This document shows, one piece after another, positions 1 through 38,739 of a stretch of DNA of 38,739 nt (positions are counted from its first letter, which is position 1; the number at the start of each line of letters is the position of its first letter). The position numbers and the translations under genes are program-made. The DNA lies in assembly GCA_014378845.1 (NCBI GenBank), contig JACMNB010000078.1, positions 1 to 38,739 of the forward strand, in the 5' to 3' direction. Under the pieces are notes generated by a model, which worked only from the letters and a program-made list of their open reading frames with translations, was not told the DNA's origin and did no database searches. Origin of the DNA: Methylotenera sp. GTDB taxonomy: Bacteria; Pseudomonadota; Gammaproteobacteria; Burkholderiales; Methylophilaceae.

Positions 1-1
1 C

Positions 2-88
2 TACATCCATAAATATATTGCAGCAGGCAAATTACAAATGGACTGGGCAGGCGATAAAAATGCAAAATTGAGTGTCAGCCACGAGTAG
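2..88 (+). CDS. C-terminal end of an unidentified protein (partial)
   Basis: The frame is open from the window edge and ends with TAG at 86-88, giving 28 visible residues that begin YIHKYIAAGK and end LSVSHE. It is the only frame here open for this length. I do not recognise the family. The YIHKYIAAGK stretch is loosely like the YLHHL..AGE segment that precedes IHNL in Tgt, but the rest does not fit Tgt. The stop codon lies in the GTAG that starts the REPIN-like element at 85-207, so the native C-terminus may have been replaced or cut short. Confidence 0.3.
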   Translation, partial: YIHKYIAAGKLQMDWAGDKNAKLSVSHE

Positions 89-207
89 TGTGGGTGGAGG
101 CGTATCCGATACCCACAAAGCAATTTAGCGAAATGAAGAAGAAGTGTATTAAAGTGGGGTTTAATTATAGATTAATGATGGGTATCGCCTTGCTCAACCC
201 ATCCTAC
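85..207. repeat. REPIN-like element (two inverted REP hairpins)
   Basis: The left unit starts GTAG (85-88), followed by an imperfect hairpin with arms TGTGGGT (89-95) and ACCCACA (111-117). The right unit read on the minus strand also starts GTAG (207-204), followed by arms GATGGGT/ACCCATC (177-183 and 197-203). The two hairpins resemble each other in inverted orientation, both containing GGGTATCG. A GTRG tetranucleotide plus an imperfect palindrome, paired tail to tail about 60 bp apart, is the known architecture of REPINs mobilised by RAYT transposases. No RAYT gene is in the window. The element separates an unidentified frame from an orphan tgt tail. Confidence 0.72.
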
Positions 208-208
208 G

Positions 209-334
209 CTTGCTATTCACAATTTGCATTATTACCAAGTGTTGATGCAAGGCATGCGCAGCGCGATTGAAGCTGGAAAATTTGATGATTTTAAAATAGC
301 GTTTGCAGCAAAACGGGCGCAGAACAATGCTTAA
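209..334 (+). pseudogene. tgt: Orphan 3' end of tgt (queuine tRNA-ribosyltransferase)
   Basis: The frame ending with TAA at 332-334 reads [18 protein letters not shown] and continues [15 protein letters not shown] to a C-terminal AQNNA. IHNL.YYQ.LM.G.R.AIE.G is the conserved C-terminal block of bacterial Tgt, the enzyme that exchanges guanine for preQ1 at the tRNA wobble position. Only about 40 of the expected ~370 residues are present. In-frame stops occur at 173-178, and the REPIN-like element lies immediately upstream, so this is a detached tail and not a gene. In many proteobacteria tgt directly precedes yajC, which fits a rearrangement breakpoint here. A complete tgt is presumably elsewhere, but that cannot be seen. 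Confidence 0.7.
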
Positions 335-487
335 AAAAGGGTTTGCAAATCGCCTGACTATAAACTTGCGAGGCGCATATTAAAGCGTTTTGAAGCTAAC
401 AAAATTTTAGGCTTAACTATGTTTCACTCATACACCCTAATAAAAAGATAAATCGTGCAACAAACACACATGCTATAGCGCCCAATC

Positions 488-1465
488 TTAATTAATAGTT
501 AGCGATGGTTCTACACCACCATGAGTCTTAATCATACGCTGATTATTTTGGACAACTTGTGTAAGCTGCGCCCGTATTTGCTCTAGCATTGCGTATCGAT
601 GCCTAAACCGTGCACGCTTATTGGCTGGAATTTCATTATAGGGTTTTATTTTAACTTCTGTTGAAATGGCATAAAAACCTTGTTGATTAAGCACTCCGCT
701 ATGGTCAATCCAAAAAATATCATAATTTGACAATTTTGCTGAATTAACTAACCAGTGATTAGCGCGATAGTTCGCATCTGAAACACCCCATATTGCTTTT
801 AAGCCCCATGCTGCCCCCAACATTTTAAGCATGTATAACAAAAATATTTTAGGATGTAAACCGTGTAAAATTTTGTTCAGTTTAACGTTTATTTCTTTGA
901 CTTCTGCGGCACCATTCAAGTCTGTTCCACCCCACCCCTGAACTCCACCAATTGCAATTACATAGGTGTCCCCATGTTGAATGATGGTGAATACAAAGTG
1001 ATGAATCCGATGCTGATTATAAAAAAAACTGATGACTGCTTCGCCTTCAACCCGCATCCAATCAGGTTTATCAATCACGATTCTAACATCGGCATACGCA
1101 TCTTTAAATTCGATCAAATCAAAATATTGATTTGGAGCCAAAGCCAGTAAAGAAGCAAACCCATCAACTGCGCGATAATGTTGTTCAATTGCGTTAATTC
1201 TGTTGATCAACGTCCAATTTTTATTCAAATAAGGAGACAGCACGCTGGCAAAGATTTGATTAGAGCTATTCGCCTCTTCATTAAGCTTGACAATTTTATG
1301 GCTAGTTTTCCAAGCATAAAACCGACCTAAATGTGGGATTATTAAGGCAATAAAGTATAGTTTTTTTAGGAATGATACTGAATATTGATCGAAAATATCT
1401 TTGGCTAAAATTTGCCAAAACGTATTGATAGCCTTAAAATGGGTGTTCAATTTAGGATACTGCAT
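488..1465 (-). CDS. VirK/YbjX (DUF535) family protein
   Basis: Protein of 325 residues from the ATG at 1465. A TTG eight codons upstream would also be open but has no advantage. Family marks are the central stretch HHFVFTIIQHGDTYVIAIGG followed by VQGW, the LHPKIFLLYMLKMLGAAWG segment, the WGVSDANYRANHW block, and a C-terminal FRHRYAMLEQIRAQL that matches the R.RY..L...R..L signature of DUF535. The family includes Shigella VirK and E. coli YbjX. Its biochemical role is poorly defined and has been linked to envelope or virulence phenotypes. The gene stands alone, on the strand opposite to yajC, between the orphan tgt tail and the sec operon where the two would normally be adjacent, so it may have arrived with the rearrangement. 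Family assignment is confident; function is not. Confidence 0.75.
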   Translation of the reverse strand: MQYPKLNTHFKAINTFWQILAKDIFDQYSVSFLKKLYFIALIIPHLGRFYAWKTSHKIVKLNEEANSSNQIFASVLSPYLNKNWTLINRINAIEQHYRAVDGFASLLALAPNQYFDLIEFKDAYADVRIVIDKPDWMRVEGEAVISFFYNQHRIHHFVFTIIQHGDTYVIAIGGVQGWGGTDLNGAAEVKEINVKLNKILHGLHPKIFLLYMLKMLGAAWGLKAIWGVSDANYRANHWLVNSAKLSNYDIFWIDHSGVLNQQGFYAISTEVKIKPYNEIPANKRARFRHRYAMLEQIRAQLTQVVQNNQRMIKTHGGVEPSLTIN

Positions 1466-2009
1466 GCATTTAGCTCTGGCTGGTTGCAAACGCGCTGTTG
1501 ATTAGTCTGTGCACATTAACCAAACGTAGATGGTAATGCGCAACTGTTTTAATAGTCATCCTCAGCCTCCCAAAGAATGGTTGAAAGTGACGCCAATTTA
1601 GGCGTTAACAAACTGTGCACTTAACATCGTTGCATTTCTGTGCTTTAGCGCACATTACGCAAGATAGTTAAGGTTAATATGACGTCTTAAAACACTTCAT
1701 AGCCTTATTTTGATATAAGAGCATGACAAAAAAATGTAGGTAGGCCAAGCTTGTAGTTAATGGGTTAAAAACGATTACTGTGCTCGTTGTCTATCAAAAC
1801 TACCTACCAAACTGTACTTTTGCACCCTACACACCTTTAATTTACGTCTTTATTATTTTGCACAGCAAAAAGTAAACTTTTTATTAAGACTTATTATACA
1901 AGTCTATACCAAAGTAACATGAGCGAGCACCTCACATCATGCTAACAAAGCCAAGTCTGTGATAAAATATTGTGTTAATTGAAGCCCTATTTTTTTGAAA
2001 GAGACCAGC
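1466..2009. other. Gene-free stretch upstream of yajC
   Basis: About 540 bp without a credible gene. It separates divergent DUF535 and yajC. Two structures stand out. An 8-bp inverted repeat GTAGGTAG (1736-1743)/CTACCTAC (1800-1807) sits 72 bp end to end. A small palindrome AGACTT-ATTATAC-AAGTCT (1887-1905) has a -10-like TTATAC in its loop. The latter could be the promoter or operator of the yajC-secDF operon about 105 bp downstream, but there is no convincing -35. A purine-rich GAAAGAG at 1997-2003 is the ribosome binding site for yajC. Confidence 0.4.
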
Positions 2010-2339
2010 ATGTTTATTAGTAACGCTTACGCCGCAAGCAGCTCCACTCTTGGCGCCCCAGGTGGTGATTTAATGAGCTTTTTACCCATTGTGGCTATTT
2101 TCGCTCTGTTTTACTTTATGCTGATTCGCCCGCAAATGAAGGCGGCGAAAGTGCAAAAAAGTATGATTGACGCGCTTAAAGTGGGTGACGAAGTGGCAAC
2201 CGCGGGCGGTGTTATTGGCAAAGTAACCAAAGTGGGCGATAACTACGTGAGCATTGAAATTGCCGCCAACACGGTTATTAACGTGCAAAGACACACGGTG
2301 CAAACCATGCTGCCGCCTGGTACGATTAAATCAATTTAA
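2010..2339 (+). CDS. yajC: Preprotein translocase subunit YajC
   Basis: Small inner-membrane protein (109 aa) associated with SecDF in the Sec translocase. I chose the ATG at 2010 over the upstream TTG at 1995 because GAAAGAG at 1997-2003 is well placed for it and MFISNAYAAS is a typical YajC start. After a short N-terminus comes one membrane segment (about residues 23-42, FLPIVAIFALFYFMLIRPQM), then the conserved LIRPQMK motif and a cytosolic tail with GDEVATAGGVIGKV. Length and layout are normal for the family. It is first in the yajC-secD-secF unit, 74 bp before secD. Confidence 0.95.
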   Translation: MFISNAYAASSSTLGAPGGDLMSFLPIVAIFALFYFMLIRPQMKAAKVQKSMIDALKVGDEVATAGGVIGKVTKVGDNYVSIEIAANTVINVQRHTVQTMLPPGTIKSI

Positions 2340-2367
2340 CCAATCAATCTTAAGCAGCGCCTTATAT

Positions 2368-2412
2368 AAAGCCTTACTAAACAAAGCCTTACTAAATAAA
2401 GCCTTAATAAAT
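2368..2412. repeat. Three tandem 15-bp repeats in the secD leader
   Basis: Three contiguous copies: AAAGCCTTACTAAAC (2368-2382), AAAGCCTTACTAAAT (2383-2397) and AAAGCCTTAATAAAT (2398-2412). A degenerate partial fourth copy (GCGCCTTATATAA) precedes them. The array fills most of the yajC-secD gap and abuts the secD ATG at 2414, taking the place where a Shine-Dalgarno sequence would be. No purine-rich site is visible there. Confidence 0.9.
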
Positions 2413-2413
2413 T

Positions 2414-4261
2414 ATGAACCGTTACCCTACCTGGAAGTACATTCTTGTTGCCGTTGTTATTTTAATTGGTTTACTTTATACCATCCCCAATTTTTATGGC
2501 GAATCGCCGGCTGTGCAAATTAGCGCCAGCAAATCAACGGTTAAGGCTGATCCTGCGCTATTAAAAAAGGTAGAAGATACGTTAAAGCTGGCTGATATTA
2601 AATTTAACGGCTTGTATTTAGACGCAAGCGGTGTAAAAGTGCGCTTTGACAACACCGACGACCAGTTAAAAGCCAAAGACAAGCTTATAGCCAATTTAGG
2701 TAAAGATTACTCAGTTGCACTTAACTTATTATCGCAAACGCCCAATTGGTTATTAGCAATTGGTGCAAAACCCATGTATTTGGGCCTAGACTTACGTGGC
2801 GGCGTGCACTTTTTGTTGCAAGTAGACATGAAAGCCGCCTTAGATAAAGCCGCTGAAAGTAGTGTGGGAGATTTTCGCACTTCACTACGCCGCGAAAAGG
2901 TTAATTACTTTGGCATTAGTCGCAATAATCAACAAGTAGAAGTAAAGTTTGATAACGCTGCCGAGCTGGAAAAAGCGCAAAAAGTGTTAAGCAAAGATTA
3001 CTCTGATTTAACTTACACCACATCTAGCAATGGTAAAGAGCAGCTTTTAACCGCCAGCATTGGCGAGGCGACCAAAAAGAAAATTCAAGAATTTGCATTG
3101 AAACAAAACCTGCAAACGCTGCATAACCGCATTAATGAGCTTGGCGTGGCCGAACCCATTGTGCAGCAACAAGGTTTTGACCGCATTGTGGTGCAGTTGC
3201 CAGGCGTGCAAGATACAGCGCGTGCTAAAGAGTTGTTAGGCCGCACTGCCACGCTAGAAATTCGCATGGTAGACGAAGACAAAAAAGATTTTGAAACATT
3301 GGCCGCTGCAGAAAAAGGCCGTGTGCCTTTTGGCGACGAGCTATACAAAAACCGCGATGGTCAGCCAATTTTAGTTAAAAAAAGCGTGGTATTAACGGGT
3401 GACCGTATTACCGATGCCGGGCCTGGCATTGATCAGCGCAATGGACGTTCTGTGGTCAATGTCACTTTAGATGGCCGCGGCGCAGGCATTTTTAAAAACG
3501 TGACGCGCGATAACGTGGGCAAACGTATGGCGATTCTGCTGATTGAAAAAGGCAGCACCGAGGTGATTACCGCGCCCGTGATTAACGAAGAAATTGGCGG
3601 CGGTCATGTGCAAATTAGTGGCATGAATAACGCGCAAGAAGCGACTGACGTTTCACTGTTATTACGCGCAGGCGCGCTGGCAGCGCCAATGGAAATTATT
3701 GAAGAGCGCACTGTTGGCCCCAGCATGGGCGCAGACAACATCAAACGCGGCGTGCATTCTACGCTGTGGGGCTTTGCGGCCATTGCGGTGATGATGATGT
3801 TTTATTACATGATTTTTGGCGGCGTTTCAGTGCTGGCGTTAGGCGTTAATTTATTATTATTAGTCGCCCTGCTTTCTATGTTACAAGCCACGCTTACTTT
3901 GCCAGGCTTAGCGGCGATTGCATTAGCGCTGGGCATGGCGATTGACGCCAACGTGCTAATTAATGAGCGCATCCGTGAGGAGTTACGTAATGGCAATACG
4001 CCGCAAGCCAGCATTAGCGCGGGCTACAGCCGTGCTTTTGATACCATTTTAGATTCAAACGTAACCACACTCATTGCGGGTATGGCGCTATTTATGTTCG
4101 GTACAGGTCCCATCAAAGGCTTTGCCGTGGTGCATGTGCTGGGCATTTTAACGTCAATGTTTAGCGCAGTTTTAATCTCTCGCGCCATCGTAAATTTGAT
4201 TTACGGCTATCGCCGCAAGGTGACGAAACTATCCATCGGCCAAATTTACAAAGCCGATTAA
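2414..4261 (+). CDS. secD: Protein translocase subunit SecD
   Basis: Large RND-type subunit (615 aa) that with SecF uses the proton gradient to help pull exported proteins into the periplasm. The N-terminus MNRYPTWKYILVAVV carries the first membrane helix (about residues 8-26). A periplasmic region follows with the signature LGLDLRGGVHFLLQVD (about residues 124-139) and the P1 head. The C-terminal RND membrane domain has about five helices from residue ~450 on, including ALALGMAIDANVLINERIRE, with the transmembrane acidic residue of the family. The length is usual for proteobacterial SecD. The start lacks a clear ribosome binding site because tandem repeats occupy the leader, so translation may depend on coupling or an unstructured AT-rich leader (inference). 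secF follows 39 bp later. Confidence 0.97.
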   Translation: MNRYPTWKYILVAVVILIGLLYTIPNFYGESPAVQISASKSTVKADPALLKKVEDTLKLADIKFNGLYLDASGVKVRFDNTDDQLKAKDKLIANLGKDYSVALNLLSQTPNWLLAIGAKPMYLGLDLRGGVHFLLQVDMKAALDKAAESSVGDFRTSLRREKVNYFGISRNNQQVEVKFDNAAELEKAQKVLSKDYSDLTYTTSSNGKEQLLTASIGEATKKKIQEFALKQNLQTLHNRINELGVAEPIVQQQGFDRIVVQLPGVQDTARAKELLGRTATLEIRMVDEDKKDFETLAAAEKGRVPFGDELYKNRDGQPILVKKSVVLTGDRITDAGPGIDQRNGRSVVNVTLDGRGAGIFKNVTRDNVGKRMAILLIEKGSTEVITAPVINEEIGGGHVQISGMNNAQEATDVSLLLRAGALAAPMEIIEERTVGPSMGADNIKRGVHSTLWGFAAIAVMMMFYYMIFGGVSVLALGVNLLLLVALLSMLQATLTLPGLAAIALALGMAIDANVLINERIREELRNGNTPQASISAGYSRAFDTILDSNVTTLIAGMALFMFGTGPIKGFAVVHVLGILTSMFSAVLISRAIVNLIYGYRRKVTKLSIGQIYKAD

Positions 4262-4300
4262 TTTAAGCCTTTTATTAAGCAATTTATTTGAGTAAACATT

Positions 4301-5263
4301 ATGGAATTATTTAGAATTAAAAAAGATATCCCGTTTATGAGTTATGGCCGTATTACTACGGCTGTTTCTCTGATCACCTTTATATTAGCGGTGTTCTTTT
4401 TAGTCACAAAAGGCTTACATTTTGGGGTTGATTTTACTGGCGGCACGGTAATGGAAGTCAACTATCCCCAATCGGCCAACATCGATGACATCCGCAAAGC
4501 GGTTGACACGATTGGTTTAAAAGACGCCACCGTGCAAAACTTTGGCACCAGCCGCGATGTGTTGATTCGTCTGCCTTTAAAAAAAGATATGTCGATAGCA
4601 CAGCTTTCTGAAACAGTCACCAAAGCCTTGCAAACTGCCGACCCAAAAGCAGAAATTCGCCGTGTAGAATCAGTTGGATCGCAAGTTGGCGATGAGCTGT
4701 TTTCAAATGGCGGCCTGGCACTATTATTAGTTTGCGCTGGCATTATGATTTACTTGGCGATTCGCTTTGAATGGCGCTTTGCGGTGGCCGCTATTATTGC
4801 CAATATGCACGATGTGGTGATTATTTTGGGCTTCTTTGCTTTCTTTCAATGGGAGTTTAACTTAACTGTACTGGCTGCGATTTTGGCGGTATTGGGCTAT
4901 TCGGTAAATGAATCGGTAGTGGTGTTTGACCGCGTGCGCGAAAACTTTAGAAAAATGCGTAAAGCAAGCGTAGTAGAAGTCATTGATAATGCCATCACCC
5001 GCACCATGAGCCGCACTGTGATTACCCACGTGATGACCCAAACCATGGTGGGTTCGATGTTGTTATTTGGCGGCGAAGTGCTACATAACTTTGCACTTGC
5101 GCTAACAATCGGTATTTTGTTTGGTATTTATTCGTCTGTATTGGTTGCTTGCCCAATCGCCATGTGGCTTGGCGTAAGCCGCGCTAATTTAATTGGTGAC
5201 ATAGACAAAAAAGGCGCGGATAAAGAAGGCGTGAATAAAGAAGGGCTTGAAGTCTTACCCTAA
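4301..5263 (+). CDS. secF: Protein translocase subunit SecF
   Basis: Partner of SecD (320 aa). The N-terminal MELFRIKKDIPFMSYGR leads into the first membrane helix and the conserved GLHFGVDFTGGTVMEV block (about residues 38-53). The RND membrane domain follows, with ILAVLGYSVNESVVVFDRVRE (about residues 197-217), which contains the family's conserved FDR.RE. The C-terminus is unusual: a charged, internally repetitive tail KKGADKEGVNKEGLE made from imperfect short repeats. The stop codon lies inside the 13-bp tandem repeat at 5250-5288. Last gene of the yajC-secDF unit, with a hairpin 83 bp downstream. Confidence 0.97.
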   Translation: MELFRIKKDIPFMSYGRITTAVSLITFILAVFFLVTKGLHFGVDFTGGTVMEVNYPQSANIDDIRKAVDTIGLKDATVQNFGTSRDVLIRLPLKKDMSIAQLSETVTKALQTADPKAEIRRVESVGSQVGDELFSNGGLALLLVCAGIMIYLAIRFEWRFAVAAIIANMHDVVIILGFFAFFQWEFNLTVLAAILAVLGYSVNESVVVFDRVRENFRKMRKASVVEVIDNAITRTMSRTVITHVMTQTMVGSMLLFGGEVLHNFALALTIGILFGIYSSVLVACPIAMWLGVSRANLIGDIDKKGADKEGVNKEGLEVLP

Positions 5264-5288
5264 AGTCTTATCCTAAAGTCTTACCCTG
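5250..5288. repeat. Three tandem 13-bp repeats spanning the secF stop
   Basis: Copies are AAGTCTTACCCTA (5250-5262), AAGTCTTATCCTA (5263-5275) and AAGTCTTACCCTG (5276-5288). Each copy boundary makes a stop codon: TAA at 5261, TAA at 5274 and TGA at 5287. Because 13 is not a multiple of 3, the three stops fall in three different frames. The first one ends secF. Confidence 0.9.
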
Positions 5289-5346
5289 AAGATGAAATTA
5301 TCATTAATCATTTAAGCAAAGTCTTAAACTGTATTTCTTGATTTTT

Positions 5347-5372
5347 AGCCACCAGCCGTTACACTGGTGGCT
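5347..5372 (+). terminator. Hairpin downstream of secF
   Basis: Stem AGCCACCAG (5347-5355)/CTGGTGGCT (5364-5372) with an 8-nt loop, followed by the T-rich TCTTTATT. It is a plausible intrinsic terminator of the yajC-secDF transcript, placed before the CNNM gene. The T-tract is imperfect. Confidence 0.65.
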
Positions 5373-5409
5373 TCTTTATTGGCTTTAAATTTTACTCAGG
5401 CAACCACAA

Positions 5410-6681
5410 TTGGATACCATTTCCTTAAGCGCGCAAATTGGCATTTTAATTGCGCTACTTGCCTGCACCGCTTTTTTCTCCATTTCAGAAACCAGCTTGA
5501 TGTCGCTCAACCGCTATCGGATGAAACATCTGGCAAAACAAGGTCACCGCGGGGCGCGGCTTGCTAGCGTGTTGCTGTCCAAAACCGATAAATTGCTAGG
5601 CGTGATTTTGCTCGGAAACACCCTTTGTATTGTGGCTTCTTCTGCACTAGAAGTGCTAATTAGCCATCAATTATTTGGCGAGGGCGAATACGTCTTAGGC
5701 TTAGGCTCGTTGGTGCTGACTTTTGTGATATTGGTATTCAGCGAAATTTCGCCCAAAGTCATCGCCGCCGCACACGCCGAAAAGTTGGGCTTTGCTTGCA
5801 GTTATTTGCTGTATCCGTTGTTGTGGCTGTTTAATCCAGTTGTATCGTTTGTTAATTTTTTTGTAAAAGCATTTGTGCGCTTGCTGGGCATAAAAGTTAA
5901 TTTTGAAGAGACTTTGCACGCGGTCACCACAGAAGAATTACGCAGTATTGTGATTGATGCTGGGCAATATATTCCCAAAAAAAATCGCACTATTTTGCTT
6001 AATTTATTTGATTTAGAAAAAATTACTGTCGATGATGTGATGACAGCGCACACTTTGGCCGAGGTGATTGATTTCGATGCGCCCATTGAGGATATTCTGC
6101 ACCGCATTTCTAATAGCCATCACACGCGGCTGCCCGTGCGCGAAGGCGGTCATGAAGAGATTATTGGCATCATTCATATTCGTAAGGTGATTAATCAAAT
6201 ACGCACGCACAATCTTAATAATGAGCTTAACAAAGAAGCCTTGCGCGACATTATGGATGCGCCTTATTTTGTGCCCGCTGGTACGCCGCTTTATACGCAA
6301 ATACAGCAGTTTCAAGAGAATCAAGAGCGTATTGCGCTGGTGGTGGATGAATACGGCGAATTTAAAGGCTTGGTGACGTTGGAAGATATTTTAGAAGAGG
6401 TGATTGGCGACTTTACCACGCAATCACCCAGCCGCATCGGCAGTTATCGCCAAGAGGCCGATGGTAGCTGGCTGGTAGACGGCAGCAGCAGCCTGCGCGA
6501 TATGAATAAAAAATTAAATCTCACTTTGCCATTAGATGGCCCGCGCACTTTGAATGGTTTGATTATTGAACATTTTGAGGATATTCCAGAAGCAGGAACG
6601 AGCTTTAAAGTGAATCAACACACCATTGAAATCGTGCAAACGCAAGATAGAATAGTCAAAACCGTCAAAATATTTCCCTAA
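5410..6681 (+). CDS. CNNM/CorC-type transporter (DUF21-CBS-CorC)
   Basis: Membrane protein of 423 residues. The N-terminal CNNM (DUF21) domain has about four hydrophobic segments (residues ~1-185), including FFSISETSLMSLNRYR, the motif that binds the transported cation in the family. A CBS pair follows (about 205-335; TRLPVREGGHEEIIGIIHI and VVDEYGEFKGLVTLEDILEE). The C-terminal CorC_HlyC domain (about 345-420) contains DGSWLVDGSSSLRDMNKKL. Relatives are linked to Mg2+ (or Co2+) efflux or homeostasis, so divalent-cation transport is the likely role. The start is a TTG at 5410, chosen because it yields the normal MDTISLSAQ N-terminus and no upstream ATG exists. It lies 37 bp after the hairpin following secF. 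Confidence 0.88.
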   Translation: MDTISLSAQIGILIALLACTAFFSISETSLMSLNRYRMKHLAKQGHRGARLASVLLSKTDKLLGVILLGNTLCIVASSALEVLISHQLFGEGEYVLGLGSLVLTFVILVFSEISPKVIAAAHAEKLGFACSYLLYPLLWLFNPVVSFVNFFVKAFVRLLGIKVNFEETLHAVTTEELRSIVIDAGQYIPKKNRTILLNLFDLEKITVDDVMTAHTLAEVIDFDAPIEDILHRISNSHHTRLPVREGGHEEIIGIIHIRKVINQIRTHNLNNELNKEALRDIMDAPYFVPAGTPLYTQIQQFQENQERIALVVDEYGEFKGLVTLEDILEEVIGDFTTQSPSRIGSYRQEADGSWLVDGSSSLRDMNKKLNLTLPLDGPRTLNGLIIEHFEDIPEAGTSFKVNQHTIEIVQTQDRIVKTVKIFP

Positions 6682-6717
6682 AGCCTAGTTTTTGTGATTA
6701 AAGCCTGTTTTTGCAAG
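6679..6717. repeat. Imperfect 20-bp direct duplication at the CNNM gene stop
   Basis: TAAAGCCTAGTTTTTGTGAT (6679-6698) is followed directly by TAAAGCCTGTTTTTGCAAG (6699-6717), with one base deleted. The first TAA is the stop of the CNNM gene. The second copy brings a TAA in another frame. Confidence 0.7.
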
Positions 6718-6811
6718 TAAAAATTGGATTTTTAATAGCCCTACTCAGATTGGGCTTGAAATTTTCACCATTCGGCTCAAAATACTCATTAAGTAATTAA
6801 CAAAGTACTCA

Positions 6812-7123
6812 ATGGCTAATAATCTACCCTCAAGTGACCTTGCAATTAAACCCAGCGCAGTTAAACCAAAACTGCCTGAGATGTTCAAAGTATTGTTGCT
6901 GAACGATGATTACACGCCGATGGAGTTTGTTGTGGAAACTATCGAGCGATTTTTTAACAAAACGCGTGAACAAGCCACGCAAATTATGCTCAAAGTACAT
7001 ACGGAGGGCGCTGGCGTATGCGGCGTTTATCCGCAAGACATCGCGGAAACTAAAATGCAGCAAGTTTCAATTGCTGCTAAAGAAGCGCAGCATCCATTAC
7101 AGTGTGTGATTGAGCCTGCTTGA
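6812..7123 (+). CDS. clpS: ATP-dependent Clp protease adaptor ClpS
   Basis: Adaptor of 103 residues that delivers N-degron substrates to ClpAP. An unstructured N-terminal extension (about residues 1-28) is followed by the core fold. Key motifs are [20 protein letters not shown] (about residues 30-49), which contains the substrate pocket Asn-Asp and the Met gate, and [20 protein letters not shown] (about 64-83) with the His that contacts the N-terminal residue. Length is usual. No strong ribosome binding site is seen before the ATG at 6812. The stop codon (7121-7123) lies in a 31-bp direct repeat. It is 94 bp upstream of clpA, its functional partner. Confidence 0.95.
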
Positions 7124-7175
7124 GACAGGCGGCAAACGTCAAGTGCCTGCTTAATGCAGGTGGAAAATGTAAGCA
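7114..7175. repeat. Imperfect 31-bp tandem duplication between clpS and clpA
   Basis: Copy 1 begins GCCTGCTTGAGACAGGCGGC (7114-7144) and copy 2 begins GCCTGCTTAATGCAGGTGGA (7145-7175). Each can fold a short CCTG...CAGG hairpin. The clpS stop TGA lies in copy 1, and copy 2 has TAA at the matching codon. The unit occupies most of the clpS-clpA gap. Confidence 0.75.
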
Positions 7176-7217
7176 AACAGTGTGTTAGAGTCGACAAACG
7201 AAAGTTAAAGGGTCAAA

Positions 7218-9506
7218 ATGATTGCGCAAGAGTTAGAAGTCAGCTTACACATGGCGTTTATGGACGCCCGCCAAAAACGGCACGAGTTAATCACCGTAGA
7301 ACATTTATTGCTGGCAATGATTGATAATCCTGCCGCGGCTGAAGTGTTGAGGGCATGCGGCGCTAAATTTGAAGTGTTACGCACCGAGCTTAATCATTAT
7401 ATTGAAGAGCATACGCCAACCGTGGGCGGCCAAGAAGAAGTCGACACGCAGCCTACACTAGGCTTTCAACGTGTGATTCAGCGCGCGATGTTACATGTGC
7501 AATCCTCTGGCAAAAAAGAAGTCACAGGCGCAAACGTGCTGGTAGCTATTTACGGTGAAAAAGATTCACATGCGGTATTTTTCTTGCATCAGCAAGGCAT
7601 TACGCGGCTTGATGTGGTCAACTTTATCTCACACGGCGTTGCAAAAATACCAGAAGGCGATGCAAAACCTGAAGGCGTTGAAACAGACGCCGAAGCAGAA
7701 GGCACGCCAACAGGCGCTTTAGAGCAGTTTACGCTTAACTTAAACGCACAAGTGGCTTTGGGGAAAATTGATCCGCTTATCGGCCGCGCGCCAGAGCTTG
7801 AGCGTGTCATTCAAACCTTATGCCGCCGCCGCAAAAATAATCCGCTACTCGTTGGCGAAGCGGGCGTAGGCAAAACTGCGATTGCCGAAGGTTTGGCCAG
7901 CCGAATTGTCGGTAAAGAAATTCCTGAAGTATTAGCGAACGCAACCGTTTATTCGCTCGACATGGGCGCCCTATTAGCAGGCACCAAATATCGCGGCGAT
8001 TTTGAAGCGCGCTTAAAAGCAGTGATGAAGCAACTGGCTGAACGCCCAGACGCGATTTTATTTATTGATGAAATTCACACACTCATCGGCGCAGGCGCGG
8101 CCAGCGGCGGGACTTTAGATGCAAGCAATCTGTTGAAACCTGCGTTATCAAACGGCACGCTTAAGTGTATTGGCGCAACTACTTATCAAGAATATCGTGG
8201 TATTTTTGAGAAAGATCACGCGCTGTCACGTCGCTTCCAAAAAATTGATGTGGCCGAACCCAGCGTGGCCGAAACGATTGAAATATTAAAAGGCTTAAAA
8301 TCCCGTTTTGAAGAGCATCACAGCGTGAAATACAGCGCCAGCGCGCTCACTACGGCCGCAGAGCTCTCTGCCAAGTACATTAACGACAGACATTTGCCTG
8401 ATAAAGCCATCGACGTCATCGACGAAGCAGGGGCGGCGCAGCGCATTTTGCCGAAAAATAAACAGAAAAAAGTCATCGGCAATAAAGAGATTGAAGACAT
8501 TATTGCCAAAATTGCGCGCATTCCGCCCAAAAACATCTCTACCGATGACCGTACTGCGCTCAAGACTTTAGAGCGCGATTTAAAAGCCGTCGTATTCGGC
8601 CAGGATAAAGCCATAGAAGTGCTAACAACGGCCGTTAAAATGGCGCGCAGCGGCCTTGGCGGCAACAATAAACCTGTTGGCAGCTTTTTATTCAGCGGTC
8701 CAACTGGCGTCGGTAAAACTGAGGTTGCCAAACAACTCGCTTATATCATGGGTATTGAACTAGTCCGCTTTGATATGAGCGAATACATGGAGCGTCATGC
8801 GGTGAGTCGCTTAATTGGCGCGCCTCCTGGCTATGTGGGCTTTGAGCAAGGCGGTTTAATGACCGAAGCCATTACTAAGCAGCCGTATTGCGTGTTGCTA
8901 CTGGATGAGATTGAAAAAGCGCATCCTGACATCTTTAATATCCTGCTTCAAGTGATGGATCACGGCACGCTGACTGATAACAACGGTCGCAAAGCGGATT
9001 TTAGAAACGTCACTATTATTATGACGACGAATGCGGGCGCGGAGAATTTAGCGAAATCGAGCATTGGCTTTACCAACGCGAAAGAAGCTGGCGATGAAGC
9101 GGCTGATATTAAACGCTTATTTTCACCAGAATTCCGCAATCGTTTAGATGCCACCGTTTCGTTTGCCTCACTTTCACAAGACATTATCATCCGCGTGGTT
9201 GATAAATTCTTAATGCAATTAGAAGATCAATTGCACGAGAAAAAAGTGGAAGTGACCTTTAGCGAAGCACTTAAAAACTATTTAGGCAAAAAAGGTTTTG
9301 ACCCACAAATGGGCGCGCGCCCAATGTCGCGCCTCATTCAAGATACCATTCGCAAAGCCTTGGCTGATGAGTTACTGTTTGGCAAACTGGCTAACGGCGG
9401 CAATGTGCATGTGGACATTGACGATAAAGACCAAGTCAAGTTGGTGTTTGAAGACAAGACAGAACCGAAGCCAGCATCGCCAAAACCTGAAGCAGAAACA
9501 GTATAA
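7218..9506 (+). CDS. clpA: ATP-dependent Clp protease ATP-binding subunit ClpA
   Basis: Hexameric AAA+ unfoldase (762 aa) that feeds substrates into ClpP. The N-domain (about 1-145) starts [14 protein letters not shown] and is the ClpS docking region. AAA-1 has Walker A GEAGVGKT (~213) and Walker [14 protein letters not shown]-2 has Walker A GPTGVGKT (~494) and Walker [15 protein letters not shown]. The ClpP-docking loop reads SIGF (~613), matching the IGF/IGL tripeptide. EFRNRLD and the C-terminal D2-small domain follow. Length and domain order are normal. A GTTAAAGGGT sequence 8-10 bp before the ATG is the likely ribosome binding site. The gene ends 14 bp before a bidirectional hairpin. Confidence 0.97.
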
Positions 9507-9520
9507 TTCTTTTAAAACTG

Positions 9521-9552
9521 TCAAAAAACCCGACCTAAGTTGGGTTTTTTGA
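9521..9552. terminator. Bidirectional terminator between clpA and the convergent GST gene
   Basis: Perfect 11-bp stem TCAAAAAACCC (9521-9531)/GGGTTTTTTGA (9542-9552) with a 10-nt loop. On + it gives a G/C-containing stem with a U-run for clpA, and its A-run gives the U-run for transcription coming from the right. The last codons and the stop (TAG, 9537-9535) of the convergent GST gene lie inside the hairpin. Confidence 0.88.
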
Positions 9553-10128
9553 CATGATGCTTTTGAATACCTCTGATTCAACCCAGCCAATTAGCCAAGA
9601 ACGAAGTTTGGTATAAGGCGCACTTTCCCACCAAACCGCATCTACCGCAGCAAATTGCCGTATAAAAGGAAAAATCGCAATATCAGCCAAGCTGGGTGTT
9701 GCTTTTAGCAAATACGGATGTTGCGAAAGCAAGTTTTCCAACTTCTGTAAAAACACTTCTCCCTGCTGGCGATGCGTTAAACACGTTTTTTCTGTCAACT
9801 TTTCAGGATATTTGTAGCCATCCAAAGCCAGTTTAAAGCTGCCATCATTTTCTGATATCAATGCCTTGCCAGCCGCGTGGATACTGCTTATCAGAGCATG
9901 TTCTTTTAGTGAAAAAAACATGATTTCCATACTTTCATCGATGACTTTTCCATCGGAAAAAACCAACACAGGAACGGTCGCCTTGGGCGAAACTTGCAAC
10001 ATATGTGCAGGTTTATCTCGCAAAGAAATTTCACGAATGTCCACTTGGATTCCCGCAATTTTCAAGGCCATTCGCGCGCGCATAGCGTAAGGGCAGCGGC
10101 GGTAAGAATATAGAATCGGCATCGTCAT
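9535..10128 (-). CDS. Glutathione S-transferase family protein
   Basis: Protein of 197 residues. The N-terminal thioredoxin-fold GST domain begins MTMPILYSYRRCPYAMRAR, with the CPYA segment where Cys or Ser-type GSTs carry the catalytic residue. KATVPVLVFSDGKVIDES (about residues 49-66) has the cis-Pro before Val and the glutathione gamma-glutamyl contact (E-S). The helical C-terminal domain (from ~90) has the PSLADIAIFPFIRQF block with the N-capping S/T..D. Likely role is glutathione conjugation or thiol-disulfide chemistry; the substrate is unknown. The start could be the ATG at 10128 or that at 10122; relatives usually begin M-x-x-P. The last four codons form part of the shared terminator. 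Upstream is a REPIN-like element and pyrD on the same strand. Confidence 0.85.
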   Translation of the reverse strand: MTMPILYSYRRCPYAMRARMALKIAGIQVDIREISLRDKPAHMLQVSPKATVPVLVFSDGKVIDESMEIMFFSLKEHALISSIHAAGKALISENDGSFKLALDGYKYPEKLTEKTCLTHRQQGEVFLQKLENLLSQHPYLLKATPSLADIAIFPFIRQFAAVDAVWWESAPYTKLRSWLIGWVESEVFKSIMSKNPT

Positions 10129-10133
10129 TTTTT

Positions 10134-10205
10134 GTGGGAGCGCAATTTACTGCGCGAAAATTTGAATCATTAACACACCAGTCGCGATTTTAAAATCGCT
10201 ACTAC
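10134..10205. repeat. REPIN-like element filling the pyrD-GST gap
   Basis: The left unit is GTGG (10134-10137) followed by GAGCGCAATTTACTGCGCGA. The right unit read on the minus strand is GTAGTAGCGATTTTAAAATC followed by GCGA. The two align over their length (GTRG.AGCG..ATTT....CGCGA) in inverted orientation. The right unit contains a perfect palindrome GCGATTTT/AAAATCGC (10184-10199). It runs from the pyrD stop codon to 6 bp before the GST start. The class differs in sequence from the element at 85-207. Confidence 0.65.
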
Positions 10206-11233
10206 CCTAGCGTTTTACAAATATCATGCACCAGTGTTGGCCCTTTGTAAATTAGCCCGCTGTAAATTTGCACTAAGCTTGCACCTGCGGCAATTTTTTC
10301 TACTGCATCTGCGCCGCTTAAAATGCCGCCTACGCCGATAATTGGCAGCGCGCCTTGTAATTGTTTAGACAGTTGCTGTATCACTAATGTGGATAGATTT
10401 TTAACTGGCGCGCCCGATAAGCCACCTGTTTCTGCGCCGTTTTTCATGCCTTTCACAGGCTCGCGCGCTAAGGTAGTATTGGTGGCTATTACGCCATCAA
10501 TTTGGTGTTTCATCAACAAATTTGCAATTTCTATCACCTGAGTTTCATCTAAATCAGGCGCGATTTTTAGCGTGATTGGTACGTATTTTCCATGTTTATC
10601 GGCAAGTTTTGTTTGTTCTAATTTAAGTGTTTTTAGCAGGCCAGATAAAGCTTCTTTTTCTTGTAGCGCGCGCAAATTTTTAGTGTTGGGGGAAGAAATA
10701 TTGACCGTAATATAACTCGAGTATTCATATACGCTTTGCATGCAAATTAAGTAATCATCCACCGCGCGCTCATTTGGCGTATCGAAGTTTTTGCCGATGT
10801 TGATGCCGAGGATTTGATTTGAACGGCCGCCAGAATATTTTGCCGCTTTAACGTTGGCAATTAAATTATCGACGCCTAGATTATTAAAACCAAAGCGGTT
10901 AATAATGCCTTGCGCTTGGGTTACACGAAATAAACGTGGGCGCGGATTGCCAGGTTGCGGCCGCGGCGTGACCGTGCCAACCTCGATAAAACCAAAACCC
11001 AGCGCTGCCATACCATCAATCACTGCACCGTTTTTATCTAGCCCAGCCGCTAGGCCTACTGGGTTTGGAAAAGTTAAACCCATGACCGTACGCGGCGAAC
11101 AATCTGGTGGTTTTGGGTATAAGCCGAAAAAGCCTGATTTTTCACCCAACTTTAAACTTTTTAAAGTGATGTCATGCGCAAACTCGGCATCGAGCGCAAA
11201 CAAAAATGGCTTGGCTAGTTGATATAAATTCAT
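10202..11233 (-). CDS. pyrD: Dihydroorotate dehydrogenase (quinone), class 2
   Basis: Membrane-associated flavoenzyme (343 aa) that oxidises dihydroorotate to orotate with a quinone acceptor, the fourth step of pyrimidine synthesis. The N-terminal amphipathic helices ([20 protein letters not shown]) that bind the membrane and quinone mark it as class 2. FMN-barrel motifs are [33 protein letters not shown], the catalytic-serine loop [12 protein letters not shown] (about residues 177-188), and the C-terminal [12 protein letters not shown] phosphate-binding segment. Length is normal. Its stop TAG is part of the GTAG of the neighbouring REPIN-like unit. The membrane/zinc-ribbon gene lies 34 bp upstream on the same strand. 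Confidence 0.96.
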
Positions 11234-11267
11234 ATTGATAGGTTACGCGATACGTCCAAGATAAAAA

Positions 11268-11981
11268 TCAACCATTCATGTCGTTAACACGATATTTTGT
11301 GCCGCAGGATCTACACTTAAATATTCTGCCAGGGATTATTTTAGATAGCGGTTGCACACCACATTTCGGGCATTGTACGTCGCCGCTTAAGCTTTGCATT
11401 GCTACATAATCGTGTATTGCAAAAGTGTTGGTGTCTGGCAAATTGGGGGGGTTTTTGTTAAAAAAAGTATCAAAAATTATCAGCAAAAGTCCACCAAGCT
11501 CTAACGCCACGTTTATATTTAAGCCAAGAAAATCAGCATTAATTAAAACAGTTACGTGTTCAAACGAGGCCGCACGTAATAAAATGAATAGACATAATAA
11601 TGCCATACCAAGCCAAGTTAGTTTGTATCGACGCCATGAATTTGCCAAAAGCACACTTACACTCAACATTACTAAAAGTAAGCCAAAACCTAGGGCGCCA
11701 ATAAAAATCACTTGTAGTTGCCTTTTATAGGCATACCAGCCGTGGTTTTTCGCAGAATCACGCAACGTTTCGGTTAGCCAACTTTGCAAATCTAGCTGCT
11801 TATTAATGCCCAAAAAAAATAAAGTTGCAGCCAAATATAACCAAAACGAGTAGCTGCCACCAAACCAGTTGGAGGCTTTTGCTTTTAGAAAACAGCCTAT
11901 TGAGGCCGCAAAGTAAGCCGCCACTACTATCCAAGCCATTATTGTCGGGTCGCCAACGTGCAAGAAAAGTCTTTCTGACAT
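11268..11981 (-). CDS. Unknown membrane protein with C-terminal zinc ribbon
   Basis: Protein of 237 residues that I cannot assign to a named family. About five hydrophobic segments are visible (around residues 14-32, 43-59, 90-113, 120-137 and 150-173). A short loop then leads to a rubredoxin-like zinc ribbon with C204PKC207 and C223RSC226. Residues 43-172 resemble the C-terminal membrane domain of the upstream esterase-like gene product: both have N..L.L followed by RD.....G.Y..R..LQ with the same spacing, then two hydrophobic helices and an acidic residue in the last helix. It starts 6 bp after the stop of that gene, so the two are almost certainly co-transcribed. Role is unknown; a metal- or redox-linked membrane partner is speculation. 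Confidence 0.7.
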   Translation of the reverse strand: MSERLFLHVGDPTIMAWIVVAAYFAASIGCFLKAKASNWFGGSYSFWLYLAATLFFLGINKQLDLQSWLTETLRDSAKNHGWYAYKRQLQVIFIGALGFGLLLVMLSVSVLLANSWRRYKLTWLGMALLCLFILLRAASFEHVTVLINADFLGLNINVALELGGLLLIIFDTFFNKNPPNLPDTNTFAIHDYVAMQSLSGDVQCPKCGVQPLSKIIPGRIFKCRSCGTKYRVNDMNG

Positions 11982-11987
11982 TTTTAG

Positions 11988-13814
11988 CTAACTAATTTTG
12001 CTTGGGGCAAACAATTTAGTTTTGATTTTACCTTCATAGACAATGGCTACTAGCATCAAAAGAATCAATAGACACTCAATCCAATCAAATACTCGTCCAA
12101 TGCCTAATGCGTAATCCATCACACTATCAATACGGTGATATGAGACAAGCTGGATACCTTTTAATCCCAAAAGTATGGAAAATACAGTCATCGTATATTG
12201 AGTGTGTTTATTTTTGTAGTAAAACAATGCCACAAAAGTTAGTAAGAATGACATCACCACTATCGCTAAGATGATTGAACGCTGAAGCGCTCCTCGGTTT
12301 TGATACATACCAAAATCTGTAAAAATATCTCTAAATGATTGTGTGGCATAATAATACAAGCTTAGATGGTTGTATAACAACAATATCAATACCAATACTG
12401 ATAAAAACACCCAATGAAACACACCATTTTGTTTGTGTATCATTTTTTTACCAGTTATGCAGACTGAAATTAACAATGTAATAAAAATCATGCCTACATT
12501 TATCCATTCAAGGCTTTTAGTATGAAAGCCTTGCCATGCGTAATAGTTTTTATCGCGTAAATCCCATTGGCTGGTATTGATCAAGGGGCTGTTAAATGTG
12601 GTTAAATTTAACGGCTGATCTAAGCGTACTTTTATAAAATCCGTTCTTTCTCCAAAGTTATTATCATTCGTAATCAACAAAGTATCTTTATCCAACACTA
12701 CAATTGTTTCTATGGTTAATTTTGGAAACGAAAATGTAGTCTCATCATCGTGATTTAAATCTACTGGGTCAGAAATATGCATTAAATCAACCAATTGCGT
12801 TTTTTTTACATACCTATTTTTTTCCACACCCCCCGTCGCCACACTCTGCGTCGCCACACCCTCCGTCGAAAATAAGTATACTTTTTTTACATACTCATCA
12901 ACTGAGCCCAGATTCTCATTTTGCTCAATGGTTAAAAATTCATGGTCGTTAATCGCAACTAGCTCTCTTATTTCGGTAGCTGCGCCATCTAACTGATACA
13001 AAAAATAGCCTTCTTCAAAATGCTCTAAGTCAACGTCAAATACATACATTCTTAATGTTTTCTCGGGATCGCCAATCACTGCTTTTTCCAGCATGGGATA
13101 TAATTTACTACCACGAGGGTTGATTGCCATACCCTCTAAACCAGCTGAAGTCTTAATGGTGGCTTTATCACCCACTTTAAAAAATGGATTATCAGGAGAA
13201 GTAATATTAGGAATAGAAATCTCTTGCCTTAGCACTTTGCCTTTTTTATCCAGCTTAATAAGATATGGCCCAAATTCTTCCCCAACCCACAAGTTACCTT
13301 TGTAATCAATCCGAAAGGACTCTGGGTCTATATCACCGCCCGTAAGTAAGCTCGCTTTTTTGATGGTTGGGTCTACCCGATTATTGTCAGGATTGTTTCC
13401 ATAAAATTCAAAATCCGCCTGTTTTTTAAAGCTTAGCTTGTGGTCAATATCATTAAAACGAAGTAGTTTTAAGACCTCTACATTTTTTTTTTGCTTATTG
13501 AAATCGTTGAAATCTATTTTTAATTCGTACAGACCCAATAAAGAGCTTAAAGAAGATGATTTAGGCCCAAATCCAGTATCTGTTAAAAAGATGTAGTTTC
13601 CGTCGGTAGATTTTTCCCCTGCCGAAAAGCCGCCGACAATTTGGGAACTGGGAGGTGCCCAGCCTAATTGTGGTTGATGCTGACTAAATGGGCCTGCAGT
13701 ATAAGTATTTTGTCCCATACTTGACCAACCAACCAAGGTTGCAGCAGTAACGACCTTGGTGATAAGGCAAAATATTAGAAACAATACTTTGTAAATATGG
13801 CTTTTCATATTCAT
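11988..13814 (-). CDS. Phytase-like esterase domain fused to a membrane domain
   Basis: Protein of 608 residues. An N-terminal signal sequence (about residues 1-25, FLIFCLITKVVTAA) is followed by a periplasmic beta-propeller-like region (about 30-420). This resembles the 'esterase-like activity of phytase' family, with DIDPESFRIDYKGNLWVGEE, then FGPYLIKLDKKGKVLR, and later SAGLEGMAINPRGSKLYPML. The last ~170 residues form a membrane domain with about five segments (near 437-455, 465-485, 512-533, 542-559 and 576-593), which is not part of a usual phytase-like protein. That domain resembles the downstream zinc-ribbon membrane protein. Substrate is unknown; organophosphate hydrolysis is possible from the family name only. 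A 15-bp triple repeat lies in the coding region, and a 419-bp gene-free stretch precedes the start. Confidence 0.7.
   Translation of the reverse strand: MNMKSHIYKVLFLIFCLITKVVTAATLVGWSSMGQNTYTAGPFSQHQPQLGWAPPSSQIVGGFSAGEKSTDGNYIFLTDTGFGPKSSSLSSLLGLYELKIDFNDFNKQKKNVEVLKLLRFNDIDHKLSFKKQADFEFYGNNPDNNRVDPTIKKASLLTGGDIDPESFRIDYKGNLWVGEEFGPYLIKLDKKGKVLRQEISIPNITSPDNPFFKVGDKATIKTSAGLEGMAINPRGSKLYPMLEKAVIGDPEKTLRMYVFDVDLEHFEEGYFLYQLDGAATEIRELVAINDHEFLTIEQNENLGSVDEYVKKVYLFSTEGVATQSVATGGVEKNRYVKKTQLVDLMHISDPVDLNHDDETTFSFPKLTIETIVVLDKDTLLITNDNNFGERTDFIKVRLDQPLNLTTFNSPLINTSQWDLRDKNYYAWQGFHTKSLEWINVGMIFITLLISVCITGKKMIHKQNGVFHWVFLSVLVLILLLYNHLSLYYYATQSFRDIFTDFGMYQNRGALQRSIILAIVVMSFLLTFVALFYYKNKHTQYTMTVFSILLGLKGIQLVSYHRIDSVMDYALGIGRVFDWIECLLILLMLVAIVYEGKIKTKLFAPSKIS
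12825..12869. repeat. Three tandem 15-bp repeats inside the esterase-like gene
   Basis: Contiguous copies CACACCCCCCGTCGC (12825-12839), CACACTCTGCGTCGC (12840-12854) and CACACCCTCCGTCGA (12855-12869). On the coding strand they give three five-residue units TEGVA-TQSVA-TGGVE, so the array keeps the frame and sits in a loop between two VKK-containing strands. Confidence 0.8.
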
Positions 13815-14233
13815 GCTAACAATATCTATATAGGCTTTTTATATGTGAGTTAGGCTAGCAGCGGCAGTTACAACAAGGCTTTATTATTACCACCATTATT
13901 GGTTTTTTTTATACGTTTTAGCATATCGTTTTTGGTTGGACGAGTGTAAGCCACACATAACAGTATGAAAAACAAGGCTAGGATTGTATTTTACATGTAA
14001 TGAATATTAATCTACTAAGCGCATCTAGTAACGAAAGTGGCCGCACTTTACATCAGACAAAAATGTGGTGTAACACGAGCTTGCATACTAAGTTTTTTAC
14101 AGCTTGGCAAAGATTTCTAAGTAGCTTGAAAGCTTCAGCAATAAGGCAAAAAAGCTTAGTTATGCAACAATTTTAATTGTCTCTTTAAAAAAGACTTTTA
14201 TGTCACATTGTTGGGCGTCAATTAACTGTCAAG
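13815..14233. other. Gene-free stretch between the esterase-like gene and DUF1289
   Basis: About 420 bp, AT-rich, with no credible coding frame on either strand. It would hold the promoter of the esterase/zinc-ribbon pair and the 3' end of the secA-DUF1289 transcript. A weak hairpin ATTAACT-GTCA-AGTTAAT (14221-14238) overlaps the DUF1289 stop but has no T-run. I see nothing else I can name. Confidence 0.4.
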
Positions 14234-14419
14234 TTAATCAAACGCCGCTTCTTGGCGCGCCCAAGTTTTGTTAATCACATCGGCTTTTTGGTTAAACGTG
14301 TAATCCCACCAGCTTTGGATCTCTTCAATAGTGCGATAACAGCCTTGGCAATAGCCAGTGGCGTTATTCATGCTGCACACATTAATGCAGGGCGATTCGA
14401 CTACTGGGTCTTCAAACAT
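14234..14419 (-). CDS. DUF1289 domain-containing cysteine-rich small protein
   Basis: Protein of 61 residues with the DUF1289 pattern: SPCINVC near the N-terminus, then GYCQGCYRTIEEIQSWW. The four conserved cysteines (C-x3-C ... C-x2-C) suggest metal or Fe-S binding; no reaction is established for the family. It lies 21 bp downstream of secA on the same strand and is probably co-transcribed with it. Confidence 0.85.
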   Translation of the reverse strand: MFEDPVVESPCINVCSMNNATGYCQGCYRTIEEIQSWWDYTFNQKADVINKTWARQEAAFD

Positions 14420-14440
14420 ATTGTCTATAACATTCTTAGC

Positions 14441-17179
14441 TTAAGATAAAACGCCGTGACATTGCTTAAACTTTTTGCCCGATCCGCAAGGGCACGGATC
14501 GTTGCGACCAACCTTAACGCCATCGCGCACAATCGGCGTGCCGCCAGCCATTTGCGCCATTTCTTCTTCGCTAAAGTTTGCTGTTGGGTTGGCTAAGGCC
14601 TCTTCAAAATCAGCGTGCTGATATTGAACATTTTGCACGTTTGATACGGGCTCAATTGCTTCTAATTCTTCATGCGGCTTGACTTGTACCAGCATGGTGA
14701 TTTTAGTGACTTCTGCTTTTACAGTGTTAAGCAAATTTTCAAACAGCAAAAAAGCCTCGCGTTTATATTCTTGTTTAGGATTTTTTTGCGCGTAAGAGCG
14801 TAAATGAATGCCTTGCCGCAAATGATCGAGCGCCGCTAAATGCTCGCGCCAATGGCTATCTAAGCTTTGCAGCATAACAGAACGCTCGAATTGGCGCATT
14901 GTGTCATTGCTGGCCAGTGCTTCTTTGGCTTTGTAGGATGCATCTGCCGCTTCAAAAATACGCGTCCGTAGCGTTTCTTCGTGCAAATCTGGGTTGTCTT
15001 CCAGCATTTTTTGCAGCGGCAAATCAAGCCCAGCTTCGGCAACTAGCTCTTTTTCTAAGCTTGGAATATCCCATTGTTCTTCCACGCTGCCTTGCGGAAT
15101 GTGCGCCGAAATAGTTTGCGATAACACATCACCGCGCATGGCGGTAATGGTTTCGCCAATATCGCTTGCTTCTAGCAGCTCGTTACGCTGCTCATAAATC
15201 ACTTTGCGTTGGTCGTTTGAAACGTCATCAAACTCTAATAATTGCTTACGAATATCAAAGTTACGGCCTTCAACTTTGCGCTGTGCATTTTCAATTGCGC
15301 GCGATACCATCGCGTGCTCAATCGCCTCGCCTTCTGGCATTTTTAGGCGCTCCATAATCGCAGAAACGCGATCGCCCGAGAAAATACGCAGCAATTGGTC
15401 ATCTAACGCCAAGTAAAAACGGCTAGAACCAGGGTCGCCTTGACGGCCAGAACGGCCGCGCAATTGGTTATCAACACGGCGCGATTCATGGCGCTCGGTG
15501 CCAATAATGTGCAATCCGCCAGCCGCCACAACCGCATCATGGCGCAGTTGCCAATCTGCTTTTAGTTGCGCCGCTTTGTTGTCTTTTTCTGCATCAGTTA
15601 AGCTGGCATCGCTGCGAGCCGCATGAATGCTGGCTTCTGGGTTGCCGCCTAATACAATATCGGTACCGCGCCCTGCCATATTGGTGGCAATGGTAATCGC
15701 AGCTGGCTGACCCGCTTCGGCCACAATATGCGCCTCACGTTCGTGTTGTTTGGCATTTAATACTTCGTGCTTTAAACCTACTTTGGTTAATAGATTTGAA
15801 ATAATTTCAGAATTTTCAATCGATGTTGTGCCCACTAAAACAGGTTGACCAATCGCTTGACACGCGCGAATATCCTCAATCACCGCGTTATATTTTTCGG
15901 CCGAAGTACGATAAACTTTATCCATAGCATCTTTTCGCAACATGGTGCGATGCGTTGGCACAACGACCGTTTCTAGACCATAAATCTGATTAAATTCATA
16001 GGCTTCGGTGTCGGCAGTACCTGTCATACCGCTTAATTTTTCGTACATGCGGAAGTAATTTTGAAACGTAATTGAAGCCAGCGTTTGATTCTCTTTTTGA
16101 ATCGCAACGCCTTCTTTGGCTTCCACCGCTTGGTGCAAGCCGTCAGACCAACGCCGCCCTGGCATCATACGGCCAGAAAACTCATCAACAATAATAATTT
16201 CGCCGTCGCGCACCACATAATGCTGATCGCGATTAAATAAATTTTGGGCGCGTAGCGATGCATATAAATGATGGATTAAGGTGATATTGGCAGGCTCGTA
16301 CAAACTAGAACCCACTGGCAACAAACCAGAACTGGTTAAAATAGCTTCTGCGCGCTCATGCCCTGCCTCGCTCATGGTGACAGTTTGCGCTTTTTCATCT
16401 ACCCAAAAATCGCCTTCGCCCTCTTCTTCTACTTGCTTGTTAAGTTGCAGTGCAACCGCATTAATTTGATTGTATAAATCGACACTATTTTCAGCTTGGC
16501 CAGAGATAATCAGCGGCGTACGTGCTTCGTCAATTAAAATTGAATCCACTTCATCTACAAGCGCGTATACCAGCTTGCGCTGCGTGCGCTCATCTTGGGT
16601 AAACACCATATTGTCGCGTAAGTAATCAAAGCCAAACTCGTTATTGGTACCATAAGTAATATCGGCAGCGTAGGCTAATTGTTTGGCATCGTGCTGCATT
16701 TGCGATAAATTAATGCCAACGCTTAAACCCAAAAAGTTATATAACTTGCCCATCCACTCGGCGTCGCGCTTGGCTAGGTAGTCATTCACCGTCACCACAT
16801 GCACGCCTTTGCCCGTGATGGCGTTTAAATACACGGGTAGCGTTGCTACTAAGGTTTTGCCTTCGCCAGTTCGCATCTCGGCAATTTTGCCTGAATTAAG
16901 CACCATGCCGCCAATCATTTGCACGTCAAAATGACGCATGCCTAGTGCGCGCACGCTGCCTTCGCGCACCACGGCAAAGGCTTCTGGCAGCAATTTTTCT
17001 AAACTTTCACCCGCCGTAAAACGTTGTTTAAATTCCTCTGTTTTTGCGCGCAAAGCTTCATCTGACAAGGCTTGCATGGCAGGCTCAAGCACATTGATTT
17101 CTTTTACTTTTTGGAAATATTGCTTAACTAAGCGGTCATTTCTAGTGCCGAAGAATTTTTTAAACAACGTGGGTAACAT
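14441..17179 (-). CDS. secA: Protein translocase ATPase SecA
   Basis: Motor ATPase of the Sec pathway (912 aa, normal for proteobacteria), acting at the SecYEG channel with the SecDF-YajC complex encoded earlier in the window. Walker A is GEGKT (105-109), preceded by the conserved [39 protein letters not shown] is the DEAD-type Walker B region. [18 protein letters not shown] and [19 protein letters not shown] mark the second nucleotide-binding fold. The C-terminus ends in the zinc-binding SecB/ribosome-contacting motif C896-x-C898...C907-H908. The start at 17179 gives the standard [12 protein letters not shown] small hairpin lies in its leader. No secM-like gene is visible upstream. Confidence 0.98.
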
Positions 17180-17193
17180 GAAGGGACACCGAT

Positions 17194-17212
17194 TTTCCGC
17201 CTTATGCGGAAA
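17194..17212 (-). promoter_or_regulatory. Stem-loop in the secA leader
   Basis: On the secA strand: TTTCCGC-ATAAG-GCGGAAA, a 7-bp perfect stem with a 5-nt loop whose 3' edge is 14 nt before the start codon. It is not followed by a T-run, so a terminator role is unlikely. It could affect ribosome access to secA. Function is inferred only from position. Confidence 0.4.
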
Positions 17213-17349
17213 CCTCTAAATTGGATTTGACGAAAAAATACTGATTATTATAACTTTAGCTTTTTAAACCAATTAAATTGGGATTTTGTGCTGACATTTC
17301 AAGGCCTTCAAGCTGTTAACATGCGTCATATTCATTGCCTAAAAACTTG

Positions 17350-18249
17350 TTAATTGCCTAAATACTTGCGCGGGTCTAGCGATTCACCATTAAGCCGTAT
17401 CTCGTAATGCAAATGCGGCCCAGTAGAACGCCCTGTGCTACCAATTTCTGCAACCTCTTGGCCCTTCACCACGCGATCCCCTGCATGAACCAGCAATTTT
17501 GAAGCATGTGCATAACGCGTCTGTAAGCCAGAGCCATGCTCAATTTTGACTATATTACCATAATCGGGAGTATGTTCTGCGAAAGACACAATACCGTCAG
17601 CCGCTGCGCGAATGGGCGTACCCATATTGGCAGGAAAGTCCAAGCCTTCGTGAAACGCTTTGCCGCCAGTAAATGGATCGATGCGCCAGCCATAACTAGA
17701 TGAATTATAAGCAACGGCCACAGGCGAGCCGTTTGGTAGCATTTCTTTTAACACGCTTTGCTGCAGAATTTTAGCCTCAATAGTACTTAATGACTCATCA
17801 CGCGCATCTACAGCATCAGTTAATTCTGCAATGGCTTTTTGTAAATCTAGCTCTGTCATTGGGCTAGCCAAAACTAGAGGCCCACCGCGGCCATCCAAAG
17901 GCACGCTTACAATAGGCTTTTTAGCAGTATTGGGAGCCTGTTTATCTTTTTCACCAGCGAGCTTTGCTAAACGTTGGCTTTGCGCATCAAGGCGCATCAT
18001 GCGCGCTTGCAGCTCGCCCAGCTCTTTAGCGTAGGCATCTAAATGCACTTGCGAATTGATAATGGTACTTTTTAATTGTGGCGGGAGCAAAGCCTTCATA
18101 CCTTGTTCTTTAATGTTGCTGGGCGGGGTTAAAAACAATAGAGTCAACAATACCGGCACTAAAATCAAAGCACCAATCAACAAGCTTGTCTGTAATACCG
18201 ACAAGGTTTTGGCTTTTGCCATTTTGTTAGATACAAATATAATATTCAT
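17350..18249 (-). CDS. M23 family metallopeptidase (LytM-type), membrane-anchored
   Basis: Protein of 299 residues. One N-terminal membrane segment (about 20-42) is followed by a helical, possibly coiled region (about 60-165). The C-terminal LytM/M23 domain (about 185-295) has the zinc ligands H200 and D204 in FHEGLD, H248 in RYAH and the HLHYE motif (279-283). All catalytic-site residues are present, so it is predicted to be an active peptidoglycan endopeptidase. The start could be the ATG at 18249 or at 18222 (MAKAKTLSVL); neither has a clear ribosome binding site. It is 170 bp upstream of secA on the same strand and divergent from the DUF721 gene, 42 bp between starts. Confidence 0.9.
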   Translation of the reverse strand: MNIIFVSNKMAKAKTLSVLQTSLLIGALILVPVLLTLLFLTPPSNIKEQGMKALLPPQLKSTIINSQVHLDAYAKELGELQARMMRLDAQSQRLAKLAGEKDKQAPNTAKKPIVSVPLDGRGGPLVLASPMTELDLQKAIAELTDAVDARDESLSTIEAKILQQSVLKEMLPNGSPVAVAYNSSSYGWRIDPFTGGKAFHEGLDFPANMGTPIRAAADGIVSFAEHTPDYGNIVKIEHGSGLQTRYAHASKLLVHAGDRVVKGQEVAEIGSTGRSTGPHLHYEIRLNGESLDPRKYLGN

Positions 18250-18291
18250 TGCTATACATTTAATTTAATTTATTTCCATTACAATTTAATC

Positions 18292-18777
18292 ATGCGCAAA
18301 ATCAATTTTATATTAAGTCAAACTGATGACAATCCTAAGAAAAGTTATGATTATAGCCAGTTTAACCAATTAGCTAAGCAAGCCAATGCGCATTTCATTT
18401 TGCAGCAATGTTGGTTAGCGGCTGCGCCTACAATTGTGGGCGAAAATAGCTTTGCCAGCAACTTAAGTAATGGCCAACTAATTGTTTTGGCTGACAGCGC
18501 AATAGTGGCCAATAAAATTAAACTAACGCAAGCTAGCTTATTGACTCAATTACAAAATTTGCAAATTAGCAATCATGCTTTTAGGGAGTGTAAAGTTACT
18601 GCAATTGTGGTGAAAGTGCAAGTAAAATCTCGCCCAAAACCCGTCATTAGAGCGCCGCGACTGCTTTCTAATCATGCATCCAACAGCTTAAGACAATTGG
18701 CAGAAGACTTGTTAGCCAAAAACAAAGGGGATTCGCCCCTAGCTACAAAATTAAAGCTGTTAGCTAACAAAAATTAA
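18292..18777 (+). CDS. DciA-like DUF721 protein
   Basis: Protein of 161 residues. The segment around CWLAAAPTIVGENSFASNLS, followed by NGQLIVLADSAIVANKIKL, shows the DUF721 pattern (W...V......T.P.....G.L.V.......A..L). DUF721 includes DciA, the replicative helicase operator of bacteria lacking DnaC; this is a short form with a basic C-terminal tail. Its position divergent from M23 and near secA is common in betaproteobacteria (recalled, not checked). Helicase-loading function is inferred from family. Confidence 0.7.
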   Translation: MRKINFILSQTDDNPKKSYDYSQFNQLAKQANAHFILQQCWLAAAPTIVGENSFASNLSNGQLIVLADSAIVANKIKLTQASLLTQLQNLQISNHAFRECKVTAIVVKVQVKSRPKPVIRAPRLLSNHASNSLRQLAEDLLAKNKGDSPLATKLKLLANKN

Positions 18778-19120
18778 TTTTGCCTAGTTCGACAGTTTGC
18801 CAATAATATTAGCCCTATTGTTCAAGCTTAAGCGTTCTGCCAAGCTTTAGCTACAAAATTGGCCTGTAAAAAATGAGGTGACTAAGTGCTTTTAGCTAAT
18901 TGCCGCGCGCTATAAAATATTTCTCAGCTTAACTTTCAAGTAAATAATTTAGGGGGTTGCAAGTGGTTGTCGCCACTCACTATTAATGCCATAATGCGTA
19001 GCGTTGTTACAAATAAATTACATTTTTGCAATGATTTTTACACGTATATTTTTATTGATTGTTGGTTTAAAGCACACTTTTAATGTCGATTCAGATTGTC
19101 AAAATAGATAGGGAGAAGTC
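18778..19120. other. Gene-free stretch upstream of hppA
   Basis: 343 bp with no credible frame. It contains a small hairpin AGTGG-TTGTCG-CCACT near 18961-18976 and ends in a strong ribosome binding site AGGGAGAAG 3 nt before the hppA ATG. The promoter of hppA must be here, but I cannot place -35/-10 boxes with confidence. Confidence 0.4.
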
Positions 19121-21154
19121 ATGTCAGTTGCACTAATTATCGCCATTGCTGCCGCCGTTTTAGCAGTATTGTATGGCGTAGTAATGAGTAAATGGATTAC
19201 CAATTTGCCAGCCGGCAATGCGCGCATGCAAGAAATTGCAGGTGCTATTCAACAAGGCGCAGCCGCCTATTTAGCCCGCCAATATAAAACCATCGCTATG
19301 GTGGGGGTAGTGTTAGCGATTTTAGTAGCAGTTTTTTTAGGCACACAAACCGCCATAGGCTTTGTGCTGGGCGCGGTGTTATCCGGCGCGTGTGGGTTTA
19401 TTGGCATGAACGTCTCGGTAAAAGCCAATGTGCGTACTGCACAAGCAGCAACTAACGGTATTGTGCCTGCGTTTGACGTAGCATTTAAGGGCGGCGCAGT
19501 CACAGGCATGTTGGTTGTGGGCTTGGGCTTATTCGGCGTGGCTGGTTTTTACTGGTATTTGGGCGCAGAAAATGCAACCAGCTTAGACCCGCTTATCGGC
19601 TTTGCTTTTGGCTCGTCTCTCATCTCCATCTTTGCGCGTTTGGGCGGCGGTATCTTTACTAAAGGTGCAGACGTTGGCGCCGATTTGGTTGGTAAAGTTG
19701 AAGCTGGCATTCCTGAAGATGACCCACGTAACCCAGCGGTGATTGCCGATAACGTAGGCGATAATGTGGGCGACTGCGCCGGTATGGCGGCCGATTTGTT
19801 TGAAACTTATGCAGTGACCTTAATTGCAACCATGGTGCTTGGGCATTTGCTGATTAGTAATGCAGGCCCTAATGGTGTGTTGTACCCATTAATGTTAGGC
19901 GCAGTGTCTATAGTGGCTTCTATTATTGGCTGCTTTTTTGTTAAAGCCTCGCCTGGCATGAAAAATGTGATGCCCGCCTTGTATAAAGGCTTGGCGGTTG
20001 CAGGTATTCTTTCATTAATTGCGTTTTACTTTGTCACCATGAAAATGTTCCCAGAAGGTTTGGTTGCGGGCGGATTGAGTATTTCTGCCAACCAATTATT
20101 TGGTGCCTGTGCAGTAGGCTTGCTGTTAACCGCGGCGTTAGTGTGGATTACAGAATATTACACTGGCACGCAATACGCGCCTGTGCAGCACGTGGCTCGC
20201 GCATCAACGACTGGCCACGCTACCAATATTATTGCAGGCATTGGTATTTCAATGAAATCAACGGCTTGGCCTGTCTTATCTGTGTGTTTAGCCATTTGGA
20301 CAGCTTTCCATTTAGGCGGTTTATACGGTATTGCAATTGCTGCAACGTCAATGTTAAGCATGGCAGGCATTGTGGTGGCGCTTGACGCGTATGGCCCGAT
20401 TACGGATAACGCTGGAGGCATTGCCGAAATGGCCGAATTGCCAAGCAGTGTGCGCGATGTAACGGACCCATTGGACGCAGTTGGCAATACTACGAAAGCC
20501 GTTACAAAGGGCTACGCAATTGGCTCGGCAGGTTTGGCGGCGTTGGTATTATTTGCCGATTACACGCACAAACTATCTGGCGCAGGCATTGATGTGAAGT
20601 TTGATTTAAGTGACCCAATGGTGATCATTGGCTTGTTTATTGGCGGGCTCATTCCATTCTTATTTGCCGCCATGGCGATGGAAGCAGTTGGCCGCGCGGC
20701 TGGAGCGGTGGTTGAAGAAGTGCGCCGTCAATTCCGCGATATTAAAGGCATTATGGAAGGCACCGCTAAGCCAGAATATGGCAAAGCGGTAGATATGCTG
20801 ACCACAGCGGCCATTAAAGAAATGATGATTCCATCACTCTTACCAGTGGCGGTGCCAATTGCGGTGGGCTTATTGTTAGGCCCAGTGGCGCTTGGCGGTT
20901 TATTAATGGGTACGATCGTTACGGGTTTATTCGTGGCAATCTCGATGTGTACAGGCGGCGGCGCGTGGGATAATGCCAAAAAATACATCGAAGATGGCCA
21001 CCACGGTGGCAAAGGTTCAGACGCGCACAAAGCGGCGGTCACTGGCGACACCGTTGGCGATCCGTACAAAGATACGGCTGGTCCAGCAGTTAACCCATTG
21101 ATTAAAATCATTAATATTGTTGCGCTATTAATTGTGCCTTTATTACATCTTTAA
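19121..21154 (+). CDS. hppA: K+-independent H+-translocating pyrophosphatase
   Basis: Membrane-integral pump (677 aa, about 15-16 helices) that couples hydrolysis of PPi to proton export. Substrate-site motifs are [20 protein letters not shown] and [20 protein letters not shown] (about residues 185-229) and a C-terminal [20 protein letters not shown]. The [10 protein letters not shown] segment has Lys at 459 and Thr at 462, the residues that mark the K+-independent subfamily; K+-dependent enzymes have Ala there. All acidic catalytic clusters are intact. A strong ribosome binding site precedes the ATG and a strong terminator follows, so it is probably its own transcript. Soluble ppa, which competes for the same substrate, lies 2.3 kb downstream on the other strand. 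Confidence 0.97.
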
Positions 21155-21169
21155 TTTATTTTACGCAAT

Positions 21170-21197
21170 AAAAAAGGCAGTCTCGGCTGCCTTTTTT
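21170..21197 (+). terminator. Intrinsic terminator of hppA
   Basis: Stem AAAAAAGGCAG (21170-21180)/CTGCCTTTTTT (21187-21197), loop TCTCGG, ending in a T-run. It lies 16 bp after the hppA stop. Confidence 0.92.
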
Positions 21198-21243
21198 GTT
21201 GGCTCAGATATACTGAGAAACTATTATCAATGCTTACAACAAT

Positions 21244-22413
21244 ATGATTAAGGCTAATTTGCTCATCAACACCGCTTTGGTAAGCTCGTTATTACGCCTG
21301 TTGTTTAACGCTTTACTACTAAGCTTACTGTTTATAAACCCAGCACATGCAAACAACGATGTTTTAATTAAAAAAGTGTTTATCGATTTTGATACCATTC
21401 AATTTGGCGACACCGTAGCTGCGCCATGGCGTATTGTTCAAGCCCAAGATTGGAAAGCTGCACAAACAAGCAAGCTTATCATCGCTCAAGGCATCAGCTC
21501 ACCTGCAAGCGTGGCTAAATTAAGCCTCAAACAGCGTGAGGCTCTTTATAAAGCTTGGCAAAAAACACCTAACGCTATTTGGGTTTTGTATTTTCCACAA
21601 CCTGAACATCTTGAGTTAGTTAATGAAAGCGGCAAATATTTTATCAATCTTGTGATGTCTCAATCTGATGATGAAGTTGCACAAACTCAAGCTGCAGATA
21701 AAGCCTATAGTGCAGGTCAAAAGCCCTTAAACCCGGCTATTTATACGCAAATTCATTTTAATGCCAAGCCATATGAAAACGACTATGCTGATTGGCAACA
21801 ACGCTTTAAGCAAGACATTGCCGAGTTTGACGCCAATATGCGTAAAAACCGGGATTTTGGTAAAAAATTGTTTGAAGATAAAGATCCGTTGGCTTTAAAA
21901 CAAGTTTTCTTACGCTCAATCAGCACAGGCAAAAAAGGCTTGAGCTTGCGCAACGAATTGATTAGTGCCTATTACGCCGCACCGGGCCATGATGGCACGG
22001 AAATCACGCCTGGTGGCAGCGTGTTTACTGAGCTTGTGTTATCCAAAGGAGCCAGGCCGGTAGGTTTTGGCGGCACGTTTAACGATGATAATACCCAAGT
22101 TGATTTATGGTATATGGTGTTTGACGAAATGTCTGGCCGGACCAAGCAAGAGTTCAACGACAGCATTGTTTTTGAAGCGTTTAAGCGAGACGTTAATCCG
22201 ACGCCAAGCGACGCTGCCGCAACACCTGCTGGCAGGGAGGAATCGCCTAAAGTAACTCAATCTGCCGAGTTGCCGCTTTACAAAACCATTAAGCGCAATC
22301 GTTGGCCTGCACTGGTGTTTACGCGTGAAGCAGATGGAAAAATTAAGCTGTACGGTATGTCGATGGAAATGGCGACCATTCTTGGGCATATTTACAATAG
22401 GCAGATTTTTTAG
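21244..22413 (+). CDS. Exported protein of unknown function
   Basis: Protein of 389 residues with no family I recognise. It begins with a cleavable-looking signal sequence (hydrophobic about residues 8-32, ending NPAHA before NN). The mature part is soluble with no further membrane segment, and has IYTQIHFNAKPYENDYADWQ, RNELISAYYAAPGHDG, and a low-complexity linker near 320-340 rich in P, A, T and S. Near the C-terminus RNRWPALVFTREADGKIKLY is followed by a hydrophobic segment. No catalytic motif is evident. It starts 46 bp after the hppA terminator and is followed closely by a small membrane protein and the VIT gene, so the three may be co-transcribed. Confidence 0.65.
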   Translation: MIKANLLINTALVSSLLRLLFNALLLSLLFINPAHANNDVLIKKVFIDFDTIQFGDTVAAPWRIVQAQDWKAAQTSKLIIAQGISSPASVAKLSLKQREALYKAWQKTPNAIWVLYFPQPEHLELVNESGKYFINLVMSQSDDEVAQTQAADKAYSAGQKPLNPAIYTQIHFNAKPYENDYADWQQRFKQDIAEFDANMRKNRDFGKKLFEDKDPLALKQVFLRSISTGKKGLSLRNELISAYYAAPGHDGTEITPGGSVFTELVLSKGARPVGFGGTFNDDNTQVDLWYMVFDEMSGRTKQEFNDSIVFEAFKRDVNPTPSDAAATPAGREESPKVTQSAELPLYKTIKRNRWPALVFTREADGKIKLYGMSMEMATILGHIYNRQIF

Positions 22414-22456
22414 CCCTGTACAACCGAATAGTTTTCTAATATTTTGGCCGCTCAGC

Positions 22457-22672
22457 ATGATGTTGGCTGGCTTCATACTGGTCGGCTTGTTGACTTTTTT
22501 GCAGCTTCGTTTACGACCTTTTTTTGCGGGCGCCCTCTACCAAGACGCAACCCTACCGTGGCCGTTTGACTGGTTTTGCGCGGCGTTGTTTGTTTTGGGC
22601 GCGCTTGCAGGTATCATTCTTAAGTTGATTAAAAACCTCGCAAACTGCAATACAACGTTTAAAGGATTCTAG
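22457..22672 (+). CDS. Small two-helix membrane protein
   Basis: A 71-residue frame from the ATG at 22457 (a second ATG is the next codon). The frame is open further upstream into the previous gene, so a start at a TTG near 22382 cannot be excluded. It contains two hydrophobic segments, MLAGFILVGLLTFLQL and the one around FCAALFVLGALAGIILKL, joined by a linker with YQDATLPWPFDW. The stop TAG (22670-22672) is 1 bp before the TTG start of the VIT gene, and this tight spacing supports a real translated frame. Family unknown. Confidence 0.5.
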   Translation: MMLAGFILVGLLTFLQLRLRPFFAGALYQDATLPWPFDWFCAALFVLGALAGIILKLIKNLANCNTTFKGF

Positions 22673-22673
22673 A

Positions 22674-23366
22674 TTGAGACATTTTGAACATCACCGTCTG
22701 CACCGAATTGGTTGGCTTCGAGCCGCCGTATTGGGTGCTAACGACGGTATTATTTCTACCGCCAGCCTGATTATTGGCGTGGCTTCGGCGCAACTGGCGC
22801 ACCATGAGATTTTGCTAACTGGCGCGGCAGGATTGGTAGCTGGCACAATGGCGATGGCGGCGGGTGAATACGTTTCGGTCAGCTCGCAAGCCGATACCGA
22901 GTCAGCAGATATGGCGCGCGAGAAAAAAGAGCTGGAAACCGATTTTGAACACGAGCTGCAAGAACTGGCAGGCATTTATGTGAGCCGCGGTTTGACGCCA
23001 GCTCTAGCACATGAGGTTGCAGCGCAGCTTTCTACACACGACGCACTTGGCGCGCACATGCGTGATGAGTTAGGCGTTAATAAGCTGATGACGGCAAATC
23101 CTATTCAAGCTGCACTGGCATCGGCGAGCGCTTTTGCTTTAGGTGCGGCGCTGCCTTTGCTGGTTGTTTTTGTCATGCAGGGCGGCCATTTAATAAAAAC
23201 CGTGGCTATAACGTCATTGGTTTTTTTAGCCGTCTTGGGCGCTTTGGCGGCAAAAGTGGGTGGTGCAAATGTTTGGGTGGGCGCTACTCGGGTGGCTTTT
23301 TGGGGCGCGCTTGCAATGGCGGCCACCGCGGGTGTAGGCAGTTTGTTTGGCGTGGCAGCAACCTAA
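22674..23366 (+). CDS. VIT1/CCC1 family iron/manganese transporter
   Basis: Membrane protein of 230 residues. The N-terminus HRIGWLRAAVLGANDGIIST is the signature of the VIT1/CCC1 family, which moves Fe2+ or Mn2+ out of the cytosol. MAAGEYVSVSSQADTE (about residues 61-76) is the second conserved block. The central hydrophilic stretch (about 77-140, rich in E) corresponds to the family's metal-binding domain, and three C-terminal membrane segments follow. The start is TTG at 22674, supported by AAAGGA at 22661-22666 and by the normal position of the N-terminal motif. A terminator lies 27 bp after the stop. Confidence 0.9.
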   Translation: MRHFEHHRLHRIGWLRAAVLGANDGIISTASLIIGVASAQLAHHEILLTGAAGLVAGTMAMAAGEYVSVSSQADTESADMAREKKELETDFEHELQELAGIYVSRGLTPALAHEVAAQLSTHDALGAHMRDELGVNKLMTANPIQAALASASAFALGAALPLLVVFVMQGGHLIKTVAITSLVFLAVLGALAAKVGGANVWVGATRVAFWGALAMAATAGVGSLFGVAAT

Positions 23367-23392
23367 AATTAACTGCGCAAACTTTGGCAACA

Positions 23393-23420
23393 AAAAAAGC
23401 GCGAGTGATCGCGCTTTTTT
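23393..23420. terminator. Terminator between the VIT gene and convergent ppa
   Basis: Stem AAAAAAGCGCGA (23393-23404)/TCGCGCTTTTTT (23409-23420), loop GTGA, ending in a T-run on both strands. It can serve the VIT transcript on + and ppa on -, which ends at 23435. Confidence 0.93.
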
Positions 23421-23434
23421 ACATTAAATAAAAC

Positions 23435-23983
23435 CTAAAATGCTGGTTTCACTTCTGCCTCATTATAGCGTTTCACGCCATCCAAAATTTCTTTGTGCGC
23501 TTCATCAATATCCACCCAGCCTTCTATTTTTACCCATTTGCCTTTGTCTAAATCTTTATAATGCTCAAAAAAGTGCGCAATCATTTCTAAACGCCAAGGT
23601 GAAACATCTTTATAGGTTTTTTGATAAGCGTATAAGCCGCACACTTTTTCAATTGGCACCGCCAGCAATTTACCATCGCCGCCCGCTTCATCGGTCATTT
23701 GTAACATGCCCAGCGCACGGCAGCGCACCACCACGCCTGGCAACAACGGCACTGGCGTAATCACTAACACATCAACAGGGTCGCCGTCATCGGCCAGCGT
23801 GTGCGGAATATAGCCGTAGTTACACGGATATTGCATTGACGTGCCCATAAAGCGATCGACAAATAACGCGCCTGTTTCTTTGTCCACTTCGTATTTTACA
23901 GGGTCGCCCTGCATAGGAATTTCGATAATGACATTGAAGTCGTGAGGAAGGTTTTTGCCTGATGGTACAAGGTTTAATGACAT
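23435..23983 (-). CDS. ppa: Inorganic pyrophosphatase (soluble, family I)
   Basis: Cytosolic Mg2+-dependent PPase (182 aa) hydrolysing PPi to phosphate. It has the substrate-site blocks [38 protein letters not shown] (containing the signature DGDPVDV with three metal-binding Asp) and [14 protein letters not shown] with the catalytic Lys. Length and motifs are normal. It is convergent with the VIT gene and shares the terminator; upstream is a ~120-bp AT-rich gap to dedA. Together with hppA the cell has both an energy-conserving and an energy-dissipating PPase. Confidence 0.97.
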
Positions 23984-24102
23984 AGGAATAAACTGCCTGT
24001 TGTTTTTAAAATGTGGATTATAGGCGAAACTTGTTGCAATTTTATTGCTAACATTTTAATTATGATCAATTTTACAGAATTTAATTAATTTTTTGAATGG
24101 GT

Positions 24103-24729
24103 TTAGTTTTTTACCAAGCTATCCCATATTTTTTTAAGCAAAACTACAACAATTACCAACGCCAAACCCAGCACGGTGATTAAACCTAAATGCGTTTTAA
24201 CGACTGGAATATTGCCAAAAAAGTAGCCTGCCAATACGCAAACCAATACCCAAATGACCGAGCCAAAAGCTGTTGAACGGGCAAATTTATTAAAATTCAT
24301 TTTGCTAACCCCCGCTAAAAATGGCGCCAATGTGCGAATAACGGGTATAAAGAGTGAAATTAAAAAACTTTTTTCGCCATTTTTTTCAAAAAAAGCATGC
24401 GTTTTATCAAGCGCGCTTTGTTTTGGCCATTTTAAATACTCCACAAAAAACTTTTGCCCCACCGTGCCGCCAAGCCAATAACCCGTTAAATTGCCCAAAA
24501 ACGCAGCCAATATAAGTAGAGGCAATAACAACAAAATATTAAGGCCTGCCGCCGCCCACGCTGCACCGCACACAAATAATAATGGATTGCTTGGCAGAAA
24601 AAAGAAAGGCAATGTACCAATTTGCAAATAAATAAGCGTAAATAATATCAAATAAACCAAGCCAGCATGCAGTGCAATTAACGCGGGTAATTGCTTATCA
24701 AAATCTAAAATCATCTGCCAAATTTGCAT
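24103..24729 (-). CDS. DedA family membrane protein
   Basis: Protein of 208 residues with about five hydrophobic segments. The VTT/DedA core has LPSNPLLFVCGAAWA, GNLTGYWLGGTVGQKF and SLFIPVIRTLAPFLAGVSKM, matching the F.R..P..R...P..AG...M block that carries the conserved arginines. DedA proteins are inner-membrane proteins needed for membrane homeostasis and implicated in lipid-carrier (undecaprenyl phosphate) flipping. It lies 15 bp downstream of the DUF1232 gene on the same strand. Confidence 0.9.
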   Translation of the reverse strand: MQIWQMILDFDKQLPALIALHAGLVYLILFTLIYLQIGTLPFFFLPSNPLLFVCGAAWAAAGLNILLLLPLLILAAFLGNLTGYWLGGTVGQKFFVEYLKWPKQSALDKTHAFFEKNGEKSFLISLFIPVIRTLAPFLAGVSKMNFNKFARSTAFGSVIWVLVCVLAGYFFGNIPVVKTHLGLITVLGLALVIVVVLLKKIWDSLVKN

Positions 24730-24744
24730 TAGTGATGCACCTAT

Positions 24745-25020
24745 TTATGCCTGTAGCCTGCAAGCGGCAATCACCTCTTGCGGCGTTAATTTAAGGGCCC
24801 AGTATAGCAGTAAGGGGATAATAACCACTTCATCTAATTGACCAATAACGGGTAGAAAATCGGGGATTAGATCAAATGGCATCACAAGATAGCCAATTGC
24901 AAGCCATAATAATGCTTTGGCAAATTTTGGCGTTTGCGGATGTTGTTGCAGGCGTTTGTAAAAAGCAAATTCAGCTTTTAACTTTGCTGCAATTTGACTT
25001 AATTTATCGCGCAAGCTCAT
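24745..25020 (-). CDS. YkvA/DUF1232 family small membrane protein
   Basis: Protein of 91 residues from the ATG at 25020 (MSLRDKLSQ). A TTG at 25041, inside the end of purC, would add seven residues and is less likely. The signature ALLWLAIGYLVMPFDLIPDF, followed by LPVIGQLDEV, is diagnostic of DUF1232 (Y...P.DLIPD..P..G..DD). Function is unknown. It starts 13 bp after purC and precedes dedA, probably in one operon. Confidence 0.9.
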   Translation of the reverse strand: MSLRDKLSQIAAKLKAEFAFYKRLQQHPQTPKFAKALLWLAIGYLVMPFDLIPDFLPVIGQLDEVVIIPLLLYWALKLTPQEVIAACRLQA

Positions 25021-25033
25021 TAATATAAGCCCA

Positions 25034-25957
25034 TTACTCAACTAGCTTTTGACCTGTTAATTTTTCAAACGCTTCTAAGTATTTTGCGCTGGTTTTTACT
25101 GCAACTTCACCTGGCAACGCGGGCGCGGGCGGCGCTTTGTTCCAATGAATACTTTCTAGCCAATCGCGCACATATTGCTTATCAAAACTTGGCGGATTGC
25201 GGCCAACTTGATAAGTGTCGCTTGGCCAAAAGCGAGATGAATCGGGCGTTAAAACTTCGTCCATCACATGCAAAACACCATTATTATCTAGGCCAAACTC
25301 AAACTTGGTATCCGCAATAATAATCCCTTTTGTTAACGCGTATTCGGCCGCTTCTGTGTAAAGTTGAATGGCAACAATTGCTACTTGCGCCGCCATGTCT
25401 TTGCCAATTAAAGCTTCAACCTGCGCAATACTAATATTTTCGTCATGCTCGCCTACCGCAGCTTTAGATGAAGGCGTAAATAGCGGTTGCGGCAATTTTT
25501 GTGCAAGCTGTAATCCTGCAGGTAATTGAATATCGCACACCGTGCCTTTTTGTTGATACTCTTTCCAGCCACTGCCAACCAAATAACCACGCACAATCGC
25601 TTCTATCGGCAAAGCTTTGAGTTTTTTGACCACCACAGCGCGGCTTAACTTTCCATCGCCTAATTGCGCTTTATCAGCGTCGTTATTGACTACCGATTCT
25701 GGCGCAATACCCGTTAAGTGATTCGGCACAATATGCGCCAGTTTATCAAACCAAAAATTCGCCATTTGCGTCAGCATCGCACCTTTATTGGCAATACCTG
25801 TGGGCAAAATTACGTCAAAGGCAGAAAGTCTATCGGTGCTCACCAGCAACATGGTCGCATCATTGATTGCGTAAATATCGCGCACTTTACCTTGGTGAAT
25901 ACGTTTTAAGCTGGTAATGCTAGCTTGCAGTAAAGGTTGATTATTTTGTATTGTCAT
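25034..25957 (-). CDS. purC: Phosphoribosylaminoimidazole-succinocarboxamide synthase
   Basis: Cytosolic purine-synthesis enzyme (307 aa) that joins CAIR and aspartate with ATP to give SAICAR. This is the longer, yeast-Ade1-like form common in betaproteobacteria. Motifs include the N-terminal [13 protein letters not shown] (ATP-binding loop), [37 protein letters not shown] and [15 protein letters not shown], and [13 protein letters not shown], which carry substrate contacts. The ATG at 25957 overlaps the pgk stop by 4 bp (ATGA), so it is translationally coupled to pgk. The coupling to a glycolytic gene is seen in several betaproteobacteria (recalled). Confidence 0.97.
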
Positions 25958-27150
25958 CTTGCAGCGCGCATTTCTAAAATGGCTACGGCTGGCAAAGTTT
26001 TACCTTCTAAAAATTCTAAAAATGCGCCGCCAGCGGTTGAAATATAATTAATTTTATCCTCAATACCATACTTTTGAATGGCCGCAATGGTGTCGCCGCC
26101 GCCAGCTAACGTAAACGCATTGGTTTCGGCAATGGCATGTGCAATGGTTTTGGTTCCTTCACCAAACTGGTCAAACTCAAACACGCCAACTGGGCCGTTC
26201 CAAACAACTGTACCTGCGTTTTTAATAATTGCGGCTAATTCACCTGCAGACTTTTCGCCAATATCAAAAATCATGTCGTCAGCTGCGACATCTGCCGCGT
26301 CCTTTTTAATGGCGGGCTCGTTCGCATCAAATTTTTTACCGCACACTACATCTGTGGCGATTGGCACTGCTGCGCCGCGGGCCGCCATTTTGTCCATCAA
26401 CATTTTGGCAACCGGCACTAAATCTGCCTCAAAAAGTGATTTACCCACCTCAAAACCAGCCGCTTTTAAAAAAGTATTGGCAATGCCGCCGCCAACCACA
26501 AGCTGGTCAACTTTATCGGCCAAACTCGTCAGCACGCTTAACTTAGTCGAAACTTTGCTGCCGCCCACAATCGCCACCATTGGGCGTTTTGGATTCAGCA
26601 GCGCTTTTGTTAAAGCATCCAATTCTTCTGCCAGCAATAAGCCCGCGCATGCAATTGGCGCGAACTTGGCAATGCCGTGGGTGCTCGCTTCGGCGCGGTG
26701 CGCCGTGCCAAACGCATCCATCACAAACACATCGCACAAGGCAGCGTATTTTTTGGCTAGCTCATCATTATTTTTCTTTTCACCCACATTAAAGCGGCAA
26801 TTTTCCAGCAATATTAAATCGCCATTTTGTATAGTTAAGCTGCCAGCTGGCGCTTCAGCACTTAGCCAATTTCTGACCAAGCGCACTGTTTTTCCGAGTT
26901 TTTTAGTCATCACGTCCGCCACTGGTTGCAGCGAATTTTCTTCAGAATAGACGCCTTCTTCAGGCCGGCCTAAATGCGAAGTAACCATGACTTTAGCGCC
27001 ATGCTTCATCGCGTATTCTATGGTCGCCATGCTGGCGGTGATGCGCGCGTCTGATGTCACTTTGCCATTGGCAACTGGCACGTTTAAGTCAGCACGAATA
27101 AACACGCGCTTACCAGCCAAATCTAAATCGGTGATTTTGATAAATTTCAT
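25954..27150 (-). CDS. pgk: Phosphoglycerate kinase
   Basis: Glycolytic/gluconeogenic enzyme (398 aa) interconverting 1,3-bisphosphoglycerate + ADP and 3-phosphoglycerate + ATP. The N-terminal substrate domain has [18 protein letters not shown] and [10 protein letters not shown]. The C-terminal nucleotide domain has [35 protein letters not shown] and [10 protein letters not shown]. Length is normal. AAGG sits about 9 nt before the ATG at 27150. It follows gap on the same strand after a ~175-bp gap containing an inverted repeat, and overlaps purC. Confidence 0.98.
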
Positions 27151-27173
27151 TTTGCAAGCCTTAAAAACAAATT

Positions 27174-27326
27174 AACCGCCGATAAACGCAGATTGAAAAC
27201 AGATAAATCTAGATTGAAAGCAAAACAATAAGAATATTTGCATAATTACTTTTAACCAAGCCTGAATAATTTTAAAAGGTAACCGCTTTTATCTTGTTGT
27301 TATCGGCGGTTATCGGCGATAACAAC
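27174..27326. repeat. Inverted and direct repeats in the gap-pgk spacer
   Basis: The outer inverted repeat is AACCGCCGATAA (27174-27185)/TTATCGGCGGTT (27300-27311), 12 bp perfect. A second hairpin, GTTGTTATCG (27296-27305)/CGATAACAAC (27317-27326), touches the gap stop codon. Between them lie further fragments of the same words (GATAAACGCAGATTGAAA, then CTAGATTGAAAG). Neither hairpin has a T-run, so they look like degenerate repeat DNA and not a terminator. Confidence 0.7.
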
Positions 27327-28327
27327 TAAGCTACGTGCTGCACCAAACGAAGCAAATTGCAGGTATAACCATACTCGTTATCATACCAACCCACCACTTT
27401 TACAAAAGTGCTGTCCAACATAATGCCTGCGCCCGCATCAAAAACCCCTGCGGCGGGCGAGGTACGAAAATCGGTAGAAACTACTTTTTCATCGGTATAA
27501 CCAAGCACACCTCTCATCTCACCAATGGCAGCCGTTTTCATGGCTTCGCAAATCGCTTCATACGTAGTTTCGGTATTTAATTCCACCGTTAAATCGACTA
27601 CTGAAACATCAGCACTTGGTACACGTAGCGCCATGCCAGTTAATTTTTTATTGAGCGCAGGGATAATTTTACCAACCGCTTTAGCCGCGCCAGTGCTGGA
27701 TGGGATGATATTTTCAAACACGCTGCGGCCGCCGCGCCAATCTTTTTTGCTAGGCCCATCAACCGTTAATTGCGATGCAGTTGTAGCATGCACTGTGGTC
27801 ATTAAGCCACGTTTAATGCCAAAACTGTCATTTAAAACCTTGGCTAATGGCGCCAGCGCATTGGTGGTGCAAGAGGCGGCTGAAACAATAGCCTCACCCT
27901 TGTATTGTGCGTGATTAACGCCATAGACAAACATCGGCGTGTCGTCTTTGCCTGGCGCAGATTGCACGACTTTTTTAGCGCCGTTGTTAATATGCGGTTG
28001 GCAACTTTCCACGGTTAAAAACGCGCCTGTGGATTCCACTACAATATCGGCGCCGCTGGCAGTCCAATTAATATTGGCAGGGTCGCGCTCGGCAGTAATA
28101 TGAATTGGTTTGCCATTTACAATTAACTTGCCATCTTTGGCTTCAAGCTTGGCATTAAAACGGCCATGCACAGAATCGTATTTAAGCATATACATCATGT
28201 AATCAATATCATACGAGCTATTAATTGCCACGACTTCAATATTACTGAATTCACTTTCTTGAATAACTGCACGCAACACCATACGCCCAATGCGGCCAAA
28301 ACCGTTTATGCCTATCTTAATTGCCAT
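27326..28327 (-). CDS. gap: Glyceraldehyde-3-phosphate dehydrogenase, type I
   Basis: Tetrameric enzyme (333 aa) of glycolysis/gluconeogenesis. The Rossmann domain begins [20 protein letters not shown]. The catalytic Cys is C154 in [12 protein letters not shown], and the His-containing [11 protein letters not shown] follows. The S-loop ([14 protein letters not shown]) and the C-terminal [13 protein letters not shown] are standard. At the end of the second strand the sequence is AINSSYD, with Ser37 where strictly NAD-specific enzymes have Asp (AIND). This resembles NADP-accepting GapB-type enzymes (inference on cofactor). A RBS AAGGA precedes the ATG. It is preceded by the tkt terminator, so it has its own promoter. 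Confidence 0.97.
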
Positions 28328-28376
28328 GCTGAAATCCTTATATTGTCATTTAATGAGTCAAGCTATTTTACCAAAT

Positions 28377-28405
28377 AAAAAGAGCCTCATGTAGAGGCTC
28401 TTTTT
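28377..28405 (-). terminator. Terminator of tkt
   Basis: Stem AAAAAGAGCCTC (28377-28388)/GAGGCTCTTTTT (28394-28405), loop ATGTA. It lies 16 bp after the tkt stop and 49 bp before the gap start, with T-runs on either strand. It separates tkt from gap transcription. Confidence 0.92.
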
Positions 28406-28421
28406 ACATCATCTTAATTAA

Positions 28422-30410
28422 TTAAAGCACCGATTTAGCAACGGCAACAACGTTTTCTACCGTAAAGCCAAAGTGTTTCATTAATACCCCGCCTGGGGCT
28501 GATTCACCAAAGGTATCGATACCAACCACAGCACCTTCGAGGCCAACATATTTGCGCCAAAAGTCTGGGTGCGCCGCTTCAATCGCCACGCGTTTAACGC
28601 CAGCGGTTAATACGCTGTCTTTATACGCTTGGTCTTGGCGATCGAACACATTGGTACTTGGCATTGAAACCACGCGGATTTTTTTGCCAGCTGCGGTTAA
28701 TTCTGCCGCTGCTTTCACGGCTAAATCAAGCTCTGAGCCGTTAGCAATAAAGATTAAATCGGCTGTGCCAGCGCAATCGCTCATCACATAGCCGCCTTTG
28801 CGAATGCCTGCAAAATCACTTGCATTGTGCTTAATGCTAGCCATGTTTTGACGGCTTAACACCAAGCTAGTAGGGCCTTCATGACGCTCTACTGCGGCTA
28901 CCCAAGCAACCGTTGTTTCTGTTGCACTACCTGGACGCCAAACATCCATACGCGGAATATAGCGTAAGCCAGACGTATTTTCGACTGGTTGGTGGGTTGG
29001 ACCATCTTCACCTTGGCCAATAGAATCGTGCGTTAACACGTAAATCACGCGTTGATGCATTAGCGCAGACATGCGCATGCCGCTTTTCATGTAGTCACTA
29101 AACATATGGAATGTGCCGCCAAATGGCAATAAACCACCGTGAAGCGCCATGCCGTTCATAATTGCCGCCATGCCAAACTCGCGCACGCCGTAAGAGATAT
29201 AGTTACCAGGTTTGCTGGCATCAACATGTACAAAGCTTGGTGTTGAGGTTAAATTAGAGCCTGTTAAGTCGGCAGAGCCGCCTAAAAATTCTGGCAATAA
29301 TGGTGCAAGCGCGCCAATGGCGTCTTGTGATGCTTTACGTGACGCGTTTGCAGGTGCTTTTTCGTTTACAGCAGCAATAATTGCGTTGGTTGCTTCTGTC
29401 CAATTAGCTGGTAAATCGCCTGCCATACGGCGCGTGAACTCTGCTGCTTCTGCAGGATAAATGGCTGCATAAGCAGCAAATTTAGCATCCCAATCGGCCT
29501 CTAATTTTGCGCCTTTGGCTTTTGCATCCCATCCAGCGTATACATCAGCAGGAATAACAAATGGTGGATAGCTCCAACCAATCGCTTCACGCGTAGCGGC
29601 CACTTCTTCTAAACCTAATGCACTGCCGTGGCAATCGTGACTGCCCGATTTGTTAGGTGAGCCTTTACCAATAATGGTTTTACAGCAAATTAAGCTTGGT
29701 TTATCCGTTACATTTTTTGCTGCATCTATGGCCGCGCCAATGGCTGCTACATCGTGGCCATCAACTGATTGCACGTGCCAACCATATGATTCAAAACGTT
29801 TTTGTGTGTCGTCTGTGTACCAGCCTTCAATATGACCATCGATAGAAATGCCGTTGTCATCCCAAAACGCGGTTAATTTACCCAAACCCCAAGTGCCAGC
29901 CAGCGCGCAAGACTCATGCGAAACGCCTTCCATCATGCAACCATCACCTAAAAATACATAGGTTTGATGATCAACAACATCGTGACCAGGCTTATTAAAT
30001 TGGCTAGCCATTAATTTTTCTGCCATGGCAAAACCAACGCCGTTGGCAATGCCTTGGCCTAATGGGCCAGTCGTTGTTTCTACACCAGCGGCATAGCCGT
30101 ATTCTGGGTGGCCAGCACATTGTGAGTGCAATTGACGGAACGATTCAATTTGTTCCATTTTTAAATCATAGCCAGTTAGGTGCAATAATGAATAAATTAG
30201 CATTGAGCCGTGGCCATTAGAAAGCACAAAGCGATCGCGGTTGGGCCATTTTGGGTTAGTAGGATTATGGCTTAAATGGTGGTTCCAAAGCTCTTCCGCA
30301 ATTTCTGCCATGCCCATCGGAGCGCCAGGGTGCCCAGAATTGGCTTTTTGTACTGCATCCATTGATAACGCACGAATTGCGTTGGCTAAATCTTTACGTG
30401 TTGCCATCAT
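28422..30410 (-). CDS. tkt: Transketolase
   Basis: Thiamine-diphosphate enzyme (662 aa) transferring two-carbon units between sugar phosphates; in a methylotroph it would serve regeneration of the formaldehyde acceptor. The N-terminal pyrophosphate domain has [37 protein letters not shown] and the ThDP motif [12 protein letters not shown]. The central domain has [20 protein letters not shown] with the catalytic Glu, and [16 protein letters not shown]. The C-terminal domain has [19 protein letters not shown] lies just before two consecutive ATG codons (30410, 30407); either could be used. Length is normal. It is divergent from the GST gene at 30604. Confidence 0.98.
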
Positions 30411-30603
30411 TATTCTCCCTAATTAGCTAAATCTTAATTGGCTTTGTTAGCGAAACACCAGCAAAACCATGTTGAAATCTGTAAAAACAAGCTTTTAATG
30501 CTGTTTTTATAAAGTGTTTAATTATTGCCTAGAACTGCGTTTTCGGCAATACTGAATGGGTTAAAAAACGATAACTTTTCTACTTTATATTGAGGAGAAC
30601 AAG

Positions 30604-31197
30604 ATGAAACTCTACGATTTAGAACCGTCTGGCAATTGCTACAAAGTGCGTTTATTTTGCGCTTTGGCGAAAATTCCGATTGATTTAGTGCCGGTTGATT
30701 TTATGGCGGGCGAGCATAAAACCGCCAAATTTTTGAGTATGAACCCTCTCGGCGAGTTGCCAATCTTAGATGATAACGGCACTATTCTGCGCGATTCGCA
30801 AGCCATTTTGGTGTATTTAGCCAGCAAATATGCGAGTGAGGCTTGGCTGCCAAAAGACCCTGCACATGCCGCCAAAGTCATGCAATGGCTTTCTACCGCC
30901 GCCAACGAGGTGCAGCACGGCCCAGGCGATGCGCGGTTGGTCGATTTATTTGGCTATAAAATAGACAAGCCAACTACTATCGCAAATTCTAATGCTATCT
31001 TACCGATTTTTGAAGCACATTTAGCCAACAATCAGTGGCTAGAAATGGGTCGCGTGACGATTGCCGACATTGCCTGCTATCCTTACATAGGCTTGTCGCA
31101 CCAAGGCGGGGTTTCGCTAGAAGCGTATCTTAATATCCGCGCTTGGATTGGCAGAATAAAGGCGTTGCCAAATTATATTGCCATGTCTGGCATTTAA
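30604..31197 (+). CDS. Glutathione S-transferase family protein
   Basis: Protein of 197 residues. The N-terminal thioredoxin-fold domain begins MKLYDLEPSGNCYKVRLFCA, with the SGNCYKVR segment carrying the catalytic Ser/Cys region. NPLGELPILDDNGTILRDSQ (about residues 47-66) holds the cis-Pro and the D-S glutathione contact. The C-terminal domain has MGRVTIADIACYPYIGL. It likely acts in detoxification; substrate unknown. A strong ribosome binding site GAGGAGAA precedes the ATG. It is not a recent copy of the GST at 9535-10128: the two share only fold-level motifs. Confidence 0.88.
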   Translation: MKLYDLEPSGNCYKVRLFCALAKIPIDLVPVDFMAGEHKTAKFLSMNPLGELPILDDNGTILRDSQAILVYLASKYASEAWLPKDPAHAAKVMQWLSTAANEVQHGPGDARLVDLFGYKIDKPTTIANSNAILPIFEAHLANNQWLEMGRVTIADIACYPYIGLSHQGGVSLEAYLNIRAWIGRIKALPNYIAMSGI

Positions 31198-31267
31198 TCT
31201 TTAATAGCCCAGCGAGCCAACAACCATAAGCCTTGCAGTGTTTTTAAAGATTTACTCTGACGTTAGC

Positions 31268-31852
31268 TCATTTTCCCGTCATCGCCTTTCCCAGCATAGC
31301 CTGCTTCAAATCTGCATCTACAGGTTTTGCGCCCAACCATACGCGTAATAACGCTTGATTAAACGCCGCGCCTTCAATCTTGCCCAGCATCTTGCCATTA
31401 ACATTAACTTGGGTGCCCGCACTTGATAAATCCAGCACAATCAAATCACCTTCTTTAACTTCTTTTTCAGCCGTCATTATTTGGCGAAAAGCTTTCATTT
31501 GCGGCTCAATCGCTGCCATTTGCGCCGCATCATTGTTGTCGCTAAAACCCTCATTCATGCCTATTAACACCGCATCCGTATTTAACTGACGTAAAAAATG
31601 CAGGCTCACCCGTTTGGCACCTGTATCGCTAATCACTGCGTTTGCATCCGTTTGTTTTTGCGTTAAATACAACGCGCCTACATAAACTTTAAACACCATT
31701 TTTGTACGAATACCCGCGCCGTTTAACACCAGCGCATTGCCACTAACTTGTGCGGTTTCATCTACTTTTACGCCTTTAACTTCTAAAGCATGGGCAGATA
31801 AAGTAAGCACTAAAAATAATGTTGCGAGTATAAATTTAAATGTGCGTAACAT
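31268..31852 (-). CDS. Chalcone isomerase-like exported protein
   Basis: Protein of 194 residues with a signal sequence (about 1-22, ending LSAHA). The mature part has LNGAGIRTKMVFKVYVGALY, VSLHFLRQLNTDAV and the C-terminal RVWLGAKPVDADLKQAMLG. These are the marks of the bacterial chalcone-isomerase-like family. The bacterial members are periplasmic and not known to make flavonoids; a role in fatty-acid or lipid binding is often suggested. A good AGAAAGG precedes the ATG. Same strand as gor, which ends 45 bp upstream, but independent expression is possible. Confidence 0.85.
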   Translation of the reverse strand: MLRTFKFILATLFLVLTLSAHALEVKGVKVDETAQVSGNALVLNGAGIRTKMVFKVYVGALYLTQKQTDANAVISDTGAKRVSLHFLRQLNTDAVLIGMNEGFSDNNDAAQMAAIEPQMKAFRQIMTAEKEVKEGDLIVLDLSSAGTQVNVNGKMLGKIEGAAFNQALLRVWLGAKPVDADLKQAMLGKAMTGK

Positions 31853-31897
31853 GGCGAAACCTTTCTAAATTAGCCTATTGATAGCCAGATTATAGCC

Positions 31898-33310
31898 TTA
31901 TCCCACTGGTTTACGCATGGTCACAAATTCTTCTGCCGCGGTGGGGTGAATGCCGATTGTGCTATCAAATATCGCCTTAGTAGCGCCTGCGCGCATGGCC
32001 ACCGCAAAGCCTTGAATAATTTCGCCTGCGTCTGGCCCCACCATGTGCATGCCAACGACTTTATCAGTACTCCGTACCACTAACATTTTCATTAGGGTGC
32101 GCTCGCTGCTGCCTGATAACGTGTTTTTCATGGCTTTAAAATCAGTTTTATAGACATCAATATCGCTAAATTTTTCACGTGCTTGCGCTTCAGTTAAGCC
32201 AACAGTACCAATGCTAGGCTGGCTAAACACTGCAGTGGGAATATTTTCATAATCCACAATACCTGATTTATTGGCGTATAGCTTATTCACCAAAAACATG
32301 CCTTCTGCCGTGGCTACAGGTGTTAAGTTGACGCGATTAGTCACATCGCCCAGCGCATAAATACTGGGTATATTGGTTTGATAATCCTCATTGACAATAA
32401 TCGCGCCAGTGCTATCAAGCGCCACATTGACGTTATCTAGCCCTAAATTTTTAGTATTCGGCACGCGCCCAGTGGCGTACATCACCAAATCGGTGGCAAC
32501 CGTTTCCCCCGCCGTGGTGTGCACGGTAAAACCTGTGCCTACTTGCTCTATGCGGTCTACATTGGTGTGTGGCATAAATTTGATGCCTTTTTTAATCATT
32601 TCAGCCATCAAAAAGTCGCGAATATCCTCATCGAAACCACGCAATACCTTGTCGCCACGCTCAAAAATCCTCACCTCTACGCCTAGGCCATGCATAATGC
32701 CCGCAAACTCTACCGCAATATAACCGCCACCCACAATGACCATTTTGCTTGGTAATACGGCTAAATTAAATATCTCGTTAGAGGTCACGATATGCTCTTT
32801 GCCTGCTACATCTGGCACAAAAGGCCAGCCGCCAGTGGCAACAATAATGCGCTCTGCCGTGTAGGTTTTATCTGCCACTTTTATCGTGTGCGCATCTAAA
32901 ATAGTGCCGCGACCATTCACAATATGCACACCACTTTTGCTCAGCATGTTGTCGTAAACGCTTTGTAATCTTTTAATTTCTTTGTCTTTACTGGCGACTA
33001 ATGTTGGCCAATCAAATGTTGGTTGCGAGCCGACATTCCAGCCAAAACCCGCCGCGCCACTAAAACTCTCACTAAATTGTGAGGCATAAACATAGAGTTT
33101 TTTTGGCACACAGCCCACATTAACGCAGGTGCCGCCAAAATATAAATCTTCTACAATCGCCACGCTGGCGCCGTGGCCAGCCGCCATGCGCGCTGCACGC
33201 ACGCCGCCCGAGCCTGCGCCAATCACGAATAAATCGTAATCATATTGTGTGCTTGGTGTGTGTGTTTGTGTCTGTGTGTGTGTGTGCTTATGTTCGGTCT
33301 GGCTAGCCAA
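31898..33310 (-). CDS. gor: Glutathione-disulfide reductase
   Basis: Homodimeric NADPH flavoenzyme (470 aa from the chosen start) reducing GSSG to GSH. The FAD domain has YDYDLFVIGAGSGGVRAAR and the redox pair C62VNVGC67 in GGTCVNVGCVPK. The NAD(P)H domain has VIVGGGYIAVEFAGIMHGLG. The dimer domain ends with HPTAAEEFVTM, including the catalytic His. I place the start at the TTG at 33310 because AAAGAGA lies upstream of it and the only ATG further upstream (33379) is inside the terminator hairpin at 33358-33392. The N-terminus then carries an odd HTHTQTQTHT stretch encoded by a TG-rich microsatellite. The neighbouring peroxiredoxin fits a peroxide-defence role. Confidence 0.93.
   Translation of the reverse strand: MASQTEHKHTHTQTQTHTPSTQYDYDLFVIGAGSGGVRAARMAAGHGASVAIVEDLYFGGTCVNVGCVPKKLYVYASQFSESFSGAAGFGWNVGSQPTFDWPTLVASKDKEIKRLQSVYDNMLSKSGVHIVNGRGTILDAHTIKVADKTYTAERIIVATGGWPFVPDVAGKEHIVTSNEIFNLAVLPSKMVIVGGGYIAVEFAGIMHGLGVEVRIFERGDKVLRGFDEDIRDFLMAEMIKKGIKFMPHTNVDRIEQVGTGFTVHTTAGETVATDLVMYATGRVPNTKNLGLDNVNVALDSTGAIIVNEDYQTNIPSIYALGDVTNRVNLTPVATAEGMFLVNKLYANKSGIVDYENIPTAVFSQPSIGTVGLTEAQAREKFSDIDVYKTDFKAMKNTLSGSSERTLMKMLVVRSTDKVVGMHMVGPDAGEIIQGFAVAMRAGATKAIFDSTIGIHPTAAEEFVTMRKPVG
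33256..33286. repeat. TG dinucleotide microsatellite in the 5' coding part of gor
   Basis: (GT)5 at 33256-33265 and an uninterrupted (TG)7 at 33273-33286, separated by TTGTGTC. Translated on the gor strand it gives alternating His-Thr and Gln-Thr. It lies about 8-18 codons after the proposed start and before the conserved FAD-binding motif. Confidence 0.85.
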
Positions 33311-33357
33311 TTGAGTTCTCTTTAAAAAGTTAAATTTGTAAAATGTTAAATTTAAAA

Positions 33358-33392
33358 ACAAAAAGGCGATGCATTTCACATCGCCTTTTTGT
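33358..33392 (-). terminator. Terminator of the peroxiredoxin gene
   Basis: Perfect 14-bp stem ACAAAAAGGCGATG (33358-33371)/CATCGCCTTTTTGT (33379-33392), loop 7 nt. It begins 14 bp after the peroxiredoxin stop and continues with T's on the minus strand. It separates the peroxiredoxin gene from gor. Confidence 0.93.
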
Positions 33393-33406
33393 TTGATGTA
33401 TATGGC

Positions 33407-33928
33407 TTATCTTTTCAAATAATTCAAAATTGTGTCAGCGTCAGATACTTCAAATGGATCAGCACCAAAGTTATCATCTTTGCCAGCTTCAGCAAAAATT
33501 TGTTTCACTTCCATGTTGTCCACCAGCATTGAATAGCGCCATGAGCGGTCACCAAAACCAAGGTTGTATTTTTGCACCAACATGCCCATGCCGCGTGTAA
33601 AATCACCGTTACCATCTGGCAACATTTTTACATTTTTAACACCTAGATTTTTACCCCATTGAAACATCACAAACGCATCATTCACGCTTAAGCAGTAAAT
33701 TTCATCAATGCCCAGCGCTTTAAATTCTGCAAATTTAGCCTCGTAGCCTGGCAAATGCGTGCTTGAGCAAGTGGGGGTAAACGCACCTGGCAAGGCCACA
33801 ATGATGACTTTTTTACCTTTAAAAATATCCGCTGTCGTTACATCTTGCCAACGAAATGGATTCTCGCCGCCAATGCTCTCATCACGTACACGGGTTTTAA
33901 ATACTACATTTGGAACTGTTACTATCAT
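33407..33928 (-). CDS. Peroxiredoxin (Prx5/AhpE-like, TSA family)
   Basis: Protein of 173 residues from the ATG at 33928. The ATG five codons upstream is less likely because AAGGAA lies 8 bp before the chosen start. The peroxidatic Cys is C54 in the motif PGAFTPTCSSTHLPGY, followed by LSVNDAFVMFQWGKNLG and RYSMLVDNMEVKQIF, the pattern of the Prx5 group that reduces peroxides and is often recycled by glutathione/glutaredoxin. No glutaredoxin domain is fused. Neighbouring gor supports a glutathione-linked cycle (inference). Confidence 0.93.
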   Translation of the reverse strand: MIVTVPNVVFKTRVRDESIGGENPFRWQDVTTADIFKGKKVIIVALPGAFTPTCSSTHLPGYEAKFAEFKALGIDEIYCLSVNDAFVMFQWGKNLGVKNVKMLPDGNGDFTRGMGMLVQKYNLGFGDRSWRYSMLVDNMEVKQIFAEAGKDDNFGADPFEVSDADTILNYLKR

Positions 33929-34053
33929 TGCTAATTCCTTCATTTTGATTAAAAAAATTGTTTGAATAATTAACGATTTAACGCGTTATTTATTACATTT
34001 GTTGCATCATATAGGAAGATTGATATTAAATAAATTAAATTATATTTATACTT

Positions 34054-34074
34054 TTGATAAATATAATTTATCAA
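34054..34074 (-). terminator. AT-rich palindrome at the end of the Gfo/Idh gene
   Basis: TTGATAAA (34054-34061)/TTTATCAA (34067-34074), loop TATAA. It overlaps the stop codon (34071-34073) of the Gfo/Idh gene. All A/T except one pair per arm, so terminator strength is doubtful; an operator is equally possible. Confidence 0.35.
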
Positions 34075-35135
34075 TTACTTCTAACGACATTGACCTTTGC
34101 GCCGGTATTCACCGACTGCAAAACCGCTTCCAGCGCTTTGCAATTGGCTTTGGCATCGGCAAAACTTAAAAGCGGCATTTTATTGTTTAAAATGCAATCG
34201 CTAAAATGTTCAATTTCTAAGGTAAAGTGATTGGCGGGCGCAAGTTTTTCCTCGCCACCTTCGCCAGCGTCGTTGCCCCAACTAATGATGGGAATATCTT
34301 GATCAAACGCCCAAACCGTGTGGCATTTTATCCAACCTTTGTCGCCGATTAATTCGTATTCAGACTTGCGACTGCGCTCAAAACTAATATCAAAATGTCC
34401 AAATCGAGCGCGGCCTTTTGCGTCTTGGCCAAAATCGAATACGCCGCTAGTGACAATATCTGCGCCATGCTCATTCAGTTTGGCTGTTGCCAAACAAGTT
34501 AACGGCACATCGTAAGGCATCATGCCAGCATGATTATTTAAACCCATTCCCCAGCGCAGCGTATGAATCGCATAAGGCCCAATATCCCACAAAGCGCCAC
34601 CGCCAAGTGCCATGCTGCGGTTGATGCGATACATGCGCGCTTGTTTCATTAAAAAAGAAAAACTGGCGCGTGCGGATAGCACATCACCAATCAAACCGCT
34701 TTCCACAATTTCTTGCACACGTTTATGTTGCGGATGAAAGCGATACATAAAGCCTTCCATGACTTTTAAGTTATGAGCTTTCGCAGCCGCTTCAATTGCA
34801 TCAATGTCTTGTAAAGTCGTCGCCATCGGCTTTTCAATCAACACATGCTTGCCAGCGTTAATGGCCTTAATCGCCCACTGCGTATGCTCCTCATTCGCCA
34901 TTGGGCAATACACTGCTTCGATATTTTTGTCATTTATCAGCGCATCCATGTCGTCATAACACGCGACATTGCCCTCATAATTTGACGCATATTTTTCAAG
35001 CGTCGCGCTCGCCGCACCCGCACGACGGCTAGCAATCGCCACCAATTGTGAATTCGACGCTTCGATAATCGCTGGCAACAAACGCTCATTCACTCGCGCT
35101 GCGCCTAGAATTCCCCATTTTAGTTTTTTGCTCAT
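34071..35135 (-). CDS. Gfo/Idh/MocA family oxidoreductase
   Basis: Protein of 354 residues. The N-terminal Rossmann domain has LKWGILGAARVNERLLPAII, and HVLIEKPMATTLQDIDAIE contains the family's EKP motif with catalytic Lys (about residue 97). KVMEGFMYRFHPQHKRVQE and the C-terminal sheet domain with GGGALWDIGPYAIHTLRWGM follow. It is an NAD(P)-dependent sugar or related-compound dehydrogenase; the substrate is not predictable. AAAGGTAAT precedes the ATG. It is 44 bp downstream of the unknown gene at 35180-35788. Confidence 0.9.
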   Translation of the reverse strand: MSKKLKWGILGAARVNERLLPAIIEASNSQLVAIASRRAGAASATLEKYASNYEGNVACYDDMDALINDKNIEAVYCPMANEEHTQWAIKAINAGKHVLIEKPMATTLQDIDAIEAAAKAHNLKVMEGFMYRFHPQHKRVQEIVESGLIGDVLSARASFSFLMKQARMYRINRSMALGGGALWDIGPYAIHTLRWGMGLNNHAGMMPYDVPLTCLATAKLNEHGADIVTSGVFDFGQDAKGRARFGHFDISFERSRKSEYELIGDKGWIKCHTVWAFDQDIPIISWGNDAGEGGEEKLAPANHFTLEIEHFSDCILNNKMPLLSFADAKANCKALEAVLQSVNTGAKVNVVRSN

Positions 35136-35179
35136 TAATTACCTTTAGAAAAATTTGAATTTCGTTAACATGTAAATGG

Positions 35180-35788
35180 TTATCTTAAACCAGTTCCGCT
35201 ACGTACATTTGTAGCAGCTTGTGTTATTTCTTTTGGTCGATTAGCAATGTCACTATATCTAATGGCCTCAACAATTTCATTAGGGAAGTTTGACGCCAAA
35301 AGACTATCATCGAAAACCCATTCAAAATAATAGATTACGATGTTATGTAAAACACGAATGCTAAAATAACCCTGACAATTGCTGTCATTAGCATTAACTC
35401 CAGGTAAATTTTCACGAAAATAATATTGATACCAACCTACTTCATTTCCTGTATGAATTTCGCTGACAACTCGTTTATTTGCAGCTTTCTTTTCCAAGCT
35501 AAAATGTTTACTACCATTTGTTAAATCTTTTACTACATTCAAGACAAATAGCATTTCTGCGGGCAACTGTTTTCCCTGTCTCTTAATCCGACTTAAATCC
35601 ATTTTTTTGTCTGATTTTGGCCAATCGTGAAATAAATGCCAAGCTGTCACCAAGAAATTGAAGGCATCGTAAGGGTTTTTCCAGTTTTCTTGTAAACGCA
35701 ACGATTCATATTTTAACTTTTGATGCATATCCTTGCTTGAATTTATTCCCAAGACAGGCCCATCAAGATTTTCAATAAGTTTACTCAT
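35180..35788 (-). CDS. Unknown helical protein with an NGSKHF motif
   Basis: Protein of 202 residues from the ATG at 35788; an ATG at 35824 inside the previous gene would add 12 residues. I do not recognise a named family. AFNFLVTAWHLFHDWP, followed about 40 residues later by VLNVVKDLTNGSKHF, recalls a group of helical, HEPN-like proteins in which a [DN]..N.[SA]KHF motif ends a helix; that likeness is from memory and weak. It is more AT-rich than its neighbours. It sits directly after a thioredoxin-fold gene whose C-terminus looks shortened, so it may be an inserted accessory gene. Confidence 0.55.
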   Translation of the reverse strand: MSKLIENLDGPVLGINSSKDMHQKLKYESLRLQENWKNPYDAFNFLVTAWHLFHDWPKSDKKMDLSRIKRQGKQLPAEMLFVLNVVKDLTNGSKHFSLEKKAANKRVVSEIHTGNEVGWYQYYFRENLPGVNANDSNCQGYFSIRVLHNIVIYYFEWVFDDSLLASNFPNEIVEAIRYSDIANRPKEITQAATNVRSGTGLR

Positions 35789-35802
35789 GCATGACAAAGC
35801 TA

Positions 35803-36351
35803 TTAACACCACTTTATCGAACACCCAATACTCGCAATTTGTTCTCGTGGCCCAGCGCCAGTTTCTGCAATTAATTGCATGGCATAAAACAAATCACGCG
35901 TGCTATTTAGCGCGGATTCTTTGCGGCTTTCATCAAAGCGGCCGCGGTATTGCAATTGGCCTCTATCATTAAAGCCAAAAAAATCAGGCGTGCAAACTGC
36001 GCCGTAATCTTTGGCAATTTGCTGGCTGGCATCTAACAAGTATGGGAAAGGGAAATCCATCGCGCGCGCGATGATTTGCATGTTTTCCACGCTGTCTTCT
36101 GGGTATTCGCTTGGGTCGTTGCTCATCATCGCCACTGTGTTCACACCCAACATTTTTAGCTCTTCGCAATCGCGAATTAAACGTGGCAAAATAGCTTTAA
36201 CATAAGGGCAATGGTTACAAATAAACATCACCAAGAGGCCGTTTTTGCCCATGACTAAATCGCGCGAAACGATGTTGCCATCAATATTGATGAGGTTAAA
36301 ATCGGGCGCGTGCCATCCAAAATCGCACACAGGCGGGTTGATGCTTGCCAT
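35803..36351 (-). CDS. Thioredoxin-fold (AhpC/TSA-like) family protein
   Basis: Protein of 182 residues. I chose the ATG at 36351 (MASINPPVCDFGWHAPDF) over the one at 36387 because GGAG lies 10 nt before it and the N-terminus matches relatives. C45NHC48 in FICNHCPYVKAILPRL is the likely redox site, and YGAVCTPDFFGFNDRGQLQY and YRGRFDESR follow. The protein ends CSIKWC*, whereas relatives (recalled) continue CSIKWK plus a short tail, so the end may have been altered by the insertion of the next gene. Role: probably thiol-disulfide or peroxide handling; the partner is unknown. Confidence 0.85.
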   Translation of the reverse strand: MASINPPVCDFGWHAPDFNLINIDGNIVSRDLVMGKNGLLVMFICNHCPYVKAILPRLIRDCEELKMLGVNTVAMMSNDPSEYPEDSVENMQIIARAMDFPFPYLLDASQQIAKDYGAVCTPDFFGFNDRGQLQYRGRFDESRKESALNSTRDLFYAMQLIAETGAGPREQIASIGCSIKWC

Positions 36352-36392
36352 GCTTAAAAAACTCCAAAAATCGTTAAACACAATCATACGTC

Positions 36393-36412
36393 ATTCCCGC
36401 GCAGGCGGGAAT
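36393..36412. repeat. dRS3-like 20-bp palindrome
   Basis: ATTCCCGC (36393-36400)/GCGGGAAT (36405-36412), loop GCAG. This fits the ATTCCC-N8-GGGAAT pattern of neisserial dRS3 elements and similar beta/gammaproteobacterial repeats. It lies in the trx-rsmE spacer. Confidence 0.75.
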
Positions 36413-36423
36413 CCAATTTATTA

Positions 36424-36495
36424 CCGTTCGTGGTGAGCTTGTCGAACCACCTTATGATAGTAAAATTCACCCTTCGACAAGCTCAGGGCGAACGG
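36424..36495. repeat. 72-bp composite palindromic repeat
   Basis: The outer arms CCGTTCG (36424-36430)/CGAACGG (36489-36495) and the inner arms GAGCTTGTCGAA (36435-36446)/TTCGACAAGCTC (36473-36484) are both perfect. Each half also folds on its own (GTTCGTGGTGAGCTTGTCGAAC; CCTTCGACAAGCTCAGGG). GAGCTTGTCGAA..CCTTCGACAAGCTC is a widespread dispersed repeat in proteobacteria (recalled). Confidence 0.8.
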
Positions 36496-36524
36496 ATAGC
36501 GGGTTTTCAATATAGAATCTAGGC

Positions 36525-37280
36525 ATGAGCAACTTACGATTTTATAGCCCAGAACCTTTACAAATAGGCGCAAGCATCAAACTAAGCGACAACGCCGCCG
36601 CTCATGCCACACGGGTAATGCGGCTGGAAATAAGCGATGAAATTGTGCTGTTTAATGGCGATGGCAATGATTATATTTGCGCGATTACTAGCATCAAAAA
36701 AAGCGAAACACAGGCAATTGTGAAAAGCTTTGTAAAAATTACAAACGAATCGCCGCTTAATATCACCTTACTGCAAGGCATTTCCAGCGGCGATCGCATG
36801 GATTACACGATTCAAAAAGCGGTGGAGCTTGGCGTGACGCAGATTGTGCCGATTATCACCATCCGTAGCGTGGTAAAGCTTTCTGCAGAACGCGGCGAAA
36901 AACGCTTAGCACATTGGCAAAGCGTGGTGCATTCTGCTTGCGAGCAATCTGGACGTGCGTTTGTGCCACAAGTGTCTGCGCCAGCAACATTATCAGCATG
37001 GCTTGCAACTACCCCCTCACCCTTTAAGGGTGAGGATAAAATGCCACCAACCCGCATATTACTGAATCCAATCGGTGCAATGCGTTTGGCCGAGTTGCCA
37101 AAACCCACTGGAAACATCGAGTTACTAATCGGCGCAGAAGGCGGCTTAAGCCAAGCAGAAATCGACACCGCATTCTCACAAGGCTTCCAATCCGTCGTAT
37201 TGGGCACACGTATTTTACGCACTGAAACAGCGGCATTAACGGCAATTGCAGCGATGCAAACAATTTGGGGTGATTTCTAA
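36525..37280 (+). CDS. rsmE: 16S rRNA (uracil-1498-N3)-methyltransferase RsmE
   Basis: SAM-dependent SPOUT methyltransferase (251 aa) that methylates U1498 of 16S rRNA. The N-terminal PUA-like domain (MSNLRFYSPEPLQI...HATRVMRL) is followed by the knotted SPOUT domain with QGISSGDRMDYTIQKAVELG, VPIITIRSVVKLS, WQSVVHSACEQSGRAFVP and the SAM pocket IELLIGAEGGLSQAEI plus LGTRILRTETAAL. About residues 163-174 (TTPSPFKGEDKM) are an insert encoded by a perfect palindrome and are not part of the usual fold, which explains the slight excess over the usual ~243 residues. The start ATG at 36525 lies about 30 bp after the composite repeat. Confidence 0.95.
   Translation: MSNLRFYSPEPLQIGASIKLSDNAAAHATRVMRLEISDEIVLFNGDGNDYICAITSIKKSETQAIVKSFVKITNESPLNITLLQGISSGDRMDYTIQKAVELGVTQIVPIITIRSVVKLSAERGEKRLAHWQSVVHSACEQSGRAFVPQVSAPATLSAWLATTPSPFKGEDKMPPTRILLNPIGAMRLAELPKPTGNIELLIGAEGGLSQAEIDTAFSQGFQSVVLGTRILRTETAALTAIAAMQTIWGDF
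37015..37035. repeat. Perfect palindrome inserted in the rsmE coding sequence
   Basis: CCTCACCCTT (37015-37024) T AAGGGTGAGG (37026-37035): 10-bp perfect arms around one base. Translated in the rsmE frame it contributes PSPFKGE. CCTCACCCTT-type palindromes translating to PSPFKGE are known dispersed repeats in proteobacteria (recalled). It falls in a variable loop of the protein and keeps the frame. Confidence 0.8.
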
Positions 37281-37425
37281 AATGACCTTTGCGAAACGGC
37301 TGTGCTAGACAATACTTTGTTAAAAAACTCCTCAAAATCCTCATGTATAAAGCATACATTGCGTTTTTTCGTCATTTTTTGCCGCTCCTTGTCATCGTAC
37401 GCGCATTTCGCAAAGGGCATTTAAA
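37281..37425. repeat. Inverted-repeat-bounded (MITE-like) spacer, rsmE to ACP-like gene
   Basis: Inverted ends CCTTTGCGAAA (37286-37296)/TTTCGCAAAGG (37406-37416) are perfect over 11 bp, and similarity extends to AAATGaCC / GGgCATTT on the outside. The element is about 140 bp, has no coding capacity, and fills the spacer exactly. The right arm contains AAAGGG, the ribosome binding site of the following gene. It may be a miniature element or a regulatory stem. Confidence 0.55.
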
Positions 37426-37695
37426 ATGGGCTTAGATACGGTTGAATTTGTACTTTTGGCAGAGAAAGAGTTTGATCTGCAACTGCCTGACGACGAAGTG
37501 AGTTTGGTTGCAACGATTGGTGATTATGCTGATTTGGTTCACCAAAAACTGATAGTTAAGCATGGCATAAAACCTTGCCCTAGCCAAAATGAAGTTTATA
37601 GCAGAATTAAAAATTTGCTGATACAGCAATTTGCAATTCCAGAAGCTTTAATTTCTCGCAATGCCAGTTTTGTAAACGATTTACAAATGGATTAA
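37426..37695 (+). CDS. Acyl-carrier-like protein with swapped halves
   Basis: Protein of 89 residues. Residues 1-44 (MGLDTVEFVLLAEKEFDLQL, then PDDEVSLVATIGDYADLVHQ) look like the second half of an acyl carrier protein beginning at the phosphopantetheine site, but the usual D-S-[LV]-[ED] reads D-T-V-E. Residues 54-89 (NEVYSRIKNLLIQQFAIPEA, then ASFVNDLQMD at the end) look like the first half of an ACP, ending exactly where D-S-L would follow. The gene is thus a permuted or end-to-end-duplicated carrier fold. With Thr at position 5 normal 4'-phosphopantetheine attachment is doubtful. AAAGGG sits 9 bp before the ATG. No ATG exists upstream in frame. Partner enzymes are not visible. Confidence 0.65.
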   Translation: MGLDTVEFVLLAEKEFDLQLPDDEVSLVATIGDYADLVHQKLIVKHGIKPCPSQNEVYSRIKNLLIQQFAIPEALISRNASFVNDLQMD

Positions 37696-37707
37696 GCACC
37701 AATATAT

Positions 37708-37761
37708 TTGTATTATTTACATATTTACGTATAATAGTTTGTAATAATTACATATTTAGGT
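37708..37761 (+). promoter_or_regulatory. Promoter and direct repeats upstream of the HTH-argA gene
   Basis: A perfect -10 TATAAT (37730-37735) has a weak -35 TTGTAT (37708-37713), 16 bp apart. Two direct repeats flank the -10: TTACATATTTACGT (37717-37730) and TTACATATTTAGGT (37748-37761), 31 bp apart, about three helical turns. They are candidate operators for the XRE domain encoded next (inference). The downstream copy ends 7 bp before the GTG start, and its AGG may double as the ribosome binding site. Confidence 0.55.
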
Positions 37762-37768
37762 GTTCAAA

Positions 37769-38739
37769 GTGGCGAATTATCCAATACATACCGCAATTTT
37801 ACCAACACAGCACATTGGCATTGCCATTCGTAACGAGCGTAAAGCGCAAGGCCTCACTTTGCAAGGCCTTGCTGAAAAAGTAGGTGCGGACGCAGGCAAT
37901 TTGTCGCGAATTGAGCGTGGGGAGTTGGGCTGCACCGAAGTCCTTTTGCGCAAAATTTCAGATGCGCTTGCTACCACACCAGCACGTTTATATGCCGCTT
38001 CTACGCCACATGTCAGCGACAACGCCGCAATTTATAACAGCGCGCAACAATCTTTTTTTGCTAAAGATTTCGTCAATTGGTTTCGCTCTGCAACGCCTTA
38101 TATTCACGCTTTTGGCGGGCGCACTTTTGTGATTGCGTTTGGCGGCGAAATTGTCGATGAAAAACAATTTATTGCATTGACGCATGATTTAAATTTGCTG
38201 GCAAGCCTAGAAGTGAGGCTGGTGCTGGTGCATGGCGCGCGCCCACAAATTGAGGCGCGGCTAAAACGCGATAAATTAACGCCAGCTTTTCATAATGGTT
38301 TGCGCGTGACCGATGACGCGGCGATGGAGGCAGTGAAAGAAGCCAACGGCGCGGTGCGGGTAGAAATTGAAGCGCTGCTTTCGATGGGCATTGCCAATTC
38401 ACCCATGGCGGGCGCGGATATTCGCGTGGCGAGCGGAAATTTTGTTACCGCAAAACCGCTGGGCGTGCGCGATGGGGTTGATTTGCAGCACACTGGCGAA
38501 GTGCGCAAAATTGATGCGATTGGCATACAAAAACGTTTGGACGACAACGCCGTAGTGTTGCTTTCGCCGCTTGGATATTCGCCTACTGGCGAGGCGTTTA
38601 ATTTAAGCTTAGAAGATGTTGCAGTAAGCACAGCGATTGCGCTGGATGCCGATAAGCTGATATTTCTCATGGATTCGGCCGGCGTGCAAAATTTGCGCGG
38701 TGAATTGCTGCGCGAAATGACCGCCGAAAAAGCCAAAAA
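37769..38739 (+). CDS. argA: HTH (XRE)-N-acetylglutamate synthase fusion (partial)
   Basis: One uninterrupted frame runs off the window end (323 residues visible). Residues ~17-76 form an XRE/Cro-type helix-turn-helix (IGIAIRNERKAQGLTLQGLA, then EKVGADAGNLSRIERGE). After a short linker (77-98), the amino-acid-kinase-fold domain of ArgA begins: DFVNWFRSATPYIHAFGGRT, FVIAFGGEIV, LEVRLVLVHGARPQIEARL, GADIRVASGNFVTAKPLGVR, VVLLSPLGYSPTGEAFNLSL. ArgA makes N-acetylglutamate, the first step of arginine synthesis, and its kinase-like domain binds the feedback inhibitor arginine; the GNAT domain would follow beyond the window. The start is GTG at 37769, with another GTG at 37760. A standard ArgA begins near the FVNWF motif, so the HTH part is an N-terminal addition. 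No ATG lies at the domain boundary. Confidence 0.88.
   Translation, partial: MANYPIHTAILPTQHIGIAIRNERKAQGLTLQGLAEKVGADAGNLSRIERGELGCTEVLLRKISDALATTPARLYAASTPHVSDNAAIYNSAQQSFFAKDFVNWFRSATPYIHAFGGRTFVIAFGGEIVDEKQFIALTHDLNLLASLEVRLVLVHGARPQIEARLKRDKLTPAFHNGLRVTDDAAMEAVKEANGAVRVEIEALLSMGIANSPMAGADIRVASGNFVTAKPLGVRDGVDLQHTGEVRKIDAIGIQKRLDDNAVVLLSPLGYSPTGEAFNLSLEDVAVSTAIALDADKLIFLMDSAGVQNLRGELLREMTAEKAK

Follow-up and report, generated by a model that had tools for sequence, protein, structure and literature searches.

The final gene in the window, by which we mean the whole 38,739-nucleotide stretch of Methylotenera sp. DNA analysed here, raises the question of whether an N-acetylglutamate synthase (ArgA) that begins with an XRE/Cro-type helix-turn-helix (HTH) domain is one genuine protein and, if so, whether it acts on transcription as well as on metabolism. 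An uninterrupted frame, with no stop codon from 37760/37769 to 38737, encodes the HTH, a linker, and ArgA. The HTH-argA coding sequence (37769..38739, forward strand, as are its parts) is cut by the contig end, because the window spans all of contig C46. Contig C30, reverse-complemented, begins with the same 141 bases that end the window, and there a 264-residue open frame supplies the rest of ArgA, with argB (294 residues) after it. Within the window protein, Pfam places an HTH domain at residues 16-73 (37814..37987), matched by HTH_31 over that range at 33.7 bits against a cut-off of 27, and by HTH_3 over residues 20-72 at 27.7 bits against 23. The recognition-helix region, placed by analogy with XRE structures, would lie at about A42-R50. 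A linker (residues 77-99, 37997..38065) leads to the ArgA N-terminal helix (residues 100-115, DFVNWFRSATPYIHAF, 38066..38113), delimited by alignment to relatives, and then to the first part of the amino-acid-kinase (AAK) domain, the putative arginine sensor (38123..38734), which matches Pfam AA_kinase above cut-off over residues 119-322; the rest of that domain and the GNAT domain lie on C30. The XRE HTH-ArgA fusion is genuine. The preliminary description of this DNA had read it as in frame, and both the open frame and the domain search, with HTH_31, HTH_3 and AA_kinase above cut-off and the GNAT-bearing remainder on C30, bear this out. A scan of the window against Rfam gave no matches. Among at least 33 argB-like matches from genomes other than the window's own, argB lies directly downstream of argA, by coordinates, in 29 of the 33 listed; in the others it is on a different contig from argA (two), about 15 kb away (one), or in a genome with no argA match (one).

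The likely start is the GTG at 37769, with a Shine-Dalgarno-like AGGTG, read from the sequence, at 37758..37762 (forward strand), 6 nt upstream. Most relatives read start at a Met (ATG) aligned with residue 14; the window has CAG at that codon and starts 13 codons further upstream, and its nearest relative, L005 (86% identity), is likewise extended ahead of the HTH. The preliminary description had considered that translation might begin only near residue 95, but no start codon lies near that position in the window, where codon 102 is GTC. Codon 102 is GTG in 31 of 66 sequences (L062 included). In 13 loci (L041, L044, L049, L050, L051, L053, L055, L056, L058, L061, L062, L070, and L072) a Shine-Dalgarno-like CAGGA stands one codon ahead of the GTG at the DFV junction, a possible internal start for a short ArgA.

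How widely is this architecture conserved? The window protein was searched against 120 genomes of its family, Methylophilaceae as judged by named relatives, its own genome included. In 113 of these a single match extends from query residue 23 or earlier through residue 305 or later, which rules out a sequencing or frame error; the frameshift at residues 76-98 that the preliminary description had entertained is thus not there. Nine of the 113 (G048, G115, G075, G096, G024, G027, G090, G099, and G110) carry one stop inside the match, and in all nine the stop precedes the start codon. Among the seven remaining genomes, G007 has the HTH (L046) with a long linker, G033 has it in a different frame ahead of a run of N (L062), and in G071 argA is split by a frame change within the kinase domain; G064, G100, G106, and G119, which gave no argA match, are genomes 74, 77, 86, and 91% complete. 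The fusion is kept even in streamlined family genomes of 1.2-1.4 Mb.

A 30-row profile (A1) spanning the HTH through to the junction was run on 399 genomes of the order. All 13 family members in this sample gave a near-whole-profile match. With at most 11 candidates scored per genome, none of the 386 genomes outside the family matched both parts, and 111 of them matched at 1e-12 over the ArgA part alone or the XRE part alone, in a survey of a kind that would miss an independent fusion carrying a very different HTH. An order-wide architecture is rejected on this sample. In a sample of 274 genomes of the class, the window's own genome was the sole match at 1e-15. Among the best 80 matches in a named collection, 42 loci align from residue 1-5 to residue 115, and they belong to Methylotenera, Methylovorus, Methylobacillus, Methylophilus, Novimethylophilus, Methylopumilus, KB13, LSUCC0401, and metagenome-assembled genomes whose names go no further than family, order, class, or phylum; each of the remaining 38 matches in a single part, four over the XRE domain and 34 over ArgA. 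The preliminary description had suggested a survey across betaproteobacteria; in these samples the fusion is widespread in Methylophilaceae and was found in none of the 386 order genomes outside it. The fusion looks like the innovation of a single family, one that even genomes of 1.2-1.4 Mb have retained.

Selection on the protein was compared by region. Over 16 moderately diverged pairs, with L062 excluded, the HTH had a pooled dN/dS of 0.10, the linker 0.22, and the N-terminal helix plus kinase domain 0.06; keeping L062, in which the HTH is out of frame, gave 0.127, 0.23, and 0.062 over 17 pairs, and in both sets the pairs have sequences in common. Across 64 family loci the HTH is 59-63 residues long and the linker anywhere from 4 to 49. 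(L062, L074, and in some counts L029 and L030 were omitted, for a start not read, a run of N, or a frame change.) In the stretch NLSRIERG, the L, S, and E are invariant among 30 sequences and the N, R, I, R, and G nearly so; the HTH is most divergent in the streamlined genus g16, at 35-41% identity to the first row of the 30-row alignment. The single protein thus consists of two constrained domains joined by a free spacer, under purifying selection.

The enzyme part carries the features expected of an arginine-regulated synthase. L005 scores 679.7 bits against NCBIfam model PRK05279 (cut-off 344) and 567.2 against TIGR01890 (cut-off 202.85), and the window part alone passes both, at 353.2 and 296.5 bits, so that both are assigned above cut-off as amino-acid N-acetyltransferase. 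In protein L117, Pfam finds the AAK and GNAT domains within a single chain. Of 64 family proteins, 63 retain the arginine-site motif E-(L/I)-(F/M)-(T/S)-x-x-G-x-G-T; the copy in the window's own genome, QELFTLEGIGT, is on C30. A pattern for the key Lys is found in 61 of 65 sequences (L062 included), and in the other four the Lys is visible by eye in the printed stretch. Five active-site residues of the solved relative ngNAGS were aligned by hand: Glu353, Arg425, and Ser427 are identical (E455, R526, and S528 in L117, invariant in 36 sequences), and L005 has Thr in place of Ser392 and Lys in place of Arg416. Tyr19 of E. coli ArgA presumably corresponds to Y111 of the window protein, within the FR...PYI stretch. 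Feedback-resistant E. coli ArgA is described as altered at Tyr19 (PMC8674398). For ngNAGS, Glu353 is the proposed base and Arg425 and Ser427 are binding residues; arginine is held by K201, E270, and the E-(L/I)-(F/M)-(T/S)-x-x-G-x-G-T loop, which adjoins the N-terminal helix (PMC4490483). The same work describes the N-terminal helices of neighbouring subunits as interlacing at a two-fold interface, and arginine as shifting the helix and altering the hexamer, with a contraction of about 20 A and a ring wider by 10 A (PMC4490483). By these residues the enzyme part looks intact and apparently still catalytic. The alignment of structure 2r8v to L005 begins at residue 92, with the N-terminal helix, and by this alignment the HTH is joined immediately ahead of the helix that would respond to arginine.

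If the HTH binds DNA, a target might be sought at its own promoter. The preliminary description had pointed to two direct repeats there as candidate operators, and they hold up: repeats of 24 nt, 88% identical with a spacing of 31, enclose two dyads, TGTATTATTTACA and TGTAATAATTACA, and the pair recurs upstream of HTH-argA in relatives. Predicted operator 1 (37707..37723) is the dyad TTTGTATTATTTACATA with core TGTAN5TACA at 37709-37721, scoring 17.0 bits against the family motif; predicted operator 2 (37738..37754), 31 bp from it, is the dyad TTTGTAATAATTACATA with its core at 37740-37752, scoring 17.1 bits. Taken singly, the core TGTAW5TACA shows no enrichment in the window's own 2.26-Mb genome, with four places, two of them here, against six for a control pattern. 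A strict pair of cores (gap of 15-21 bases) occurs once each in 17 of the 120 family genomes, from 3 of 24 genera, against none for the control pattern, and coordinate comparison places it directly upstream of HTH-argA in 17 of 17. Similarly, the longer form TTGTAW5TACAA, sought in 12 genomes, has 10 places in nine of them, all 10 at the HTH-argA promoter, with seven places for the control. It is the dyad pair, not the single core, that is the informative signal.

A symmetric motif, TTTGYN7RCAAA, was fitted to 66 promoters and counted on that same set: two sites above 5 bits occur in 50 of the 66, and 44 of these pairs are spaced 28-34, where 100 shuffles gave means of 0.73 and 0.09 and maxima of 3 and 1 for two sites and a spaced pair. 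The pair is found in none of 67 control windows farther upstream and none of 68 within the gene. Because the motif had been fitted on the promoters on which it was counted, a held-out test was run, with 28 promoters (genera g1, g7, and g20) used for training and 37 for testing (five from the same genera, 32 from others). At 4 bits, 18 of the 37 have both sites and 29 have one or more (shuffle means 0.5 and 6.3), and at 8 bits both are found in 12 (0.02). Dyad spacings cluster at 29-32, with 41-42 in g16 and 50-51 in g14, near three, four, and five helical turns, and a pair so phased is present in 18 of 24 genera. Six of the 24, with the broader motif and at the threshold used, have no phased pair; seven of nine loci of genus g20 also have none, and one dyad or half-sites remain there. 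The variant TTTGYW7RCAAA is unselective, with 18 places in 25 genomes, four of them at argA, against 10 for the control.

The promoter position is uncertain. A candidate -10 box, TATAAT, lies between the dyads at 37730..37735 (forward strand) and would go with a weak -35. Such a TATAAT-like box stands between the dyads in 40 of 43 cases, only slightly above the 31.5 expected from AT-richness, and AT-rich sequence often yields boxes of this kind. A consensus promoter scan, which shows no excess over shuffles (2 against 1.8), lists TTTACA/TATATT at 37680-37708 instead.

Several other features of the upstream DNA may be recorded in their own right. The best operator-like dyad of the window, TTTGTAAAAATTACAAA at 36729-36745 (17.7 bits), is perfect and falls within rsmE, 978 bp upstream of operator 1. 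It was rejected as a conserved far-upstream operator: none of 29 loci scanned has a similar site equally far upstream, and the sole far-upstream site among them, in L006, lies at a different distance. A perfect palindrome, CCCTCACCCTTTAAGGGTGAGG, at 37014-37035 is in the rsmE frame and is read through in frame. Between rsmE and the next open reading frame, 17-bp terminal inverted repeats (AAATGACCTTTGCGAAA / TTTCGCAAAGGGCATTT) flank 109 bp at 37280-37422, an arrangement resembling a MITE. That next frame, of 89 residues (37426-37695), resembles an acyl carrier protein split at the site of the phosphopantetheine Ser and with its halves swapped, C-half before N-half, the Ser itself missing; residues 2-40 match positions 48-86 of Pfam PP-binding_2 below cut-off, and the swapped second half was judged by eye.

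One position in the HTH varies together with the operator. The base that follows TTTG, either T or C, tracks HTH residue 53 in the 62 loci whose operator was scored: the fraction of C is 0.10 with Leu (n=31), 0.54 with Ile (n=7), and 0.84 with Gln (n=24), and the association explains 77% of the operator-base variance. On a tree of the ArgA part, in which long branches make deep placement unsure, residue 53 changed independently only two times and the operator class four; residue and base are concordant in a mean of 1.9 of two pairings, too few for significance. The covariation is therefore suggestive only, as a hint of specificity, and with two independent changes it was rejected as proof.

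How far would such a regulator reach? In 14 genomes of g1 and g7, the regions upstream of argF (13 loci), pyrB (14), and argG (13, among them L259, read in the wrong frame) have no recurrent site, and only one of the 40 exceeds 8 bits (L220). A wider arginine regulon is rejected on this count, for argF, pyrB, and argG. The 13 TTTGYW7RCAAA sites fetched from places other than argA adjoin no arginine gene, as judged by eye, and 10 of them fall inside an open frame of more than 150 codons. Since argF, pyrB, and argG have no recurrent site, HTH-ArgA looks like an autoregulator of argA-argB, with a reach apparently narrower than the pathway. Separately, an operator-like dyad (L213, G000:C29:54272-54288) lies 86 bp upstream of a 477-residue open reading frame that by eye resembles an amino-acid permease. 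None of 60 family genomes has a match to the arginine repressor ArgR (PF01316) above cut-off, although two hits fall below the threshold, and ArgR is absent from the Pfam hits of the window protein and of L117. A survey describes ArgR as conserved in gammaproteobacterial groups and absent from the other classes it covered (PMC5343134). ArgJ is found in all 31 genomes examined, 19 of them from the family; N-acetylglutamate is therefore likely also recycled, and ArgA activity may be partly dispensable.

The fusion, its conservation, purifying selection, the conserved arginine-site and active-site residues, and a conserved operator pair specific to argA are supported by computation; we consider a putative arginine-sensing transcription factor the best reading of HTH-ArgA. 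It is probably a trigger enzyme with two functions, which would both catalyse N-acetylglutamate synthesis as an active synthase (NAGS) and repress its own argA-argB operon, as a single target, by binding the two phased dyads. ArgA would form a D3 hexamer like that of its solved relative. With the HTH preceding the interlaced N-terminal helix, the hexamer would display its HTHs as two-fold pairs matching a palindrome, and a single hexamer, with three such pairs, could occupy both operators simultaneously. Since the HTH adjoins the helix that arginine moves in the solved relative, arginine may control activity and transcription together: by moving the helix and widening the ring it would favour the DNA-binding state, and enzyme inhibition and gene repression would merge into one allosteric event. 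The direction, arginine as co-repressor, is the least certain step, and we lean toward it only slightly. The wide variation in linker length makes a rigid connection between arginine site and HTH less likely. That one ring might run both feedback loops, its six HTHs, paired two-fold by the interlaced helices, clamping two operators three, four, or five helical turns apart while arginine-driven widening disables catalysis and locks the repressor onto its own promoter, is an arrangement that we would put at a little under an even chance.

Other explanations share part of this evidence. The protein might bind its dyads simply according to enzyme level, giving ArgA-dose homeostasis in which arginine acts on the enzyme only. 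Selective operators confined to the gene's own promoter would suit such an arginine-independent autorepressor, as would the variable linker, across which an arginine-driven motion need not reach the HTH; but the attachment of the HTH beside the arginine-responsive helix and the near-universal arginine-site motif point the other way, and we judge this reading rather unlikely. It is less probable still that some unlinked regulator other than HTH-ArgA binds the dyads and that the HTH of ArgA has a different DNA target or none. The tie between operator and HTH is indeed one of position and conservation, and the association of residue 53 comes from just two independent changes; against this, a separate regulator for one promoter would be less economical than the HTH encoded there, ArgR is no candidate given its absence above cut-off in the 60 family genomes, and the operator base agrees with residue 53 in nearly both of its independent pairs.

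A relic HTH without DNA binding, serving for instance as a solubility or assembly module, would accord with the faster evolution of the HTH than of the ArgA part and with its divergence in g16. Its retention in genomes of 1.2-1.4 Mb, the near-invariance of NLSRIERG, and the persistence of the dyads with their phase all argue otherwise, making a relic very improbable. We give equally little credence to two products of one gene, a full-length HTH-ArgA regulator and a short ArgA enzyme made from the junction GTG: that codon and, in some loci, the stretch ahead of it would allow an internal start, but the GTG is missing from the window and from 35 of the 66 sequences, and the Shine-Dalgarno-like stretch is also explained by common codons of QPQE.

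Classical NAGS proteins (ngNAGS 2r8v, E. coli ArgA) have in common with HTH-ArgA the AAK and GNAT domains, the arginine-site motif, and the N-terminal helix, but the solved relatives align only from that helix on. Like the trigger enzymes, HTH-ArgA appears to combine an enzyme with a DNA-binding domain in one chain; PutA, BirA, NadR, PepA, and PyrH are, however, other enzymes from other pathways. PyrH has the amino-acid-kinase fold, as has the sensor of ArgA. None of the five is known to catalyse the feedback-inhibited first step of an amino-acid biosynthesis, and PepA and PyrH are not known to carry a fused HTH. All five are described as metabolic enzymes that also control transcription, PutA being single-target and autoregulatory (PMC8249747). 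BzdR/BoxR, in which an XRE HTH is linked to a shikimate-kinase-like domain, is a repressor with an effector; the enzyme domain of BzdR is described as inactive and as sensing benzoyl-CoA (PMC3602430). HTH-ArgA is like BzdR/BoxR in its order of XRE HTH, linker, and enzyme-derived domain, but unlike BzdR its enzyme looks intact. The BzdR/BoxR-type model PRK08154 matches only residues 14-91 of the window protein, at 23.7 bits against a cut-off of 204, and NCBIfam finds no shikimate-kinase-like C-terminal domain in it. The role proposed here, repression of argA in response to arginine, is the one that ArgR would have, with a different domain; ArgR is described as having a multi-gene regulon (PMC5343134).

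As to the origin of the HTH, the nearest stand-alone relatives found are in proteins with Peptidase_S24 (four of four scanned), and the HTHs of phage repressors reach 46% identity among the best 10 of 19 phage records. These CI-like repressors, the closest stand-alone HTH relatives found, have Peptidase_S24 rather than ArgA as effector domain, and Pfam finds no Peptidase_S24 in the window protein or in L117. Against the PDB, the HTH profile (22 sequences) matches solved relatives that include the DNA-binding repressors SinR, P22 c2, and DdrO and also ClgR; none of these relatives is an ArgA by name.

The preliminary description knew of no described system of this kind, which is true in part. 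The joining of an enzyme and a DNA-binding domain is already known, from PutA, BirA, NadR, and BzdR; the ArgA version, its conservation, and its operators were not found described. The literature searched, by titles and abstract openings, with few subscription papers and without preprints, gave no description of an HTH-NAGS fusion, of its family-wide conservation, or of its operators.

To the question of how proteobacteria outside the gamma class control arginine synthesis without ArgR, HTH-ArgA offers a testable answer for one family. In the BzdR work, the step from enzyme to regulator was artificially rebuilt as a missing link (PMC3602430). HTH-ArgA would be a case from nature of an enzyme, apparently still catalytic, that has acquired a DNA-binding head and, if the proposal is true, the natural form of the transition built for BzdR, in a family with no detected ArgR. 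Allosteric inhibition and repression would then be joined in one molecule, and HTH-ArgA could serve as an arginine-sensor module.
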